Shown in pieces: positions 1 through 64,000 of a DNA stretch of 64,000 nt. Source of the stretch: Methanorbis rubei (lineage in GTDB: Archaea; Halobacteriota; Methanomicrobia; Methanomicrobiales; Methanocorpusculaceae); contig NZ_JAWDKB010000002.1 of the NCBI RefSeq assembly GCF_032714495.1, forward strand, positions 62,001 to 126,000, written 5' to 3'. A program made the translations under genes and the position numbers. Within the stretch, counting starts at the first letter, position 1; every line of letters starts with the position of its first letter. The notes below the pieces were generated by a model. That model ran no database searches, was not told the origin of the DNA, and was given only the letters and a program-made list of their open reading frames with translations.

Positions 1-1
1 T

Positions 2-913
2 TCAGACGACGAGTACCGTGCCTACCAGAACTCGGTCTATTACGGACTTGACGCAACCTACCCCGAGTACCTCGCACAAAAGTATCCGGAAAAATATACC
101 AACACAAAGCTCGGCATCTTTTATCTCGCAGACGTTCGGCCCATCACCTCAGACACGCTGAAGATCAGCGAGATGAAGACTGTGATCAAAATCACCGACG
201 AAGACTTCCGCAGTCATCCTGCACTTGGAAAAATATTCATCGCAAACGCTCCCTTCACCACCGTACAGCTGAGTCAGGAAGAGTACAACAATCTGGCGAT
301 CTACTTTCAAGAAGGAGTTATCATCGAATGGAACGGTACCCTCTACCAGTCATTCGTCGTCTCAGGCATCATGCTCGGAGCGGCCGCAGTACTTGGAACA
401 GGACTCTTTCTCTTCGCCTGCACCAGAAGAAAGATCTCAGATGACCCGGCGTCTCGTGTGATGCAGATTGCCGAGTACATCAAAACGCATCCCGGCTGCT
501 CCATGAGTGACATCATCACCAACACCGGATTTTCCAGAGGTTCTGTTTCCTACAATCTTCACAGGCTTAGAGCCGCAGGACGGATACAAAAAATCACCCG
601 TCACGGTGTCGTCCGCTACTACTCCTCGCATGCAGAGACGAACACTCTTGACGAGTACCTCTCAGACATTCTCAGAAAAGAAAAACCTTCACAGATTTTT
701 GAAGCAGTGCGGAATCATCCCGGGATTACCCAGAAAGAGATAGCAAAAGCAACAAAACTGTCGGTCTCAACCGTACAATGGCATCTGACACGAATGGTTT
801 TGGACGCTGTCATAGAACAGACGCGGGAGAAGAAGATGAACCATTATATGATACGACCTGAGTACCTCGATGTGCATAAAGAGATGCAAAACAGAACAAC
901 CAAACATAAATGA
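2..913 (+). CDS. Membrane-tethered winged-helix transcription regulator (5' truncated)
   Basis: The reading frame is open from base 2, so the gene starts before the window; the ATG at 173 is internal. The visible protein has a polar N-terminal part rich in Tyr, Asp and Glu, probably extracytoplasmic. One hydrophobic segment follows (VSGIMLGAAAVLGTGLFLF, about bases 359-415), then Cys-Thr-Arg-Arg. The C-terminal half carries two winged helix-turn-helix units in series. The first contains GCSMSDIITNTGFSRGSVSYNLHRL-like helices near 490-570; the second contains an ITQKEIAKATKLS helix near 725-765. The layout suggests a sensor outside the membrane tied to a DNA-binding part inside. The ligand and targets cannot be told from the visible part. 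The fold call is confident, the topology fairly so. Confidence 0.75.
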   Translation, partial: SDDEYRAYQNSVYYGLDATYPEYLAQKYPEKYTNTKLGIFYLADVRPITSDTLKISEMKTVIKITDEDFRSHPALGKIFIANAPFTTVQLSQEEYNNLAIYFQEGVIIEWNGTLYQSFVVSGIMLGAAAVLGTGLFLFACTRRKISDDPASRVMQIAEYIKTHPGCSMSDIITNTGFSRGSVSYNLHRLRAAGRIQKITRHGVVRYYSSHAETNTLDEYLSDILRKEKPSQIFEAVRNHPGITQKEIAKATKLSVSTVQWHLTRMVLDAVIEQTREKKMNHYMIRPEYLDVHKEMQNRTTKHK

Positions 914-952
914 CCAAAACAGGCACTCAGTCAAAGCCTGACCAGAACAACC

Positions 953-1129
953 GGCCGGGGAGTTAGGCTCTGACCAGAGTATTTGATAGATCCCAAAGCG
1001 AAAGTCGTGTGGAAAATCACCCGTAAAATCATCAACTGTCTTGACATTTTTGCGGTAATACCTGATGGAGAGATTTGTGCCAACAACAAGCATCACCAGC
1101 GGCAGAAGAAATTTTGAAACCTGCTTCAA
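953..1129 (-). pseudogene. Possible remnant of a small membrane-protein gene
   Basis: On the minus strand a TTG-started frame gives a hydrophobic N-terminus (FLLPLVMLVVGTNLSIRYYR) followed by a polar stretch that reads like protein. The open frame then runs antisense into the regulator gene, where its composition no longer looks coding. There is no good ribosome binding site. It may be the 5' stub of a decayed gene, or chance. I do not recognise the family. Confidence 0.2.
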
Positions 1130-1460
1130 ACATTTCTCGGACGCGGGGGATACATAACTCCATCAAGTAGTACAATTTAGCAATCTCTCATTCTGAGAAG
1201 ATAAATCTCTTGGACATAAATTAGGTTTGCCCGAATACCAGATTATTTGAGAAATTTTTGGAAAGCAGGGAACAAAAAATAAATCAGGGCAACTGCATGG
1301 AAATATCATAAAAAGCATTCATTCTACAACAAATTGAGAAAAAATATTCTGGCTTCGGAAAAAAATCCGCGCCAAAAAAATACGAACAAAACGTCAGTTT
1401 GCGTCAGCTACCCCCAATCATCTGACCGCGAACTGCTTTCCCCAAACACCACAGCATATG
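1130..1460. other. Intergenic, nothing recognised
   Basis: About 330 bases of AT-rich sequence with A-tracts (1240-1380) between the regulator region and the GAPDH promoter. I see no convincing ORF, RNA gene or repeat. Confidence 0.4.
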
Positions 1461-1470
1461 CTTTTATCAT
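1461..1470 (+). promoter_or_regulatory. TATA-like box of the GAPDH gene
   Basis: cttttatcat lies about 30 bases before the ATG at 1495. Archaeal transcription usually starts about 25 bases after the box, so the mRNA would be nearly leaderless. No Shine-Dalgarno sequence is seen, which agrees. Confidence 0.45.
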
Positions 1471-1494
1471 ACCAAGAGAAAAGCATACAGTAGT

Positions 1495-2520
1495 ATGATC
1501 AAGGTCGCAGTCAACGGATACGGAACCATCGGAAAACGTGTGGCTGATGCAGTAGCCGCACAGCCTGACATGGAGATCATCGGCGTCTCCAAAACCAAAC
1601 CCGGTGCAGAAGCATTCGTCGCAAAAGAACGCGGGTACCCGCTCTATATCGCAGACATCACCAAAAAGGAAAGCTTCGAGAAAGCAGGCATTCAGGTTGC
1701 CGGCAGTGTCTCGGACATGATCCAGAAGGCTGACATCATCGTTGACGCAACTCCCGGAGGAGTTGGCGAAGGCAACAAAGCCCTGTACGAAAAATACGGC
1801 AAAAAAGCAATCTGGCAGGGCGGCGAGGACCACGAAGTCGCAGGATTTTCCTTCAACTCCTCCTGCAATTACGCAGAAGCGATCGGAAAACAGTTTGCCC
1901 GCGTGGTATCCTGCAACACCACCGGTTTATGCCGGATCATCAACCTGATCGACACAGCCTTTGGCGTCAAAAAAGTACGGGCCACCATGGTTCGCCGCGG
2001 AGGCGACCCGGGCGATGTCAAACGCGGGCCGATCGATGCAATTGTTCTCAATCCGGTGACCATTCCCTCCCATCACGGCCCTGATGTGCAGAGCATTCTG
2101 CCAAACATCAACATCGTCACCTCTGCAATGATTGTGCCGACAACCTTGATGCACATGCACTTCCTCAACATGGAGCTGAAGAATCCTGCAACCAAAGAGC
2201 AGGTCATCGAACTTATCAAAGCGCACTCAAGACTCGGTCTTATTGAGAAGAGCACTGGAATTATCAGCACCGCAGAACTCAAGGAGTATGCCTGCGACCT
2301 GCTTCGCCCGAGAGGCGATCTCTGGGAGAACGGCATCTTCAAAGACTCCATCTCGGTTCTCGAAGGAACGGATCTCTATCTGTTCCAGGCGATTCATCAG
2401 GAGGCAGACGTTGTTGTCGAAACTGTTGACTGCATCCGTGCGATGGCTGGCAGCGTGAAGACCGCATCCGAATCGATTGCGATCACCAACAAAGCGGTCG
2501 GCCTTACCGCCATCAGATAA
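1495..2520 (+). CDS. gap: Archaeal type II glyceraldehyde-3-phosphate dehydrogenase
   Basis: 341 residues, the usual length for the archaeal phosphorylating GAPDH. The N-terminus VNGYGTIGKRVADAV is the nucleotide-binding Rossmann motif. The catalytic Cys is Cys140 in VVSCNTTGLCR. Conserved archaeal segments such as VRRGGDPGDVKRGPIDAI follow. The enzyme interconverts glyceraldehyde 3-phosphate and 1,3-bisphosphoglycerate, usually with either NAD or NADP in archaea. In a methanogen it serves mainly gluconeogenesis. The gene is probably monocistronic: its own TATA-like box lies upstream and a T-tract follows the stop. The start at 1495 matches the conserved N-terminus. Confidence 0.96.
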   Translation: MIKVAVNGYGTIGKRVADAVAAQPDMEIIGVSKTKPGAEAFVAKERGYPLYIADITKKESFEKAGIQVAGSVSDMIQKADIIVDATPGGVGEGNKALYEKYGKKAIWQGGEDHEVAGFSFNSSCNYAEAIGKQFARVVSCNTTGLCRIINLIDTAFGVKKVRATMVRRGGDPGDVKRGPIDAIVLNPVTIPSHHGPDVQSILPNINIVTSAMIVPTTLMHMHFLNMELKNPATKEQVIELIKAHSRLGLIEKSTGIISTAELKEYACDLLRPRGDLWENGIFKDSISVLEGTDLYLFQAIHQEADVVVETVDCIRAMAGSVKTASESIAITNKAVGLTAIR

Positions 2521-2532
2521 TTTTCTTTTTTT
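2521..2532 (+). terminator. T-tract terminator after gap
   Basis: A run ttttcttttttt directly follows the stop codon of gap and ends at the ATG of the next gene. Oligo-T tracts are the usual archaeal termination signal. The next gene starts at 2533 with no space for its own promoter, so read-through must occur at some level. Confidence 0.4.
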
Positions 2533-3705
2533 ATGAACTTCGATGATCTGATCCCAAGCTCAGACAGGACGCATCATCTCTACGAAGGGATACCGATCTA
2601 TGAACGAAGATTCAAAGATATCGGGCCGTTCAAATTTCCGGGACTCGCGGTTGCCTGCGATGCGGCAGGGGCATGTCACATAACATTCTCCGGAGAGCCT
2701 GCGTATGCTGAGCGATACGACTGGACCGGAGACTTTGCCGAAGGAGTTGCCGCAGTTAGGGACGCAAACGGCCGCTACTTTCACATCGATCAGAACGGAA
2801 AACCGATCGCTTACGACACGTATCTGTATGCGACGGATTTTGTCGCTGGTTCTGCGGTTGTGTATCATGAAACATTCGGGGCGACCCACATCACCACCGC
2901 AGGCGAGCTGCTTTACGGAGACTGGTACTTTGATGCCCGGCCTTTCAAAGAAGGAGTCGCCGAAGTTCGGGATGAAAACGGCTGGCTGATGATTGATCCG
3001 GCAGGAACAGTCCTTGGCCAGGCCAAAAAGCCTGTAGATATATTTCCCGTCCACGGAAACGTCCGCCGCGTTCTTTCGGAAAACCAGATCCCCAAAGTTT
3101 TGCAAACCTCAGACTGGGACGCGGCAGCAGTTCTGATGCGGCATGGAGAACGCCAGCCGTTCATCAAAGGAGAGCCCGGCTCAACAAAAGTTCTGACCGC
3201 ACGTGGAAGAAGGCAGGCGCGGGAGTTTGGAGCTGCACTTCCTGATGTGCCTGTCTGCACATACGCAAGCCCGATGGTTCGATGCGTGCAGACCGGCAAT
3301 GAAATTCTTGCAGGAGCAAAAGCATCCGGAACAACAGAAGAGAGTCTGATGCTTGGAACGCCGAGCGCGTATGTTGCAGACGATGAACTGGTCCGGGAGT
3401 TTTATGTGGTAAATCCGGTTAAGACGATGAGCCTCCGCTATGTCGCAGGCGAAACCCTGCCCGGGCATTATCCTGCGGATGTCGGTACCCGCCGGATGTT
3501 TGATTTTGTTTCAGACACGCTTGCCGACGGAGAAATTTCCGTCTGCGTCACGCATGATGCATGGATTGTTCCTTTCGTTTCCCTCCTAACCGGCTATGAT
3601 TTTACGAATGACTGGCCCGACTTTCTGGACGGCTGCATTCTGATGCGGCGTGACGGGAAATATTTCCTGTGGTGGCGGGGAAGAGAGTATCCGATAGCTC
3701 GGTGA
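2533..3705 (+). CDS. WG-repeat protein fused to a histidine phosphatase domain
   Basis: 390 residues in two parts. Residues about 15-165 hold WG-type beta repeats (for example FAEGVAAVRDANGRYFHID and FKEGVAEVRDENGWLMID), each with an F.EG.A.VRD.NG pattern. Residues about 195-385 form a histidine phosphatase (phosphoglycerate mutase-like) domain. Its RHG motif, with the nucleophilic His, is R203-H204-G205-E206, and a second His lies in VCVTHDAW near the C-terminus. Family knowledge gives phosphomonoester hydrolysis or transfer through a phosphohistidine; the substrate is unknown. The WG part may bind a ligand or partner. It starts 12 bases after gap, so the two may be cotranscribed. The fusion is unusual. 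Confidence 0.8.
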   Translation: MNFDDLIPSSDRTHHLYEGIPIYERRFKDIGPFKFPGLAVACDAAGACHITFSGEPAYAERYDWTGDFAEGVAAVRDANGRYFHIDQNGKPIAYDTYLYATDFVAGSAVVYHETFGATHITTAGELLYGDWYFDARPFKEGVAEVRDENGWLMIDPAGTVLGQAKKPVDIFPVHGNVRRVLSENQIPKVLQTSDWDAAAVLMRHGERQPFIKGEPGSTKVLTARGRRQAREFGAALPDVPVCTYASPMVRCVQTGNEILAGAKASGTTEESLMLGTPSAYVADDELVREFYVVNPVKTMSLRYVAGETLPGHYPADVGTRRMFDFVSDTLADGEISVCVTHDAWIVPFVSLLTGYDFTNDWPDFLDGCILMRRDGKYFLWWRGREYPIAR

Positions 3706-3755
3706 AATTTTTTTGAAAAAAATTATTTTTCTTTTTCGGGATTTTAGTATGTGGA

Positions 3756-4004
3756 CTCACTTGGAGTAACCACGGATCACACAGAAATATCACGGAGCTT
3801 CACAGAAAAAATGCACGGAGAATACCTGCGGCGCCGGAATGCACGGAAAAATTTCCGAAAATTTTTTTATTTTTATTTTACGTTTACAAAATCAAAAAAT
3901 GAAAAAAATATTCTTCCGTGCATTCCGGCGCCGCAGGTATTCTCCGTGCATTTTTTCAGTGAAGCTCCGTGTGCTCTGTGCATTCCGTGGTTACTCCGAG
4001 TGAG
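3756..4004. repeat. Long imperfect inverted repeat (about 90-base arms)
   Basis: The left arm (3756-3848) and right arm (3914-4004) are reverse complements with few mismatches. The inner part is near perfect; for example ggagaatacctgcggcgccg on the left pairs with its complement on the right. A 65-base AT-rich loop separates them. The element sits between convergent genes and could form a cruciform or a terminator hairpin. Pieces such as ctccgtgcattc and taaccacg recur in the elements near 22.6 and 54.2 kb. It codes for nothing credible. Confidence 0.85.
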
Positions 4005-4081
4005 AGCAAAGCCCGAAAAATCTCAAACAATGAAACTCATCACCGCGTAACTCCTATTCAAAAAAAATTGAGAGAAAAAAT

Positions 4082-6817
4082 TCATGCCGGAACCGCAGCC
4101 CCGGCAGGAGATCTTTTCAACACTTTCCTCGCGATCGCCTTTCCTGCCTCGCCCAGAAACAGAGCAATGACTGCTATCATAATAGCAACAAACCATGCCT
4201 GTTCGCCCAACGCCGCAGTGCCGAACAGACTCTGCATGAATCCGATCTCGGTGAGAATCACCGCCCAGGCAATCACCACCAGAAACATGATGAAGAGGGC
4301 ACGGTTCGTCAGGAACTCACGGGTGAAGATGCTCGTGTCCGGGAACCGCAGGTTTGCCGTGAACGGAATATGGAGCAGGATAAACGTAATCATCGTCATC
4401 GCAATCGCCTGTTCGGGCGTTCCACCGGTAGCTTCAATCCAGATGTAGCCGGCGAGAGGTGCTGCCCCCCAGTAAATACCGACGAGAATCATCCTCACCG
4501 TAAACCACCCTGACATGATCCGCTCATTCTTCGGTCGCGGCTTCTTCGTCATAATGCCGGGCGATGCCGTATCATAACACAGCGCTATGCCGACAGGGAC
4601 CGTAACAAAGTAGCTGATAAAAAGCGTCTGGACCGGCGCAAAAATTCCTGTGTAGGCGCCGACAAAAAGTGCGGCGAACAGGAACAGAAGAATGTAGGCC
4701 ATCAGGTTCGCCATCTGGAACCTGATGAACTTCAGCATGTTGTCGTAGAGAACACGCCCCTGACGAACAGCTGTTACAATTGTGGCAAAGTTGTCGTCGG
4801 TCAGAATCATCTCGGCAGACTCCTTTGACACCTCGGTTCCGGTAATTCCCATCGCAACACCGATGTCTGCGGCCTTCAATGCCGGAGCATCGTTGACACC
4901 GTCTCCTGTCATCGCAACGATATCGCCTTTTTCCTTCAGAGTCTGCACAAGCCGTACTTTGTGTTCAGGCGCGACGCGGGCAACAACGCCGATATCATCG
5001 ATCAAAGAGCGAAGCTGTTCATCCGACATCGCAGACATCTCAGCACCTGTGATCACTTTTCCGGAGATGCCAAGCTGATCGGCAATTGCTCCGGCAGTTG
5101 TTCCATGATCCCCAGTGATCATCCTGACCCGGATGCCGGCGGTCTTACAGGTGGTAATTGCCTCCTTCACCTCAGGACGCGGCGGATCAATAATGCCGAC
5201 CATCGCAACGATCGTGAGATCTTTGATACTTTCAGGCGTAACTGAAGAAGAATCAAATGTGATCGGCTCAAAGTCGCGGTAGGCTATCATCATCACTCGC
5301 AGACCTTTTTTCGCAAGATCATCGTTTGCCGCAAGAATCGCGGACTCGGATCCGGCAAGGGGAGAGACGGTTTTGTTCGTATCAATATACGAAACACCGC
5401 GGGAGACGAGAACGTCAGGCGCACCTTTCACATAACATCGGACAATTTTTTTGCCGGAGTTCGGGTCGGTCATTGCATGAAACGTTGCCATGAACTTGTA
5501 CTCGGAGTCAAAGGGAACTTCAGCAATTCGCGGGTACTCTGCCCGCGTCGCCGCAGTGTTGAGGCCTCCCTTCTCCGCAAGAATCACAAGAGCCCCTTCG
5601 GTTGGATCACCGACGAGCTTTCCGTCCGATACTGTCGCGTCAGAACAGAGAACCATCGGCAGAAGAATCGGGTCAAGTGAAGCGATCGGGGCGCCGCCAA
5701 CATGCTGAATCTGACCGTTCGGATAGTATCCCTCTCCGGTAACCGTGAGAGTGCGGCCCGCGACAACAATTTCTCTTGCAGTCATCTGGTTCATCGTCAG
5801 GGTTCCTGTTTTGTCCGAACATATGGCAGAGGTTGAGCCGAGCGTCTCAACAGACGGGAGCCGCTTCACAATTGCTCCGCGTTTGGCGAGGTCCATCGTG
5901 CCGACCGAGAGCATCATCGTCATCACGACAGGAAGGCCGGTCGGTACTGCCGCGACCGCAAGCGCAATGCCGAGCGTGAAGAGATCATCAAACGACTCGC
6001 CGTGATAAAGGCCGATACTGATCAGAAGAATGAGGGCAATGGCTGCAATAATTGCAATCGCGATGCTGAGCTGATCGATCTTTTTTGTCAGTGGGGTCTT
6101 CTCTTCCTTGACCTCGCGAAGCATACCGGCAATTTTTCCGACCTCGGTATTCATGCCGGTGCCGGTCACGATCATTTTTCCTTTGCCGCGGGTCACGACC
6201 GTGTTCATGAATCCCATGTTGGCCTGATCACCAATCGGCATATCGCCTGTCGGAAGAACGGTTATCTCCTTTGGAACCGGCTGGCTCTCACCGGTCAGGG
6301 CCGACTCTTCGATCTCAAGGCTTGCAGAGTAAACAATTCTGCCGTCGGCAGGAACAATGTCGCCGCTTTCAAACTCCACCACGTCTCCCGGAACGAGCTC
6401 TTCGATTGGGAGCGTTATCAACTCGCCGTCACGAAGGCAGCGGGTGGTGGTCTTCATCATTTTTTTCAGCGCCGCAACACTGTCTGCGGCCTGGCGTTCG
6501 GAACGAATGCCAAGAATGGCGTTCAGCAGTGTTAAGGCAAACAAAAGTAATGCGGTGCTGAAGGTACCGACATACAGACTCAGGGCCGCAGCTGCAAGCA
6601 GAATTATCTGCATGTAGTCGCGGTACTGGCGAAGAAAAACCCTGATGAAACTTGGCTTCTCCTCATTTTGCAGTACATTGCCGCCAAATGTTTTCCTGCG
6701 CTCCTCTACCTCGGGGAACGAGAGACCCTGCTCAAGAGAAGTTGCAAGACGGCTCTCGGTATCCGAAACAGACAGGGAGTACCAGGATTGCCCGGAGGAA
6801 AGATCCTGTTTATCCAT
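4082..6817 (-). CDS. P-type cation-transporting ATPase
   Basis: 911 residues with the full P-type layout: an N-terminal cation ATPase domain, TM pairs, the actuator motif TGES, the phosphorylation motif SDKTGTLT with the phosphorylated Asp at D335, a KGAP nucleotide-binding segment, the hinge motif TGDGVNDAPALKAADIGVAMG (first 20 positions), and a C-terminal block of about six TM helices. Overall it resembles type II (Ca2+ or H+/Na+) pumps. In TM4 the usual PEGLP is PTGLP (VAAVPTGLPVV), so the Glu that binds Ca2+ in SERCA pumps is absent and the ion is uncertain. The protein lies in the cytoplasmic membrane. The gene is alone on its strand and diverges from the flavoprotein gene. A minus-strand TATA-like box lies near 6887-6899. 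Confidence 0.92.
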   Translation of the reverse strand: MDKQDLSSGQSWYSLSVSDTESRLATSLEQGLSFPEVEERRKTFGGNVLQNEEKPSFIRVFLRQYRDYMQIILLAAAALSLYVGTFSTALLLFALTLLNAILGIRSERQAADSVAALKKMMKTTTRCLRDGELITLPIEELVPGDVVEFESGDIVPADGRIVYSASLEIEESALTGESQPVPKEITVLPTGDMPIGDQANMGFMNTVVTRGKGKMIVTGTGMNTEVGKIAGMLREVKEEKTPLTKKIDQLSIAIAIIAAIALILLISIGLYHGESFDDLFTLGIALAVAAVPTGLPVVMTMMLSVGTMDLAKRGAIVKRLPSVETLGSTSAICSDKTGTLTMNQMTAREIVVAGRTLTVTGEGYYPNGQIQHVGGAPIASLDPILLPMVLCSDATVSDGKLVGDPTEGALVILAEKGGLNTAATRAEYPRIAEVPFDSEYKFMATFHAMTDPNSGKKIVRCYVKGAPDVLVSRGVSYIDTNKTVSPLAGSESAILAANDDLAKKGLRVMMIAYRDFEPITFDSSSVTPESIKDLTIVAMVGIIDPPRPEVKEAITTCKTAGIRVRMITGDHGTTAGAIADQLGISGKVITGAEMSAMSDEQLRSLIDDIGVVARVAPEHKVRLVQTLKEKGDIVAMTGDGVNDAPALKAADIGVAMGITGTEVSKESAEMILTDDNFATIVTAVRQGRVLYDNMLKFIRFQMANLMAYILLFLFAALFVGAYTGIFAPVQTLFISYFVTVPVGIALCYDTASPGIMTKKPRPKNERIMSGWFTVRMILVGIYWGAAPLAGYIWIEATGGTPEQAIAMTMITFILLHIPFTANLRFPDTSIFTREFLTNRALFIMFLVVIAWAVILTEIGFMQSLFGTAALGEQAWFVAIMIAVIALFLGEAGKAIARKVLKRSPAGAAVPA

Positions 6818-6885
6818 TGCACTATCCTGTTGTGAAAATTAGCGGGGAGCATTCATTAACCTGCGTATGAGGTCATATTTTTCAA

Positions 6886-6921
6886 GTTATAAAAATATAC
6901 AAAAAGGTTATTTTTATAAAC
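6886..6921. promoter_or_regulatory. Divergent TATA-like boxes
   Basis: ttataaaaatatac (6887-6900) reads as a TATA box on the minus strand for the ATPase. tttttataaa (6911-6920) serves the plus-strand flavoprotein gene and places its transcript start near 6942. That is past the GTG at 6938, so the ATG at 6977 is the likely start. Confidence 0.4.
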
Positions 6922-6976
6922 ATAAAGGATCAATAGAGTGGTAGAGAGTCCGCACAGACTCGAAGGAAAAAACATC

Positions 6977-7384
6977 ATGACAAACGAAGCAATGGAATTT
7001 ATGAAAAACAATCCGGTCCTCTATCTTGCAACTGTTGACGAATCCGGCAACCCGAAAATCAGACCGTTCATGTTCATGCTTGAGAAGGACGGAAAGCCCT
7101 ACTTCTGCACCTCGAACAAAAAACCGATGTACGCACAGATGAAAAATCATCCAAACGTTGAGATAACAACAGCGTCCCCGGAGTTTGCCTGGATCAGAAT
7201 CTCTGCAAAGATTTCGTTTTCAAACGATCTTGAGATCAAAAAAGCAGTTATTGCATCAAGCCCACTCGTCAAAGGCATCTATCAGACCGCCGAGAACCCG
7301 GATTTTGCAATCTTCACTCTTGCGGATGCAACCGCAGTCATCGCAGACTTCTCCGGCAACCCGCCAAAGACCTACCGTCTTTGA
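6977..7384 (+). CDS. Pyridoxamine 5'-phosphate oxidase-like flavin-binding protein
   Basis: 135 residues from the ATG at 6977. It has the split-barrel flavin-binding fold, with VLYLATVDESGNPKIRPFMF as the first strands and KPYFCTSNKKPMYAQMKNHP in the FMN-binding part. Small proteins of this group in methanogens bind FMN or F420, and most have no proven reaction. A longer version from a GTG at 6938 is possible. I prefer 6977 because aaggaa lies 8 bases before it and the TATA-like box at 6911 would place the transcript start after 6938. The gene stands alone. The role is probably an oxidoreductase or a flavin carrier. Confidence 0.82.
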   Translation: MTNEAMEFMKNNPVLYLATVDESGNPKIRPFMFMLEKDGKPYFCTSNKKPMYAQMKNHPNVEITTASPEFAWIRISAKISFSNDLEIKKAVIASSPLVKGIYQTAENPDFAIFTLADATAVIADFSGNPPKTYRL

Positions 7385-7444
7385 AATCTCAATTTTTTTG
7401 AACTATATCTTCATCTGATCACAAAGGAAATTATCTACTGAACA

Positions 7445-8164
7445 ATGGAAGACGTTTTGGCTGCCGAACTTCGCGAAGAGATCAGATCGCTCAGAGCCGA
7501 ACTTCGCAGATACATTACAGCAAATTCTGACAACACCGCAGCACTGGAAGCGTTTCGGAAAAATTCTGCTGAGATACTAATCAAGGTTGAACTTGAGCAT
7601 GCGAAAAAAATTCTTGAGGCCCAGGCGGAAAACTGTCCTGCAAAAGATAAATGTCTGCCCCAGTTTTCCAGAACTTATGAAACACTTCTGAAAAGTCTGA
7701 AGACCGGCTCGATCTCTGCTGAAGAGATGACAAAGATCCGCCACGAGTACGAAAATGTCCAGAAGCTGTGCAGCAGCGAAAACTGTACCGGCTGCCTTAC
7801 AGAAGCAGACAGACTGTTTGCAGCCCAGACAAAACTGCTGAAAAGTGCCGGCGTGTATGCAGGAGACAGTGTCGCCGAACAGATTCAGGAGCTGTCCGAT
7901 GACGCAGTCGTTGCATGGATTGGTGAGCCGCTCGCAAATGTCGTCCGCGTAAAAATTCTCAAGTCCCTTGCAAGCGAGCCGAAAGCCTTTGTTGATCTTT
8001 CAAAGCTCACCGGACTTCGCGGAGGAAATCTGCTGTTTCATCTGGAGAAGCTGACAGCATCCGGCATGATCCTGCAGAAGGGAGAACGTAAGGATTACGC
8101 GATCACGTCAAGGGGACGGGAACTGCTGCATGCGGCAGCTACTCTCATCGAGAAAATCGGATAA
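7445..8164 (+). CDS. Winged-helix regulator with N-terminal coiled coil and Cys motifs
   Basis: 239 residues. The N-terminal 40 residues are a charged, heptad-like helix (ELREEIRSLRAELRRYI). Two Cys groups follow, NCPAKDKC near residue 60 and LCSSENCTGC near residue 115, within a helical region; they could bind a metal or an Fe-S cluster. The C-terminal 75 residues are an ArsR-like winged helix: VVRVKILKSLASEPKAFVDL, then a recognition helix (LRGGNLLFHLEKL) and a wing (GERKDYAIT). Similar proteins in methanogens are annotated only as wHTH regulators. No binding site could be assigned. An oligo-T tract follows the stop. Confidence 0.75.
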   Translation: MEDVLAAELREEIRSLRAELRRYITANSDNTAALEAFRKNSAEILIKVELEHAKKILEAQAENCPAKDKCLPQFSRTYETLLKSLKTGSISAEEMTKIRHEYENVQKLCSSENCTGCLTEADRLFAAQTKLLKSAGVYAGDSVAEQIQELSDDAVVAWIGEPLANVVRVKILKSLASEPKAFVDLSKLTGLRGGNLLFHLEKLTASGMILQKGERKDYAITSRGRELLHAAATLIEKIG

Positions 8165-8187
8165 AAAAATTCTCTTTTATTTTTTTC
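8165..8187 (+). terminator. T-tract terminator
   Basis: aaaaaaattctcttttattttttt follows the stop of the winged-helix gene; its oligo-T tail matches archaeal terminators. Confidence 0.35.
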
Positions 8188-8211
8188 AACCTGTCTACAC
8201 TGTATCACACA

Positions 8212-8222
8212 TCCTTTATCTC
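8212..8222 (+). promoter_or_regulatory. TATA-like box of the TyrRS gene
   Basis: cctttatctca lies about 30 bases before the ATG at 8247, which predicts a very short leader. Confidence 0.4.
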
Positions 8223-8246
8223 ATAGTGCTTCCAATGTAGTAGGAT

Positions 8247-9206
8247 ATGGACGCATACGAACTCGTCACCCGTAACACGGCGGAGATCGTCACCGAAGAC
8301 GAACTCCGGCAATTGTTGAACAAACCAACAAAGCGGGTCTATACCGGGTATGAACCCAGCGGCGAGATTCACCTCGGTCACCTGGTGACCATCAATAAAC
8401 TGATGGATATGAAAGAAGCAGGGTTTGACGTCGTGGTCTTGATCGCAAACCTGCACGCATATCTGAACCGGAAGGGAACCTTTGAACAGATAAAAGAGCT
8501 TGCCGAGTACAACAAGGCATGCATTGAGGCATGCGGTCTGAAGGGTGCTGAGTTTGTGCTTGGGACGGATGTTCAGCTGACGCCCAAATATCAGACCGAA
8601 GTTCTCACACTTTGTCAGGAGATAACCCTGAACCGTGCGACCCGAAGTATGGATGAGGTCGGTCGGGCAATGGATAATCCAATGGTTTCGCAGATGGTGT
8701 ATCCTGTTATGCAGGTCGTTGACATCCCGACCCTCAACGTTGATGCGGCTGTTGGCGGGATTGATCAGAGAAAAATCCACATGCTTGCACGCGAACACCT
8801 GCCAAGCCTTGGTTACAAACCTCCAGTCTGTATCCACACACCGATTGTGAACGGACTCGATGGTCAGAAGATGTCCTCTTCAAAAGGAAATGTCGTCTCG
8901 GTCGCAGACTCTCCTGAGGAGATCAAGAAGAAGATGAAGAAGGCATTCTGCCCGCCGGAGACGGAAGGAAACCCGATTCTCCAGGTGTTCCAGTACAATA
9001 TTTTCCCGCGGATGTCTGAGGTTGTCATCCGCCGCCCGGAAAAGTTCGGCGGAAACTCTGAGTACCAGAGCTATGCAGAACTTGAAGCAGCATATGCTGC
9101 AGGAAAAATTCACCCGATGGATCTTAAAGCCGCATGCGGCGACTCCTTAACAGAGTTACTCGCTGATGCGTATGCATATGTGCAGAGCTACAAAAACAAA
9201 GCATAA
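8247..9206 (+). CDS. tyrS: Tyrosyl-tRNA synthetase, archaeal type
   Basis: 319 residues, the compact archaeal/eukaryotic class Ic enzyme without the bacterial S4 domain. The HIGH-like signature is IHLGHL (His42 to His45). The KMSKS-like loop is KMSSSKG starting at Lys208. TGYEPSGEIHLGHL and the Tyr-binding segment around YPVMQVVDI support TyrRS over TrpRS. It charges tRNA-Tyr with tyrosine in the cytoplasm. The gene has its own TATA-like box and ends in a T-tract shared with the convergent YjbR gene. Confidence 0.95.
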   Translation: MDAYELVTRNTAEIVTEDELRQLLNKPTKRVYTGYEPSGEIHLGHLVTINKLMDMKEAGFDVVVLIANLHAYLNRKGTFEQIKELAEYNKACIEACGLKGAEFVLGTDVQLTPKYQTEVLTLCQEITLNRATRSMDEVGRAMDNPMVSQMVYPVMQVVDIPTLNVDAAVGGIDQRKIHMLAREHLPSLGYKPPVCIHTPIVNGLDGQKMSSSKGNVVSVADSPEEIKKKMKKAFCPPETEGNPILQVFQYNIFPRMSEVVIRRPEKFGGNSEYQSYAELEAAYAAGKIHPMDLKAACGDSLTELLADAYAYVQSYKNKA

Positions 9207-9230
9207 TTTTTTTTTGAAAAATTTTTCCAA
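9207..9230. terminator. Bidirectional oligo-T/oligo-A terminator
   Basis: A run of nine T, then a short A run and another T run, lies between the stop codons of tyrS (+) and the YjbR gene (-). Both strands present T-tracts at the ends of the converging transcripts. Confidence 0.4.
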
Positions 9231-9899
9231 CTATTTTTTCGCTAACTGGTAACTTTCTTCTATCCTAGAAAATATTTCTTCGGCAGAAACAGAGCCGTCA
9301 AGACATATCGTGAACCAGTGTTTTTTGTTCATATGATATCCGGGAAAATATTTTTTGTTATCGATGAGAGAGGAAATTTCCTCAGAAATTATCCGCAGGT
9401 CGATGATCTCAATCAGCTCGTCATCATCAATTCCCAGTTTTCTTTTCGGTATTCTGAGCAGGGCAGCGTACCATTTCGCGGTGTCCTGCCTTCGGAACAC
9501 GGCATTCTCCGGAAACCTGTTCCATAAAAACTCAAGCTCATCGCCATAGGTCTCGCGGACATGGCTGATGACTTCCTTTGTCATGCTACTTTTGAACACG
9601 TCACGCTCAAAACAGGCATTATTGATAGTGGCGAGCACACACTCGTACTCGTCCCGCACCCGTCCGACGAACTCGCCTTCCGCATCAGCGACACGATGCA
9701 GAACGTACGCGTACTCTGAGATGGTATCGATAACTTCGGTGAAAACTTTTCCCTGTTCAGATATGATGACGGACATCTGAAATCGTCCGTCAAGAAGAGG
9801 GGCCGCATAGCTGTAGCCTTCATTCTGCCGGACAAATCCAAAGGAGAGGAGTCGCTCAGGAATTATTTTTCGGTTTTCAAAAATTTCATCGATCTCCAT
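9231..9899 (-). CDS. YjbR/MmcQ family protein
   Basis: 222 residues from the ATG at 9899 (MEIDEIFENRK). aagga lies about 10 bases upstream on the minus strand; earlier in-frame starts give an implausible Cys-rich tail. The N-terminal half is an acidic alpha/beta region (GFVRQNEGYSYAAPLLDGRF). The C-terminal half has the YjbR/DUF419 pattern: KWYAALLRIPKRKLG, a Leu-rich strand with VIDLR-like IIDLRIIS, PGYHMNKKHWFTICLDG and a final helix. The family has a double-wing DNA-binding-like fold with no settled role. A minus-strand TATA-like element (gcttatatgcc, 9949-9959 on plus) lies about 55 bases upstream. Confidence 0.8.
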   Translation of the reverse strand: MEIDEIFENRKIIPERLLSFGFVRQNEGYSYAAPLLDGRFQMSVIISEQGKVFTEVIDTISEYAYVLHRVADAEGEFVGRVRDEYECVLATINNACFERDVFKSSMTKEVISHVRETYGDELEFLWNRFPENAVFRRQDTAKWYAALLRIPKRKLGIDDDELIEIIDLRIISEEISSLIDNKKYFPGYHMNKKHWFTICLDGSVSAEEIFSRIEESYQLAKK

Positions 9900-10063
9900 C
9901 TTGCGTGTTCCTTCTGTGCAGAGACTGTGATATGTATGAGAAGTCTGCTTATATGCCATATATTTTTTGTGAGGGAGAAAAAGGCCGAAAGGATCAGCAC
10001 AACAAATAACCCAAAGACAAAACATACTATAACTCTAGACACAGCACCCCAAGAAAAAAAATC

Positions 10064-11035
10064 ATGAAATCAACACCAGACCCACAAAAATTTCTGGAAA
10101 AATATTTTTCAGATTATCATTTCACCGCCATTGAAGAGATCAACAGAGGCTGGTCCTCAGACAAAAAATATCTCGCTGAATCCATCCGCAAAGAAAAATA
10201 TCTTCTCCGCATAACAACGTCCGCAAAAAAACTGCCGTATAAAATACAGGAGTTTGCAGCACTCAAAACTCTTGAAAAATTTGAACTGCCGATTCCAAAA
10301 CCAGTAGACCTCAAAGTTAACGAAGACGGAGAAACAGTTCTGATGCTTCTCGGCTGGGTGCCGGGCCGAGAACTGGAGGAGGCAATTCACGAACTTTCAC
10401 CAGAAGATCAGTACAGGCTCGGCGTTCGGGCCGGAGAAATTCTTGCACAACTTCACACGATTCCTGCGCCTTTGGATATTCCTCGTTGGGATGAATGGTT
10501 CTCCAAAAAAATCGATAAACGTCTCGCGGAGTATGCTGCGTGCGGCATCCGACTGCCAAACGATGAAAAAATTCTTGAATACATCAGAAGCAACCGGCAT
10601 CTAATCCAAAACCGTCCCCAGTGCTTCCAACACGGCGACTACCATATCGGGAACATGGTCTTGGACGAACAAAAAAATCTTGGTATCATCGACTTTGACC
10701 GGATGGACTACGGAGACCCCTGGGAAGAATTCAACAGAATCACCTGGTGTGCAAATGCAAGCAAATATTTCGCATCAGGGAGAATTGCCGGCTACTTTGA
10801 GGGATCTGTTCCAGAAAATTTCTGGAAACTCTTCCTTCTCTATATTAGTGTAAATATGATCGGATCCGTTCCCTGGGCAATCCCTTTCGGGGACAACGAG
10901 GTCGCAACGATGATGAAAACTGCACAGGATGTTCTTCTGTGGTTTGACAACATGAATAATCCGATACCAAATTGGTACTGCTCAGAAATACCGGACTTCT
11001 TCATCGATAATTTTTCGGACGGTCAGAAGAACTAA
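10064..11035 (+). CDS. Aminoglycoside phosphotransferase (APH) family kinase
   Basis: 323 residues with a protein kinase-like fold. The catalytic loop QHGDYHIGNM has Asp192 and Asn197. The metal-binding segment is IIDFDRMDYGDPWEEF with Asp210. The N-lobe includes YLLRITTSAKKLPYKIQEF. Close types in archaea and Firmicutes phosphorylate small molecules, and antibiotic resistance cannot be assumed. Upstream is a TATA-like tactataac near 10025. The leader and first codons (atcatgaaatcaacacc) are the same as in the RIO1 gene 1 kb downstream. The genes are separated by 52 bases with a second TATA-like box, so they are probably transcribed apart. Confidence 0.85.
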   Translation: MKSTPDPQKFLEKYFSDYHFTAIEEINRGWSSDKKYLAESIRKEKYLLRITTSAKKLPYKIQEFAALKTLEKFELPIPKPVDLKVNEDGETVLMLLGWVPGRELEEAIHELSPEDQYRLGVRAGEILAQLHTIPAPLDIPRWDEWFSKKIDKRLAEYAACGIRLPNDEKILEYIRSNRHLIQNRPQCFQHGDYHIGNMVLDEQKNLGIIDFDRMDYGDPWEEFNRITWCANASKYFASGRIAGYFEGSVPENFWKLFLLYISVNMIGSVPWAIPFGDNEVATMMKTAQDVLLWFDNMNNPIPNWYCSEIPDFFIDNFSDGQKN

Positions 11036-11087
11036 TAATTCATAAGAGAAATATAGTATAATTAAAAACACATCACCCCCAAAAATC

Positions 11088-11915
11088 ATGAAATCAACAC
11101 CGAAATCACGAGATCACCACCACGAAAATCAGGATCGGATCGAAAAACTCGATCGGAAGCTTGCCGAGCTCGGCGTCCGCATCAAAGACGAAGACTCGCG
11201 CAAAGTTACCGACGAGGTTTTTGATGAGGTCACTCTTCTTGCCCTTTACAAACTGGTGAACAAAAAAATCATCACCTCGCTTGGCGGATCCATCTCCACC
11301 GGAAAAGAGGCGAATGTATTTTCTGCCAGCAAAAAGAACGAAACCGGAGAAGAAATCGGCGCAGCAGTCAAAATTTATCGTCTCCGGACCGGCAATTTCA
11401 CCACCATGAGCGATTACATCATTGGCGACCCCAGATTTTCCAATATCCGGAGAACCCACAAAGACATCATCTTTGCATGGACCAAAAAGGAGTACAGCAA
11501 CCTTTCCCGCACCCGGGAGGCAGGCATCCCCTGCCCGGAACCTTACGCATTTGATCGCAACATTCTGATCATGCAGTTCCTTGGAGAAGGTATTATTCCA
11601 TACCCGCAGATGCGCCAGCTTCTGCCAAAAACTCCGGAAGAAACCTACGAAGACGCGATTGGCATCATTCGCGACCTGTACCAGAAAGCCCGCCTTGTGC
11701 ATGGAGACCTCTCCGAGTACAACATCCTGACCGGACCAAACGGTCTCATCGTAATCGACATGGCCCAGGCCGTAACCCCGGAACATCCGAAAGCCTACAA
11801 TTTCCTGTTCCGCGACATTAAGAACATCAACAGATTTTTTGCACCAAAATGCAAAACAATCGATGAACATGAACTCTTCCGCACCATAGTCGGAGAAGAA
11901 TTTTTCGAGATATAA
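11088..11915 (+). CDS. rio1: RIO1-type serine protein kinase
   Basis: 275 residues with the RIO1 signatures. The P-loop-like STGKEANVF holds Ser70 to Ala75. The catalytic loop VHGDLSEYN has Asp207 and Asn212. The metal-binding IVIDMAQAV has Asp224. RIO1 acts in maturation of the small ribosomal subunit in archaea and eukaryotes. The next gene, a KH-domain protein, starts one base after the stop and is the usual archaeal partner. tatagtataatt at about 11050-11061 is a good TATA-like box. Confidence 0.95.
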   Translation: MKSTPKSRDHHHENQDRIEKLDRKLAELGVRIKDEDSRKVTDEVFDEVTLLALYKLVNKKIITSLGGSISTGKEANVFSASKKNETGEEIGAAVKIYRLRTGNFTTMSDYIIGDPRFSNIRRTHKDIIFAWTKKEYSNLSRTREAGIPCPEPYAFDRNILIMQFLGEGIIPYPQMRQLLPKTPEETYEDAIGIIRDLYQKARLVHGDLSEYNILTGPNGLIVIDMAQAVTPEHPKAYNFLFRDIKNINRFFAPKCKTIDEHELFRTIVGEEFFEI

Positions 11916-11916
11916 C

Positions 11917-12459
11917 ATGACCCAGGAACTCAAGATCCCCAACGACCGTATCGGAGCAATCATCGGAAAGCATGGCGAGACCAGAAAAACTCTGGAAAAA
12001 ATGCTGAACGTCACCCTCGAAGTGGACAGCAAAGACGGAATCGTTGTAATCGAAAACGAAGAGGACGCACTTGCCGAGATCAGATCAATGGAGGTCATCA
12101 AAGCAATCGGCCGAGGATTTTCTCCTGAGCGTGCGAGAAAACTTCTCGAAGACGATGACATGATTCTCGACTTAATCGACATCTCTGACGATGCCGACAC
12201 GCCCCAGAAGCTTGCCCGCGTCCGCGGAAGAATCATCGGCCGCGACGGAAAGGCCCGCGAACAGATCGAGAACATGACCGGAACGTTCGTTTCAGTCTAC
12301 GGAAAAACGATCGGCATCATCGGCATGCCGGACCAGGTCAACGATGCCCACACCGCAGTTCTCATGCTGATCAGCGGCTCGGATCACAACGCTGTCTTCA
12401 ACTTCCTTGACCGCAAGAAGAAGGAAGCAAAGATGAATGTGATAAGCTACTACTATTGA
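11917..12459 (+). CDS. KH-domain RNA-processing protein (Pno1/Dim2-like)
   Basis: 180 residues with two KH domains. The first holds IGAIIGKHGETRKTLEKML (residues about 10-30, the GXXG loop being GKHG). The second holds IIGRDGKAREQIENMTG (residues about 108-125). A helix with GFSPERARKLL lies between. Archaeal homologues of eukaryotic Pno1/Dim2 bind the 3' end region of 16S rRNA during small-subunit maturation. It is coupled to rio1 with a one-base gap, so the pair forms a ribosome-biogenesis unit. Confidence 0.92.
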   Translation: MTQELKIPNDRIGAIIGKHGETRKTLEKMLNVTLEVDSKDGIVVIENEEDALAEIRSMEVIKAIGRGFSPERARKLLEDDDMILDLIDISDDADTPQKLARVRGRIIGRDGKAREQIENMTGTFVSVYGKTIGIIGMPDQVNDAHTAVLMLISGSDHNAVFNFLDRKKKEAKMNVISYYY

Positions 12460-12507
12460 GAAACTATCTTTCACAATCTTTATTTACCAAGAGGGATTTC
12501 TCCATAG

Positions 12508-12528
12508 TTCCACTCGAAACAAAGGGGT
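12508..12528 (+). promoter_or_regulatory. Origin recognition box (ORB), hel308 upstream copy
   Basis: tccactcgaaacaaaggggt (12509-12528), preceded by t, is identical to the 21-base box at 17963. It lies in the 92-base gap between the KH gene and the likely hel308 start, about 25 bases after a TATA-like ctttattta at 12478. It therefore overlaps the expected transcription start. Orc1/Cdc6 binding here is inferred. Confidence 0.8.
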
Positions 12529-12551
12529 TCAAATATTCCACCGGCTATTTC

Positions 12552-14735
12552 ATGAAAATAGACTCACTGCCCATTCCAATTTCCCTGCGCACGAAGTATT
12601 CGGCTCTGGGGATCACCGAACTGTATCCGCCGCAGGCGAAATGCGTAGAGGCGGGTCTGTTTAATCGAAAAAACCAGCTGGTGGCAATTCCTACCGCGTC
12701 CGGCAAGACACTTGTCGCAGAAATGGCGATGCAAAAGGAGATTTCGGATGGGGGAAAGTGTCTCTATATCGTTCCCTTGAAAGCGCTTGCCGCAGAAAAA
12801 TATGAAGATTTTTCAGGAAAAGAAGTAAAAGTTGGTATCGCGACAGGGGATCCTGATCAGCGCGACGAATATCTGGGCCGCTATGACATCATTGTCGCGA
12901 CGTCGGAGAAGACCGACTCACTGCTTCGCAACCGTGCAGAGTGGCTGAAGCGCGTTTCCCTACTTGTCGTGGACGAGATTCATCTGATCGGCGACCCTTC
13001 CCGGGGTGCGACACTTGAGATGGTGATAGCAAAGCTGCGGTACCAAAACCCGAACCTTCAGATCATCGGCCTCTCGGCAACGATGGGCAACCCTGAGGAG
13101 CTGGCGAACTGGCTGAACGCCGCGCTCGTCACGAGCGAGTGGCGGCCGGTTGACCTCCGCGAAGGTGTCTACTATAATGGTGCGATCCACTTCCATGGTT
13201 CGGAACGAATTCTGCAGACGCCGAAAAAAGATGATGACCTGAATCTTTTACTGGACACGGCTGAGGAAGGAGGCCAGTGTCTGGTGTTTGTTTCATCCCG
13301 CCGTTCTGCAGAAGCCTACGCAAAACGGGCCGCAGTTGTGCTGAAGAAAAAGTCCGAAGCTCTTGATTTGTATGCAGAAAAAATTGCCAAGGCCGACACA
13401 ACTCCTTCAGGAAAAGTTCTGGCAAACTCGGTGAAGAACGGAGCCGCGTTTCATCATGCAGGTCTCCCCCGCGCTGCCCGTGAAGCAGTCGAAGAGGGAT
13501 TCCGGAAAGGAGAGATTCAGGTCATCGCCTCAACTCCGACGCTTGCTGCCGGCCTGAACCTTCCTGCAAGGCGCGTGATCATCCGCGATTACCAGCGCTA
13601 CGAGGCAGGTGTCGGCATGAATCCGATTCCTGTGATGGAGTACCGACAGATGGCAGGGCGTGCCGGACGGCCGAGGCTCGATCCGTACGGAGAAGCGGTG
13701 CTGATAGCAAAGGACCGCGATGCAGTGGACGTGCTGTTTGAAAAGTTCATCGATGCACCGGCAGAAAACATCGCGTCCCAGTGTCAGAAGGAGAATGAGT
13801 TGCGGAACCACTTGCTTGCGCTGATCACAACAGGTTTTGCAAAGAACCGTGCAGAGCTTGACGGATTCATGGAAAAATCCTTCTATGCAAGTCAGAAGGC
13901 GGTACACCGAAGACTTGACAGAAATATCGGCAAGGCACTCTCCTATCTGATCGAGTCAGGCATGATCACCGAAGAGACCGGGGGAGAACTCCTTGGAACT
14001 TCGTTTGGAGTTCTTGCGTCGCGCCTCTATCTGGATCCTGAGACCGCATCGCTTATCCGCGATATTCTTGGAAAGCAGGAGACCTTTTCTGCGTTTGGCA
14101 TGCTGCATCTGTTGTGCATGACGCCTAATATGTTCAGATTTTATCTGAAGGCGTCTGATGAGCGGTTGGTGGATGAGGTGTTCTCTGAGCGAGGCGATGA
14201 GTTGTGGTGCGAGGAGCTTTCCGAGGAATTTTTTGCGGCCGTGAAGACAGCGCTCGTTGCCGAGGCATGGTGTGAGGAGGTGCCGGAAGACGTTATCTGC
14301 GAGAACTTTGGCGTGGGTGCGGGGGATATTCATGCGGTGGTGGAAAATCTCAGGTGGCTGATGCATGCATCAGCCAGAATTGCACATGAGTTTGCGCCGC
14401 GGTTTGACACGGACGTCCGGGACTTAGAGATACGGATCGAGAACGGTGTGAAAGAGGAGCTCCTGCCCCTCATTACCCTAAGGGGAATCGGTCGAATTCG
14501 TGCGAGGAGATTGTTTGACCGGGGCATTACGACACCCGAGGATCTGCTCTCAGCAGAGCCGAAGGATGTTGTCGGAATTCTCGGCACAGTGCTTACGAAG
14601 AGTGTTCTTGAACAGGCAGCAAAAAAAACCGGACGAACGTTGGACGCAGTCCCTCTTCTCATCGAGGAGGAAGCGGTTCCCGTGAAAGCGAGTGAAACAA
14701 AACCGCAGAAGACCCTGTTTGATTTTGGAGAGTAA
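12552..14735 (+). CDS. hel308: Hel308 family ATP-dependent DNA helicase
   Basis: 727 residues from the ATG at 12552. An upstream ATG at 12456 overlaps the previous stop and would translate the origin box, so I reject it. The superfamily 2 motifs are present: a Q-motif region (YPPQAKCVEAGLF), Walker A PTASGKT (Lys52), DEIH box (Asp141 to His144), LSATMGN, STPTLAAGLNLPARRVI and the QMAGRAGR motif VI. A winged helix, ratchet domain and C-terminal HhH region (LRGIGRIRARRLFDRGI) follow. The C-terminus has a PIP-like QKTLFDFGE, probably a PCNA-binding box. Hel308 acts at stalled forks with 3'-5' polarity. cgi121 starts 4 bases after the stop. Confidence 0.95.
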   Translation: MKIDSLPIPISLRTKYSALGITELYPPQAKCVEAGLFNRKNQLVAIPTASGKTLVAEMAMQKEISDGGKCLYIVPLKALAAEKYEDFSGKEVKVGIATGDPDQRDEYLGRYDIIVATSEKTDSLLRNRAEWLKRVSLLVVDEIHLIGDPSRGATLEMVIAKLRYQNPNLQIIGLSATMGNPEELANWLNAALVTSEWRPVDLREGVYYNGAIHFHGSERILQTPKKDDDLNLLLDTAEEGGQCLVFVSSRRSAEAYAKRAAVVLKKKSEALDLYAEKIAKADTTPSGKVLANSVKNGAAFHHAGLPRAAREAVEEGFRKGEIQVIASTPTLAAGLNLPARRVIIRDYQRYEAGVGMNPIPVMEYRQMAGRAGRPRLDPYGEAVLIAKDRDAVDVLFEKFIDAPAENIASQCQKENELRNHLLALITTGFAKNRAELDGFMEKSFYASQKAVHRRLDRNIGKALSYLIESGMITEETGGELLGTSFGVLASRLYLDPETASLIRDILGKQETFSAFGMLHLLCMTPNMFRFYLKASDERLVDEVFSERGDELWCEELSEEFFAAVKTALVAEAWCEEVPEDVICENFGVGAGDIHAVVENLRWLMHASARIAHEFAPRFDTDVRDLEIRIENGVKEELLPLITLRGIGRIRARRLFDRGITTPEDLLSAEPKDVVGILGTVLTKSVLEQAAKKTGRTLDAVPLLIEEEAVPVKASETKPQKTLFDFGE

Positions 14736-14739
14736 AGGC

Positions 14740-15243
14740 ATGAAAACAAATTTAGAAATTTATCAGGCAGAGGCTGTGGTGAGTGATGTTGCATCCGCCC
14801 TCACACAGGTAAACGCTGCAGCGAAAGTCGCGGACGCCGTTATCGTACTGTTTGATGCTGGAAAAATTGCCGGACCAAATCATATCCGCTCTGCGGTGAT
14901 GCATGCAGAGCGGTCGTTTGCCTCAGGAAAGCCGGTTGCACGAACATTATCGATGGAAATTTTGCTGTATGCGTCCGGCCAGCGGCAGTGTTCGCTTGCT
15001 CCGCAGTTTGGTCTGCATCCTGGGCAGAACTTTTTGTATGTTGCAGTGCTTGGCGGAGATTTCGCAAAGGCGAAGGATCTTCTTTTGGATCTTGCGGTGC
15101 CAAAAGATCATCAGATGACGGCAACTGCTTCAGTGCTGATGGAACTTTTCGGAATCACGGAGGAGGAGATCGAGGTTGTTGGTATCGAGCGGATCGAGGA
15201 GTTGGTGCTTGAGCGGATTGCGATGATGGATGCGTACAAGTAA
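14740..15243 (+). CDS. cgi121: KEOPS complex subunit Cgi121
   Basis: 167 residues from the ATG at 14740, just after the hel308 stop; an in-frame upstream start inside hel308 is less likely. Conserved Cgi121/TPRKB features include the PNHIRSAVMHAERSF helix, the MEILLYASGQRQ motif (family type ARTLSMEILLYASG) and a helical C-terminus. Cgi121 binds the Bud32 subunit and the tRNA CCA end in KEOPS, which makes t6A37 on ANN-decoding tRNAs. Pairing with hel308 is common in euryarchaea. Other KEOPS genes are not in the window. Confidence 0.92.
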   Translation: MKTNLEIYQAEAVVSDVASALTQVNAAAKVADAVIVLFDAGKIAGPNHIRSAVMHAERSFASGKPVARTLSMEILLYASGQRQCSLAPQFGLHPGQNFLYVAVLGGDFAKAKDLLLDLAVPKDHQMTATASVLMELFGITEEEIEVVGIERIEELVLERIAMMDAYK

Positions 15244-15267
15244 TTATCGTAAAAAAATGAAATGGAT

Positions 15268-16386
15268 CTATACAGGCATCGGTCTTCTTCCAAGTACATA
15301 CATTGGAATTTTACCGCAAATTTCTTGAACACTCAGAGAAATTTCATCCAAATAATTATCATTCATAACAATGATGCCGGATATCTGCATATGATGTAAT
15401 TTTTGAGGAGAAATAATTGGATGTGCTGTTTTCGGCATATATCTTCCTTGTTTTTTTGGATTAATGTCAACAACTGCGGAAATGGTTTGCCGTTCCGGAT
15501 CAATCTCGCGTAAAAAGGTCGCTCCTTTCGCACCTGCTCCCCAAATCACAAAATAACCTGACGAAACGAGAGACTTCCATGCAGAAACACATTCCGAGAA
15601 CTGCAAAACTGGTGGTGAAGACAGGTGATGCGAACTTGTATCTGGAGAACGAAGGTCCTCAAGTTTAGCAATAACATAACAGTACTGATCTCCAAAAAAT
15701 GTTCCTGTACGTAACACATCAGAGAACAAGCCTGTTAAGGCCGGCAGGGAAAAATAGTTACAGTGCTCAAAGAACACATCATAAAATGCATTTTTCTCAA
15801 CAATCCAGCGAAAATCAGGGACTTCAATATACAGTAATCCCTGATAATCATTGGCCTCTGCAATAGACTGAAGAAATTGAAGGGGATGTGAAATATGTTC
15901 AAGGACATGACGCAAGACAATCAGATCAGCTTTATCAAAAGGCTGCTGCGCAACTGTATCATGAGAATAATATTCCTTAATGATTCTGGGATCCATTCCC
16001 TCATATGCCGGATCATATCCATGGACAGTATATCCAAGCTCTCCCAGTTTCATGAGAAAAGTTGCTTTTCCACAACCAATTTCTACGATATGTGACTCTT
16101 GGGACAGATGGGGAATGAGAATATCGCAAACATTCTGGAGATGAGACTGAAACATAGGAGAGTACCCCTGCTCATTCTGATAATGTTCGTCATATTCCAA
16201 GAGAGATGGATCAAAAGTTGCATTCCAGACAAATCCACAATTTTCGCAAAAATACAATGAAACATTTCCACAGATCACAGATTCAGCAATTTGTTCGGTA
16301 GGATATGCCTTATTCTGAAATGCAGGAACATTCATTGCAGAGTACAAAGGCGTGATCTGTCCTGAAGAGCAGATAGGGCAGACCAT
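15268..16386 (-). CDS. SAM-dependent C-methyltransferase-like protein
   Basis: 372 residues from the ATG at 16386, with gaggt 8 bases upstream. The N-terminal zinc-binding part has CPIC and YFCENCGF (two CxxC pairs). The methyltransferase core has motif I VEIGCGKATFL and a post-motif RHVLEHISHPLQFL. The C-terminal part GYFVIWGAGAKGATFLRE plus VVDINPKKQGRYMP is the Rossmann-like end found in sugar C-methyltransferases. Homologues methylate nucleotide-linked deoxysugars. In archaea they usually sit in surface-glycan clusters, but here the gene is isolated. Codon use is more AT-rich than its neighbours, which suggests transfer. Confidence 0.85.
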   Translation of the reverse strand: MVCPICSSGQITPLYSAMNVPAFQNKAYPTEQIAESVICGNVSLYFCENCGFVWNATFDPSLLEYDEHYQNEQGYSPMFQSHLQNVCDILIPHLSQESHIVEIGCGKATFLMKLGELGYTVHGYDPAYEGMDPRIIKEYYSHDTVAQQPFDKADLIVLRHVLEHISHPLQFLQSIAEANDYQGLLYIEVPDFRWIVEKNAFYDVFFEHCNYFSLPALTGLFSDVLRTGTFFGDQYCYVIAKLEDLRSPDTSSHHLSSPPVLQFSECVSAWKSLVSSGYFVIWGAGAKGATFLREIDPERQTISAVVDINPKKQGRYMPKTAHPIISPQKLHHMQISGIIVMNDNYLDEISLSVQEICGKIPMYVLGRRPMPV

Positions 16387-16585
16387 CACATAACCTCTTG
16401 AGAGGGGAGGGAATGGACAGGAAATACTGAAAGAAAGTGAATTAGGATATACTTGGGTGGGGGGTGCAATTAACACTCAATACATCAAACATTTTTTAAA
16501 CTATGGTCGTGAATCCATATCAACCTATTGACTCGATATCCCATTTCAGTTTGTGAATATGTGAATCAGGTACAACTCAATAAGT

Positions 16586-17092
16586 TCAGAGATACTTTTC
16601 CATCACATAATCATCCATCGCGTAACCATTTCCGATGTCAGTTATCATCTCACGGGCACGGACAAATCCAAGTTTTTCATAAACCGCAAGCGAAGAAAAA
16701 TTTTGTTTGTTCACCGTCAGATAAATAGTCGTGAGACTCTCTTGCCGACAGATCTCTTCGATGAACTGTAAAGCTGCCCTCGAAAAACCGCGGCCGCGGA
16801 AACTTTTTTCAACATAAAATTTGCTGAGAAACATTACATGGCTTTCAGGTTCGAAGTGAAGACTGATGTAGCCTGCGCTGGCTTGACCAACTTTAAGCAG
16901 ATAGTACAGATAATTTTCTTGTTCAATCTGACTGTGAATAGCATCAGCTGACTGAAATTTTTCAATCATGTACCTGGTTTGATCTCTTCCGATGATCGGA
17001 ACATAATGTTCGGTCCAGATGCTGTCGGCAAGCTCTGCGGTGCTGTTGATATCCTCACTCGTTGTCACCGAATGAAGGGAAAATTCTTCCAT
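16586..17092 (-). CDS. GNAT family N-acetyltransferase
   Basis: 168 residues from the ATG at 17092. The GNAT core is visible: VMFLSKFYVEKSFRGRGFSRAAL holds the acetyl-CoA R/Q-x-x-G-x-G/A pattern (FRGRGFS), and LTVNKQNFSSLAVYEKLGF is the final strand and helix. The substrate is unknown. It starts one base after the stop of the MoaB gene, so the two are translationally linked. An in-frame start at 17155 would overlap moaB and is less likely. Confidence 0.85.
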   Translation of the reverse strand: MEEFSLHSVTTSEDINSTAELADSIWTEHYVPIIGRDQTRYMIEKFQSADAIHSQIEQENYLYYLLKVGQASAGYISLHFEPESHVMFLSKFYVEKSFRGRGFSRAALQFIEEICRQESLTTIYLTVNKQNFSSLAVYEKLGFVRAREMITDIGNGYAMDDYVMEKYL

Positions 17093-17093
17093 G

Positions 17094-17603
17094 TTACTGG
17101 GCCGCATGCGTGATGATGTGGCGGATTTCCGGAACAATGATCTCTTCGGTTGCAAGTTTCACCGCTTTCGGGGAGCCTGGGATACAGAAGATAGCGCAGC
17201 CATTTGTGATGCCGGCAGTTGCTCTGGAGAGAATCACCGCATTTTTCACCTGCTCATAACTTTTTATTCGGAACAGTTCACCAAACCCGTCCATCGTTTT
17301 GTGAAAGAGGGGAGCGACCGCTTCAATGGTGCAGTCATCATGCGTGAGACCTGTTCCACCATTCACTACGATGCAGTTTGCGATTCTGAGCGCAGAAAGA
17401 ACTGCAGTTCTGATAGCAGAAATGTCATCCTTCACAATCTGCATGGAGACAATTGGGATATCAGCAGCAGTAAAAGCATCACGAATTATCTGTCCGCTCA
17501 GATCAGTTTTTTCCGTTCTGGTGGTTGAGACTGTGATGATAGCAGTCTGGATGGAAATAGCTGTGAGATGTTCAGCTGGCATGAAAATAGATAGGCTTTC
17601 CAT
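17094..17603 (-). CDS. moaB: MoaB/MogA family molybdopterin adenylyltransferase
   Basis: 169 residues. The MPT-binding fold shows AIITVSTTRTEKTDLSGQII, the NGGTGLTHDDCTIEA motif that binds the pterin and nucleotide, and FCIPGSPKAVKLA. The family adenylates molybdopterin before metal insertion, a step needed for the tungsto- or molybdo-formylmethanofuran and formate dehydrogenases of methanogens. The gene reads away from the origin. Its promoter lies in the origin region, with the left origin box 128 bases upstream of its start. Confidence 0.9.
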   Translation of the reverse strand: MESLSIFMPAEHLTAISIQTAIITVSTTRTEKTDLSGQIIRDAFTAADIPIVSMQIVKDDISAIRTAVLSALRIANCIVVNGGTGLTHDDCTIEAVAPLFHKTMDGFGELFRIKSYEQVKNAVILSRATAGITNGCAIFCIPGSPKAVKLATEEIIVPEIRHIITHAAQ

Positions 17604-17724
17604 GATATTAGGCAGTTTGTATCAAACATATAAGATAAACCATCTTAACACTGCAAAGAAATTGAAAAATTGATCTCATCTGAATATCTTTTTTTCAAAA
17701 TTTTTGCAATGTTTTCTAGAAAAG

Positions 17725-17751
17725 TCCCCCACCCCTTTGTTTCGAGTGGAA
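17725..17751 (-). promoter_or_regulatory. Origin recognition box, left copy with outward G-run
   Basis: acccctttgtttcgagtgga (17731-17750) is the exact reverse complement of the box at 17963. The C-run tccccc before it extends the match to 27 bases. The box points its G-rich end away from the AT-rich block. Confidence 0.9.
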
Positions 17752-17822
17752 CATATGGAAGGTATCTTTGCAAAAAAGATACTTCATACGAAGTCCCACT
17801 ATTCATTAGTAAGTCTACCTCT

Positions 17823-17900
17823 CATAATATAAAACTTTTCTTTTTAAACATTGTAAAAATTTTTTGTTGATTATAAAAATAAAAAAACTATAAGAAAAAT
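17823..17900. other. AT-rich unwinding element of the origin
   Basis: About 78 bases that are almost entirely A and T (aatataaaacttttc, then attataaaaataaaaaaac). It is centred between the two inverted boxes and is the likely duplex-unwinding site. Confidence 0.75.
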
Positions 17901-17962
17901 GCGAGCCTGAAAGATGAGAAAATGTCTGGGTAGCGCAATTTTCGCGAATCACACACTCGACT

Positions 17963-17989
17963 TTCCACTCGAAACAAAGGGGTGGGGGA
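17963..17989 (+). promoter_or_regulatory. Origin recognition box, right copy with outward G-run
   Basis: tccactcgaaacaaaggggt (17964-17983), preceded by t, is followed by ggggga, mirroring the left box. It is oriented toward orc1/cdc6. Confidence 0.9.
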
Positions 17990-18070
17990 GTATTACTTGT
18001 GAACTATCCATATCTTGGTATTTGAGTTCTGAATTCAAGTATTTTTTTCTTGGGATCTCTGACAGGCACA

Positions 18071-18091
18071 AACCCTTTTTTCCAGTGGAAA
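18071..18091 (-). promoter_or_regulatory. Degenerate origin box near the orc1 promoter
   Basis: aacccttttttccagtggaa is a weaker match to the box in reverse orientation; its ttccagtggaaa core recalls the Sulfolobus ORB core. It sits just before the TATA-like ggtatattaata (18096-18107) that probably drives orc1, so it could allow autoregulation. Confidence 0.5.
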
Positions 18092-18147
18092 CAGCGGTAT
18101 ATTAATAGGAACAACAGCGTAATGGTAATCTAAGGATCTGGTATGTC

Positions 18148-19404
18148 ATGTCTGAGGAACCATTCAAATCTACAGGACTTTTCAAAAAATACACAATAAA
18201 AAATAAAATTTTTCAGAATCGTGAAGTTCTCCGCCACAGTTACAGCCCTCGTGAACTGCCGCACAGGGTAGATCAGATTGACTCGATTGCAGTAATTCTT
18301 GCCCCTGCACTGCAGGGAGCAACCCCTTCAAACATCCTCATCTATGGAAAAACCGGTACCGGAAAGACTGCCACCGTCAAGTTTGTCGGATCCGAACTTG
18401 AGAATGAAAGCTCGGAATTTTCCAGATGCAGAATGGTTCACCTCAACTGCGAAACAATCGACACTCAGTACCGGGTACTTGCGCAGATTGCAAATCATAT
18501 CAGTGGTCATGACCTGAAACCAAGCGACCGCGCCAAAAATACCATCCCCGCAACCGGCTGGCACACCGATCAGGTCTACTCAGAACTCAAGAATGTGCTT
18601 GAGCAGGCGGGCGGTCTGCAGATCATCGTGCTGGACGAGATCGACAAGCTGGTCAAGAAAAGTGGTGACGACACCCTCTATAACCTGACCAGAATCAACA
18701 GTGATCTGAAAAATGCCAGAGTGAGTATCATCGGCATCTCTAACGATCTCACCTTCAAAGACTTCCTTGACCCCCGCGTGCTTTCCTCTCTCTCTGAAGA
18801 AGAACTCGTGTTCCCTCCTTATGACGCAATTCAGCTGCAGGACATTCTCCACCAGCGTGCAGAGATGGCATTTCTTCCAGACTCCGTGAACGAGGATGTC
18901 ATCGCCTTGTGCGCGGCGCTTGCCGCTCAGGAGCATGGTGACGCACGCCGCGCACTGGATCTTCTCCGAGTTTCCGGTGAACTTGCCGAACGCGAGTCTT
19001 CAGAACAGGTCCTTGAAGTGCATGTCCGCCGCGCCCAGGAAAATATTGAGACCGACACCATGAGCGAGTGCGTCCAGACCCTTCCGCGCCAGGGAAAGAT
19101 GGTGCTCTGCTCCATGCTTTTAGTCTCCTCCGCAGGCCAGAAGGTGTTCACGAGCGGCAGCGTCATAAACGTCTACCGCGAACTTGCCAAAGAGATGGAT
19201 GTCGAACCCCTGACGCATCGCAGGGTTTCTGACCTCATCAATGAACTCAACATGCTCGGTATCGTGACCGCCCGCGTCGTCTCACACGGCCGGCATGGCA
19301 GGACAACAGAAATCTATTTCAACAGTCCCACTAATCAGATACGTACAGTAGTAATGAACGATCCAAGACTTCGGGAGTGCAGCATTTTACATCCACTCCT
19401 GTAA
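18148..19404 (+). CDS. orc1: Orc1/Cdc6 replication initiator
   Basis: 418 residues, the usual length. The AAA+ part has Walker A GKTGTGKT (67-74) and Walker B VLDEID (Asp163, Glu164). The initiator-specific helix lies near residues 105-125. Sensor 1 IIGISNDL and sensor 2 GDARRALDLLR are present. A C-terminal winged helix (residues about 330-418) ends in RHGRTTEIYFN. It binds origin boxes and loads MCM. The start at 18148 is preceded by aagga at about 18132. The gene next to its own origin is typical. A TATA-like element and a degenerate box upstream suggest self-regulation. Confidence 0.97.
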   Translation: MSEEPFKSTGLFKKYTIKNKIFQNREVLRHSYSPRELPHRVDQIDSIAVILAPALQGATPSNILIYGKTGTGKTATVKFVGSELENESSEFSRCRMVHLNCETIDTQYRVLAQIANHISGHDLKPSDRAKNTIPATGWHTDQVYSELKNVLEQAGGLQIIVLDEIDKLVKKSGDDTLYNLTRINSDLKNARVSIIGISNDLTFKDFLDPRVLSSLSEEELVFPPYDAIQLQDILHQRAEMAFLPDSVNEDVIALCAALAAQEHGDARRALDLLRVSGELAERESSEQVLEVHVRRAQENIETDTMSECVQTLPRQGKMVLCSMLLVSSAGQKVFTSGSVINVYRELAKEMDVEPLTHRRVSDLINELNMLGIVTARVVSHGRHGRTTEIYFNSPTNQIRTVVMNDPRLRECSILHPLL

Positions 19405-19439
19405 GTTTTTTGGAATAATTCACAAAAAGGTGAAAAATC

Positions 19440-19931
19440 ATGGACGAAAAGGATACAGTAATCCTCAGGGAACTGCAAAAGAACGGTCGTATCACCGCAG
19501 GTGATATTGCCGTCATGCTGGAGGTTGATGAAAACGAAGTTGAGAATCGTATCGCAGCACTCCACGCAGCAGGCATTCTCAGGCGCTGCACTGCAGTCAT
19601 CGACTACAGTGCTGCGGGGGTAGAAGAGGTGGCTGTCATTCTGTCCCTCAAAATTACTCCCGAACGCGGACTTGGTTACGACGGCATCGCCGCCCAGATC
19701 GCCAGATTCCCGCAGGTGGAGTCCATTCTTCTCCTGACAGGAACCTATGACCTGCAGGTGATTATCCGCGGCCAGTCGATGTCTGAGGTTTCCCGGTTTG
19801 TTGCCGAGCAGATCGCCTCAATTGAAGGCGTCCGCGAAACCATGACGCAGATCGTCATGAGAACCTACAAGGAGCAGGGCGTCGAGATGATGCGGCCGGG
19901 CAGCCGCGACCGCCAGCTCATCACATTCTAA
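19440..19931 (+). CDS. Lrp/AsnC family transcription regulator
   Basis: 163 residues. The N-terminal HTH is ILRELQKNGRITAGDIAVML with recognition near residues 30-45. The C-terminal RAM (ligand-binding) domain runs from about residue 75, with ESILLLTGTYDLQVIIRG as the central strands. Such proteins sense amino acids and form octamers. An aggtg ribosome binding site precedes the ATG. The aminotransferase gene starts about 15 bases after it, so the regulator and enzyme probably form an operon and act on the same amino-acid pathway. Confidence 0.93.
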   Translation: MDEKDTVILRELQKNGRITAGDIAVMLEVDENEVENRIAALHAAGILRRCTAVIDYSAAGVEEVAVILSLKITPERGLGYDGIAAQIARFPQVESILLLTGTYDLQVIIRGQSMSEVSRFVAEQIASIEGVRETMTQIVMRTYKEQGVEMMRPGSRDRQLITF

Positions 19932-19946
19932 GAAGGCTTGGGGATC

Positions 19947-21110
19947 ATGAGAAATTTTGTGTCACGGATGGCCGGAGAGCTTCCTCCGTCCGGCATCCGG
20001 AAATTTTTTGATCTGCTGCTCACGATGGACAACGTGATCAGCCTTGGCGTTGGCGAACCTGATTTCGATACGCCGTGGAACATCTCGCAGGTTGCCATCT
20101 CATCCATTGAGAAAGGCATGACGATGTACACCTCAAACCGCGGTCTTGCGGAACTCCGGGAACTGCTCTCAGCAGATCTTGACCAGCGCTATCATACGAA
20201 GTACTGCCCGGAAACCGAGATGATTGTAACGACCGGAGTCTCTGAAGGCCTGGACATCGCGGTCCGTGCAGTTGTTGATCCGGGAGACGAGGTCCTCGTG
20301 GTTGATCCATGCTTTGTCTCCTATCAGGCAGAAGTTCTGATGGCAGGAGGCAGGCCGAAGACTCTACCCTGCTCGGCACAGGACGGGTTCAAGGTAACTC
20401 CTGATGTGCTGATGGAATCAATCACGCCGAAGTCCAAAGTTCTGCTGCTCAACTTCCCGACCAACCCGACTGGCGGCGTGATGGGAAAGGATGATCTCCA
20501 AGCGATCGCTGATATCATCATCGATCACGACCTGCTGGTCATCTCTGATGAAGTGTATGCAGAACTGACGTATGATGGTCATCATGTCTCGACCGCTGCG
20601 ATTGACGGTCTCTGGGAGAGGACGATCACGCTGAACGGATTTTCCAAAGCCTATGCCATGACCGGCTGGCGGCTCGGCTATCTGTGTGCTCCAAAGGAGA
20701 TGACTGATGCTGCGCTGAAGATTCATCAGTATGTGATGATGTCTGCTCCGACTGCGTCGCAGTTTGCCGGCATTGAAGCATTGAAGAATGGTGAGGAGGC
20801 AAAGAATGAGATGATCGCCGAGTACAGAATCCGGCGAAATCTTTTCGTCAAAGGACTCAACGATGTTGGTCTCCCCTGCCATCTGCCGAAAGGTGCCTTC
20901 TATGCATTTCCCTCGGTTGAAGGAACAGGACTTAGCGATGAGGAGTTTGCCGAACGTCTTCTGCGTGAGCAGCATGTTGCGGTGGTTCCCGGAAGCGCGT
21001 TTGGAAAGAACGGACGCGGTCATGTGCGGACCTGTTATGCGGTGGATCGGGCGAAACTTTCCGAGGCTGTACGTCGGATTGGAATCTTTGTTGAGTCGCT
21101 GCACAGCTAA
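19947..21110 (+). CDS. Class I/II PLP-dependent aminotransferase (AspC/AlaT-like)
   Basis: 387 residues from the ATG at 19947; an upstream TTG at 19938 is weaker given gaagg at 19932. Fold type I features include VISLGVGEPDFDTPW, NFPTNPTGGVM, the Asp-Tyr segment VISDEVYAEL, the PLP-lysine motif FSKAYAMTGWRLGYL, and the final Arg near GRGHVRTCYAVDR that binds the substrate carboxylate. It is probably an aspartate or aromatic aminotransferase, but specificity cannot be read from sequence alone. It is downstream of and likely cotranscribed with the Lrp gene. Confidence 0.92.
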   Translation: MRNFVSRMAGELPPSGIRKFFDLLLTMDNVISLGVGEPDFDTPWNISQVAISSIEKGMTMYTSNRGLAELRELLSADLDQRYHTKYCPETEMIVTTGVSEGLDIAVRAVVDPGDEVLVVDPCFVSYQAEVLMAGGRPKTLPCSAQDGFKVTPDVLMESITPKSKVLLLNFPTNPTGGVMGKDDLQAIADIIIDHDLLVISDEVYAELTYDGHHVSTAAIDGLWERTITLNGFSKAYAMTGWRLGYLCAPKEMTDAALKIHQYVMMSAPTASQFAGIEALKNGEEAKNEMIAEYRIRRNLFVKGLNDVGLPCHLPKGAFYAFPSVEGTGLSDEEFAERLLREQHVAVVPGSAFGKNGRGHVRTCYAVDRAKLSEAVRRIGIFVESLHS

Positions 21111-21118
21111 ACTATTTA

Positions 21119-21139
21119 ACCCCTTTGTTTCGAGTGGAG
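21119..21139 (-). promoter_or_regulatory. Origin recognition box, polD small subunit upstream copy
   Basis: acccctttgtttcgagtgga (21119-21138) is identical to the left origin box. It sits in the 57-base gap between the aminotransferase and the polD small-subunit gene, directly before a TATA-like gtttatatgc (21142-21151). Confidence 0.85.
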
Positions 21140-21167
21140 GAGTTTATATGCTCCCCACGATTTTTTC

Positions 21168-22637
21168 ATGCAGAAGAGAGAGATTGTTGCACGATTCCTT
21201 GAGGCGGGACTTCTGGTTCATCCGGATGTTGTCACGTACATCAGCGAAAGCGGCGGCTCCGGAGTCATTGAAGGAATTATCAGCTCGCTTCCTTCAGGAA
21301 TTTCGGTTGTAACCACCAAAGAGGTTCCCGGCATGACCGCCCCGCGGCTTGACAAACTCAACGTCGGCGTGAGCCCAGTTCCCGAAATTCTTGCGGGCCG
21401 TGAAGGCTCTTCGATACCAACGGCAAACCCTGAGGAGTCGTTTGCTCTGTTCCGCGACCGGTATGATACGCTTGCTGCAATGATGCGGCCCCGTGTGAGC
21501 CCGATTCCGATCGAAGCCCTGGTCAAACAGAACAGCAGATTCTCTGACACTGATATTGGTGCGATCGGTATGGTTGTCGAGGGCTCTACGAGTGCGAAGG
21601 GTCACCGGATTGTGGAGATCGAAGATCCTACCGGAACGATCAAAGTTCTGTTCAACAAAAATCGCGAAGGGTTTGATGAGGCGGAAAAAATTATTCCTGA
21701 CGAAGTCATTGGTGTCCGCGGAAAACTTTCCCGGGACAATGGCGGAGGTGGAGGAGGAATGATATTTTCTGATACTTTGTTCAGGCCTGAAATTCCGCTG
21801 ACGCATGTGATCTCTCCGTCCAAAGAGCCGGGCAAAGCGGTGTTCATCTCTGATGTGCATGTAGGCAGCGACACGTTCCTTCCTGATGCATGGAACCGTT
21901 TTGCTTCATGGCTCGACAAAACTCCTGAGGTCAGGTATCTTTTGATCGCTGGAGACGTGGTGGACGGCATCGGCATTTATCCGAATCAGGACAAGGAGCT
22001 GCACATCAAAACGATCTATGAACAGTACGATGCCGTAGGCGAGATGCTTTCGGCCCTGCCATCCCATCTTCAGATCATTCTCTCGCCCGGCAACCATGAT
22101 GCGGTGCGGGCAGCTGAACCCCAGCCTGCTCTTCCGGAGGAGTTCAGAACCCAGTTCCCAACCAACGTGACGTTCGTTGAAAATCCTGCGATGGTAAACA
22201 TTCAGTCGGTGAATGTTCTGATGTATCATGGCAGAAGTATTGATGATCTCATCAAGTTCATCCCGGGCTCGAGCTATGAAAAGCCTGGTGATATTATGGA
22301 GGCGATGCTGAAGCGCCGCCATCTTGGCCCGATCTATGGCCAGCGCACACCGCTTCTCTCAACACCCGCAGACAATTTAGTTATTCGCGATGTTCCTGAT
22401 ATTTTACACACCGGGCACGTTCACATTACAGATGTGGTGAACTACCGCGGAGTTCTCGGCATCAATGCAGGAACCTGGCAGGCTCAGACCTCGTTCCAGA
22501 AACAGATGAACATCACGCCGACGCCCGCTGAGGCGGTCGTGGTGGATCTTGCAACGATGCAGCATGAGATCCTGCGTTTTCTTGACCCGCCCACGGAAAA
22601 GCGGAGCACACTGAATTTCGCGGAAAAACATCACTGA
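21168..22637 (+). CDS. polB: DNA polymerase D small subunit (DP1), 3'-5' exonuclease
   Basis: 489 residues. An N-terminal helical domain (KREIVARFLEAGLLVHPDVV) and a linker come first. An OB-fold follows near residues 125-200 (IGMVVEGSTSAKGHRIVEIE). The calcineurin-like phosphoesterase has FISDVHVGSD (Asp229, His231), a GDVVDGIG motif, SPGNHDAV, YHGRS and LHTGHVHITD. Euryarchaeal DP1 is the proofreading subunit of the replicative polymerase PolD; the large subunit is not in this window. The final codons (PPTEKRSTLNFAEKHH) lie inside the left arm of an inverted repeat, so the natural C-terminus seems to have been replaced or extended by the repeat. Confidence 0.95.
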   Translation: MQKREIVARFLEAGLLVHPDVVTYISESGGSGVIEGIISSLPSGISVVTTKEVPGMTAPRLDKLNVGVSPVPEILAGREGSSIPTANPEESFALFRDRYDTLAAMMRPRVSPIPIEALVKQNSRFSDTDIGAIGMVVEGSTSAKGHRIVEIEDPTGTIKVLFNKNREGFDEAEKIIPDEVIGVRGKLSRDNGGGGGGMIFSDTLFRPEIPLTHVISPSKEPGKAVFISDVHVGSDTFLPDAWNRFASWLDKTPEVRYLLIAGDVVDGIGIYPNQDKELHIKTIYEQYDAVGEMLSALPSHLQIILSPGNHDAVRAAEPQPALPEEFRTQFPTNVTFVENPAMVNIQSVNVLMYHGRSIDDLIKFIPGSSYEKPGDIMEAMLKRRHLGPIYGQRTPLLSTPADNLVIRDVPDILHTGHVHITDVVNYRGVLGINAGTWQAQTSFQKQMNITPTPAEAVVVDLATMQHEILRFLDPPTEKRSTLNFAEKHH

Positions 22638-22826
22638 GAGGCGTGAACATCACGGAATACAAATAATAATTGTGATTACAAAAAATTTAGTTTGTTTTTC
22701 CAGAAAAATCATGGCCGAATATTTTCGTAAAATTGCAAACACAAATAATAAATCATTTCCGTGCTGTTCACGTCTGCTCCGTGATGTTTTTCTGTGAGAT
22801 TTCTGTGTGCTCCGTTTTTCCGTGGG
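22590..22826. repeat. Imperfect inverted repeat overlapping the DP1 3' end
   Basis: The left arm (22590-22656) and right arm (22758-22826) are reverse complements over about 68 bases with roughly a dozen differences; shared blocks are cccacggaaaa, cggagcacac, aaaaacatcac and cgtgaac. The AT-rich loop is about 100 bases. The left arm provides the end of the DP1 coding sequence. On the other strand the right arm would encode nearly the same peptide, PPTEKRST. Vocabulary such as cacggag and gcacac is shared with the element at 3756. Confidence 0.85.
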
Positions 22827-23003
22827 AGGTTCGTGAATCAAAACGTCCCCACCCCGCGCTCTTCATTCGTCAATAATCGAAACCATTTCGTACGCAAATA
22901 TTTTTGTCCCTACCGGAAACTCTTTTTACAGTAGTATTATTAGGTAGCCTGCCCTCTACTATAGAGAGAAACCAATCCGGATTACCGGAGGTTTTTGATT
23001 CTT

Positions 23004-25085
23004 ATGGATCTGATCTATCTCGCTCCAATATGTGCCGTTATCGGCCTTCTCTTCGCACTCTACTCTTACTCCGTGGTGAAGAAAGAGGGAACAGGCGATG
23101 AGATGATGCAGAAGATCGCTGCAGCCATTCACCTTGGCGCAATGGTCTTCCTGAACCGTCAGTATCGTGCAATCGGAGCCTTTGTTGTTATTATCGCGGT
23201 CATCCTTGTCGCTCTTTCCTTTGTGACTGACGACAGTCTGAGCATCTGGGCCGCACCGGCATACGTTATCGGTGCAGTCCTCTCCTCAGCAGCAGGATAC
23301 GTTGGTATGCACAGTGCAACCAAGGCAAACGTACGAACTACCAATGCTGCAAAACGCGGTATTGCTGCAGCAGTCAAAGTCTCCTTTGCAAGCGGATCCG
23401 TCATGGGTATGACCGTGGTCGGACTTGGTCTTCTTGGAACCTCTGCTGTCTTCCTCGCCTTAATCGCCATCTTCGGTGGATTCGGCGACATTGCAACCGT
23501 CAACACTGTTGTCTCCAACATGGCGGCATTCGGTTTTGGTGCATCCTCTGTTGCACTCTTCGCCCGTGTCGGCGGCGGTATCTTTACCAAAGCAGCTGAC
23601 GTTGGTGCTGACCTTGTCGGCAAAGTCGAAGCAGGCATCCCTGAAGATGATCCCCGCAACCCGGCAGTCGTTGCAGACAACGTCGGTGACAACGTCGGTG
23701 ACGTCGCAGGTATGGGTGCAGACCTGTTCGAGTCCTATGTGGGTTCGATTGTTGCATCCATGGCTCTTGGTATTGTCGGCGCAACGTTTGCCACCACGCT
23801 CTTTGGTGAGAGCGTTGAAGCACTCAATGTCATTCTCCTGCCGATGCTGATCTCCGCATTTGGTATCATCGCAGCAGCAGTTGGAACTCTGTTTGTTCGA
23901 ACCAAGAAGAATGAGAACTCCGCAATCCACAAAGCATTCAACACGGGAACCGTCATTGCACTGGTCATCTCTGTTATTGCAACCTACTTCCTGACCTCCA
24001 ATCTCATTGGCGGATCCTTTGGTATGGGTATCTGGTTTGCAACCATCGCCGGTCTTGTCGCAGGATTTGGTATCGGTCTGATCACCGAGTACTACACCTC
24101 CTTTGACTACAAACCAACGAAGGCAATCTCCGAGTCATGTCAGACCGGAGCAGCAACCAACATAATTAATGGTTTTGCAAAGGGAATGGAGTCCACCGTC
24201 TGGCCGGTTCTGATCATTGCAGCCGCAACCTATGTTGCCTACTACTTCGCAGGCATGTACGGTATCGGTATTGCAGCGGTTGGTATGCTGTCCACTCTTG
24301 GTCTTACCCTTGCAGTTGATGCTTACGGCCCTGTCGCAGACAATGCCGGAGGTATTGCAGAGATGTCCCACCAGCCCAAAGAGGTTCGTGAGATCACCGA
24401 CACCCTTGATGCAGTTGGAAACACCACTGCAGCAATCGGTAAAGGATTTGCAATCGGCTCAGCCGCACTCACTGCTCTCGCACTTTTCAGTGCATACGCA
24501 ACCGCAGTCGGTCTTGAGGCAATCGATATCTTAGACACCAATGTGTTTATCGGTATGCTGATTGGTGGTATGCTTCCGTTCCTCTTCTCTGCACTTACCA
24601 TGACCGCAGTCGGTCAGGCAGCACAGAAGATTGTGATCGAAGTCCGCCGCCAGTTCAAAGAGATCAAAGGTCTGATGGAAGGTACCGCAGAGCCGGACTA
24701 CAAGTCCGTCATCTCCATTGCAACCGACTCCGCAATTCACAAGATGATTCTGCCGGGCGTTATTGCAATCCTTGCACCGATCGTTGTCGGTCTGGTTCTC
24801 GGTCCTCTTGCACTCGGCGGTCTCCTTGTTGGAGCACTTGTTGCCGGAGTCCTTCTTGCACTTACCATGGCAAACTCCGGAGGAGCATGGGACAATGCAA
24901 AGAAGTACATTGAACTTGGAAACTATGGCGGCAAAGGCTCTGATGCTCACAAGGCAGCAGTTGTCGGTGACACTGTTGGTGACCCGTTCAAGGACACTTC
25001 CGGACCTGCATTAAACATTCTGATTAAGCTGATGAGCATGATTGCACTGGTGTTCGTGCCGGTCATTCTTGCTTTCGCAATGTAA
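23004..25085 (+). CDS. hppA: Membrane-bound ion-pumping pyrophosphatase, K+-dependent type
   Basis: 693 residues from the ATG at 23004, 11 bases after a strong ggaggt. A TTG at 22995 is too close to that site. About 16 TM helices. The pyrophosphate site shows [20 protein letters not shown] and [20 protein letters not shown], and the C-terminal acidic motif [16 protein letters not shown]. At GNTTAA (472-477) the position that is Lys in K+-independent enzymes is Ala, so the pump should need K+. Whether it moves H+ or Na+ is not decided here. It turns biosynthetic PPi into ion gradient. The gene stands alone. Confidence 0.95.
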
Positions 25086-25157
25086 TCTGAATTCAATCAT
25101 ACAACATTTTTTTCGAAGCCTTCGGGTTTTTTCTGATACGTTTGTTTCATCGTTTTT

Positions 25158-25190
25158 CCTGCGAAGCAGCGAGCAGGCCAAAGGTATGCG
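25158..25190. repeat. 33-base repeat, copy 1
   Basis: The 33 bases beginning cctgcgaagcagcgagcagg match 54213-54245 at 26 of 33 positions, and all seven differences are transitions. The copy lies in the spacer after the pyrophosphatase gene. Confidence 0.6.
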
Positions 25191-25277
25191 AATCGTGGGC
25201 ACCAGAAAGTAACAGACAACACCTCACTTTTTTGTAATCCCTGCGTTACTCCTTTTCAATACTGTGATCCGTCAATG

Positions 25278-25290
25278 GTATATAATTAAC
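25278..25290 (+). promoter_or_regulatory. TATA-like box of the iron-type ABC operon
   Basis: gtatataattaac lies about 60 bases before the permease ATG at 25349 and is the best promoter candidate in the 263-base gap. No clear ribosome binding site precedes the ATG. Confidence 0.45.
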
Positions 25291-25348
25291 AAACCCAACA
25301 CAATTCAAGAAATTTAATCATATCTAAAAAGACAACCAGTACACACAT

Positions 25349-26530
25349 ATGGCTGATGCAGTTCCCTCCCCTCAGGAAACAGAAAGGAGACTGCCGAACT
25401 ACCGGCTCAGATTTGTTCTCCTGATACTTGCCGCAGTCGCCTGCATCATCATCTCGTTTTCTGTCGGCAGGTACTCGCTCAATATCGCTGATGTTCTTCT
25501 GATTTTTCTTTCCGCATTTTATTCTGCCGGAGAAACTGCAGTTGAAAATGCTGAGGCATTCCTCTCAATTCTTCCCCCGCTCTCTCCTCTTTCAGGAATT
25601 CTCTGGATATCATCTGCAATAATCTCATGGATTCTCGCACTTCTCTCCCAGATTCTGCCGGGTTCGGGGACCGTAGACTTTGCGACCTACAGTGTTCTCT
25701 TCAACATCAGACTCCCGAGAATTCTTGCAGCACTCCTTGTCGGTGCCGCTCTTTCAACCGCTGGAGCTGCGTACCAGGGAATGTTTCAGAACCCGCTTGT
25801 CTCGCCTGACATCCTTGGAGCTTCGGCAGGTGCTGGTTTTGGTGCCGCAGTTGCCATTTACTTTTATCTTGGAACAGGAGCAATTACCAGCCTCGCCTTT
25901 GTTGGCGGCCTCATTGCGGTCGGTGCCGCATATCTCATAAGTCGCCTTACGAAAGGATCTGCAACCCTGAGCATGGTGCTTGCCGGCATTCTCATCGGCA
26001 GTCTTTTTTCTGCTGCAACTTCTTACATCAAACTCGTCGCAGACACCAATGATCAGCTGCCAGCAATCACCTACTGGCTGATGGGAAGCCTTGCCAGCGT
26101 CACCATGGATGATGTCTACTTCGCAGGAACCGTCATTCTTCTCGGACTCATCCCGCTGTATCTGCTTCGCTGGAGAATGAACGTGCTGACGCTCGGTGAG
26201 GACGAAGCACGAAGCATGGGCATCAACACCAACATGCTACGGCTTGTGGTGATCATCTGTGCCACACTCGTGACTGCCGTATCGGTTTCCATCTCCGGCA
26301 TCATCGGCTGGGTGGGCCTCGTCATCCCTCATTTCTCCCGCATGGTCTTCGGCTACGATTACCGGAGAATTATTCCTGCGTCCATTGTGATGGGAGCCGC
26401 ATTTCTTTTACTCGTGGACGACTTCTCGCGAACGATCGCCAGCACCGAAGTCCCTCTCGGAATTCTCACGGCATTTGTCGGCGCACCAATATTCGCATAT
26501 CTCTTGATGATGGGAGGAAAACGATCATGA
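25349..26530 (+). CDS. FecCD-type ABC transporter permease
   Basis: 393 residues, membrane protein with about ten TM helices. Family motifs are RLPRILAALLVGAALSTAG, a YQGMFQNPLVSPDILGAS-type segment, and the C-terminal GIIGWVGLVIPHFSRMVFGYD. BtuC/FecCD permeases usually have 330-350 residues. Here about 60 extra residues (about 55-115: AFLSILPPLSPLSG and an extra hydrophobic helix) lie between TM1 and the RLPR motif. It overlaps the ATPase gene by 4 bases. It should import an iron chelate or a corrinoid with the following ATPase and the binding protein at 27471. Confidence 0.9.
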   Translation: MADAVPSPQETERRLPNYRLRFVLLILAAVACIIISFSVGRYSLNIADVLLIFLSAFYSAGETAVENAEAFLSILPPLSPLSGILWISSAIISWILALLSQILPGSGTVDFATYSVLFNIRLPRILAALLVGAALSTAGAAYQGMFQNPLVSPDILGASAGAGFGAAVAIYFYLGTGAITSLAFVGGLIAVGAAYLISRLTKGSATLSMVLAGILIGSLFSAATSYIKLVADTNDQLPAITYWLMGSLASVTMDDVYFAGTVILLGLIPLYLLRWRMNVLTLGEDEARSMGINTNMLRLVVIICATLVTAVSVSISGIIGWVGLVIPHFSRMVFGYDYRRIIPASIVMGAAFLLLVDDFSRTIASTEVPLGILTAFVGAPIFAYLLMMGGKRS

Positions 26531-27330
26531 AGCTTGAAGTTGCAGGCCTCTGCTTTGCCTACAGCAAAAGTTCGCGGCAGGTGCTGAATGATATCTCCTT
26601 CTCGGTTGCCGAAGGAGATCTTCTTGCCGTGCTCGGCCCGAACGGTGTCGGGAAAAGTACGATGTTTCGGTGCATTCTCGGATTTCTCAGAAACTATCAG
26701 GGCACCATTCGGCTGAATGGTGTCGACATCAAAACTCTCGATCACAAAGAAATAGCAAAACACATCGCCTACATTCCGCAGTCAACCCATCCGGTGTTCA
26801 ACTACACGGTGCTTGACGTTGTTCTGATGGGCCTGACCAATCAGGTGAATCTGCTTGCAGCGCCAAATCAGAAACATGTCGATGAAGCATATCTCGCGAT
26901 GGAAAGTCTCGGCATCGGTCATCTTCGGAATGCGGGTTATGGTGAGATCAGCGGAGGCGAGCGTCAGCTCGCCTTGATCGCACGGGCACTTGTGCAGAAG
27001 GCAAAAATTCTCATCATGGATGAACCGACCGCGAACCTTGATTACGGCAACCAGTTTCGGGTGATGTGCCGGATCTCAGATCTCGCAAAAGAGGGTTACC
27101 TCATCATCCTTTCCACGCACAATCCGGATCATGCATTTCTCTACGCGAACCGGACGCTGATGATCCATGGAGGACGGGTGATTGCTGACGGAGCGCCGGA
27201 GAAAGTGCTGGACGCGCAGCTGATCAAAAACGTCTATGGCGTGGACGTTCACATCGAAGACTACGCATATGGCTCCCGCCGCCATAAACTCTGCATCCCG
27301 ATTGATGGCGGTGTTGGAAAGCATGACTGA
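26527..27330 (+). CDS. ABC transporter ATP-binding protein (FepC/BtuD type)
   Basis: 267 residues. Walker A is GPNGVGKST (residues about 38-46). The Q-loop is YIPQSTHPVFNY, the signature ISGGERQLALIARAL, Walker B LIMDEPTANLD, and the H-loop STHNPDHAF. Its start overlaps the permease stop by 4 bases (ATGA), so the two are made together. It drives the importer from the cytoplasmic side. Confidence 0.94.
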   Translation: MKLEVAGLCFAYSKSSRQVLNDISFSVAEGDLLAVLGPNGVGKSTMFRCILGFLRNYQGTIRLNGVDIKTLDHKEIAKHIAYIPQSTHPVFNYTVLDVVLMGLTNQVNLLAAPNQKHVDEAYLAMESLGIGHLRNAGYGEISGGERQLALIARALVQKAKILIMDEPTANLDYGNQFRVMCRISDLAKEGYLIILSTHNPDHAFLYANRTLMIHGGRVIADGAPEKVLDAQLIKNVYGVDVHIEDYAYGSRRHKLCIPIDGGVGKHD

Positions 27331-27470
27331 TTTTGTTAAATTTTTCTATTTTACTTGTCCCTCATAACGAGTTATTGTATTTTATAGGGTGCCGTCAAAT
27401 AGTAGCTGTAGCTGCTTTCCAAATAACTCGGGGAGTTTGCTTGAACATCCCAGATTTGGGAGGTGTATGA

Positions 27471-28652
27471 ATGAGAAATGGTGGAATAATTTTCGTCCTG
27501 ATCCTTCTCGCAGCCATGGCATTTGTCGGTGCTGCGGCTGCTGAGGAGACGAGGGAGTTTGTCGATGATGTTGGCCGACAGATAGTTTTGCCAATCGAGA
27601 TCGATGCGGTGTCGCCTTCAGGCCCGCTCGCACAGATTGTACTCTACTCTCTTGACCCTGATCTGTTTGTCAGTGTTTCGAGCGAGTTTACTGACATTCA
27701 AAAAAAGTATGTTGATTCACGGCTTCTGACTCTGCCGGTTACCGGTCAGTTCTATGGATCGAAGGCTTCGACGATGAATCCTGAGTCGATTATGGAGCTG
27801 AACAAACGCCTCAACATCGATGTGGTTTTGGATATCGGCGAGGCAAAGGAGACCATGAAGCCGGACCTTGATGATATTCAGGGAAAAACCGGCGTCGCAT
27901 TTGCATTTGTGACCCAGAACAAACTTGCTGATATTCCTGGTTCCTACGAAAAACTCGGTGAGCTTCTCTCACGCCCTGAGCAGGGAGCGAGACTCTCAAC
28001 CTACACATCAGATCTTCTTGCTGAGTTTGATTCCGGCATGAAAAAAATTGGCAGTGACAAAAAATCTCTGATCTATGTGACTGCGATTGACGGCAACTCG
28101 GTCTCGATGGTTGGCAATGGTTCGTATCATGCCGAGGTCATCGATTATGTGGGAAGAAATCTTGCGGCAACGTCTGCAAGCAGCAGTGGTACCGGAGACG
28201 GGTATACGATGGAGGACATTCTGCAGCTGAATCCTGATTTCATCATCGTTTCTTATGCTGACAATCATGCCTACTACCAGAAGATCATGAGTGACCCGAT
28301 GTGGAGATCGCTTTCTGCGGTTCAGAATGGTAATGTCTATGAGGCTCCATCCGGCCCGTACAACTGGATGGGAGGGCCGCCGTCGATTCAGCGGCTGCTG
28401 TCGATGATCTGGATCGGGAATCTGATGTATCCTGATGTGTTCGATTACGACATCGACACCCGCGTGAAGGAGTTTTACTCGCTGTTCTTCCACTACGATT
28501 TGACGGATGCTGAGCTGGACGATCTGATGATTTATGCAAAATCCGGGTCCCCAACCGGGGCCATCCCTACGGAGACGAAGTCTCCTGCCCCGATCTTTGG
28601 CGTGCTTGCCGGTCTTGCGGCTGCAGCTCTCATCGTTAGAAGAAAATTCTGA
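27471..28652 (+). CDS. Iron-type ABC substrate-binding protein with C-terminal membrane anchor
   Basis: 393 residues. A signal peptide (about residues 4-24, ILLAAMAFVGAAAAEE) precedes a two-lobed FecB/BtuF-like domain (DDVGRQIVLP, then PESIMELNKRLNIDVVLDIG; second lobe MEDILQLNPDFIIVSYAD). There is no lipobox. Instead a Pro/Thr-rich linker (PTETKSPAP) leads to a hydrophobic stretch and RRKF, resembling the PGF-CTERM anchor handled by archaeosortases. A strong ggaggt at about 27459 precedes the ATG. It captures substrate outside for the permease and ATPase upstream, from which it is separated by 140 bases. Confidence 0.88.
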   Translation: MRNGGIIFVLILLAAMAFVGAAAAEETREFVDDVGRQIVLPIEIDAVSPSGPLAQIVLYSLDPDLFVSVSSEFTDIQKKYVDSRLLTLPVTGQFYGSKASTMNPESIMELNKRLNIDVVLDIGEAKETMKPDLDDIQGKTGVAFAFVTQNKLADIPGSYEKLGELLSRPEQGARLSTYTSDLLAEFDSGMKKIGSDKKSLIYVTAIDGNSVSMVGNGSYHAEVIDYVGRNLAATSASSSGTGDGYTMEDILQLNPDFIIVSYADNHAYYQKIMSDPMWRSLSAVQNGNVYEAPSGPYNWMGGPPSIQRLLSMIWIGNLMYPDVFDYDIDTRVKEFYSLFFHYDLTDAELDDLMIYAKSGSPTGAIPTETKSPAPIFGVLAGLAAAALIVRRKF

Positions 28653-28662
28653 GAAAAATATT

Positions 28663-29487
28663 ATGGCGGTTGACTACATTTCGCTCTGGAATGCCCAGCA
28701 TGAGGCGGCCAACCGCCAGAAACAGATTTTTAGTGACGGTAAAAGTTTTTGGGAGGATCCTAAAAACGTCAGCCGTTTTCTGGATCGTTTGTTTGACAAG
28801 GACCGTGCGAGGATCGAAAACCAGCTTGCGATGATGCGGATTCCAAAAGAATCTTCGGTTCTTGATATCGGCGCGGGTCCCGGCACGCTTGCGGTGCCTC
28901 TCGCTCTCGCGGGATGTTTTGTGACGGCAGTGGAGCCGTCAGGTGAGATGCGGTCTGCAATGCAGGAGTATCGAAAAAAAATGCATGCTCCGGAAATTCA
29001 GAAGATACCCTGCCGGTGGGAGGATGTGGACGCAAGCGAGCTTGGTACGTATGATTTTGTGATAGCTTCGCTGTCCCTTGGATTGGATGATATCGGCCCT
29101 TCCCTTCTGAAGATGGATGCTGCGGCACGAAACGCAGTTCATTTATTCTGGTTTCTTTCCCCTCCGTCATGGTCTGAGGTGAATGCGGCTCTGTGGCCGA
29201 AGCTTCACGGGGCCGAGTTTGTGACTGAGCCGAGAGCTGATCTTCTCTGGGGATGTCTCTGCCAGCTTGGGATATATCCGAATCTTTTCGTTGAACATGT
29301 GAAAAAAGAGCGGCGGTGTGCTGAGGCGGATGAAATTATTTCTCATTACTGCCGCAGGTTGTGCATCAGGGAAGAGTGGCAGCAGGAGATTGCCGCTGCA
29401 TATCTGCGGGATCATATTGCCGGTTTACCCACCTCCGGTGTCTCGAAGACTGCACACATTTGGTGGGAGAAAGATCTCCATCGGTAA
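28663..29487 (+). CDS. SAM-dependent methyltransferase, twin copy 1
   Basis: 274 residues from the ATG at 28663 (MAVDYISLW), 10 bases after the binding-protein stop. Motif I is SSVLDIGAGPGTLAVPLALAG; EPSGEMRSAMQEYRKKM follows as motif II. The C-terminus SKTAHIWWEKD is shared with the next gene. The two proteins are clear paralogues along their whole length. Because they follow an iron-type importer, they may modify the imported chelate, a metallophore or a corrinoid; this is inference. Confidence 0.85.
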   Translation: MAVDYISLWNAQHEAANRQKQIFSDGKSFWEDPKNVSRFLDRLFDKDRARIENQLAMMRIPKESSVLDIGAGPGTLAVPLALAGCFVTAVEPSGEMRSAMQEYRKKMHAPEIQKIPCRWEDVDASELGTYDFVIASLSLGLDDIGPSLLKMDAAARNAVHLFWFLSPPSWSEVNAALWPKLHGAEFVTEPRADLLWGCLCQLGIYPNLFVEHVKKERRCAEADEIISHYCRRLCIREEWQQEIAAAYLRDHIAGLPTSGVSKTAHIWWEKDLHR

Positions 29488-29558
29488 ATTATTTTTGATT
29501 GATTTTTTCGATGTGCTTGGGAATAGTTGATTACATCTCAGCGCTTGTTATAGAGTGT

Positions 29559-30416
29559 ATGAGTTCTCATGTTTCCGGTGCGTCTCTGACAACCATCGAC
29601 TACTGTCGTCTGTGGGATGAGCAGCATGCCAGATCTACTGCGCAGAAGGAGAAGATGGGCGAAGGCGGTGGAAAGTTTTGGTCGGACCAGGGTGTGGTTG
29701 ACCGATTTTCCCAGAATGTTATCTCCGGCGATCCGTCAAGGATGCAAAAGCAGATAGAAGAGATGAGGATTCCCAAAGGATCTTCAGTTCTTGATATCGG
29801 GGCGGGCCCCGGAACTCTTGCGGTGCCGCTCGCACTCGCGGGTTGTTCGGTGACAACAGTCGAACCATCAGAGCCGATGGGAGTTGCGATGGAGCGTTAT
29901 CGTAGAACGATGAATGCTCCGCCAATCCGGGAAATTCGCAAACGCTGGGAGGATGTAACTCCTGAAGAGGCAGGCGTGCATGATGTTGTTGTTGCGTCAC
30001 GATCATTGATCATGGGAGATATCAGAAACAGTCTTCTGAAGATGGATGCGGCCGCACGCCATGCTGTTCATCTCTACTGGTTTTTAACGCCGCCTTCTTC
30101 TTCGGGCGGAAACGTGGAGCTTTGGCCGCTTCTTCACGGAGAGCCGTACTGCAGTGAGGCGGACGCGGACATTTTGTGGAATGCTCTCTGCCAGCTTGGC
30201 ATCTATGCGAACATCATGGTGGAGACAAAGGACAAAAGTCAGCATTATGCATCATTCTCCACGATGCAGGAGGATTACTACAACCGGATGTCGGTCTCCG
30301 AAGAATGGCAGAGAAATATTGTAGATGCATTTCTTCTGGATCGTGCGGTTCGTGAGGAGTCAGGGTATGTGGTTCCGGGCGTTTCGCGGACGGCGCATAT
30401 CTGGTGGGAAAAATAA
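29559..30416 (+). CDS. SAM-dependent methyltransferase, twin copy 2
   Basis: 285 residues from the ATG at 29559; an upstream in-frame ATG at 29499 is possible but gives an odd hydrophobic leader. Motif I (SSVLDIGAGPGTLAVPLALA) is the same as in the preceding gene, and both keep MDAAARxAVHLxWFLxPPS and a final SRTAHIWWEK. It arose by tandem duplication. The spacer of about 70 bases has no clear promoter, so it is probably in the same operon as the importer. Confidence 0.85.
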   Translation: MSSHVSGASLTTIDYCRLWDEQHARSTAQKEKMGEGGGKFWSDQGVVDRFSQNVISGDPSRMQKQIEEMRIPKGSSVLDIGAGPGTLAVPLALAGCSVTTVEPSEPMGVAMERYRRTMNAPPIREIRKRWEDVTPEEAGVHDVVVASRSLIMGDIRNSLLKMDAAARHAVHLYWFLTPPSSSGGNVELWPLLHGEPYCSEADADILWNALCQLGIYANIMVETKDKSQHYASFSTMQEDYYNRMSVSEEWQRNIVDAFLLDRAVREESGYVVPGVSRTAHIWWEK

Positions 30417-30423
30417 TTTTTTA

Positions 30424-30963
30424 TCACTCATTTTTTCTGAGTGAGATAATAACTCCGAGACTCCCGTCATCAAACACTGCCGGTGACAGCCAATAGAGTA
30501 CTGATCCGCCGGAAACTTTTTTCCAGATATTTGTCTCCGCAGCCTCTCCGTCAAGTGCCTTCCGGTACTCTGAAAAATCTGCAATCTCGCGAAGCGCAGG
30601 AAGCGGCACATCCTTAAGAGAAACACCCGCGAGCTGATTTTTTTCTATGTTCCAGCAGATCTGAAATGCTTTGTTTATCTTGCGAACAGTTCCATCATCG
30701 CTGACAGAAATAATTGGATCAGGAAAACGGTTCAGAGCCGCGGACGACATAGGAATGCGGGAGGACAAATGATACACCCGTGCGGGACCGACGATCTGCA
30801 TCTCCACCTGTCCGAGAGTAACAAGAATTGCCAGGTATTTTGCCGCAGAGTTCCTGTTCATCCCGGATTTTCTTGAAATTTCTGTAATGGAGAGGCCGTA
30901 TTTGGTATCCTTGAGAGCATTCATGACAATATCTATTCCGGCATCACGATCGTTTTGTATCAC
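30424..30963 (-). CDS. wHTH-PAS transcription regulator
   Basis: 179 residues. The N-terminal winged helix is LSITEISRKSGMNRNSAAKYL followed by VTLGQVEMQIVGPARVYHLS. A PAS domain follows (FPDPIISVSDDGTVRKINKA, NQLAGVSLKDVPLP, GGSVLYWLSPAVFDDG). It reads away from the pilin cluster and converges on the twin methyltransferases. It probably senses a small ligand through PAS. The ligand and target are unknown; the adjacent pilin arrays and methyltransferases are candidates. Confidence 0.82.
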   Translation of the reverse strand: MIQNDRDAGIDIVMNALKDTKYGLSITEISRKSGMNRNSAAKYLAILVTLGQVEMQIVGPARVYHLSSRIPMSSAALNRFPDPIISVSDDGTVRKINKAFQICWNIEKNQLAGVSLKDVPLPALREIADFSEYRKALDGEAAETNIWKKVSGGSVLYWLSPAVFDDGSLGVIISLRKNE

Positions 30964-31122
30964 ACAGCATCACGTACTGGTGATATAGTTAGTCTGATGT
31001 AACTAAATATTTTCTTATGTAAAGCAAATTTGCATTGCAAACTCACATCTACATGACTGCCCCTCCCTTGGATATTTTTCCGTCGAAAAAATTAGTAGAA
31101 TTTTTCCTTTGGGAGAATAATC

Positions 31123-31827
31123 TCAGAATGCCTGATCGTTTGTGAGAGGGCCGCTGTAGTACACTTTGCCGGTCTTCATATCCATCAGAGTAATCAGCGA
31201 ATTGCCGTCCGAACTGATCGCACCACTTATTGCAGTTGTGCCGTCTGTATTTCTGGCTGCAAATCCGATCATATAGGAAGTTCCGCTCTTCATAACGTAC
31301 TCGGCAAGAACCACAAACCGTTCACCGGGCTGAACGAGATTATGGTATTTTTCCTCCTCACTCCATCCGGTTCCAAACTTCACAATCCGATGATCAACCG
31401 AACTTGCCGGCTGAGTCAGACGACTTCTCAGTTTGCCGGCTGACGCTGTCCCGCCTTCACCGCTGCTGATCCAGTCGGGGGCAACGGGAGTATTGTAGGA
31501 TACCGCAAATGATCCTCCTCCTCCAACAGAGCCGGAACCGGAGAGACGCAGATTCGTGATGTCAAGCGGAGTGTTTCCGATGACTTCAAACACCATCCCT
31601 CCCTCTCCAAGATTTGTCGCGGCCGGGAACCCCTCGCCAAGAGAGTATCCTGCGGCATACAGTCCGACGAATTTCACCTCAGCACTGCCGGCGGATGAAC
31701 TCGTCGAGTCAAGAAACCCGGCAGCACTCATACTCACCACTGCTGCAATAATGATTGTTATCACCAGCATCAGCATAACGCCGACAACCGGCGAAACTGC
31801 AGAATCTTTTTCCTGTGTCATTACCAT
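31123..31827 (-). CDS. Archaeal type IV pilin, type B (array 1, pair 3)
   Basis: 234 residues. The class III signal and hydrophobic N-helix are DSAVSPVVGVMLMLVITII. The C-domain has a type B layout: MVFEVIGNTPLDITNLRL, then PGERFVVLAEYVM, and an end in ITLMDMKTGKVYYSG. It is the last gene of the six-gene minus-strand pilin array. Its ATG overlaps the stop of the preceding pilin; a second ATG at 31821 overlaps that stop as TAATG. It should be processed by a prepilin peptidase and built into a pilus. Confidence 0.88.
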   Translation of the reverse strand: MVMTQEKDSAVSPVVGVMLMLVITIIIAAVVSMSAAGFLDSTSSSAGSAEVKFVGLYAAGYSLGEGFPAATNLGEGGMVFEVIGNTPLDITNLRLSGSGSVGGGGSFAVSYNTPVAPDWISSGEGGTASAGKLRSRLTQPASSVDHRIVKFGTGWSEEEKYHNLVQPGERFVVLAEYVMKSGTSYMIGFAARNTDGTTAISGAISSDGNSLITLMDMKTGKVYYSGPLTNDQAF

Positions 31828-32579
31828 ACTGCTCTCACATCCTTATCACTCAGAACAGTTCCGGTTGGTGTATGTATCACTGTTATGTGAACGACTGATC
31901 CGTCGCCGAAACCATAAGCGATTCTGTCTCCCACATCAAATCCGAGAAACTGATTAATGTTCTTGAACCACCAGGTGGTGCCGCTTGCAATCGGAGCTTT
32001 TCCGCCGAAGAAACGGTAATCATTCATCCCTTCACCAACAGTGAGGCCGTTTCCTGAGATCGGTACAACGTCAGTTGTGTAAAGATGAGTTCTCGGAATA
32101 AAGGGATCATCGTCTTTCGACCATACCATATCACTTGGCCAGCTTGGATTCGTAGAATCACCAATCAGTGACATACCGTAATTTTCCAGTCTGCCGTCAA
32201 TTGTGTGGGTGATAACTTTTCCCGCATTACTTAATGCAACTCCGTTGTAGGTTGCAGGCACGGTATATGAAGTCACAATCTGCAGATCATTAGAACTGAG
32301 CTGTCCGGTACAGGCTGTCACCTCGACAATAACAGGCGGCTGCTGTGTCACGGAAACGTACTGCGCAAGGCCCGCGTGAATGGTGTAATCAAAACCTGCC
32401 GAAGGAGCAGGAGTTGCCGAAGAGGCAAGACCGGTTGAAAAGCCTGCGACAATTGCTGCGATGATGATGGTAACAATCAGCATCAGCATGACTCCCACAA
32501 CCGGAGACACTCCCTCTTCCTTTTTTCCAAAATAAGAAGAAGGTTTGTGTGAATTCCGCTTTCGAATAAATTTTCGCAT
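31821..32579 (-). CDS. Archaeal type IV pilin, type A (array 1, pair 3)
   Basis: 252 residues from the ATG at 32579 with ggagg 9 bases upstream; the longer frame from 32669 overlaps the previous gene. A basic leader (MRKFIRKRNSHKP) precedes EGVSPVVGVMLMLIVTIII. The C-domain is type A: SSNDLQIVTSYTVPATY and an end in TVIHTPTGTVLSDKDVRAVW. Translationally coupled to the following type B pilin. Confidence 0.88.
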   Translation of the reverse strand: MRKFIRKRNSHKPSSYFGKKEEGVSPVVGVMLMLIVTIIIAAIVAGFSTGLASSATPAPSAGFDYTIHAGLAQYVSVTQQPPVIVEVTACTGQLSSNDLQIVTSYTVPATYNGVALSNAGKVITHTIDGRLENYGMSLIGDSTNPSWPSDMVWSKDDDPFIPRTHLYTTDVVPISGNGLTVGEGMNDYRFFGGKAPIASGTTWWFKNINQFLGFDVGDRIAYGFGDGSVVHITVIHTPTGTVLSDKDVRAVW

Positions 32580-32592
32580 ATAGTGCCTCCGG

Positions 32593-33246
32593 TTACCGGA
32601 TCGTAATCGTTCCGGCCTGCATGCGACCGCCGCTGTTTTTGTCGAGGACAACATACTCAATCGGTACATTCAGCTGAACATCAAAAGTTCCTCCGTCGAC
32701 CGGAGTCCAGCGAAGGAACTGGCCCTTCTTTGTTGCAGCTGCGTCCTGACTGTTGTCAAAGTAACCGTCAACAACAATGGAAAATGTCTCACCAAGGCCG
32801 ATAACATCATCCTGCTGTTTTGGAACCGCGAAATATGTCTCGCTGACACCGTTCGATCCAACCATGATGTTCAGTTTATCAGTATCAACATTGCTTGCTG
32901 TGATATCCCGGTAAACATTTGAGTCAAAGGTGATGGTCGAATCACCGTTTTTGAGCTGAACCGCTATGTCCTGCAGTCTGAACGAGTCTCCGCCGAGGAG
33001 TCTGAATGTCAGGCCGTTGTTGGGTTTGCTTCCGGATTTGTAGTTGGGTTCACTGTTCATTTTGTCAGTATCAATGATACTTGCGGTGTAGGAAACATCC
33101 AGTGTTACCTGCGGGGCAACCTTCTGTTCTCCGGCAAGACCTCCGGTAAACGAGGCAACCATTGCTGCGATGATGATGGTCACAACCAGCATCAGCATTA
33201 CGCCAACAACCGGTGACACACCGTCATCTCTGCTGCATTTCTTCAT
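32593..33246 (-). CDS. Archaeal type IV pilin, type B (array 1, pair 2)
   Basis: 217 residues. N-terminus DGVSPVVGVMLMLVVTIII. Type B body: LTFRLLGGDSFRLQDIAVQL, IGLGETFSIVVDGYF, and an end in VVLDKNSGGRMQAGTITIR. Its ATG overlaps the stop of the upstream type A pilin by 4 bases. The next pair starts 13 bases after its stop. Confidence 0.88.
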   Translation of the reverse strand: MKKCSRDDGVSPVVGVMLMLVVTIIIAAMVASFTGGLAGEQKVAPQVTLDVSYTASIIDTDKMNSEPNYKSGSKPNNGLTFRLLGGDSFRLQDIAVQLKNGDSTITFDSNVYRDITASNVDTDKLNIMVGSNGVSETYFAVPKQQDDVIGLGETFSIVVDGYFDNSQDAAATKKGQFLRWTPVDGGTFDVQLNVPIEYVVLDKNSGGRMQAGTITIR

Positions 33247-33902
33247 TGTACAATTACCTCCTTGTTGTACAGGACCGCCTGACTCGGGGTATGAATGATG
33301 TTCACTGATACCTTGGAGCCTTTCGTAAATCCGTACTGTTTGATGATCTGATCCTTTGATTTTGCTTTAAGCTGGGCTTCCGTGCCAAAACCCAGAGCTA
33401 TCCATGTTCCGAGTGAATTGTAGGTAGTTGCGATGGTACCTGGGGCAAACTCATACTTGCCGAAGTTGATCTTTGAGTCACCTAATGATCCGGCAGTTAC
33501 ATCAGACAAAATAGGTACCACGATTTTTTTGTTCACTCCCGCTGAATCCGTGACGGTAAAAATGGGCATCGACTGGGCAAGCACTTCTCCCCGTATGACA
33601 GATCTTTCGTCTCCGGTGGAGGTGTAATATGTTGTAATCTTCAGATCAGATGAAGGGATGCTGCTGCCTCCCACATGTTCGATGAGTATGACGTCCTGCT
33701 TTCCATCCGTTCCGCCGCTGGATAAAATTTTCACATTCAGTACTGTTGACGGTGCAGCCTCGGTGTCGGCAAAGGTTGTGCCGGCAAACATTGAGACAAA
33801 CGCGGCAATGATGATGGTCACAACAAGCATCAGCATCACACCGATAACCGGAGAAACCGCGTCATTTGTTTTTCTGGTGTTTGATTTTTTGATAACATGC
33901 AT
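33243..33902 (-). CDS. Archaeal type IV pilin, type A (array 1, pair 2)
   Basis: 219 residues. N-terminus NDAVSPVIGVMLMLVVTIII. Type A body: ILIEHVGGSSIPSSDLKITT and an end in NIIHTPSQAVLYNKEVIVQ. Starts 18 bases after pair 1; aagaggtt-like sequence upstream may be its ribosome binding site. Confidence 0.88.
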   Translation of the reverse strand: MHVIKKSNTRKTNDAVSPVIGVMLMLVVTIIIAAFVSMFAGTTFADTEAAPSTVLNVKILSSGGTDGKQDVILIEHVGGSSIPSSDLKITTYYTSTGDERSVIRGEVLAQSMPIFTVTDSAGVNKKIVVPILSDVTAGSLGDSKINFGKYEFAPGTIATTYNSLGTWIALGFGTEAQLKAKSKDQIIKQYGFTKGSKVSVNIIHTPSQAVLYNKEVIVQ

Positions 33903-33920
33903 AGTAAGAACCTCTTCGTT

Positions 33921-34598
33921 TTACCATAGATCATAGTCAAGTGTGCGGCCCGAAAGATCACCTGAGGAAATGCTCGCGCCGGATTTTGTGTCAATCAAAG
34001 AGTACTGGGTTTTTGCACTGAGTTCGAACTCTCCTTCAGAGTACGCAGTGCTTCCGCCACGGTCTGCAATGAGGTAGATGTGGTTATAGGACAATCCCTG
34101 CACCGCGATGATTCTGTCTGCAAAGATGATGAACCGGTCTCCGGGTTTGATGAGCGTATTTCCCTGTGTTGCAACAGCAGTTGAGAGTACGCCGATTTTT
34201 TTCATACGGGTTTTGACCGTATCAGGCAGTCGCGACTCGCCAGGTTTCTGAATATTTTTGTAGATGGCTGACGGTGCGTCATTGTAGGAGATGGTTACTT
34301 CATTTCCTCCGGTACGGGTGGCTTCTTTGAGATCAAGCTGAAGATTGAACAGCGAGATCTCTTCTCCTCCTTTGTGTTCAAAGACAAGACCGACTTCACC
34401 GAGATCACCAAGACTGCTGGACAGGTTTCCCGCCATTACGCCGACATACTGTATCTGAGCCTGCGGAGTTTTTTCCGTGTTTGCTACCATGTTTCCGGCA
34501 AATCCGCTGACGACAGCGGCTATGATAACAGTGATCACAATCATAAGCATGACGCCGACAACTGGTGACACCGCATTTTCCTCTGTTGCTCTCTTCAT
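33921..34598 (-). CDS. Archaeal type IV pilin, type B (array 1, pair 1)
   Basis: 225 residues. N-terminus ENAVSPVVGVMLMIVITVII. Type B body: LVFEHKGGEEISLFNLQLDL, KPGDRFIIFADRIIA, and an end with YSLIDTKSGASISSGDLSG. Overlaps the stop of the first type A pilin by 4 bases. Confidence 0.88.
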   Translation of the reverse strand: MKRATEENAVSPVVGVMLMIVITVIIAAVVSGFAGNMVANTEKTPQAQIQYVGVMAGNLSSSLGDLGEVGLVFEHKGGEEISLFNLQLDLKEATRTGGNEVTISYNDAPSAIYKNIQKPGESRLPDTVKTRMKKIGVLSTAVATQGNTLIKPGDRFIIFADRIIAVQGLSYNHIYLIADRGGSTAYSEGEFELSAKTQYSLIDTKSGASISSGDLSGRTLDYDLW

Positions 34599-35242
34599 AC
34601 CATGGTCCTCACGTCTTTGTCGAAGATCACTTTACCGCTTGGCATGTGGATGATCGATATATGGGCCTCTGACATTCCGGTGGAAAATCCGTATTTTCTC
34701 CAGTCATTGGTCGTGCTGAATCCGAGGAAGTAATCCAGATCAAAGATCAATTTTCCTCCTGAGGTGAGAATCGCATCTCCGAACAACCGGTTGACCGTTT
34801 TTGTGGTGACGTTTTCCTCATTGTTTGTTACCTGATGGACGAACGGATAGCCCACGGCCTCAGAGTTGAGATCATTTTCACTTGTGGGTTCGAGTTTTCC
34901 ATCGATTGTGTGCATGATTACTTTTCCGCCATCTCCTAACTTTTGTCCGAGAAAACGATCAGGTACGGTGTACGATGTTACAATCTGCAGATCGCTTGTC
35001 GGAAGGGCTTCCCCTCCCAGATGTTCAATGACCGCTTTTTTTTCAAGCGTTCCGCCATACAAGGAGACTTGTAACGAGACGGTGGGCGCTGCCTGACTGC
35101 TGGTTCCAATGCCGCTGGCAAAACTGCTGACAACTGCGGCAATGATGATAGTGACAACGAGCATCAGCATGACTCCTACAACCGGAGAGATCCCGTCCTC
35201 TTTTTTCGGACGACTCCGGTTTTGCAGGTCTGATTTTTTCAT
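34595..35242 (-). CDS. Archaeal type IV pilin, type A (array 1, pair 1)
   Basis: 215 residues and first gene of the minus-strand array. A basic leader (QNRSRPKKEDG) precedes ISPVVGVMLMLVVTIIIAAV. Type A body: VIEHLGGEALPTSDLQIVTS and an end in IIHMPSGKVIFDKDVRTMV. gggtggag lies upstream as a ribosome binding site. The promoter must lie in the AT-rich gap above 35243. Confidence 0.88.
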   Translation of the reverse strand: MKKSDLQNRSRPKKEDGISPVVGVMLMLVVTIIIAAVVSSFASGIGTSSQAAPTVSLQVSLYGGTLEKKAVIEHLGGEALPTSDLQIVTSYTVPDRFLGQKLGDGGKVIMHTIDGKLEPTSENDLNSEAVGYPFVHQVTNNEENVTTKTVNRLFGDAILTSGGKLIFDLDYFLGFSTTNDWRKYGFSTGMSEAHISIIHMPSGKVIFDKDVRTMV

Positions 35243-35903
35243 GATTCACATACTCCACCCAAATTAAGAAAATCATTTTTAGATAATGAAATTAATTTGG
35301 TTTATACTGATTTGTGTTAATTCCTAAAAATAGATGTCGCGTATCGGGTTTGTTTTGCGGATTCGAGGTGAATTATGCGTGTATTATCTGCATTGCATAT
35401 TGGGTTTTGTATGTGTACGGCAGAGGGTGTGGTGGTGTGAAGTGCGTTATATTGTGTGTATATCCATTCTGTCGGGATTTTAGCCAAACTTCGATAAATT
35501 TTTCATCTGTGTTCTATGTTTGCCGATGCGGTTTAAGTGACCTTCATAAATGGATTTTGAGGCTGTTTTTTGGGTGGGAAATGGTTTTGGTTGTTGAAAA
35601 ATAACGTGACTTTATTAGACTGTTTTGATTGTCAGCCTATTCTCTATAATGGTGTTTGATTGTATTTTTGAAAATAATCGATGTTAATTTGGTAAATTAT
35701 GGTTATTAACCCTGAATTTTCACGATTTTTTCACCGGTATTCATGCGCGTTGTGAAATAATATGTGTCAGAGTATATTGAACGCGATTGACAGTGTAAAT
35801 ATGTTGATGTTTACTTATTGTAAAAGTCATACTATTAACTTATAAGCGGTGTCCACGTATCCTAACATGTTATCTCCTGAGTTGTTACCTGTGGGGGATA
35901 CGA
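35243..35903. other. AT-rich divergent promoter region between pilin arrays
   Basis: 661 bases with no convincing gene. The plus strand is T- and G-rich, unlike the flanks. A plus-strand frame at 35314-35604 gives a Cys-rich, low-quality peptide that I reject. Likely promoters: TATA-like cttataag at about 35838 for the plus array, and A/T runs at 35280-35310 for the minus array. It probably holds regulatory sites for both pilin units. Confidence 0.6.
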
Positions 35904-36683
35904 ATGTGTGATATTATGCAGCGCAGAACAAACACCAAAAAGGATGATGCAGTATCGCCGGTTGTCGGCGTAATGCTGATGCTCGTTGTGACCATCATCA
36001 TTGCAGCCGTTGTCAGCATGTATGCGGGCGGCCTTATCGGCAGTGCCGAAAAAGCTCCGACACTGACGATGGATGTTACTATCAAAAACACCGGTTACTA
36101 TGCAACCAGCGTTTTTGAAGCAAAAGTCATGTCAGTCAGCGAACCAATCGCTACAAAAGATCTGAAACTTGTTACCTCTTGGAAAGCAAGCAACAAAACG
36201 GTGACAGGCACTCACTCAAAAACCGGCGCTGATCTCATTGACGGAAATATTTCCATCGGAGGTACAACCGTTACTTCTGCAGGGAACGTTTTTGGATGGG
36301 GTTCAGGCGGAGGATTTGAAGGAATGACCGCTCCATGGGGATACGGCAACGGTGTTCAGTCAGGAAACTCTGGAAAACCCAATGACAAGGAGCAACAGTT
36401 TGGAAACTACACACTTCTCGGCGGCACTGTCATGACGGCATGGCCTGCCGGACAGAGTGGTGGATACGTTACCACTACCGGTGGCAGCGGTTATGGAACC
36501 ACAAATCAGTATTACTACGACGAAGGTGCATGGGCATATTCGGAAGGTACCACGGTTGACGGCATGCAGGCTGTTCTTGGAGAAAACTGGCAGTATCTGC
36601 GTACAGGAGACACGGTAAATGTGAAACTGATTCACCTGCCGAGCGGACAGACAATTTATGACAAGAATGTGGTGGTGAGCTAA
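35904..36683 (+). CDS. Archaeal type IV pilin, type A, Gly-rich (pair 4)
   Basis: 259 residues. N-terminus DDAVSPVVGVMLMLVVTIII. Type A features: PIATKDLKLVTSWKASNKTV and an end in LIHLPSGQTIYDKNVVVS. The middle (about residues 120-205) is unusually rich in Gly, Ser and aromatic residues (WGSGGGFEGMTAPWGYGNG). ggggga precedes the ATG. It has a 26-base segment (35946-35971) identical to the next pilin gene. Confidence 0.88.
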   Translation: MCDIMQRRTNTKKDDAVSPVVGVMLMLVVTIIIAAVVSMYAGGLIGSAEKAPTLTMDVTIKNTGYYATSVFEAKVMSVSEPIATKDLKLVTSWKASNKTVTGTHSKTGADLIDGNISIGGTTVTSAGNVFGWGSGGGFEGMTAPWGYGNGVQSGNSGKPNDKEQQFGNYTLLGGTVMTAWPAGQSGGYVTTTGGSGYGTTNQYYYDEGAWAYSEGTTVDGMQAVLGENWQYLRTGDTVNVKLIHLPSGQTIYDKNVVVS

Positions 36684-36684
36684 C

Positions 36685-37296
36685 ATGAGAAAAGAAAAAA
36701 TCAACGATGCAGTATCGCCGGTTGTCGGCGTCATGCTCATGCTTGTTGTGACTATCATCATTGCCGCACTGGTGAGTACATTTGCCGCAGGCCTTGCGGA
36801 CTCTCAGTCGACTCCTCCGCAACTTGCCCTGAAGGGAACCTACAGTCAGTCAACCGGCCTTGTGATCACCCATGCGGGAGGCGATCCAGTAGCTCTTGCT
36901 GATGTCGCTTTCATAACTACTCCCTCCGAACTGTTTGGCGCGGATGGAAACAAATTTGCATGGGTCATCGATAAATCGATCATCTCAAACTCGAAAAATC
37001 AGCCTATCCTCAACAAAACCAGTGGATTTTATACAACATCCGCCCTGGTCTCAGGTGACTCCCTCCATGTTACGCATGAAAACAGCGTGGATTTCAGTAC
37101 CGATAGTAGCTGGAAAGGCCCGAACCCGGGTGTCAATTACAACGCGCAGACTCTCTGGGAAGGTGAGGGTAAATCCCTGTATTTCGGAGCATATGCATTC
37201 TGCAACCCGGACAATGTCGGCAAGTACTTCTACCTTGACATGGTTGATCCGGCAGGAAGCACCATTGCCAGAGCAAAAGTTACCATCACCGCGTGA
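36685..37296 (+). CDS. Archaeal type IV pilin, type B (pair 4)
   Basis: 203 residues. N-terminus NDAVSPVVGVMLMLVVTIII. Type B-like body: LVITHAGGDPVALADVAFIT, EGEGKSLYFGAYAF, and an end in LDMVDPAGSTIARAKVTITA. Starts one base after the stop of its type A partner. A T-tract (37311-37319) follows the stop and probably ends this two-gene transcript. Confidence 0.87.
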   Translation: MRKEKINDAVSPVVGVMLMLVVTIIIAALVSTFAAGLADSQSTPPQLALKGTYSQSTGLVITHAGGDPVALADVAFITTPSELFGADGNKFAWVIDKSIISNSKNQPILNKTSGFYTTSALVSGDSLHVTHENSVDFSTDSSWKGPNPGVNYNAQTLWEGEGKSLYFGAYAFCNPDNVGKYFYLDMVDPAGSTIARAKVTITA

Positions 37297-37573
37297 TGGT
37301 ACCCCCTCTCTTTTTTTCAAGTATCCGATCACACCGACACTCTTTTCACACTCAGTAAGTTAAATTAACGTGCCCTATTTATACTAAAAATAAAATACAT
37401 TTAGTTTGAAAACACCTGAACCCCTTCGAAGAAAAACCAGCTAATTATATTAACCACAAAATATAGATCACTAACTAAAAAAAATATTACTAAACATCAA
37501 TACATTTGAAACACGATAATGTTCAGCCACTCCCCGCCATGACATTGTCCACCTCACAGGAGTTTTCTAAACC

Positions 37574-40132
37574 ATGAATCCACAAAAAATTCTCATCGTC
37601 GCCCTTCTTGCAGTCCTCGTTCTCAGCATATGCGCAGGCCCTGTCTCGGCGCGATACCCGACCGTTCAGGGAGAAAACGCGGGAATATCAGTACTTGACA
37701 CTGTCTACATCGGAGAAAAAAATCTGAATTTTTCTGCATTCGCAGACTCAGGAAAAACTCTTGATGCAATGGCAAAAAAAGAGAACGGCGACATCATGGG
37801 GGAGTACTTTCAACTCACGAACGACGTTGCAAGCCAGATTACCGGAAGTCCCGGAACCTACTACGCACACTACACTGACGGAACCTTCGGCACCAGAGTC
37901 TGTCAGGTAAAAACTCTCTCGCTTGGCACACTCAAAGTCAGCGCTCCCGACAACACCGAGATCTTCACCAACGATCAACCGGCGAACATCCCCACAACTC
38001 TTGGCGTCATCTTCTACATCGAAGGCGGCAACCTCAACGATCTCATCGGACAAAATCCCAGTGGCGACTGGAATGAGTTCAAACTCACCAACACCAACTC
38101 CGGTGTCGGCATCACCCAGATCGTCAACATCGCCGGCATGCAGCAGTCCCTTCTCGGCATCGCAAACCCATCCGACAAAACAAACACCAACTACGAGTTC
38201 CGGTTGGGAGATCAGACCAACATCCCAATCGACGAAGACACTCAGGCGTCGATGACGTTCAGGATCAACCTCAACGGACTGCAACAGACCGCATCCTACT
38301 CCTTCACCGCGGTTCGGGGAACACTGGATCTCTCGCTTGACCAGAACGAAGTCCAGCAAAACAGCAACATCGCCGCAACCCTCACCGGAACACCGTTCAC
38401 CGACTACATCCTCCAGCTCTCGCCCTCCTCTAACGCAAACTCCCCGTATTTTCCCGACAGCGGAACCTACACAAAAATCGATGACTACACCATCAGAGTG
38501 CAGCCGGGATGGGACGGCAAAGCACTGGTTCAGATAATCGTGCCCGCAGCAGCACCGATCGGCAGCTATCAGGTAACTGCATCTGTTGCCGCATCTCCCC
38601 TCGAAAAGAAAACCGTTTCTTTCCGCGTAACAAGTGGCGCGCTGACTCTTACCTTCGAAGAACCCCCGGCCGATGTCAAAAACGGAAGATTTTCCGTTGG
38701 TGACTCCATCACACTCAAGGGAGTGGTTACCGGCGCACAAAAAACCGTTCCCGTCTATCTCTACATTACCGGCCCGAATCTTCCGGCAAACGGAGCCTCG
38801 CTCACCGACCCGTGGTCTGAAGTCGTTGACGGAGATGCCTCAACATTTACTACAACCATCTACAGCCCGAACATCGGGAAATGGGAGTATCTGTGGTGGA
38901 CCAAAAACTTTGAACCGGGAACCTACACCATTCATGCAAACCTCAACCCATACGGACACCGCGAAGGAGGAACCGTCGGGGGCGCGGGGACCGACATCGA
39001 CGGCAGTGTCGCTCTTTCCTGGGATTATCCCATCAGTGAACCAAGCATTCAGGCAAAATCCTCTGACAAATCCGGCGGCTACTTTGCCAAAGGCGACATC
39101 CTCTACTCATGGTGGATAGCCCGCGGCAGTCCGGGTGTTACCGACCAATCGAAAACCAGCGGCGAAGTACGCTGGTATATCTTTGGAACCAACTTCCGGT
39201 ACGCGGACCGCGAGACAAACTTCCCGCTCTTCAGTGGAACCTCAGACTCGTCCGACGGCGGCGAAGTCGGAAAAACCGCGCCATGGGGAGAGTACGGCTT
39301 TACCTACAACCGCACCTTCACCTATGGCCTCTCATCCGGAGTCTACTATCTCGTCTATCAGCATCCAGGCCCGAACAATGTCTTTGACGTGAGTGCTACG
39401 GGCGCAGCCCTCAACGGAGGAATCCTGACTACGGTTACCACAACTTACGGGGCCTCCTCTGACTTCACCTATATGCAGGGCAAAACTGCGGCAGATGCTC
39501 TCACCAAAATGTTTGAAGACCCAAAATCCGACGACCTCTATATCATGACGCAGTTCATGGTGGAAGAGCCCTGGATAAGCTTCGACTCCATCAGCAACAC
39601 TGCGGTTGGAGACAAACTGAAAATTTCCGGCAGAACAAATCTTGCTGCATCCGACAAAACAGCGGACAAAACAAACACTCAGGACACGCTCTGGCTGACT
39701 ATCAGCAGACTTGATCTCAATGTCGGCAGCGAGACAAGCACCGCGATGAAAATTCCAGTGGACACCACGTCCCCTTCTTCTCCGACACCGTTCCGCGGCT
39801 ACCGGACGTTTGGCTATGATGAGATCGATACCAGCAGCTGGTATCCGGGAACCTACGAAGTCACCGTCACCTGCAAGGACGTCAGCTTCAAACAAAGCTA
39901 CAACTTTGAACTTCTCTCTCCTGACGCGAAAACCAGCAGCACAACCACTTCTCCGACCATTGATCCCGATCTTTCAACAAATCCGTATCAGACCACACAG
40001 GCGACACCTCTTCACACACCGACCCAGTCTGTTGCATGGACTGCCGAACCCACGCTTACTCAGGCGTCAGGTTTTGGCATAGGACTTCTTCTCGCGGGTC
40101 TTGCCGCGGCATTTTTCATCAGGAGGTATTAG
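37574..40132 (+). CDS. Large exported surface protein with C-terminal anchor (DUF3821-like)
   Basis: 852 residues. A signal peptide runs to about residue 26 (LAVLVLSICAGPVSA). The N-terminal part after RYPTVQGENAGISVLDTVYI resembles DUF3821 proteins of methanogens. Several Ig-like beta modules follow. A Thr/Ser/Pro-rich linker (TSSTTTSPTIDPDLSTN) leads to SGFGIGLLLAGLAAAFFIRRY, a PGF-CTERM-like anchor. It is probably an S-layer-type or pilus-associated surface protein. It is the first gene of an eight-gene operon that runs on to the pilus ATPase and four pilins; the next gene begins 3 bases after its stop. Confidence 0.8.
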   Translation: MNPQKILIVALLAVLVLSICAGPVSARYPTVQGENAGISVLDTVYIGEKNLNFSAFADSGKTLDAMAKKENGDIMGEYFQLTNDVASQITGSPGTYYAHYTDGTFGTRVCQVKTLSLGTLKVSAPDNTEIFTNDQPANIPTTLGVIFYIEGGNLNDLIGQNPSGDWNEFKLTNTNSGVGITQIVNIAGMQQSLLGIANPSDKTNTNYEFRLGDQTNIPIDEDTQASMTFRINLNGLQQTASYSFTAVRGTLDLSLDQNEVQQNSNIAATLTGTPFTDYILQLSPSSNANSPYFPDSGTYTKIDDYTIRVQPGWDGKALVQIIVPAAAPIGSYQVTASVAASPLEKKTVSFRVTSGALTLTFEEPPADVKNGRFSVGDSITLKGVVTGAQKTVPVYLYITGPNLPANGASLTDPWSEVVDGDASTFTTTIYSPNIGKWEYLWWTKNFEPGTYTIHANLNPYGHREGGTVGGAGTDIDGSVALSWDYPISEPSIQAKSSDKSGGYFAKGDILYSWWIARGSPGVTDQSKTSGEVRWYIFGTNFRYADRETNFPLFSGTSDSSDGGEVGKTAPWGEYGFTYNRTFTYGLSSGVYYLVYQHPGPNNVFDVSATGAALNGGILTTVTTTYGASSDFTYMQGKTAADALTKMFEDPKSDDLYIMTQFMVEEPWISFDSISNTAVGDKLKISGRTNLAASDKTADKTNTQDTLWLTISRLDLNVGSETSTAMKIPVDTTSPSSPTPFRGYRTFGYDEIDTSSWYPGTYEVTVTCKDVSFKQSYNFELLSPDAKTSSTTTSPTIDPDLSTNPYQTTQATPLHTPTQSVAWTAEPTLTQASGFGIGLLLAGLAAAFFIRRY

Positions 40133-40135
40133 ACA

Positions 40136-41518
40136 ATGGCGTTCAAACTCGACAAAAATGCATTCAAATGGATTATGATCGCGATGGTTGCCATATTTGT
40201 CGTCATGGCAGGCCTCCTTGTCTTCCATTTTGCAGGCGGTCTCTCTCTCTTTCAACCTGAACCAACTCCGACACCGTCTCCCGACGGAACACCTGCAGAA
40301 GAAACCGGACCCTGGGGACAAAAAAGTTTTTCCTGGCAGTATAACGGCATCACTCATGCGGCAAACGTCTACATCACCAAAGATATCTATAAAAAATATC
40401 AGTACGGCATCTCAGGCACTATCTGTCCGGAAGACCTCCCGGACTACATTGTTACTTATGGCGACGGCGGAGTCGTTTCCGATCTCGCCGGACAGATGAA
40501 AAATATCATTCTGCGACAGGGCTACACGAGTGATGCAGACATTGTCGGTCTCGTGCTTGCTTTCTCAGAGTCAATCACTTATCAGACAGACTCAGAAACC
40601 GGCCACTCATCCGCATACCCGCGGACGCCGGTCGTCACTCTTGCAGAACAGACCGGCGACTCTGCGGATCATGCAATTCTCGCAGCCGCGGTTCTGGAAG
40701 AGCTCGGCTACGGCTGTGCTCTTCTCTATTATCCGTCCACCTATGATCGCCTCTCACTCATTCCTGACGCAACAGCTCTCGGCCTCATCAGCGATGACGA
40801 CAGCTCCCGGCCGGTTTACACTGCGGTTCTTGAAAACATCACAACGTTTTCGGTCGCTCCCTTCTGGGCTGTTGACACAAACAGCCAGGGCTTCCCGACC
40901 GCTGCCTACAATGGAATCACGCCGCAGATTCTCACAAGCGAATCCTTCTGGACCGGCAAACATTACACACCAACCGATGGAGAATATCCAGGCCTCAACA
41001 TCACATCAACCCTTCTCATCAAAGACTCGAACAATCTCACCTTCACTCCCCGCAACTGGCAGAAGGATGTCGCCGACTACTATGCCGACAGCTGGTATAA
41101 GACTGGAATCTCATGGTCGATGAATGATAAATGGCAGCTTTATCAGCAGTTCGTCAAAGTCGCTGATGTTCCGACAACTCTCTACACCCCATGGGGAACT
41201 GCTGTGCACAATGCAACCGTTCCCTGGCGGATGGTGTATGAGATTACCGGAATGGACGATGACCATTCCGATAAGGAGATGACGCCGTACAGCGATGTCC
41301 GGATCGCGGTTTACTCATACAATGAGAAAACCGATTCAGCAGAACTGATCAAAGTGTTTGGCTGGCAGGGACTCTACGGTGCTGACAAGTACCGAATGGT
41401 CGGCCCCTTCTCTCCTGGAAACTACGCGATTGCCGTCTTCGTCAGAAACGCCGGTGTCGATATCTCACTTGAGTATCACGGCAAGTCAGGTACTCCATCC
41501 TACACCGGAGGCATCTGA
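40136..41518 (+). CDS. Membrane-anchored transglutaminase-like protein lacking the catalytic Cys
   Basis: 460 residues. One N-terminal TM helix (about 13-35, IMIAMVAIFVVMAGLLVFHF) and a Pro/Thr linker (PEPTPTPSPDGTP) place the rest outside the membrane. The region around VVTLAEQTGDSADHAILAAA matches the transglutaminase-like core, where archaeal members read TL..GGDCED. Here Ser176 takes the place of the Cys, so the protein is probably not a thiol enzyme of the usual kind. It is joined to the preceding surface protein gene (3-base gap) and overlaps the ATPase gene by one base (TGATG). It may act as a pilus-linked structural or binding protein. Confidence 0.72.
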   Translation: MAFKLDKNAFKWIMIAMVAIFVVMAGLLVFHFAGGLSLFQPEPTPTPSPDGTPAEETGPWGQKSFSWQYNGITHAANVYITKDIYKKYQYGISGTICPEDLPDYIVTYGDGGVVSDLAGQMKNIILRQGYTSDADIVGLVLAFSESITYQTDSETGHSSAYPRTPVVTLAEQTGDSADHAILAAAVLEELGYGCALLYYPSTYDRLSLIPDATALGLISDDDSSRPVYTAVLENITTFSVAPFWAVDTNSQGFPTAAYNGITPQILTSESFWTGKHYTPTDGEYPGLNITSTLLIKDSNNLTFTPRNWQKDVADYYADSWYKTGISWSMNDKWQLYQQFVKVADVPTTLYTPWGTAVHNATVPWRMVYEITGMDDDHSDKEMTPYSDVRIAVYSYNEKTDSAELIKVFGWQGLYGADKYRMVGPFSPGNYAIAVFVRNAGVDISLEYHGKSGTPSYTGGI

Positions 41519-43260
41519 TGCCGTTTCTCCGGACAAAAAAATCTGAAGAAGATCCCGCGACCGAGGAGACCAAAAGTCACAGTCTTCGAAATATTTTTTC
41601 AGACAAAAAAAATTCCTCTGAAAATATTTCTACAGAAAAAAAATTTACCAATTTTGATCTTCATGAACTTTTTTCTTTTGGAAAAGAGTCAGAGTCTCCC
41701 GAGGAACAGGAAGAAAAAATTGTAAAAAAATTTTCTCTGGGAAATCTTTTTGAAAAAAAATCTAACGAACAAAAAATTATTTTTGAAGAGCCTCCGCAGA
41801 TCCTCGAACTCCCTGAGTTCGAAACAGAACACGAAGTGCTTGATCGCTACTGGCTCACGCCGCCATATGCCTACGCCAACATCTACCGCGACGAAGTCTC
41901 GCACATTCACTATGAGATAGTTGAGCCGAAGATCTCAGAAAAGGAACTCGTCGTGCTCGAAGAAACCTTCGAGCACCTGCGGTCCATGCTGGTCTATGAC
42001 ACTGTTCGCAAACGCGGAGAGTTTGGTCTGGACCTTGGCATGCTTCGTGACGTCATCAGCACCTTTGATCCTGAAATAACATCAGATCGGATCGGTGTTC
42101 TCATCTATTACCTCAACCGCAACTTTCTCGGCTACAGCCGGCTCGATCCTCTCATGCACGACGAAAAAATCGAAGACATCACCTGTAACGGTGCTGACAT
42201 TCCGATTTTTTTGTATCACCGCAGGTTCGCGAACGTTGAGACCAACTGTCTGTTCGACGCGGTCGAGCTGAACAAGTATGTTCTGAAGCTTGCCCAGAAA
42301 GCTGACAAACAGTTGTCGCTGACAACGCCTCTTATCGACGCGGCCCTTCCTGACGGCAGCCGGGCACAGCTGACTTACTCGGACATCATCTCCTCCAAAG
42401 GAAGTTCGTTCACCATCCGTAAATTCAAAGTCGACCCGATGACGCCTGCTGATCTCATCGCGTCCAACACCTATAGCGCTGATCTCATGGCCCATATCTG
42501 GCTTGCTGTTGAGAACCGCAAAAGCATGATCATCGCAGGAGGTACCGCAAGCGGCAAGACCTCGACCATGAACGCGGCGTCCTTTTTCATCCCCTCGGTT
42601 GCGAAAATTGTTTCCATCGAAGACACCCGAGAAATTCAGCTGCCGCACACCAACTGGCTGCCGATGAAAACGAGGGAAAGCGTTGCCAATGTTTCCGGCA
42701 TGGGAAACATCAGCATGTTCTCGCTTCTGAAAGCTGCACTCAGGCAGCGGCCAGAGTACATCATTGTCGGAGAAGTCCGCGGCGAAGAAGCCCAGACACT
42801 TTTTCAGGCGATGAACACCGGTCACACCACCTACTCAACGCTGCATGCAGGAAATGTCAAGGAGGCGATCAACCGGCTCACGCATAATCCGATTAACGTT
42901 CCGGTCGCCATGTTCGGCGCCTTAAACCTTATTCTGGTTCAAAGTCTGCTCTATGGCGAGGGCAAAGGGTTTCGCCGATGTCTTTCCCTGAACGAGATAT
43001 CGGTCGGAGAAGGTGGCATCAACTGGCAACCGCTCTTCACCTGGGATCATCTGACGGACACGTTCGTCAAAAGTTACGAAAACTCCTCGGTCTTTGACAA
43101 TATCGCCTACCAGAACAACTGGTCAAGAGAACAGCTTGAGAGAAAACTTGCAGTCCGAAGGACTGCGCTTGAACAAATGGTTGCCTGCGGAAAAACGACG
43201 CCTCCTGATGTCGAAGCCGCGATACGCGAGACGATCATTACGGAACAGAGGAGTCGATGA
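41518..43260 (+). CDS. Type IV pilus assembly ATPase (GspE/TadA/ArlI family)
   Basis: 580 residues. The first 100 are Lys-, Ser- and Glu-rich and probably disordered. The N2 domain is followed by the ATPase core: Walker A GGTASGKTS (341-349, Lys347), Asp box IEDTREIQLPH, Walker B YIIVGEVRGEEA, and His box TGHTTYSTLHA. It powers pilin polymerisation from the cytoplasm as a hexamer. It overlaps the platform gene by 4 bases and lies in the same operon as four pilins. Confidence 0.95.
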   Translation: MPFLRTKKSEEDPATEETKSHSLRNIFSDKKNSSENISTEKKFTNFDLHELFSFGKESESPEEQEEKIVKKFSLGNLFEKKSNEQKIIFEEPPQILELPEFETEHEVLDRYWLTPPYAYANIYRDEVSHIHYEIVEPKISEKELVVLEETFEHLRSMLVYDTVRKRGEFGLDLGMLRDVISTFDPEITSDRIGVLIYYLNRNFLGYSRLDPLMHDEKIEDITCNGADIPIFLYHRRFANVETNCLFDAVELNKYVLKLAQKADKQLSLTTPLIDAALPDGSRAQLTYSDIISSKGSSFTIRKFKVDPMTPADLIASNTYSADLMAHIWLAVENRKSMIIAGGTASGKTSTMNAASFFIPSVAKIVSIEDTREIQLPHTNWLPMKTRESVANVSGMGNISMFSLLKAALRQRPEYIIVGEVRGEEAQTLFQAMNTGHTTYSTLHAGNVKEAINRLTHNPINVPVAMFGALNLILVQSLLYGEGKGFRRCLSLNEISVGEGGINWQPLFTWDHLTDTFVKSYENSSVFDNIAYQNNWSREQLERKLAVRRTALEQMVACGKTTPPDVEAAIRETIITEQRSR

Positions 43261-45062
43261 CCGAAACAAAAAATTTCATTGACCGGCTTCTCTTCAACAA
43301 ACAGATGGCCGGAACGCTTCGTTCAGCCCACATCACCGTTCCGGTCGATCAGTACATGATGCTGACCGTTCTTCTTACGGTTCTTTCAGCTCTCCTCATG
43401 ATGATGGTCGGAGTTCTGTTCTTTGTCTTTGACATCAGCTTCAATCCGATTCCGTTTCTTCCCCAGTGGCTTGTGATGCTGTTCGCTGTAGTCCTCGCCC
43501 CTGCCGGCGTTTTTGCCGCACTCTACTACTATCCGCAGCTTGAGGCGCAGGGAAGAAAAACGAAAATCGACATGGACCTGCCGTATGCAATCACCTACAT
43601 GCAGGCCCTTTCTTCCACGATCACGCTCTACGACATTTTCCGCAGCGTCTACGACGCGGCTGATCTCTACGGCGAAGTCTCCAAAGAGTGCGGACTCATC
43701 GTCCGGGATGTGGAGTTGTTCGGCGAGGACCTTCTGACCGCGATGGAGAACACCATCTCGGTCACACCTTCGGAAAACTTTCGCGAACTCTTGAACGATC
43801 TGATGCTGGTCTACCGCTCGGGCGGCAACCTCACGAACTTTTTCAATGCAAAGTCTGAGTCGTACCGCGAACTCGCAAGACAGGAGCTTGAAGCACTGCT
43901 GCAGTTTCTGGAGATGATCGCAGAAATTTATGTGACCGCGTTTGTCGCAGGACCCATTGCTATCATCATCATGCTGGTCGCCCAAAATCTTTCCGGCCAG
44001 AGTACACTTGCAGGAATCATGCCTCTGATGTACATCGGGCTTCCGCTCGGAGCAATTGCTCTCATCTTCATTCTCTACATTCTTCTGCCGCCCGACAACC
44101 TTGACATCACCCGCCGCGAAGTAAGAGACAGCGAGTACGGCACTGAACTTCTCACTCCGGGCGTTGAGACAGCACCTGATGCCGCGTTCATCAAACAGCT
44201 GAACAACCGCAAGCAGATGCTCAAACTTCTCGAAATTGTCAGGCACCCGATCAAATTTTTCATCTCAGACTACACGATCCCGATGATTGTCGGTTGCATT
44301 CTTGCAGCTGTTGTGTTCCTCTCCTACCTGACCGGAGCGTTTGCAAACATCTTTTCCAGTTTCACCTTCCAGTCTCTCATCTGCATTATGGGAATAGCCG
44401 CGATGTTTCCTCTGATGACTGCGTATGAGATCCGCCGCAGATATGTGAACAAGGTTGAGACCCAGCTGCCGGAATTTCTGCGTGAGATTGCTGACATGCG
44501 TGATATCGGCATGACCCTTCAGGGAGCCATCTTCATGATCTCAGGCAACAAGACCGGTGTGCTCTCCTCTGAGATAAGAGTGGTGTCTGATGAACTCAAA
44601 TACGGTTCATCGCTTGCGGGGGCACTTGTCAGAATGGAGGAGCGTATCGGTCTTGTCTCGGTGAAGCGGGCCATCTCACTTCTGGTAAAAGCGAGCGAGG
44701 TGACTGATTACATCAGGGAAATTTTAACAATTGCAATAGCGGACCTCGAACATTATCTGAAGATGAAGTCAAAGCGGCTGAATGTTTCGTTCGTGTATCT
44801 GGCGGTAATCTATCTGTCGTTTGGTATCTATCTCTACTCGGCGTACCAGATGAACGTCGCGTTCATCTCCAGTTTTTCTGCGTATGATATCAGTTTTGAT
44901 CTCACTTCGAACAAGACCGATATGTTTCACATCGGTATCATTCTTGCATTCTTCTCCGGCATTATGGCAGGCCAGCTCTCGGCGAACAGTATTCTCTGCG
45001 GGCTGAAACACTCGATCATTCTCCTCTCGGCAACGATTGTGATGTTTGTCTTTATTCTTTAG
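43257..45062 (+). CDS. Pilus platform membrane protein (TadC/ArlJ family)
   Basis: 601 residues with two T2SSF-type domains and about nine TM helices. Soluble helical parts (for example DMDLPYAITYMQALSSTI and LPEFLREIADMRDIGMTLQG) mark the two repeats. The protein is the membrane anchor around which pilins polymerise and works with the ATPase encoded just before it. The start overlaps the ATPase stop by 4 bases. Confidence 0.94.
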   Translation: MTETKNFIDRLLFNKQMAGTLRSAHITVPVDQYMMLTVLLTVLSALLMMMVGVLFFVFDISFNPIPFLPQWLVMLFAVVLAPAGVFAALYYYPQLEAQGRKTKIDMDLPYAITYMQALSSTITLYDIFRSVYDAADLYGEVSKECGLIVRDVELFGEDLLTAMENTISVTPSENFRELLNDLMLVYRSGGNLTNFFNAKSESYRELARQELEALLQFLEMIAEIYVTAFVAGPIAIIIMLVAQNLSGQSTLAGIMPLMYIGLPLGAIALIFILYILLPPDNLDITRREVRDSEYGTELLTPGVETAPDAAFIKQLNNRKQMLKLLEIVRHPIKFFISDYTIPMIVGCILAAVVFLSYLTGAFANIFSSFTFQSLICIMGIAAMFPLMTAYEIRRRYVNKVETQLPEFLREIADMRDIGMTLQGAIFMISGNKTGVLSSEIRVVSDELKYGSSLAGALVRMEERIGLVSVKRAISLLVKASEVTDYIREILTIAIADLEHYLKMKSKRLNVSFVYLAVIYLSFGIYLYSAYQMNVAFISSFSAYDISFDLTSNKTDMFHIGIILAFFSGIMAGQLSANSILCGLKHSIILLSATIVMFVFIL

Positions 45063-45071
45063 GAAAAAATC

Positions 45072-45494
45072 ATGAGCTGCGATACATCTGACAATGCAAT
45101 CACCTCGGTTGTGGGTGAGATGCTGATTTTAGTTCTGGTGATAATTTTAGTTTCACTGTTTGCAACGTCTGCGTTCAATCTTCTGCCTGGCGACCGCGAA
45201 ACGGTCGCGACCGTTTCGATGAGCCACAATGATTCCCATCTGATCTTCTGGCACAAGGGAGGCGACTGGGTGGACAAAAAAGATCTGACGATTACGGCAA
45301 CGCCGAAAGCCGGCGGTGATCGGATTACTCTTCCAATCGATGAAGTGTCTGATTACTCAGGAAGTCCGGTCGAGGTGTTTGATCTCGGCGGAAGCATCAC
45401 CACAAAGACGGAAAATCTCAGTGAAGGAGTCGTCTACGAAATACGGGTCACAACCCCGAAGAATGTCATCTATGCAAGGGAGTTTACCCGATGA
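45072..45494 (+). CDS. Archaeal type IV pilin, small type A-like
   Basis: 140 residues. N-terminus DNAITSVVGEMLILVLVIIL; the Glu after VVG mirrors the Glu5 found in many type IV pilins. Type A features: LIFWHKGGDWVDKKDLTITA and an end in TTPKNVIYAREFTR. Starts 9 bases after the platform gene and overlaps the next gene by 4. Likely a minor pilin. Confidence 0.85.
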   Translation: MSCDTSDNAITSVVGEMLILVLVIILVSLFATSAFNLLPGDRETVATVSMSHNDSHLIFWHKGGDWVDKKDLTITATPKAGGDRITLPIDEVSDYSGSPVEVFDLGGSITTKTENLSEGVVYEIRVTTPKNVIYAREFTR

Positions 45495-46240
45495 AATCCG
45501 ATCACGATGAGGCGGTCTCGACCGTAATTGCCCTGATGCTGATTCTTGCGATTCTTTCGACATGCGTTGCCGTCTACTCGGCAACCTATGTCCCGGGACT
45601 CAAACAGCAGTCTGAGATTTTGCACAACGGCGAGGTGCAGTATGCATTCCAGCGTCTCTCTTCTGATGTTGATAATCTCTACTCGCTTGGCCGGTCTGCC
45701 CAGTTCTCTGAACCCGTTCCTCTTGGCGGCGGAGACATTCTCTTAAGCCCCGTGAAGTCGAGCGGAACGATTGAACTTCACCAGAAAAACATTGCTAACA
45801 TTACTGTCGGCAGCGACGAGTTTGAAATTGGGACAACCTCTGTTTCCTACACGCCATCGTACTCTTCATGGGAGCTTCAAGGCTACCTGTATCAGAATGG
45901 TGTCGTCTGGATTACGAAAGGCACCAAGAAAACTCCTGCTGATCTTATCCTTCATACGGTCAAGATGGGAACAGATCAGGAGAACGAGACGATCAACAGA
46001 TCGCTTGATGCGATGCGTCCGGTCCGATCTGGTGAAAACTACACGATGCAGATTGTATCGATGACTCCTGCTGACGAAAAAAGTTCTGTGACCGGTTCAG
46101 GGATTGCAAAAATTCGGTTGAACGCAACCGAAGAGACGAGATATTATGAGAATACACTGGTAACGTTCGACTCTGAATCAATTCTCTCTTCAGTAAACGT
46201 CACGCTGAAAATTCTGCGCATTGAGGTGAGTGTTGCATGA
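45491..46240 (+). CDS. Pilin-like protein, divergent
   Basis: 249 residues. The N-terminus DEAVSTVIALMLILAILSTC is pilin-like but lacks the SPVVG block. The body (VQYAFQRLSSDVDNLYSLGR, then beta-rich) resembles neither type A nor type B. It may be a minor or tip pilin. It is coupled by 4-base overlaps to the pilins on both sides. Confidence 0.78.
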   Translation: MKSDHDEAVSTVIALMLILAILSTCVAVYSATYVPGLKQQSEILHNGEVQYAFQRLSSDVDNLYSLGRSAQFSEPVPLGGGDILLSPVKSSGTIELHQKNIANITVGSDEFEIGTTSVSYTPSYSSWELQGYLYQNGVVWITKGTKKTPADLILHTVKMGTDQENETINRSLDAMRPVRSGENYTMQIVSMTPADEKSSVTGSGIAKIRLNATEETRYYENTLVTFDSESILSSVNVTLKILRIEVSVA

Positions 46241-46707
46241 CCCGCGACTCTGCCGTGTCTCCGGTTGTCGGCGTCATGCTGCTTCTTGTTCTCGTCATCA
46301 TCTTCACTGCGGTTCTTGCTGCCTATGCAGGCGGCCTTGCCCAGACGTCAGCACCTTCTCCATCGGTTGAGATTGCCGCCGGTAGTTCTGGCAGCGGCGA
46401 AGATTTTTCTCTCATCTTCGAACATCGCGGAGGCGAGGCCCTTCCTGCTGCTGACTCCAAGATCACCGCATTCATCGACTCGCATGAGAGTTCCTTCCTG
46501 GCTTCCGCTATCGCCGAAGGCAGCAGCTGGCGTGCCGGAGAGATCGTCAGCACGAAAAATCTCACCGAAACTGCATCACTCCTCAAAATTTCCGAGAGTC
46601 AGCTCACCCAGTACATCAAACGCTCCACCCCTCTTGAGCTTCGCATCTATCATCTCCCTACCAACTCGATTCTCTTCAAAGACACCATCCTTCTGGAGGA
46701 ACCATGA
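46237..46707 (+). CDS. Archaeal type IV pilin, type A (pair 5)
   Basis: 156 residues. N-terminus DSAVSPVVGVMLLLVLVIIF. Type A features: LIFEHRGGEALPAADSKITA and an end in IYHLPTNSILFKDTILLEEP. Overlaps its type B partner by 4 bases. Confidence 0.87.
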   Translation: MTRDSAVSPVVGVMLLLVLVIIFTAVLAAYAGGLAQTSAPSPSVEIAAGSSGSGEDFSLIFEHRGGEALPAADSKITAFIDSHESSFLASAIAEGSSWRAGEIVSTKNLTETASLLKISESQLTQYIKRSTPLELRIYHLPTNSILFKDTILLEEP

Positions 46708-47177
46708 TGAAAAAAACCGATTCCGCAGTCTCCGAGGTTGTCGGCGTTCTCTTAATGCTGACGATCACGCTCATTCTTGTGAGTCTTGTGGCCGTTTCCA
46801 TGAACAGTGCGGTCAGCAGTACCGAAAAACCAATTACTGCTACGATCATCGCGTCAGGTGTTCACGGTAAAAACATCACCTTCGAAAACACTGCCGGCGA
46901 TGCTTTTGTCCTGAATCAGATTGAACTTCGTCTCGGCATCCGCGAGTATCCTTCACAGTACACAACGCTCCGAAACACCGCCGAGAAAGAGCGGCTGATA
47001 AGTTACTCGGATTCTCCGACGATCGCCCTTGGCGACCGGTTTTACATTGAGTCAGAAGGGGGTGAAAAACTTCGGTGGGGTTCCTTTGAGATCTCTTCCG
47101 GCAGTCATCTGACGTACCGGTTCTATGATCTCCGGACCGGCAGCCCGATCTCCTCAGGTGAAATTTCTGTACCGTAA
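46704..47177 (+). CDS. Archaeal type IV pilin, type B (pair 5)
   Basis: 157 residues; two adjacent ATG codons (46704, 46707) allow either start. N-terminus DSAVSEVVGVLLMLTITLIL, with Glu in place of Pro. Type B features: ITFENTAGDAFVLNQIELRL, IALGDRFYIESEGG, and an end in FYDLRTGSPISSGEISV. Last gene of the operon. Confidence 0.87.
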   Translation: MMKKTDSAVSEVVGVLLMLTITLILVSLVAVSMNSAVSSTEKPITATIIASGVHGKNITFENTAGDAFVLNQIELRLGIREYPSQYTTLRNTAEKERLISYSDSPTIALGDRFYIESEGGEKLRWGSFEISSGSHLTYRFYDLRTGSPISSGEISVP

Positions 47178-47219
47178 ACTGAACAATTAATGTTATGTAA
47201 CAAAATAGTGTGATTAACC

Positions 47220-48206
47220 ATGAAGTATATATTTCTCATCGTCCTGATTCTCTGTCTATTCGCCGGAACCGTCAATGCAGAAGAGTGGAAACCCGTCTCC
47301 ATTGTTGATGATTATGGATATGTTTCCCAGATATCTTCCAAGCCCGAGACTATCGTCTCTCTTGCACCCACAAATACAGAAATTCTCTTCGCCCTGGGCC
47401 TTGGAGACAAAGTGGTCGGTGTAACCGAGTACTGCAGCTATCCTGAGGAAGCAAGAACAAAACCGATTGTCGGTGGTTACTCAACCATCAACATCGAAAA
47501 AATTGTTGCACAAAATCCTGATATTATTTTTGGAAATACCCTCAATGGAAAGGAAAACATCGAACATCTGAGAGAACTTGGGTTTACGGTTATCTGCCTG
47601 AATCCTGACAGTGTTTCAGGAACATACTCGGCAATCAGTACCATTGGTTCTGCCGCCGGATGTCCCGATGTTGCAGAGAGCTACATTCTTTCCATGCAGA
47701 AAAAAATTGACAATGTTACTCAGTCGGTTGGAAACACTACTACGGTTCCGTCGGTTGCTCACATGCTGAGTGTTGATCCTTACTGGGTCTCGGGAAACTC
47801 CACATTTCAGAATGAACTGATTGAACTTGCCGGAGGAAAAAACATTTTTTCCGATGTGAACGGATGGGGCGTTGTGAATATTGAGCGGCTGATAACAGCA
47901 GATCCCGACATCATTCTCGTGAGTTCCGGATCCGGCATGGGTGAGGATAATGGAAATGTTCTCCTCAACACACTTGTATCAGACCCCCGTCTGTCCCAGT
48001 TGTCGGCGATAAAATCAAATCGTTTGTTTGTTGTGGATTCTGATACATTTAATCGCGGAGGCCCCCGCATTGTTGATGCTTTAGAAGAGCTCTCGGTCAT
48101 CATCCCCTCTTCAGGCTCCGGCTCTCCGACTCCGACCACTGCATCCGGATTTGGAGGTTTGGTTTTGTGTATTGCTCTTGCAGGAATTTTTCTGCGGAGA
48201 AAATAA
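47220..48206 (+). CDS. btuF: Cobalamin-type ABC substrate-binding protein with C-terminal anchor
   Basis: 328 residues. Signal peptide MKYIFLIVLILCLFAGTVNA. The BtuF fold shows ETIVSLAPTNTEILFALGLG, VVGVTEYCSYPEEA, PDIIFGNTLNG and VVNIERLITADPDIILVSSG. The C-terminus is a Ser/Pro/Thr linker, then ASGFGGLVLCIALAGIFLRRK, again a PGF-CTERM-like anchor. It captures corrinoid outside the cell. The matching permease, ATPase and a TIM-barrel gene lie on the opposite strand, ending 5 bases away tail to tail. It has its own start 42 bases after the pilus operon. Confidence 0.88.
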   Translation: MKYIFLIVLILCLFAGTVNAEEWKPVSIVDDYGYVSQISSKPETIVSLAPTNTEILFALGLGDKVVGVTEYCSYPEEARTKPIVGGYSTINIEKIVAQNPDIIFGNTLNGKENIEHLRELGFTVICLNPDSVSGTYSAISTIGSAAGCPDVAESYILSMQKKIDNVTQSVGNTTTVPSVAHMLSVDPYWVSGNSTFQNELIELAGGKNIFSDVNGWGVVNIERLITADPDIILVSSGSGMGEDNGNVLLNTLVSDPRLSQLSAIKSNRLFVVDSDTFNRGGPRIVDALEELSVIIPSSGSGSPTPTTASGFGGLVLCIALAGIFLRRK

Positions 48207-48210
48207 CTCC

Positions 48211-48939
48211 TTATTTTTTCAATCCATTGAGATATGCCAGGCTCTTTTCGACAGACTCCATTTTTGCAACCTCGATAATCGCAGTTGTTGATCCTATCCT
48301 CGGAAGAACTTTGGAAAAATCGATGCTGCCTGTTCCACATGCCAGATGTTCGTCTCCTGTTCCATGATTGTCATGCAGATGAAAATGATCCGGCTGCCTG
48401 TCAAGAAATTCAAAAAGTGTTCCTGTGAGATGGGCATGACCAACATCCAGGGCAAACCCAAGACCTGATGACCGAATTTCTTCTAAAAGATCAGGTGTCT
48501 GAAAGTAACAGCAGGTCCAGCTTCCGAGATTTTCTATGACAAACTTGATTGAAAAATCCTGCTGCATTTTTCCGATCTCTATGATCGAACGGGATAATGC
48601 GTCACCTGCTGCGGGTCTGTCAGAGTCTATCAGGCAGAATCCCGGATGAATCACCAGTTTTTCTGCCCCGATCCGGTCGCCGAGTACAGCAGTTTCCCGC
48701 AGTACTTCCAGACTTGCCTGGCGCATGGGTTCAAACGGAATGGCAATATTTCCGTCTCCGGTCGGAGCATGGATTGTGTACCGAAGATCAAAGGAGTCAC
48801 AAATGTCGGCATGAGAAAATAGCGAATGGTTTGCATCACACTGAATCTCAACAAGATTGGTAATCAGGGAAAAATCTTCCAGAACATCAGCAAGACAGTC
48901 TGCCATTCTGCAGTTGGTTGAGACACCAAACCGGTTCAT
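48211..48939 (-). CDS. Sugar phosphate isomerase/epimerase-like TIM-barrel protein
   Basis: 242 residues of the AP endonuclease 2 type barrel. Likely metal ligands are in YTIHAPTGDG, KLVIHPGFC, FVIENLGSW, GFALDVGHAHLTG, FHLHDNHG and AIIEVAKM. The reaction is unknown. The start overlaps the stop of the ABC ATPase gene by 4 bases, so it belongs to the cobalamin-type operon and may act on the imported cobamide or its nucleotide loop sugar. That role is inferred from position only. Confidence 0.8.
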   Translation of the reverse strand: MNRFGVSTNCRMADCLADVLEDFSLITNLVEIQCDANHSLFSHADICDSFDLRYTIHAPTGDGNIAIPFEPMRQASLEVLRETAVLGDRIGAEKLVIHPGFCLIDSDRPAAGDALSRSIIEIGKMQQDFSIKFVIENLGSWTCCYFQTPDLLEEIRSSGLGFALDVGHAHLTGTLFEFLDRQPDHFHLHDNHGTGDEHLACGTGSIDFSKVLPRIGSTTAIIEVAKMESVEKSLAYLNGLKK

Positions 48940-50156
48940 GGAAGAATCCTGGATAAAAGTTCAGGAATGTTGGAGACAGTAAAAGCTCCTTTTCTGATCA
49001 GATCTTTTTTTATTTCCTCTGCGGCTCCCTTGGTATAATCCTGTATCTCTCCAATGAAGTAGACGGGTTTTGTTGTCTCTTTGAGAATTTCCAAGTTTGC
49101 GAGATTTCCATATCCGATCGGCATTCCGGTAACAACTATCACATCAGTATCTTTGATGATCTGTGATACCTGATCGATTGAGTTGTCTGATATTTTTTCA
49201 AAGGGAGTTTCCCGGACTGTTTCAATACCCAGTACACGTGTGGTTAATGCATCCGTGTCATTTGCAGCAAGTACTCCTGCTGTTATCTGACAACCGCGGG
49301 AGTACAGGGTATGCAGCAGATCAGTTCCTGTTCCGCCGCCCGAGATAACATGGACCCGGAGAGATACCTGTTCTTCTTTTCCGGTATATGCAGGGATGAG
49401 ATGAGGTTTTCCGGTATTTGGATGGATGCATGCAATCATGTCCACCTGAAAGCAGGCACCAATCATTTCAGTGGTCAGCACCTCTGCCGGAGTTCCGTCC
49501 GCAAGGATTGTTCCCTTTCCCATCAGAATTAACCGGTCACAAAACTGTGCAGCAAGGTTAAGATCATGGAACACTCCGACCACGGTAATTTTCGGGGTGA
49601 GGTTTTGAATGAGAGACAGAATTTCGATCTGGTGCTGGATATCCAGATGGGAGGTTGGTTCGTCCAGCAGGAGAATCTTGGGTTGTTGGGCAAGTGTTCG
49701 TGCTATCAGTACCCTCTGACGTTCTCCTCCTGATACTTCGGTTATCAGACGACCGGCAAGATGAGTTGTGTTTGTAATCTGCATCATCTCATCTGCAATC
49801 TTCAGATCTTCAGCTGACAACGGATTCAGGCGGCCTGCGTACGGATGGCGTCCCATGAGAACAATTTCCCGGACGGTAAACGGGAACACCACGTCTGTTT
49901 CTTGTCTGACGCATCCGAGATTTTTTGCAAATGTGCGGGAGTCATACTCCTCAAGCTTGTGTTCGTTGAGATACACCGTCCCCTGATTCGGCGAAAGAAT
50001 CCTGGACAGGGTTTTGAGAAGTGTAGATTTTCCGCATCCGTTTTTTCCGAGAATCCCGACAAAAGATCCCGCCTCCACCGTCATGGACAGATTGTGAATA
50101 ACGGTAAAATCTTCGTAACCGGCGACGATTTCTTTCACTCTAAGAATCGGTGTCAT
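48936..50156 (-). CDS. btuD: ABC ATPase (BtuD type) with extra C-terminal domain
   Basis: 406 residues. Residues 1-255 are a standard importer ATPase: Walker A GKNGCGKST, Q-loop GCVRQETDVVFPF, signature VSGGERQRVLIARTL, Walker B LLDEPTSHLD, H-loop VFHDLNLAAQF. Residues about 260-406 are an added domain with VHVISGGGTGTDLLHTLYSR, VLAANDTDALTTRVLGIETV and VIVVTGMPIGYGNLANLEIL, a Rossmann-like alternation. Such extensions occur on some archaeal cobalamin ATPases; I know no proven role. It overlaps permease and TIM-barrel genes by 4 bases each. Confidence 0.9.
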   Translation of the reverse strand: MTPILRVKEIVAGYEDFTVIHNLSMTVEAGSFVGILGKNGCGKSTLLKTLSRILSPNQGTVYLNEHKLEEYDSRTFAKNLGCVRQETDVVFPFTVREIVLMGRHPYAGRLNPLSAEDLKIADEMMQITNTTHLAGRLITEVSGGERQRVLIARTLAQQPKILLLDEPTSHLDIQHQIEILSLIQNLTPKITVVGVFHDLNLAAQFCDRLILMGKGTILADGTPAEVLTTEMIGACFQVDMIACIHPNTGKPHLIPAYTGKEEQVSLRVHVISGGGTGTDLLHTLYSRGCQITAGVLAANDTDALTTRVLGIETVRETPFEKISDNSIDQVSQIIKDTDVIVVTGMPIGYGNLANLEILKETTKPVYFIGEIQDYTKGAAEEIKKDLIRKGAFTVSNIPELLSRILP

Positions 50157-51100
50157 GATCGCGTCCTCCGTCTGAGGAGATAAATGAAGAACGGAGCTCC
50201 GAAAAATGCGGTGATAATGCCGACGGGAACTTCTGCCGGAAGTGTTCTTGCCACTGTGTCTGCCCAGATTAGCAGAAGAGCGCCGGCCATCATGGACCCG
50301 GGAATGAGAGTCCGGTGATCAGGACCAAGAACCGTTCGCATGATATGAGGGACGATAAGTCCGATAAATCCTATACACCCTGCAATGGAAACGGCAATTG
50401 CACTAATAAATGCCGAAGCCAGTAACAAAATCCGTTTGGTTTTCTCTGTATTGACACCAAGATGTACTGCATCTTCTTCTCCCAGAGCCATGATGTTCAG
50501 GTCGCGGGAAAAGAAAAATACCAGAATACAGGCCAGCGGAATCAGCAGTGCGAGATACACGCTGTTCCAGTGAATGTTCCATAATCCTCCCATCGTCCAG
50601 AATACAATCTGCTGAAGACTGTTTCCTGAGATGTACATGAGAAAGGACAGTACTGCGGAGAGGAAGAGGGAGACTGCAACTCCGCAAAGAAGCAGCGTCT
50701 CTACTGATACTCTTCCGTTTCTTACGGCGAGACTGTAGACAAGTACTGTTGACGCTGTGGCTCCGAGAAATGCAAACACAAGGATGCCCAGTCCTCCGAG
50801 AAATACAATTGCTGCTGCAGCCCCAATAGCTCCACCCGACGATGTTCCAATAATGTACGGGTCAGCCATGGGATTGCGAAACAATCCCTGCATGACACAT
50901 CCGGCTGCTGCAAGTCCCATTCCGACAAGTGCAGCTCCCAGCACTCGGGGAAGCCGCACATCTAAGATCAGTTTTTGCATAATGTCCTGATCAAAGCTGA
51001 AGATAGACAGCCCGGAAACCCCGATGCAGGTGGCAACAAGAATACTCCCAAGAAGTGTGAGAAACAGGAGAGAGAGGGAAACAACCGACCGGTGGAACAT
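50153..51100 (-). CDS. btuC: Cobalamin-type ABC permease (BtuC/FecCD)
   Basis: 315 residues, about ten TM helices. Motifs: LDVRLPRVLGAALVGMGLAA, a GLFRNPMADPYIIGTSSGG-type coupling segment, and CIGFIGLIVPHIMRTVLGPD. First gene of the minus-strand operon permease-ATPase-TIM barrel. A minus-strand TATA-like element lies in the A/T-rich sequence 51105-51130. It should import corrinoid delivered by the BtuF-like protein. Confidence 0.9.
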   Translation of the reverse strand: MFHRSVVSLSLLFLTLLGSILVATCIGVSGLSIFSFDQDIMQKLILDVRLPRVLGAALVGMGLAAAGCVMQGLFRNPMADPYIIGTSSGGAIGAAAAIVFLGGLGILVFAFLGATASTVLVYSLAVRNGRVSVETLLLCGVAVSLFLSAVLSFLMYISGNSLQQIVFWTMGGLWNIHWNSVYLALLIPLACILVFFFSRDLNIMALGEEDAVHLGVNTEKTKRILLLASAFISAIAVSIAGCIGFIGLIVPHIMRTVLGPDHRTLIPGSMMAGALLLIWADTVARTLPAEVPVGIITAFFGAPFFIYLLRRRTRS

Positions 51101-51180
51101 TAAGTCAATATATTTTTCTTATATCAAATAAATATGTCTAAATGAAATATGTGTCGCATGCAAAACGTTGCCGAACAAAT

Positions 51181-51960
51181 TTACGGACAAATTTCTTCAT
51201 CCGAATTCTCCCTTTTCCAACTGACCTTCTGACCGGTGGAGTAGATTCTGTCCATATCCAGTCCCTGTACAATCCTTTTTGCATGATCTGCATCACGAAT
51301 CACAAACGAGGAGATGTCATCAACGCCGAACTCGAAAAGTGTTGGAGCAAGAGGTGTTGAAGGGCCCACGATAACCACGTTCTCCGCATCTTTTGCCAGC
51401 TTCAGATATCTTGGCAGGGTTTTGTAGATGATGCTTGCGCAGGTAATGAACACGAAGTCAGCCTCCGGTATCAGATAATCACTCGCTGGTTCCGGATAAT
51501 CCTCGGGTCCCGGCGTCATTTCAACAATCGAAAGATCACAAACCGGTGCAAACAACTGTTCCAGATGCGGAAAGTGGCCGACGACACAGACTTTTTTGTT
51601 TTTGATCCTGTTCTGGGACATGATGAAGGGATCATTTTTCCGGTCCTCGGTGATTCTGGATGCCGAAAGTTCGACGCCATTCGAGGTTGTTACTTCCGGA
51701 TTATTGTAATAGGCATTGATCGCCGCAAGGCCGATTGATGCCTCCACATAGTTCCAGGATTTCACCGCCTCGGCAAGCTCACGAAGCGGCATGCCAAGTT
51801 CGCGGCGCAGGAGCCCTGGACGGCTGTCGATAGGGATCAGTCCTGCAGTTCCGGCACCGCTGCCGCTTCTGACAAAAGAGGTGTAGCAGCCGTTAATCAG
51901 ATCGTCAACAGTGCATTCCGCGGGAATCCCTGCAATAATTTCATCGTAAATTTTCCACAT
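51181..51960 (-). CDS. DUF364 putative heavy-metal chelation protein
   Basis: 259 residues. The N-terminal DUF4213-like part has GCYTSFVRSGSGAGTAGLIP and VEASIGLAAINAYYN. The C-terminal DUF364 part, a Rossmann-like domain, has KKVCVVGHFPHLEQL, SIVEMTPGPEDYPEPASDYL, FVFITCASIIYKTLPRYLKL and VVIVGPSTPLAP. Structures of relatives suggested metal chelation, hence the family name; no reaction is proven. gagga precedes its ATG. It is the last of a three-gene operon with a GTPase and a soluble ABC ATPase. Confidence 0.85.
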   Translation of the reverse strand: MWKIYDEIIAGIPAECTVDDLINGCYTSFVRSGSGAGTAGLIPIDSRPGLLRRELGMPLRELAEAVKSWNYVEASIGLAAINAYYNNPEVTTSNGVELSASRITEDRKNDPFIMSQNRIKNKKVCVVGHFPHLEQLFAPVCDLSIVEMTPGPEDYPEPASDYLIPEADFVFITCASIIYKTLPRYLKLAKDAENVVIVGPSTPLAPTLFEFGVDDISSFVIRDADHAKRIVQGLDMDRIYSTGQKVSWKRENSDEEICP

Positions 51961-51969
51961 AATATTTCC

Positions 51970-52980
51970 TCAAATTGTATCAGGAGTGATTCTCCCTCCG
52001 GTCCGCAGTCTGTTTCTGATGGACTGCAGCGTGTTGTCCAGCATCTCAATTTTTGCAAGGCTCTCGCGTTCCTCAGGAGTTGTTTCGATGACTGCGTGAA
52101 CCCCGCCGTTTTTGATCACAAGCCGCTTTCCTGCTATTAAGGCGAGGAGGGGATCATGCGTTGAGATGAGAACAATTTTTTCGTTTTTCGCGAGCATGCG
52201 AATCGCCTGCCTCCGGTCAACACCGGCGTTCTCGATCTCATCGATCAAAACGATCGGGGACGCACTCATGCATGCAGTGTCTGCAATCATCAGAGCTCTC
52301 GACTGTCCGCCGGAAAGCTGCGTGACTTTGGTATCGGGTGTAAACTTTTCTCCGGCGAGTTCGTTTGCCGCAGCAAAACATTCGGCTGCGACCCTTTCGG
52401 GCTCGGGATGCAGTCTGCTTTTTGCATGCATCTCCAGGAATTCTTCGACCGAGAGGTCCATCACGAAGTTCATGTTCTGCGAAAGCTGGGCGACGAGTCG
52501 TCCGTCCATCGCAAACCGCTCCTCATCCTCAAGGGTTTTTCCGTTGACAAGGATCAGACGTTTTGTCGGAGTGTCTCGCTGGGCAAGACATTCAATGTCT
52601 GCAAGAAGTCTGCTTTTCCCTGATCCCGTAGGCCCGACGATGCTTACGATCTCGCCAGGTTTTATCGAGAGCGTGAACTCCTCGGCCTCTCCGGATTTTG
52701 TTTGGCCGCCGAGGATGGTGATCTCCTCAACCGCTGCGGTCTGTTTCTCCTCTGCAACGGTCTGGAGAAACCGGACAAGCTGATCGAGTACGGTTGCTTT
52801 GTCCAGCCCGAAGTCGATGAGGGTGTTTTCATCTGCATAATCCAGGGCTTCGCTGAGCGGAAGATCACTCTTCAGATTCTGCAGATTGTAGTTGACGAAG
52901 AAATCTGCGGCAACCGGATGGCTCGCAAGAAGTTTTCCAAGGGTTGTTCCTGCGATGATTTCATAGAGATCTTCGGTCAT
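51970..52980 (-). CDS. Soluble ABC ATPase with ScdA_N/DUF1858-like N-terminal domain
   Basis: 336 residues. Residues 1-75 (TTLGKLLASHPVAADFFVNY) look like the ScdA_N or DUF1858 helical domain found in Fe-S and NO-stress proteins. Residues about 85-310 are an ABC ATPase: Walker A GPTGSGKS, signature LSGGQSRALMIAD, Walker B VLIDEIENAGVDR and H-loop LISTHDPLLAL. There is no permease in the operon and no TM helix, so it is probably not a transporter part. It overlaps the GTPase gene by 4 bases and ends 10 bases before the DUF364 gene. Confidence 0.83.
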   Translation of the reverse strand: MTEDLYEIIAGTTLGKLLASHPVAADFFVNYNLQNLKSDLPLSEALDYADENTLIDFGLDKATVLDQLVRFLQTVAEEKQTAAVEEITILGGQTKSGEAEEFTLSIKPGEIVSIVGPTGSGKSRLLADIECLAQRDTPTKRLILVNGKTLEDEERFAMDGRLVAQLSQNMNFVMDLSVEEFLEMHAKSRLHPEPERVAAECFAAANELAGEKFTPDTKVTQLSGGQSRALMIADTACMSASPIVLIDEIENAGVDRRQAIRMLAKNEKIVLISTHDPLLALIAGKRLVIKNGGVHAVIETTPEERESLAKIEMLDNTLQSIRNRLRTGGRITPDTI

Positions 52981-53663
52981 GGAAACTCCATTTTGCGCAG
53001 CATTCCCATCTGGTACTCTTCGCCGATTCGGGTTTCTCCGGTACAGTAAGAACAGACCGAAGACGGCGTGGTGAACCTGAGCTTGTAGCCGCGAAGGCTC
53101 GTCGTCTCAGATGCAGACTCGGCATGTTTTCCGAGCATGAACGCTCCTTGCCCGGTAATTCCGTTGATGAAAACTATTTTTGCGCTGCTGTTGACCTGGC
53201 GGATGTTGAACATGAACACCTCGCGTTCCGCCTGGGAGACGATGTCTCCTTTGGTGACCACAACGATGTCGGCGAACTTGAGCATCGGCCCGATTTTTCT
53301 TGGAGTGTGAACGCCTGAGAGGTTGTCAATGACGCAGATTGCAAGAACTCCTCTGATATGCGGCGAACAGCGATTGCAGAGGCCTGCGCTTTCGGTGATG
53401 AGAATGTCAAAGCCCTGCTCTGTTCCCCATCTGACCGCGTCCTCAACATTGCTGATGAAAAAATGATCAGGGCAGAATTTTCCGGCAAATCCTACCTGTA
53501 CCGGAATGCCGTACTCGGTGTACCGCTCGCGGTCAAAGGAGGTGAGGCAGTCGAATTTGACAACACCTATTGTTTTTCCTCTTTCACGCAGGACATCTGC
53601 AAGCCGCAGGATAACCGAAGTTTTTCCTGATGAGGGCGGCCCTGCCACGGTTATCAGTTTCAT
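52977..53663 (-). CDS. HypB/UreG/CobW-like P-loop GTPase
   Basis: 228 residues. P-loop GPPSSGKT (8-15). A switch-like segment with Cys residues is LITESAGLCNRCSPH. The base-recognition loop reads VVTKGD in place of NKxD. The C-terminus has CSYCTGE (a CxxC pair). SIMIBI GTPases of this kind deliver nickel or cobalt to enzymes. It is the first gene of the operon with the ABC ATPase and DUF364 protein. The Cys pairs suggest that it binds a metal. The substrate enzyme is unknown; a nickel enzyme or cofactor of methanogenesis is one possibility. Confidence 0.85.
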   Translation of the reverse strand: MKLITVAGPPSSGKTSVILRLADVLRERGKTIGVVKFDCLTSFDRERYTEYGIPVQVGFAGKFCPDHFFISNVEDAVRWGTEQGFDILITESAGLCNRCSPHIRGVLAICVIDNLSGVHTPRKIGPMLKFADIVVVTKGDIVSQAEREVFMFNIRQVNSSAKIVFINGITGQGAFMLGKHAESASETTSLRGYKLRFTTPSSVCSYCTGETRIGEEYQMGMLRKMEFP

Positions 53664-53785
53664 GGAAAACTTCCTTAATGGTATATATTCAGCTTCTTTA
53701 CATAAAAATATGGGATTATTTTTTCTGAAAAATTAATCACATAGCATTGACCAAAAATAGAAAATATATTTTTCGGCCCTGCCGC

Positions 53786-54118
53786 TCATTCGTGAATCAT
53801 CACGAGCATCATTTTGAACCGAGTAGTCGGGTGTACCGCGTGCGGAACATTTGCCGGCATAATGATCATCTGCCCTTTCTTCAGATGATGAGGAACCCCG
53901 CCAACCGGAATGTCAGCTTCGCCCTCAAGCACGATTACCATTGCATCGTAGGGTGCGGTGTGTTCTGAGAGTCCTTCGCCTGCTTCAAACGCAAATGCGG
54001 TGACGGTTCCTGATTTTTTGTTGATAACCATTCGGGAAACAACCGATCCTGGCTGGTACTCGGTGAGGGAGCTGAGATCAACCGGTGTTCCGATCAGGGA
54101 CTTTGGATCATAGTTCAT
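53786..54118 (-). CDS. Cupin-domain protein
   Basis: 110 residues, one small beta-barrel. Motif 1 is GEGLSEHTAPYDAMVIVLEG with His and Glu near metal-ligand positions. Motif 2 is LKKGQMIIMPANVPHAV with His. Small cupins of this sort bind a metal or small ligand, and many have no known role. The gene stands alone with oligo-T after its stop on the minus strand. Confidence 0.9.
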   Translation of the reverse strand: MNYDPKSLIGTPVDLSSLTEYQPGSVVSRMVINKKSGTVTAFAFEAGEGLSEHTAPYDAMVIVLEGEADIPVGGVPHHLKKGQMIIMPANVPHAVHPTTRFKMMLVMIHE

Positions 54119-54178
54119 ATCGAAATATTGGTGCAGGAAGAGATAAACCTCTGTCTCGTATCAGAAAATTTTGTTTGG

Positions 54179-54260
54179 GGTAACCACGTGACACAGGTGT
54201 TCTCCGTGCATTCCCGCGAAGCGGTAAGCAGGCCGGAGGCATGCGTCACGTGGTTATTCC
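54179..54260. repeat. Hairpin element with 33-base repeat copy 2
   Basis: taaccacgtgac (54181-54192) pairs with gtcacgtggtta (54245-54256), a perfect 12-base stem. The enclosed 52 bases contain ttctccgtgcattcc, shared with the inverted repeat at 3756, and the 33-base repeat (54213-54245) also present at 25158. It lies between the rimI and cupin genes, both on the minus strand. Confidence 0.75.
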
Positions 54261-54306
54261 AAATGAAATCACATGATTTTGTATTTTTCAAAAAAGTTCT
54301 TCCGCC

Positions 54307-54789
54307 TCAGAACCACCGCATCATCACGATCGCATCCTCGCCGTCTGCGTAGTACTCGCCGAACAGAATAACATCCTCGTACCCGATTTTTTCATAGAAC
54401 CCGTGCGCCGAACTGTTTCCTACCCGCACCTCCAGACTGCAGGCCCTGCAGCCGTCGAGGAAAAAATCCCGTTCAAGTTTTCTGAGAAGCAGCCGTCCGA
54501 GGCCGAAGCCGCGAAGCTCGGGGACAACCGCAAGATTACAGATATGACCGTACTTCTCCTCCTCAGTCTCCTCAATGGCTCCAGCCGCAAACCCCACAAT
54601 CCGCCCGTCCGCCTCGGCAACATAAAACGAGGTCAGAAACACCGTCATCATCTCAATCATTCCCTTGTAGTCCCAGGGGTCTGAAAAGCACATCAGCTCA
54701 ATCCGGTAAATTTCCGGGATGTCCTCAATTGTTGCCTTGCGGATAATGCAGCCTGCCACCGTTCCGCCAACCCCGTTCACCACTACCAT
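54307..54789 (-). CDS. rimI: RimI-type N-acetyltransferase
   Basis: 160 residues. The GNAT core is IRKATIEDIPEIYRIELMCF at the N-terminus, then CNLAVVPELRGFGLGRLLL with the acetyl-CoA loop (RGFGLG), and LEVRVGNSSAHGFYEKIGYE. Archaeal RimI/Ard1 acetylates N-terminal residues of proteins. The gene diverges from DUF1015, sharing a 50-base promoter gap. Confidence 0.88.
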   Translation of the reverse strand: MVVVNGVGGTVAGCIIRKATIEDIPEIYRIELMCFSDPWDYKGMIEMMTVFLTSFYVAEADGRIVGFAAGAIEETEEEKYGHICNLAVVPELRGFGLGRLLLRKLERDFFLDGCRACSLEVRVGNSSAHGFYEKIGYEDVILFGEYYADGEDAIVMMRWF

Positions 54790-54812
54790 TGTTATTTTAG
54801 TATTGTCACCGA

Positions 54813-54823
54813 ACTATATTATA
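54813..54823 (+). promoter_or_regulatory. TATA-like box of the DUF1015 gene
   Basis: ctatattatag lies about 27 bases before the ATG at 54840, which predicts a leaderless transcript. Confidence 0.5.
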
Positions 54824-54839
54824 GGGAGTCTTACCACGC

Positions 54840-56099
54840 ATGGTTACCATATATCCGTTTACCGGCCTTCATCCATCAGACGCGGCGTACCCTCTCGTCC
54901 CGTCAGTTCCGTATGATGTTATCAGTGCCGAAGAGGCAGCAGCTGAGATTGCAAAGAATGACAAAACCCTTCTTCGCGTCATCAGACCCGATGCCGAATT
55001 ACCGGACATCGACCCGCATGATGACCGCATCTATGAGCGTGCCCATCAGATGTTTGAACAGATGAAGTCGAGCGGCCTTCTCGTCGATGACAGTCATCCG
55101 GCATTTTACCTCTACCGCATCACTCTTGGCGGCGAGACGTTTACCGGTCTCATCTCCTGCGTCAGCGTTGCTGAGTATAAGGATGATATCATCAAAAAGC
55201 ATGAGCTGACCCGCTACGACAAGGAAGAGGACCGCACCCGCCACATCGATGCCGTCTCCGCCCACACCGGTCAGGTGTTTTTGCTGTACAAAGATCCGGG
55301 CACTGTTCACGCCCACATCTCGGCCCTTGCAGACTCCATGCAGCCGTTTGGCGAGTACCGCTCTGCGGGAGGCAACCTGCATCAGATCTACCGCGTCGAT
55401 GATGCCAAAGAGATCGCAAAGCTTGAACAGATGTTTGCCGCGATCCCGAATCTCTACATCGCCGACGGCCACCACCGGGCGAAGTCCTCGGCAAATGTGT
55501 TTGACCGAAGATCTGCCGAAGGCAGATCTACGCCTGACGCCGAGCGGTTCATGAGCGTTCTGTTTGCCCATGACAAAGTGAGAATCTACGGCTATCACCG
55601 TCTGGTCCGTGACCTTGCAGGCATGAATGCCGATCAGTTCCTCGGCGACCTTGGTTTACGGTTTACCGTAACGCCGGTCAAGAAGATTGACACGACGAAA
55701 AATGCTGTTCCGCCAATGGCAAAAGTTGACGGCTCGACCCATATCATCCATCTGTATCTGGAGAGCGAGTGGTATGAGCTGACCCGTCAGGTTGACCCTG
55801 CTGCAGATGCGATTGAAAGACTCGACGTCTCGGTCCTGCAGGAGTCGGTGCTTGATGACATGCTTGCCATCATCGATCCCCGCGGCGATCCACGCATTGC
55901 GTTTGTCGGTGGCATTGTTCCGCTCGCAGATGTCGTCAAAGAAGTGGACGCAGGCGAGTACTCGGCAGCATTTATCATGCAGCCGGTCACCGCCCAGGGC
56001 GTCATCGATGTTGCGGACAATGCAATGATTATGCCGCCGAAGTCAACATGGTTTGAGCCGAAACTTTTGTCGGGCATGGTCATCCACGAAATACATTAA
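54840..56099 (+). CDS. DUF1015 family protein
   Basis: 419 residues, the normal family length. Diagnostic segments are VPYDVISAEEAAAEI near the N-terminus, LTRYDKEEDRTRHIDAVSAH, YIADGHHRAKSSANVF (with a conserved DGHHR) and AFIMQPVTAQGVIDVADNAM near the end, closing with MPPKSTWFEPKLLSGMVIH. The reaction is unknown; the family is often linked with amino-acid or serine metabolism genes. T-tracts (56100-56120) follow the stop. Confidence 0.93.
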   Translation: MVTIYPFTGLHPSDAAYPLVPSVPYDVISAEEAAAEIAKNDKTLLRVIRPDAELPDIDPHDDRIYERAHQMFEQMKSSGLLVDDSHPAFYLYRITLGGETFTGLISCVSVAEYKDDIIKKHELTRYDKEEDRTRHIDAVSAHTGQVFLLYKDPGTVHAHISALADSMQPFGEYRSAGGNLHQIYRVDDAKEIAKLEQMFAAIPNLYIADGHHRAKSSANVFDRRSAEGRSTPDAERFMSVLFAHDKVRIYGYHRLVRDLAGMNADQFLGDLGLRFTVTPVKKIDTTKNAVPPMAKVDGSTHIIHLYLESEWYELTRQVDPAADAIERLDVSVLQESVLDDMLAIIDPRGDPRIAFVGGIVPLADVVKEVDAGEYSAAFIMQPVTAQGVIDVADNAMIMPPKSTWFEPKLLSGMVIHEIH

Positions 56100-56261
56100 T
56101 ATTTTTTCACATATTTTTTTTGAACTGTCTGGATGTGATTACTCCAAACAAAAAATCCTGTACACAAAAATTCATAAAAATATTTCATCACGATTTTTTC
56201 AAAAAAAAATTCATAAAATACGTTCACGGGTTACCACGGAACATAAAAAAAAGATTGCCGG

Positions 56262-57965
56262 TTACTTCCGGAACCCGGCTTTCACATAATTTTCTGTCGT
56301 GATAACTGGTGTCCCGGCCATCACGAAGTAGGTGTCATCGATAGGTTCAATCGAACAGAGCCACAGGTCCGCATATCCTGGCGTTTCATTCCACTGATAG
56401 TCATAGCTAATCCCTCCGCCGGATTTTGCATTTATCACTGATTTTCGGATTGTCGATGCTCCGAACAGATCGGTATAGTGCATGGCGTTTTCTCCGGCCA
56501 TCTCCGGATGCTGTAAGTTGGCATATACCGTTCCATTGTAATCCATGATCGTCAGATCACTGATATTTGTGGATATCTCCTCAGTAAACAGTGTTCCATT
56601 TGCGCCGGGATTGTCCACAATTTTTTCGATGACACTTTCGATCCCGTTGTCATGGGCGTATCCGACAACTGCCCGGGCAACAGCCACAACATCTCCTCTG
56701 AGATTGTTATTGATCTTCGTATAATTTGTTGATCCAGGACTCACACCCACAATAAACCAGTCATCATTTACCGGCATCACATAGGCGATAGTGAAGAGTC
56801 CTGCCTCAGGTATCTGGGTATCATCCGAGGCCTTGAAGTAGGTTACGTATCCTCCACCCTGTTGTGCGGTTGTGATCATATGATCCATATAGGATGTGCC
56901 GTACCGCCCGCGTACATTGATGTAGTTCAGACCGATTTTGTCCTTTTTCTCAGGCGATGCTGCAAGAATTGTTCCGTCACTGCTTACGGCATACATTTCA
57001 TAGAAATAGAAACCCTCGTTGATACGTTTCATTGCAGCATCTGATCCACTTGTCACTGCGTACCTCCACACTGCCGTCACCTCACTACGCATCTGATCCG
57101 GTTCTGGAGTAAACTGATCCTCATAACTTACTGCCGGGACATACTCTTTTTTGGTGAGATAGATGGTAAACTCATTTTTGTGGACGAACGTTTTTTCCCA
57201 TGCAGTGGTGATTGAGGTGTTGTCTCCTGCATACTGATATGCGCCGGACACTCCGTCCTGAAGAACAATGATACTGTCTCCGATCTTATTTGGCACACCT
57301 TTTTCCAGTTTGGTTCCGATGTACTCCTGTTGTGTTGCATAGGTGATGACTCCCTCGTGGTTGGTGAGAAGGACGGTATAATTCCCGTAAGCGACGCCAG
57401 TATCAGAGAGGAGCTCATGCTCCTCCAGGAGATGATAGAGTTCGGCGACGACGAGCAGACATCCCTTATACTCGCCCGTAGGACTGAAAACCGGGGCATA
57501 AACCAGTTCCATCCATCCGAGATCAGGAATGTAAACCGGACCGATTCCAAAAACTCCTCCGGCAGCAATGAAGTCCTTCTCGGTTGGCACAGGAACTATA
57601 TCAGATATTTTTCCCTGTGAGGAGATGGGTGCTTCAACGCTGCTTCCGGTAGCATTGTCATAGTACACAACTCTGTTCATCCAGATGTTTTTCGCATAAT
57701 AATCTACTATAATATCATGTACATCCTGTTCGGTTTCCACCCTGCCTATCTGATCAGAAAGATAGTACAGGTCAAGAGTGGGAGTGAGATCTGCGTTTCT
57801 GAGATTTTTCGCGAACTCGGCAAGTACTTCTTCAGTTTGATCGTTTACAGGAACTTCGTTGTAGATGATCTGTTTTTCTGCAGTTATGCAGCCTGCAGAT
57901 AGTACCGCAACCACACATCCGATCAGTACTATCAGAAGCAGTTTGTGGGTATGTTCAATTCTCAT
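56262..57965 (-). CDS. Cache-type sensor lipoprotein, cassette 1
   Basis: 567 residues. The N-terminus MRIEHTHKLLLIVLIGCVVA ends in a lipobox-like LSAGC, so it is probably a lipoprotein outside the cell. The body shows tandem double-Cache character: NIWMNRVVYYDNATGSSVEA, GPVYIPDLGWMELVYAPVFS, TGEYKGCLLVVAELY, and later GLNYINVRGRYGTSYMDHMI and GLFTIAYVMPVNDDWFIVGV. No signalling output domain is present. aggaga precedes the ATG. It follows the double solute-binding gene by 17 bases. It is a paralogue of the proteins at 59961 and 63589. Confidence 0.82.
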   Translation of the reverse strand: MRIEHTHKLLLIVLIGCVVAVLSAGCITAEKQIIYNEVPVNDQTEEVLAEFAKNLRNADLTPTLDLYYLSDQIGRVETEQDVHDIIVDYYAKNIWMNRVVYYDNATGSSVEAPISSQGKISDIVPVPTEKDFIAAGGVFGIGPVYIPDLGWMELVYAPVFSPTGEYKGCLLVVAELYHLLEEHELLSDTGVAYGNYTVLLTNHEGVITYATQQEYIGTKLEKGVPNKIGDSIIVLQDGVSGAYQYAGDNTSITTAWEKTFVHKNEFTIYLTKKEYVPAVSYEDQFTPEPDQMRSEVTAVWRYAVTSGSDAAMKRINEGFYFYEMYAVSSDGTILAASPEKKDKIGLNYINVRGRYGTSYMDHMITTAQQGGGYVTYFKASDDTQIPEAGLFTIAYVMPVNDDWFIVGVSPGSTNYTKINNNLRGDVVAVARAVVGYAHDNGIESVIEKIVDNPGANGTLFTEEISTNISDLTIMDYNGTVYANLQHPEMAGENAMHYTDLFGASTIRKSVINAKSGGGISYDYQWNETPGYADLWLCSIEPIDDTYFVMAGTPVITTENYVKAGFRK

Positions 57966-57982
57966 TTTTTTTTCTCCTGGGT

Positions 57983-59455
57983 TTAGCTCAGATGATACTT
58001 TTCCATCAGTTCCGCACGTTTTCCTGATGCTTCCAGATCTGCGAGACCTCTGTTGATGACATCCTGCAGAGGAATGTTGCCGTTCTGTATCGCAACGCCG
58101 CCGCGGTCTCCGGTTTCATACGTGGAGACGATCTCAATGTCTGTCTCATTTGCAATTACCTTAAGCAGTGGTTCGCTTACCGCGATGCAGTCAATCTCTC
58201 CTGCGTTGCATGCGTCTAGGAGATCGTTGTAGGATGCGTACTCTTTGATAACTCCGGCTTTGACCATTTTCTCGTACTGGTCCTTGCCGAACTGTTCTGT
58301 GAGCCATTCTTCGATGATGGTCCTTGTGATAAAACCGGTGACAGCTGTGCCGGACTCAAACTGGGTTTTTGTGATCAGATGATCTCCTGCACATCCGATT
58401 CCAAGGCCGGCAGTATAGTACGGTGTTGAGAAGGTAACTCTTGACTCCCGATCATCAGTGATGATCATGCCTGAGTACCACATATCGATTTTACCGGTGA
58501 CGATCGCGTTGATGTTCTTTGACCATGGAATATCCACATAGGTCACGGTAAATCCGTTCCTTTCTGCAATCCATTCAAGTGCCTCAATATCATATCCGGT
58601 AAGGTTTCCATCTTCATCAAGGTAAGTGAACGGCCAGTTTTCGGTTGAGATACCGACCCGGTACTCGTCCTTCAGCTGGGCCACGTAATGTTTCTGCAGA
58701 ATTTTGTCGTACTCGCCTGACGCGACGACGTTCTTGAGACCTGCATTGATTTTTGCGATCAGCTCTTCGTTTGATTTGTTTGAGGCAAATACCACATCTT
58801 TTTTATCGGAGAGGTATCCAAGGAAGGTGAGGGGTGAGTACTCGCGAAGTTTGTCGCCGAGAACATTATCTGCACCAATGACTGCTTCTGCTTCGTTGGT
58901 CAGAACTGCGTAGAGGGTGGCGTCCTGCGTGTATTTGATGATGATCTTCTTCTCATCGATCATTTTGTTGAATGTTTCCGTACCGAAGTGTTCTTTGAGC
59001 CAGGTTTCGTAGATACTTCCTCTCTCACAAGTGATAGTAACGTTTCCCGCAAGAACATCATCCATGGTGACGTTGGCATTTTTTCTGATGACAACTGCAT
59101 ATCCGGCAGTGATGTACGGGTCAGAGAGCAGATATTTTTTCTGATGTTCGGGTGTTTTGACGGTGGCGGTTATCAGATCAATTTCGCCGACGGTGAGTTT
59201 TGACGGACAGTCTGCATGCTCCCAGAATTCATAGATGAACTCAATACCCTGATCTTTTCCGATCGCATTGAGGAGATCGACGTCAATTCCATACGCCTCT
59301 TCGGTCTGCAAGATCTGTATGGAAAATGGAGCAAATGACGAGCTGATACCTACAGTATAGACTGGTTTTTCCTGTATGCATCCGGCTGCAACAACTGCAG
59401 CGCCGAGAACCAGGAGTACCATGATGAAAATTGGAAGGAGAGTTTTTTTCGCCAC
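57983..59455 (-). CDS. Tandem solute-binding lipoprotein (two SBP_bac_3 domains), cassette 1
   Basis: 490 residues from a GTG at 59455. aggtgatt upstream matches the 16S-tail type ribosome binding site, and the paralogue at 61696 starts in the same way. The lipobox is VVAAGC. Two type 2 periplasmic binding domains follow: the first from VYTVGISSSFAPFSI, the second from EYRVGISTENWPFTYLDEDG. Both show the amino-acid binding pattern (IDLITATVKTPEH and IDMWYSGMIITDDR). There is no permease or ATPase nearby. It may bind amino acids or related solutes and pass the signal to the Cache partner. Confidence 0.85.
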   Translation of the reverse strand: MAKKTLLPIFIMVLLVLGAAVVAAGCIQEKPVYTVGISSSFAPFSIQILQTEEAYGIDVDLLNAIGKDQGIEFIYEFWEHADCPSKLTVGEIDLITATVKTPEHQKKYLLSDPYITAGYAVVIRKNANVTMDDVLAGNVTITCERGSIYETWLKEHFGTETFNKMIDEKKIIIKYTQDATLYAVLTNEAEAVIGADNVLGDKLREYSPLTFLGYLSDKKDVVFASNKSNEELIAKINAGLKNVVASGEYDKILQKHYVAQLKDEYRVGISTENWPFTYLDEDGNLTGYDIEALEWIAERNGFTVTYVDIPWSKNINAIVTGKIDMWYSGMIITDDRESRVTFSTPYYTAGLGIGCAGDHLITKTQFESGTAVTGFITRTIIEEWLTEQFGKDQYEKMVKAGVIKEYASYNDLLDACNAGEIDCIAVSEPLLKVIANETDIEIVSTYETGDRGGVAIQNGNIPLQDVINRGLADLEASGKRAELMEKYHLS

Positions 59456-59960
59456 GACAATCACCTGATAATATTTCTATATTATTTGACGTCATTACAT
59501 ATTCTCTTTGTGCAGGTCTCGACTCTGAATTTTGATCATTTCTCTCTATAAACTAAAAAATTGTCTTTTTACTTCTGATGATGAAGTTCGGTTGTGTGCC
59601 GACTTTTCTGTAAAATATCTGTGTTCCGTTTTTCATTTATATTGAGCAATACCGTCCCTGCCAATCGCATAAATGATTCGTCACTTGGCGTCTCTCCAAC
59701 TTTCCTCACTCTTCTTTTAATCTCGGCATTTATGATCCAACTCGTTTGCGTTTCCGTGAGACATTTGAGGCAGATAACTCATCAACGTCAAGAATTTCTT
59801 GACGGATTTTATTTTGCAGGTGTTAACCCCTTAGATATGATTCAAGATAGAGATGCTATCTGGAAACCATAAAAAATATTTCATCACGATTTTTTTTCAA
59901 AAAAAATTCATAAAATATGTTCATGGCATCATCATGAAACATGAAAAAAAAGATTGCTGG
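59456..59960. other. Spacer between cassettes 1 and 2
   Basis: About 500 bases. It holds the promoter element of cassette 1 and about 380 bases that match the spacer above cassette 2 (63185-63560) with many point changes, for example the shared segment cgacttttctgtaaaat. A plus-strand frame at 59594 is not credible. A 50-base block ending at about 59925 is repeated below cassette 1 at 56180-56230. Confidence 0.7.
59488..59503 (-). promoter_or_regulatory. Conserved promoter element of cassette 1
   Basis: gacgtcattacatatt differs at one base from the element at 63205. The sequence after it (tctttgtg) is also kept. The distance to the GTG start (33 bases) suits a TATA/BRE-like site. Confidence 0.5.
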
Positions 59961-61673
59961 TTACTTCCGGAGCCCGGCTTTCACATAATTTTCCGTCGTG
60001 ATAACTGTTGTCCCGGCCATCACGAAGTAGGTGTCATCGATAGGCTCAATTGAGTACAGCCACAGATCCGCGTAGTTGGGAATGCCCCCATCATCCCACT
60101 GATAGTCATAGGCAATTCCACCGCCGGATTTTGCAATTATCACAGATTTGCGGACCACCGATGATCCGAACAGATCGGTATAGTACATGGCGTTGTCTCC
60201 ATTCATCTCCGGAACCTGCATGTTGGCATGTACTGTTCCATTGTAATCGAAGATCACTATATTATTTACATTTGTGGATATATCCTCGGTAAACACTGTT
60301 CCGTTTGCTCCCGGATTGTCCACTATTTTTTTGATGGCACAGTCGACCCCTTTGTCATGGGCATATCCGAGAATTGCCCGGACAACAGTTGCAACATCCC
60401 CTCTGGCATTGTTATTGATCTCCGTATAATTTGTTGCCCCAGGACTTATACCCATAATGAACCAGTCATCATTTACCGGCATCACATAGGAGATCGTAAA
60501 GAGTCCTGCCTCAGACAGCTGGGTATCATCCGAAGGATCGAAGTAGGCTATGTATCCTCCACCCTGCTGTGCGGTTGTGATCATCTGTTTCATATAGGAT
60601 ATACCGTACCGTCCGCGTCCGTTGATGTAGTTCAGGCCAATAGTGTCCTTTTTATCAGGAGGTGCGGCAAGAATCGTTCCGTTAGTACTTACCGCATACA
60701 CTTCATAGAAATAGAATCCTCCGTTGATACGCTCCATCGCAGGTTCTGATCCACTGGTAAATGCATATCTCCATATTGCCGTCACATCGTCACGCATCTG
60801 ATCCGGTTGCGGGGTAAACTGATCTCCATAGTTTACCGGTGCGGCATTATCATCTTTGGTGAGGAAAATGGTGTACTCATTTTGGTGAACGAGCACCTTC
60901 TCCCATGCTGTGGTAATTGAGGTGTTGTTTTTTCCTACATACTGATATGCGCCGGTTAGATCATCCTGAAGAATAATTATGCTGTTTCTGATCTTATTTG
61001 GAACTCCCTTTTCCAGTTTGGTTCCAATATACTCCTGCTGTGTTGCATAGGTGATAACTCCCTCACGGTTGGCGAGGAGGATGGCATAATTTCCGTAAGT
61101 GACACCATTATTTGCGAGACGTTCGCCCTCCTGCAGGAGGAGAAAAGCTTCTGTTGCGAAGAGCAGACATCCCTTGTACTCGCCCGTGGGACTGAAGACC
61201 GGTGCATAAAGCAGCTCCATCATTCCGAGATTAGGGATGTAGATCGGGCCGATAGTGACAGCTCCGCCGGCTGAAATGAAGTCCTCCTCGGTTGGCACAG
61301 GAACTGTATCAGATATTTTTCCCGGTGAGTAAATGGGTGTTTCAACAGTGTTTCCGGTAGCATTGTCGTAGTAGACAATTCTGTTTATCCAGATCTTTTC
61401 TGCATAATAATCGTTGATGATTCGCTGCACATCTTTTTCTGTTTCCGCTTTACCGATCTGATCACCAAGATAGTACATGTCAATAACGCAGGTGGTATAC
61501 ATGGTTCTGATATCTTCGGTGAACTCAGCAAGTGCCTCTTCGGTTTGACTGTCCAGAGGACCTTCGATGTAGGTGATCTGTTCTTCTATGGTTACGCAGC
61601 CTGCAGATAGTACTGCAATTACACATCCAATCAGTACTAGCAGAAGCAGTTTGTGGGTATGTCCAATCCTCAT
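59961..61673 (-). CDS. Cache-type sensor lipoprotein, cassette 2
   Basis: 570 residues, a close paralogue of the protein at 56262 along its full length. Lipobox VLSAGC after MRIGHTHKLLLLVLIGCVIA. Shared blocks include KIWINRIVYYDNATGNTVE, TGEYKGCLLFATEAF, GLNYINGRGRYGISYMKQM and GLFTISYVMPVNDDWFIMGI. Differences are spread along the protein, which suggests divergence after duplication. It follows its binding-protein gene by 22 bases. Confidence 0.82.
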   Translation of the reverse strand: MRIGHTHKLLLLVLIGCVIAVLSAGCVTIEEQITYIEGPLDSQTEEALAEFTEDIRTMYTTCVIDMYYLGDQIGKAETEKDVQRIINDYYAEKIWINRIVYYDNATGNTVETPIYSPGKISDTVPVPTEEDFISAGGAVTIGPIYIPNLGMMELLYAPVFSPTGEYKGCLLFATEAFLLLQEGERLANNGVTYGNYAILLANREGVITYATQQEYIGTKLEKGVPNKIRNSIIILQDDLTGAYQYVGKNNTSITTAWEKVLVHQNEYTIFLTKDDNAAPVNYGDQFTPQPDQMRDDVTAIWRYAFTSGSEPAMERINGGFYFYEVYAVSTNGTILAAPPDKKDTIGLNYINGRGRYGISYMKQMITTAQQGGGYIAYFDPSDDTQLSEAGLFTISYVMPVNDDWFIMGISPGATNYTEINNNARGDVATVVRAILGYAHDKGVDCAIKKIVDNPGANGTVFTEDISTNVNNIVIFDYNGTVHANMQVPEMNGDNAMYYTDLFGSSVVRKSVIIAKSGGGIAYDYQWDDGGIPNYADLWLYSIEPIDDTYFVMAGTTVITTENYVKAGLRK

Positions 61674-61695
61674 AATGAATCCACCTCCCTCGGGT

Positions 61696-63168
61696 TTAAC
61701 TCAGATGATATTTTTCCATCAGTTCCGCACGCTTTCCTGATGTCTCCAAGTCAGCGATACCTCTGTTGATGACGTCATGCAGGGGAATGTTTCCGTTCTG
61801 CATTGCGACAGCGTAACTGTTTTCCCTTGTTTCATACATGGAGACTACCTGGATGTCTGTCTGATTCACCGTTATCACAAGCTTTGCTTCATCTATTGCG
61901 ATGCAGTCAACTTCTCCTGCGAGGCATGCGTCAAGAAGATCGCTGTAGGATGCATACTTTTTGATCATTCCATCTTTGACCATTTTCTCGTACCTGTCTT
62001 TACCAAACAGTTCTGAAAGCCATTTTTCGGGTATGGTATCTGTAATAATACCAATGACAGCTGTGCCTGACTCAAATTTGTCCTTGGTGATCGGATGATC
62101 TTTTGCAGATCCGATTCCCATTCCTGCGGTGTAGTATGGTGTTGAGAAGGTAACTTTGGCGGATCGTTCATCAGTGATAACCATCCCTGAGTACCACATG
62201 TCAATTTTGCCGGTGGCAACCGCGTTGATATTTTTCGACCATGGGATATCGATATACTTCACCGCAAATCCATTTCTTTCTGCAATCCACTCAAGTACCT
62301 CCATATCAATTCCGGTCAGGTTTCCATCTTCGTCAAGATAGGTGAACGGCCAGTTCTCTGTTGAGATGCCGACCACATACTCGTCCTTCAGCTGGGCCAC
62401 GTGATGTTTTTGCAGAATTTTGTCGTAGGTTTCAGATCCGACAACGTTTGTGAGACCAGCATTAATTTTTGCGATCAGCTCTTCGTTTGATTTGTTTGCG
62501 ACAAATCCTACTTCCTTTTTGTCGGTGATGTATCCAAGGGAGGTGAGTGGTGAGTATTCCTGAAGTTTTTCTCCAAGAACATAGTCTGCACCAATAACTG
62601 CATCTGCTTCTTTGGTGAGAACTGCGTAGAGGGTGGCGTCCTGTGTGTATTTGGCGATGATCTTTTTCTCATCGATCATTCTGTTGAATGTCTCCGTGCC
62701 GAAGTGTCCTTCGAGCCAGTTTTCGTAGACGCTTCCTTTCTCAAAGGCGATAATGGCGTTTCCTGCGAGAACATCATCCACAGTGAGGTTGGAATCTTTT
62801 CTGACAACAACTGTATATCCGGCGGCGATGTACGGATCTGAGAGCAGATATTTTTCCATGCGTTCCGGTGTTCTGACCCAGGCAGTTATCAGATCAATTT
62901 CTCCGTTATCGAGTTTTGATTGAAGGACTGCATGTCCCCAGAATTCATAGACGAATTTGATGTCCTGATCTTCAGCGATCGCGTTGAGAACGTCGATGTC
63001 AATTCCATACGCCTCCTCGGTCCCAGGTATCTGCATGGAAAATGGGGAAAATGATGGACTGACACCTACGATGTAGGTCGGTTTTTCCTGTATACATCCG
63101 GCTGCAGTAATTGATGCACCGAGAAGCAGGAGCACCACTATGAGTATTGGAAGGGAAGTTTTTTTCAC
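61696..63168 (-). CDS. Tandem solute-binding lipoprotein, cassette 2
   Basis: 490 residues with a GTG start and gggtgat upstream. Lipobox ITAAGC. Two binding domains as in cassette 1: YIVGVSPSFSPFSMQI and EYVVGISTENWPFTYLDEDG. It differs from its paralogue in ligand-facing regions such as IDLITAWVRTPERMEKY and IDEAKLVITVNQTD, so the two may bind different solutes. Confidence 0.85.
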   Translation of the reverse strand: MKKTSLPILIVVLLLLGASITAAGCIQEKPTYIVGVSPSFSPFSMQIPGTEEAYGIDIDVLNAIAEDQDIKFVYEFWGHAVLQSKLDNGEIDLITAWVRTPERMEKYLLSDPYIAAGYTVVVRKDSNLTVDDVLAGNAIIAFEKGSVYENWLEGHFGTETFNRMIDEKKIIAKYTQDATLYAVLTKEADAVIGADYVLGEKLQEYSPLTSLGYITDKKEVGFVANKSNEELIAKINAGLTNVVGSETYDKILQKHHVAQLKDEYVVGISTENWPFTYLDEDGNLTGIDMEVLEWIAERNGFAVKYIDIPWSKNINAVATGKIDMWYSGMVITDERSAKVTFSTPYYTAGMGIGSAKDHPITKDKFESGTAVIGIITDTIPEKWLSELFGKDRYEKMVKDGMIKKYASYSDLLDACLAGEVDCIAIDEAKLVITVNQTDIQVVSMYETRENSYAVAMQNGNIPLHDVINRGIADLETSGKRAELMEKYHLS

Positions 63169-63588
63169 GCCATAATCACCCGGTTGATATGTATAGTATT
63201 ATAGGACGTCAATACATATTGTCTTTGTGTGGTTTTAGACCCAAAAATTATGACTGTTTTTTTTCACCGCTAAAAAATTATATTTTTATTTTTGATGATG
63301 TTCGGTAGTATACCGACTTTTCTGTAAAATTTCTGCTGATTGGTTTTTTCCTTGATGCTCAAACACCTAATTTTCTGTGATCCACTCTTCATTGAATCAC
63401 GGCATCTATGATTCAGTTCCTTTGCGTTTCCGCGGGACACTTGAGGCAGATAAATCATCAATGTCAAAGATTTTGAGACGGATTCAATTTTGCGAGTGCT
63501 GACGCCTTAAAGATACGATTCAAGATAGAAATGTTATCTGGAAATCATAAAATATTTTATCACGATCGTTTCAAAAAAAATTGCCGGA
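63169..63588. other. Spacer between cassettes 2 and 3
   Basis: 420 bases, homologous to 59465-59900. Contains the cassette 2 promoter element (63205-63220) and AT-rich sequence. No gene is seen; the minus-strand frame at 63270-63467 is a remnant or chance. Confidence 0.65.
63205..63220 (-). promoter_or_regulatory. Conserved promoter element of cassette 2
   Basis: gacgtcaatacatatt, 37 bases from the GTG at 63168, matches 59488-59503 at 15 of 16 positions. Confidence 0.5.
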
Positions 63589-64000
63589 TTAGTTCCGGAG
63601 CCCGGTCTTCACATAATTTTCTGTTGTGATAACCTTTGCCCCAGCTAACGCGAAGTAGGTGTCATCGATAGGTTCAATCGAGTACAGCCAGAGATCCGCG
63701 TAACCTGGCATGTCCTCATTCCACTGATAATCATAGGTAATTCCACCACCAGATTTCGCAGTTATCACGGATTTACGGACGACTGATGCCCCGAACACAT
63801 CAGTATAGTACATGGCATTGTCTCCGTTCATCTCCGGAACCTGTATGTTGGCATGTACTGTTCCATTGTAATCGAAGATCACCAAATTATTTACATCAGT
63901 GGATATATCCTTCGCAAACAGTGTTCCGTTTCCGCCGGGATTGTCCACAATTGTTTGGATGGTACTCTCGACACCTTTGTCATGGGCGTATCCGACCATC
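63589..64000 (-). CDS. Cache-type sensor lipoprotein, cassette 3 (3' part only)
   Basis: The last 136 residues of a third paralogue; the gene continues past the window end. Shared blocks are MVGYAHDKGVESTI, NGTVHANIQVPEMNGDNAMY, SGGGITYDYQW and YADLWLYSIEPIDDTYF. Its sequence is closer to cassette 2 than to cassette 1 in this part. The partner binding-protein gene should lie beyond base 64000. Confidence 0.8.
   Translation of the reverse strand, partial: MVGYAHDKGVESTIQTIVDNPGGNGTLFAKDISTDVNNLVIFDYNGTVHANIQVPEMNGDNAMYYTDVFGASVVRKSVITAKSGGGITYDYQWNEDMPGYADLWLYSIEPIDDTYFALAGAKVITTENYVKTGLRN

Follow-up and report, generated by a model that had tools for sequence, protein, structure and literature searches.

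A predicted Orc1/Cdc6-dependent replication origin in Methanorbis rubei and related boxes at the hel308, DP1 and orc1 promoters as candidate sites of control by Orc1

Archaeal replication origins contain origin recognition boxes (ORBs), to which Orc1 binds, and MCM is loaded by Orc1 next to an A+T-rich element. In bacteria, DnaA ties origin control to the supply of replication proteins. The systems closest to the locus studied here are described in four reports (PMC4164010, PMC3936714, PMC9738581, and PMC2643942). The ORB of Methanomicrobia has been written as TCCA[GC]T[GT]GAAA[CT][AG]A[AT]GGGGT (PMC4164010). An extended G-string of the ORB has been called halophile-specific and was reported to be essential there, and a group of ORBs past cdc6E of Haloarcula hispanica exerts negative control on oriC2, probably through titration (PMC3936714). 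In Thermococcales, ORB repeats are found in the DP1 gene (Berthon et al. 2008, PMC2643942).

We analyzed a window of 64,000 nucleotides from Methanorbis rubei (C2:62001-126000); the genome searched is 1.83 Mb in 15 contigs and 96% complete. The window contains an inverted pair of boxes upstream of an orc1/cdc6 gene, and the box, TCCACTCGAAACAAAGGGGT, is one position off the Methanomicrobia motif. The left box with its G-extension occupies 17725-17751 (- strand, TTCCACTCGAAACAAAGGGGTGGGGGA) and the right one, its exact inverted copy, 17963-17989 (+ strand); both were found by inverted-repeat and 20-mer searches and recur in relatives. The earlier note had claimed boxes at 17731 and 17963 matching over 21 bases and extending to 27 through outward G-runs, and the two segments are indeed exact reverse complements over 27 nt (the 20-base box plus GGGGTGGGGGA). 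At both boxes, the G-extension GGGGTGGGGG is at the outer end and the G-runs point outward. The inverted arms reach 32 nt with 94% complementarity (17720-17751 and 17963-17994, spacing 211 nt), and an arithmetic estimate puts the chance expectation of such a pair in 544 bp at ~1e-11. The 211 nt separating the boxes are 70% A+T, compared with 51% for the whole window, and include a 78-base block (17822-17899) identified by base composition, presumably the DNA unwinding element. This block is A+T-rich as described before, and "almost pure A+T" was a little strong for 69 of 78 bases (88%). The orc1 start at 18148 is 165 nt past the core box, the distance given previously.

In 15 genomes of the genus, the most A+T-rich 60 nt between the boxes reach 80-97% A+T. 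Alignment of the 11 genus members with both moaB and orc1 placed shows conservation of the boxes and of a stretch running into the A+T-rich block (17800-17858, TTCATTAGTAA...TATAAAACTTTTCTTTT), and the remainder drifts. The left box is followed, before the A+T-rich block, by a short hairpin (17762-17782, GTATCTT...AAGATAC), recognisable only in near relatives in this alignment. A second inverted pair (17697-17714 and 17846-17863, 18 nt, 94% complementary) has its arms outside the left box and inside the A+T-rich block, respectively. An Rfam search of the window returned no match.

The orc1 gene (18148-19404, + strand), called as an open reading frame with a profile match, hits the NCBIfam equivalog NF001625 with 581 bits against a cut-off of 501. 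Its product aligns best with the Orc1 chains 2qby_A and 2v1u_A, and is 94-96% identical to the proteins of Methanocorpusculum faecipullorum, Methanocorpusculum petauri, another Methanocorpusculum MAG, and a MAG labelled Methanocalculaceae. In initiator Orc1, four arginines of the wing domain touch the ORB, and non-initiators lack them at these places (PMC9738581). When these residue numbers were transferred through the alignment, three of the four arginines were found to be kept in the window's Orc1, with His at the third position. The genome encodes a second Orc1/Cdc6 paralog (L002:565-1716, contig C1), in which none of the four is present, and no ORB-like inverted repeats were found in the 3.2 kb examined around it. 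A second origin at this paralog was rejected on both counts, and the protein is perhaps a non-initiator Orc1.

The origin proposed in the earlier note at 17.6-18.15 kb is borne out by the ORB motif, the inverted pair, the A+T-rich block, the adjacent initiator gene, conservation across the order, and a turn in T-A skew; the region is almost certainly an Orc1/Cdc6-dependent replication origin, ordinary in kind. Cumulative skew, which had been suggested as a check, agrees in its T-A form and is uninformative in its GC form. On the window's own contig, the cumulative T-A minimum is at window position 19954, 2 kb from the boxes, and in a complete relative (G005) the T-A and keto minima are +3.2 kb and +2.9 kb from the contig start, where its origin boxes lie. 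The GC curve of the own contig lacks a minimum at the site, bottoming at contig base 3,353 and peaking at 58,152, and that of G005 has none at the origin (minimum at +170.8 kb), so GC skew was dropped as an origin test and T-A skew was used instead. The keto minimum of the own contig is at contig base 106,280, or about 44,280 in the window. The missing GC turn would suit a reading in which the paired boxes at 17.7-18.0 kb only regulate orc1 and the true origin is elsewhere. We consider this very improbable, because two genomes show a T-A skew turn no more than 2-3 kb away, the 96%-complete genome has no second box cluster, and the other Orc1 paralog has neither the repeats nor the arginines. 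This origin would locate the replication start to within a few hundred bases in a genus whose genome is small.

The box is not confined to the origin pair. Searching the genome with the 20-mer TTCCACTCGAAACAAAGGGG, allowing up to three mismatches, gave four copies, at window positions 12508 (+), 17732 (-), 17963 (+), and 21120 (-), all within 8.6 kb; the reversed control of this 20-mer gave no matches genome-wide at the same threshold. The half pattern TTCCANTNGAAAC has five genome sites: three of the four boxes, a half-box in the orc1 promoter at 18080, and a solitary match on contig C6, which is about what chance would yield. The earlier reading was sound on the origin and incomplete beyond it: it covered two of the four copies, but neither the two outlying ones nor the half-box of the orc1 promoter. 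Box matches were found in 24 of 25 genus genomes (reversed control 0) and in 132 of 135 order genomes (reversed control 1). The comparisons below use the 66 of these 25 genus and 135 order genomes from which the region was retrieved; family (f) and genus (g) labels come from the genome searches, the window belongs to f1/g1, and upstream-box counts cover only those genomes in which the gene start was placed and sufficient sequence lay upstream of it.

We estimate a probability of roughly 0.78 that the region is an origin used by Orc1 and that Orc1 also occupies and represses the promoters of hel308, DP1, and orc1. The first outlying box (12508-12527, + strand, from the 20-mer search) is at the promoter of hel308, a fork-repair helicase gene with its ATG at 12552 (12552-14735, + strand, open reading frame and profile match), next to cgi121. 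It has a T-rich tail in place of the G-extension, and a TATA-like element (12479-12486) starts ~30 nt before it. This box is present in each of the 15 genus members whose hel308 start was placed, at -42 or -43, with no mismatches in 13 and one in two. In these 15, 17 of 19 box columns are invariant; in the flanks, this holds for 8 of 45 columns upstream and 3 of 24 downstream. In 12 of the 15, the TATA-like element begins 29-30 nt ahead of the box, which places the start of the box at about the transcription start, and this position suggests repression of hel308.

In the order, a box with up to three mismatches occurs within 120 nt before hel308 in 42 of 66 genomes (f1 20/20, f2 1/4, f3 5/5, f4 4/4, f5 7/11, f6 5/22); outside g1 most of these boxes are at -24, near the start codon. 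An opposed half-box is found at about -90 to -110 of hel308 in 25 of 66 genomes, and the combined count of genomes with a full box or half-box is 54 of 66. Control upstream regions gave the full box in 0/66 (aminotransferase), 0/65 (lrp), 0/59 (cgi121), 0/15 (KH), 0/14 (rio1), 0/10 (pyrophosphatase), and 1/4 (the gene at 15268-16476). The corresponding half-box counts were 0/66, 3/65, 0/59, 0/15, 0/14, and 0/10 for the first six. The 26 of 51 found upstream of moaB are expected, because that region is the origin. In f6 (e.g. L079, L084, L085, L110, L113), the opposed half-box reads TTTCCANTGGA and is ~90-110 nt before hel308 in 16 of 22 genomes; where the downstream box is kept too, the two bracket the hel308 promoter region.

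Because hel308 is near the origin in most genomes, a part in origin architecture is hard to set aside for its box. In G013, where contig ends put hel308 at least 27 kb away from orc1 on a different contig, its box is kept with one mismatch; it is also kept in G007, again on another contig and at least about 9.5 kb away, and at 10.8 kb in G066 and G071. At 43-44 kb, the same offset holds a box with three mismatches in G077 and four in G075. In G007 and G013 (L033, L039, L032, L038), GCAAC replaces GAAAC in the hel308 box and also in most origin boxes, which may reflect co-evolution with Orc1. Outside the order, 20 regions upstream of cgi121 were sampled from further families in the phylum. Of these, 12 contained hel308, with neither a full box (up to four mismatches) nor a half-box (up to one mismatch) upstream of it. 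A class-level box search returned matches from the same order only, and a spread of the hel308 box beyond the order was rejected for this sample. A predicted extra origin of Haloferax volcanii has three ORB motifs beside purO and cgi (PMC4164010), which is a lead if cgi is cgi121, but the 12 outside-order genomes gave none.

At orc1 itself, a pattern search found a half-box, TTCCAGTGGAAAC, without a G-run (18080-18092, + strand) directly upstream of a TATA-like element (18098-18105), and we presume it to be autoregulatory. This reduction to a half-box beside the TATA-like element is the state in g1. Outside g1, a third box is often found 77-104 nt before orc1, running into a T-rich or TATA-like tail. 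The tails divide the boxes into two kinds. In the six bases after GGGGN, the G+C fraction is 0.73 (n=61) and 0.69 (n=83) for the origin boxes, compared with 0.33 (n=42) at hel308 and 0.17 (n=35) at orc1; boxes past the aminotransferase gene, by strand, have 0.37 (n=49) and 0.42 (n=4, + boxes). These counts include only boxes with up to three mismatches and come from related sequences, not independent events.

The second outlying box (21120-21139, - strand, from the 20-mer search) is between the aminotransferase gene and the gene for the DNA polymerase D small subunit, DP1 (21168-22637, + strand, ATG at 21168, open reading frame and profile match), just upstream of a TATA-like element (21143-21150). 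A box in this position relative to the TATA-like element is found in 12 of 14 g1 genomes. In both g1 genomes without it, DP1 starts 2 nt past the aminotransferase gene, too close for a promoter to fit in between. L015 and L016 have the same overlap of DP1 and aminotransferase gene and no box, and L022 has a short gap and no box. Families f2-f5 have one box, and in some cases two to four, past the aminotransferase gene, with DP1 elsewhere where examined. In f1/g2, DP1 follows the aminotransferase gene and the box is found in 0 of 5; 20 further DP1 upstream pieces and three more (L123-L125) also had no box. Since boxes occur without DP1 in f2-f5 and DP1 without a box in f1/g2, the box is probably older than its link to DP1, and may be an older distal origin element. 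A DP1-specific operator, as would be read from this genus, is weakened by these two groups and by the box-less DP1 upstream regions. Retention of the motif at the candidate target promoters, at whatever distance from the origin, is seen for hel308 and is mixed for DP1.

Several f3 genomes have a second inverted pair past the aminotransferase gene, with boxes 217-219 bp apart and G-runs outward, ~3.2 kb from the orc1-side box (in orc1 orientation, L046:7841-8077, L048:7819-8054, L049:7246-7483, and L050:7196-7432). This pair resembles a duplicate of the one at the origin. In f2 and f5 (L056:7215-7871, L071, L072, L075), there are often two to four boxes of the same orientation in this region, mostly ~180-290 bp apart. 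Subtraction gives a constant spacing of 3,156 bp between origin-side and distal boxes in many f3 genomes; we did not use it as evidence, because the intervening genes are near-constant in length and the reference box differs between families.

The outlying boxes could serve the origin rather than transcription, by titrating Orc1 or by folding the origin region. This would account for the one to four boxes past the aminotransferase gene in f2-f5, mostly in one orientation and without DP1, and for the clustering of all four boxes here within 8.6 kb; it also has a precedent in the ORB cluster downstream of cdc6E, which negatively controls oriC2 in Haloarcula hispanica (PMC3936714). We nevertheless regard it as unlikely, if the most serious competitor: the hel308 box keeps its offset from the gene at 10.8 kb (G066, G071) and at least 27 kb (G013) from orc1, the DP1 box is lost where DP1 abuts the preceding gene, and a single box is a weak titrator.

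Another protein might instead read the outlying boxes, for example the Lrp/AsnC-type regulator whose gene, throughout the order, sits between orc1 and the aminotransferase gene. The palindromic core TTTCCA-S-TGGAAA would suit such a dimeric regulator. Against it, hel308 keeps the full box including the non-palindromic AAAGGGG half, the box equals the origin box here, and lrp itself has no box (0/65), which makes this candidate improbable. We give equally little credence to a main role of the hel308 box in the 5' leader or in ribosome binding, with its GGGG pairing with 16S rRNA. At -24, GGGGT is indeed a few nucleotides before the ATG in many genomes outside g1, but in g1 the box is 42-43 nt upstream, too distant, and yet best conserved, and the TCCAnT half is left unexplained.

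Our preferred explanation is that Orc1 acts both at the origin and at nearby promoters. Orc1 would bind the two inverted G-extended boxes flanking the A+T-rich block, where the DNA would open and the MCM helicase would be loaded. It would also occupy the promoters of hel308, DP1, and orc1 and, sitting at or beside the core promoter, would repress these genes, so that the supply of the initiator and of fork-handling enzymes would be tied to the level or state of Orc1. A T-rich tail in place of the G-extension may separate promoter use from origin use. Judged part by part, a role in transcription is slightly favored for the sites at hel308 and orc1 and doubtful for the box at DP1. It is a tentative generalization, a little short of even odds, that Orc1 in Methanomicrobiales is a dedicated regulator of just a few genes, namely orc1 and hel308, and in Methanocorpusculum also DP1, with G-extended boxes at the origin and T-tailed boxes at promoters. 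If this is true, the level or nucleotide state of the initiator would set the amounts of a fork-repair helicase and a polymerase subunit. In the titles and abstract openings surveyed, with few subscription papers among them, no ORBs at hel308 and no Orc1 regulon in Methanomicrobiales were reported.

Compared with known systems, the origin shares with the Orc1/Cdc6 oriC of Methanomicrobia in DoriC / Ori-Finder 2 the ORB motif, the inverted pair, the A+T-rich block, and the intergenic location by orc1/cdc6 (PMC4164010). It differs in that C replaces G/T at one position of the motif, the box runs into a second G-run (GGGGTGGGGG), and copies precede hel308 and DP1. Haloarcula hispanica oriC1 likewise has two inverted ORBs with outer G-runs and an A+T-rich middle (PMC3936714), whereas the G-string here is in a methanogen whose nearest named relatives are Methanocorpusculum, not haloarchaea; the G-extended ORB, termed halophile-specific, thus occurs in methanogens too. 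The Haloarcula oriC2-cdc6E region has extra ORBs downstream of the initiator gene, as in f2-f5, and the same-orientation boxes past the aminotransferase gene in f2 and f5 resemble this cluster. It holds 11 ORBs in 722 bp (PMC3936714), in contrast to one box at a gene start here; our genome search gave single boxes at 12508 and 21120 and no dense cluster of the oriC2D or datA kind away from the origin.

Saccharolobus islandicus Orc1-2, a transcription regulator in DNA damage, is also an Orc1-family protein found at promoters, including its own. It is a non-initiator with the motif ANTTTC (PMC9738581), whereas the sites here match the ORB of the initiator itself, and the window's Orc1, with three of four ORB-contacting arginines, is unlike such non-initiators. 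In Thermococcales, initiator boxes are likewise associated with DP1 near cdc6, in the gene there (PMC2643942) and upstream of the start codon here, where hel308 has one as well. Beyond the origin, Orc1 may be a local transcription switch. If it reads the hel308, orc1, and DP1 boxes, an archaeal initiator would couple the control of its origin directly with the provision of replication and fork-repair proteins and, being initiator and transcription factor in one, would be the archaeal analog of DnaA.

Follow-up and report, generated by a model that had tools for sequence, protein, structure and literature searches.

Ordered pairs of two pilin types in the Methanomicrobiales and a possible two-component pilus

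Ten pilin genes of Methanorbis rubei lie in five ordered pairs, each consisting of a type A gene followed by a gene of type B or of a second B family, B'. This pattern is real, extends across the order Methanomicrobiales, and is stronger than could be revealed by the window alone, that is, the whole stretch of 64,000 nucleotides that was analysed (contig C2:62001-126000 of a 1.83-Mb genome). Judging from the sequence comparisons described below, each pair may give rise to two subunits that co-assemble, probably at a ratio of 1:1, into a two-component pilus, and we consider the probability of this reading to be slightly above one half (approximately 0.52).

The region at 31123-47177 contains twelve pilin-like genes, namely, the ten A and B genes and two others designated X and Y. 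Array 1 is on the minus strand and is transcribed in the order A3-B3, A2-B2, A1-B1, while the plus strand carries A4-B4, a secreted protein, a membrane-anchored protein, an assembly ATPase, a platform protein, X, Y, A5, and B5, in that order. The features are as follows (E-values are those of the Pfam models; bits are those of the type-specific HMMs):

34595..35242, minus strand: A3, type A, first of pair P3 (PF07790 1.9e-20; type A HMM 121.7 bits)
33921..34598, minus strand: B3, type B, second of P3, 4-base overlap with A3 (PF07790 3e-20; type B 110 bits)
33243..33902, minus strand: A2, type A, P2, 18 bases past B3 (PF07790 6.1e-21; type A 121.3 bits)
32593..33246, minus strand: B2, type B, P2, 4-base overlap with A2 (PF07790 1.9e-20; type B 98.3 bits)
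31821..32579, minus strand: A1, type A, P1, 13 bases past B2 (PF07790 3e-13; type A 76.8 bits)
31123..31827, minus strand: B1, type B, P1, start at 31827 or 31821 (PF07790 4.5e-13; type B 36.3 bits)
35904..36683, plus strand: A4, type A, P4, start at 35904 or 35916 (PF07790 3.6e-15; type A 147.6 bits)
36685..37296, plus strand: B4, B' family, P4, one base past A4 (PF07790 1.3e-22; B' 128.5 versus B 17.3 bits)
37574..40132, plus strand: large secreted protein with a hydrophobic anchor segment at its end, S-layer- or adhesin-like, same operon region (no Pfam match)
40136..41518, plus strand: membrane-anchored protein, possibly transglutaminase-like by analogy (no Pfam match)
41518..43260, plus strand: assembly ATPase, PilB3/VirB11-like (PF00437 5.4e-32)
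43257..45062, plus strand: membrane platform protein, TadC/PilC-like, with two T2SSF domains (PF00482 1.1e-22, two stretches)
45072..45494, plus strand: X, pilin-like, first of the X-Y pair (PF07790 4.5e-18; X family 76 bits)
45491..46240, plus strand: Y, DUF7289-like, probable minor pilin, 4-base overlap with X (Y family 171 bits; weak PF23960)
46237..46707, plus strand: A5, type A, P5, within the machine operon, probable minor pilin (type A 29.8 bits)
46704..47177, plus strand: B5, type B, P5, start at 46704 or 46707 (type B 69.7 bits)

The initial annotation of this DNA described ten pilin genes in five pairs, with the members of a pair overlapping or lying one base apart and with gaps of 13-18 bases between the pairs of array 1, and these descriptions were borne out. 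With the likeliest start codons, A1 and B1 overlap by 1-7 bases, A2/B2 and A3/B3 each by 4 bases, and A5/B5 by 1-4 bases; A4 and B4 are one base apart, and consecutive pairs of array 1 are separated by 18 and 13 bases. A1 was taken to start at 32579 rather than at the upstream 32669 of the longest ORF. The inventory of ten A and B genes was correct as far as it went, but it omitted X-Y, another ordered pilin-like pair with a 4-base overlap directly 5' of A5-B5.

The Pilin_N model PF07790 scored above its cut-off in all ten A and B genes (10/10) and in X, and below it in Y, and each of the ten genes encodes this domain with an SPVVG-type processing site ahead of the hydrophobic helix. A search of the whole genome with PF07790 returned 20 matches over the cut-off, 11 of which correspond to X and the ten A/B genes at 31123-47177; pilins fetched from elsewhere in the host genome mostly clustered away from A and B or alone. 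The bacterial N_methyl pilin model had no match in the host genome. AlphaFold2 models of A3 and B3 (pLDDT of 88.8 and 86.5, respectively) each comprised one helix and a beta-sandwich, and the top PDB match of both was the Haloferax volcanii pilus 8fj5, with the archaellum protein FlaF near the top for both alike. Both proteins model well as filament-type pilin folds, and since the TM-scores were low (0.45 by target), only the general fold is claimed.

The pilin locus also contains a T2SSE ATPase (41518-43260) and a double T2SSF platform protein (43257-45062). Elsewhere in the host genome, an ATPase and a platform protein occur together at a single additional locus (C1:15737-18750), and another match to the ATPase family was obtained (C7). 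By analogy with the placement of the Methanocorpusculum labreanum locus in PMC4858521, the machine of the present locus is assigned to the PilB3 type (clade 2). The same source reports that S-layer-like and transglutaminase-like proteins are found with loci of this kind, and the product of 40136..41518 is possibly transglutaminase-like after the pilus-linked transglutaminase-family proteins of Methanomicrobiales mentioned there.

A separation of the pilins into two types was proposed in the initial annotation, and this was supported in outline by clustering and HMMs, with the qualification that B4 represents a distinct family. When the heads of the window pilins were compared with the helix removed, A1-A5 matched one another, as did B1, B3, and B5, with B2 doing so weakly and B4 standing apart. 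A wider sample was assembled from regions of related genomes, with one pilin-rich genome contributing several, and from 73 loci that a type A profile retrieved from the GTDB species genomes. Unsupervised clustering of its 495 unique pilins (543 in total) gave groups of 186 (A), 117 (B), 72 (B'), 57 (X), and 53 (Y), and both clustering and HMMs placed B4 (36685-37296) in B'. HMMs trained without any sequence from the window's family typed all twelve window genes by wide margins, with the ten A/B genes falling as expected.

The expectation that A and B would form two clades was confirmed in a maximum-likelihood tree of 96 proteins, on which A lay on one side of a branch (support 63), B on one side of another (98), and B' nearly so, and the labels A, B, and B' needed two changes, which is the minimum. 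Since the support for A is weak, more doubt attaches to the split between A and B' than to the separation of B. Within pairs, the heads of A and B are approximately 24% identical. The sequence motifs initially used to define the types are present loosely, A1 and A4 being without GG and B1, B2, and B4 without an exact GDRF.

The A-B order and coupling noted in the window were found to hold throughout the order. Taking the partner as the next pilin no more than 110 bases past a type A gene, 172 of the 182 A genes that were not truncated at the end of a contig were followed by a B (104), B' (61), or B-like (7) gene, with the seven B-like partners having clustered with X and mostly scoring higher with the B model. 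Another A followed in 5/182 cases and no pilin in the other 5/182. The commonest spacing was an overlap of 4 bases for A-B (68/104) and a gap of 2 bases for A-B' (13/61), the usual range being a 4-base overlap or 0-5 bases, and the median gap from B to the next A was 17 bases. Among 101 arrays made solely of A, B, and B', 93 were perfect (AB)n repeats, and 149 A-to-B steps were observed versus 76.5 expected, with a maximum of 97 over 10,000 within-array shuffles; the alternation is not due to chance. The reversed (BA)n order did not occur among the arrays of related genomes. Unpaired A and B genes were encountered in a few cases, and since the presence of a pilin cluster or of a type A gene was the basis for choosing loci, these counts under-represent lone pilins located elsewhere. 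Y was directly after X in 46 of the 53 Y genes of related loci.

Beyond the Methanomicrobiales, A-B' pairs were present in Methanolobus, Methanomethylovorans, Methanococcoides, one Archaeoglobaceae genome, and one further genome of the same phylum (L188); most other pilins sampled from the phylum were single or in tandems that break the A-B rule. Among the sampled genomes, A-B pairs proper were confined to the Methanomicrobiales apart from two loci, L093, on a contig that carries the label Bacilli and has most likely been misbinned, and L128, which is labelled only as Euryarchaeota. Natural A-B fusions were absent from the ORFs of the window and of the related loci up to L164, and haloarchaeal plasmid pilins gave no match at the sensitivity of tblastn.

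Of 119 pairs that could be assigned, 117 had A and B members whose nearest relatives were in the same window pair; the five window pairs therefore define five pair families (P1-P5), which are conserved across genera. The order P3-P2-P1, with pairs 13-35 bases apart, is kept in several families of Methanomicrobiales, while elsewhere P2 alone, P3-P2, or P3 is present, as whole pairs. P2 had P3 upstream in 15 loci and no upstream pilin in 14, and P1 downstream in 9 and no downstream pilin in 17. The pair is the unit of gain, loss, and inheritance. For all 165 pairs (165/165), the nearest type A gene from another genome had the same type of partner. The suggestion in the initial annotation that several pairs are interchangeable was not upheld because P3, P2, and P1 keep their order and identity across families; the pairs are more probably specialised and ancient.

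The distance matrices of A and B, for which some loci from a single genome had been combined manually, correlated with an r of 0.84, versus 0.50 +/- 0.02 after partners had been swapped within genomes. However, the correlation of a B gene with the next A gene (r of 0.88) was close to that of own partners (0.92-0.93); the mirror-tree approach alone is thus no proof of contact, and we discarded it as proof of partnership on the grounds that neighbouring non-partners correlate nearly as well.

In free-standing pairs, the core helix (first 26 residues) was 83% identical between A and B and 86% between A and B', versus 42% in pairs of the machine operon (P5 type) and 22% between X and Y. When helices were compared across the window and related loci, a near-identical hydrophobic segment was evident in all major pilins, and a conserved hydrophobic segment is needed for pilus assembly in Hfx. 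volcanii (PMC4371748). The high identity in free pairs fits the packing of A and B in one core, with P5, X, and Y as predicted minor pilins. A common core helix is support for this arrangement, not proof of it, since the use of one shared machine would demand the same. The heads of A and B both carry a negative net charge, and these charges correlate positively; therefore, no simple charge complementarity exists between them. Codon bias did not differ consistently between A and B and is silent on stoichiometry.

Based on these features, we infer co-assembly, the 1:1 ratio, a dimeric block, and a minor role for P5 and X-Y as follows. The A-B unit would be a co-translated pair of filament-type pilins. 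After the processing of their signal peptides, the near-identical N-terminal helices of A and B would enter the same filament core, while their differing beta-sandwich heads would meet on the exterior of the filament, resulting in a two-component pilus. A and B would probably be present in the pilus at a ratio of 1:1, possibly with an A-B dimer as the building block. Assembly would be performed by the PilB3-type ATPase and the TadC protein of the locus, with the free-standing pairs P1-P4 supplying the filament and P5, X, and Y probably acting as a minor or initiating set.

The arrangement of two coupled pilin genes may also be explained by a division into major and minor subunits, in which one member of the pair, be it A or B, builds the filament while its partner, translated from the same message, serves as a dedicated tip, cap, or adhesin subunit. 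Such a case is provided by the neighbouring pilins AapA and AapB of Sulfolobus acidocaldarius, the genes of which, similar to those described herein, are adjacent and beside assembly genes; AapB alone is in the filament (PMC11178815), and adjacent pilins consequently need not co-polymerise. Tight coupling and cognate inheritance would look alike under this explanation. Nevertheless, we regard it as unlikely because the core helices of free A and B are 83-86% identical, while the helices of X, Y, A5, and B5, which are likely to be minor pilins, are divergent, because overlap coupling offers no obvious way of keeping one member rare, and because of the lack of a consistent difference in codon bias.

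A and B may instead be independent pilins that each form homopolymers, with the pairing reflecting an old tandem duplication followed by the copying of two-gene blocks. The adjacency of A and B in 172/182 cases argues against this, given that pair-to-pair adjacency is gone in approximately half of P2 loci; single-gene deletions and duplications would have split more pairs, and the reversed (BA)n order was never found. Despite the ability of each of the Hfx. volcanii pilins PilA1-6 to suffice for (short) pili (PMC4371748), and despite the nearly equal distance correlation that linkage alone yields, we consider independent homopolymers to be improbable. The unit may also be larger than a pair, with the whole P3-P2-P1 array forming one filament of up to six pilins. 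The constant P3-P2-P1 order in several families and the short distances between pairs (13-35 bases) are compatible with such a filament, the probability of which is very low since other genera have intact pairs of P2 only, of P3 only, or of P3-P2 lacking P1.

A two-component pilus would not be without precedents. The adjacent major pilins UpsA and UpsB of Sulfolobales are thought to form mixed pili, and single mutants have fewer pili (PMC3892339, PMC7064770). The two pilin genes are side by side, as in the present pairs, and the likeness is one of gene arrangement; however, the Ups system has one pair per genome and a machine of another clade, and a multiplication of the pair is unreported. 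In the archaellum of Methanocaldococcus villosus, ArlB1 and ArlB2 alternate, and a pre-formed heterodimer was proposed as the block (PMC8821640). In the present case, the clusters, the tree, and the arrays likewise point to two different subunit types with adjacent genes, but the M. villosus filament is an archaellum and not an adhesion-type pilus, and its archaellins are not PF07790 pilins of the A/B kind. According to PMC4858521 and PMC4371748, Hfx. volcanii has several pilins, PilA1-6, with a near-identical hydrophobic segment and the PilB3-PilC3 machine. Its ATPase/TadC machine is assigned to the same clade as that of the present locus, and both A and B have their closest structural counterpart in its pilus subunit 8fj5; it differs in that any one PilA is enough for pili (PMC4371748) and that 8fj5 has a single chain sequence. 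With few exceptions, the A-B rule was absent from the sampled genomes of the phylum outside the order.

Among bacteria, the type 4 pilus of Streptococcus sanguinis is described in PMC10628169 as heteropolymeric, with more than one major pilin. It differs from the present case in being bacterial. To our knowledge, S. sanguinis has no ordered multi-pair pilin arrays. Geobacter has two adjacent short pilin genes, PilA-N and PilA-C, the products of which were reported as a heterodimeric filament unit. These correspond to one pilin split into helix and head, whereas A and B each carry a helix and a head. Archaeal type IV pili solved so far have mostly been treated as homopolymers.

All PilA-type genes and the PilB3-type machine of M. 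labreanum were previously located in one locus, and major pilins were noted to be prone to tandem duplication (Makarova et al. 2016, PMC4858521); the main text of this paper on the M. labreanum locus does not mention pairing or two alternating types. The initial annotation knew of no description of such pairing. This holds for the order-wide A-B rule, for which no earlier account was found in the open-licence literature, an absence that is weak evidence, and does not hold for two-subunit filaments as such, for which UpsA/UpsB and the M. villosus archaellum are precedents.

A broader reading, to which we give somewhat less than an even chance, is that the Methanomicrobiales and parts of the Methanosarcinales and Archaeoglobi have obligate A-B heterodimer pili. 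The gene pair would then be the unit of duplication and specialisation, and each cell would thereby have several dedicated two-protein pili served by one machine. The M. villosus archaellum raised the question of how often two subunits alternate, and the present findings offer a large group, readily accessible to sampling, whose gene order predicts a filament of two subunits and indicates which proteins would be the partners in it. Should this prediction be true, helical reconstructions imposing a single subunit would be incorrect for such pili, and the conserved pair families would show how one machine serves several specialised fibres.

Just ahead of A5-B5, the pilin pair within the pilus machine operon, the window carries the following feature:

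45072-46240: X-Y, an ordered pair of overlapping pilin-like genes

The Y member is DUF7289-like, and X directly preceded Y in 46 of the 53 Y genes in related loci. Another pilus-type machine, comprising an ATPase and a platform protein, was found in the window's own genome (G000:C1:15737-21190, L085), and the pilins adjoining it differ from those of the window and appear to be unrelated to them. In the window, an AT-rich gap of 660 bases (35243-35903) separates the two divergent pilin arrays, the promoters of which should both be located there.

An archaeal P3-P2 pilin array closely resembling the window's own, showing 66% identity to the type A pilin A3 in the best segment, was present on a MAG contig labelled 'Bacilli bacterium' (JAQVAY010000067.1, L093), which is most likely a misbinned archaeal contig.

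Pilin triplets and quartets were observed in some Methanocorpusculum loci (L052, L053, L061-L064, L110, L116, L130, L159, and L161), many of which come from animal-gut MAGs. In these, one or two additional pilins are located 5' of A and a B-like partner 3' of A; the additional pilins, of 142-156 and 248-271 aa, grouped with B' in clustering, and the small ones end C-terminally in HIV..K..VLVK.

The related genome G031 (f2 g11; L077-L084) gave 52 matches to the archaeal type IV pilin domain PF07790. Its pair arrays are spread over many sites, one of which (L078) holds two similar blocks, each consisting of three A-B' pairs. G031 is a lineage with strong pilin expansion.
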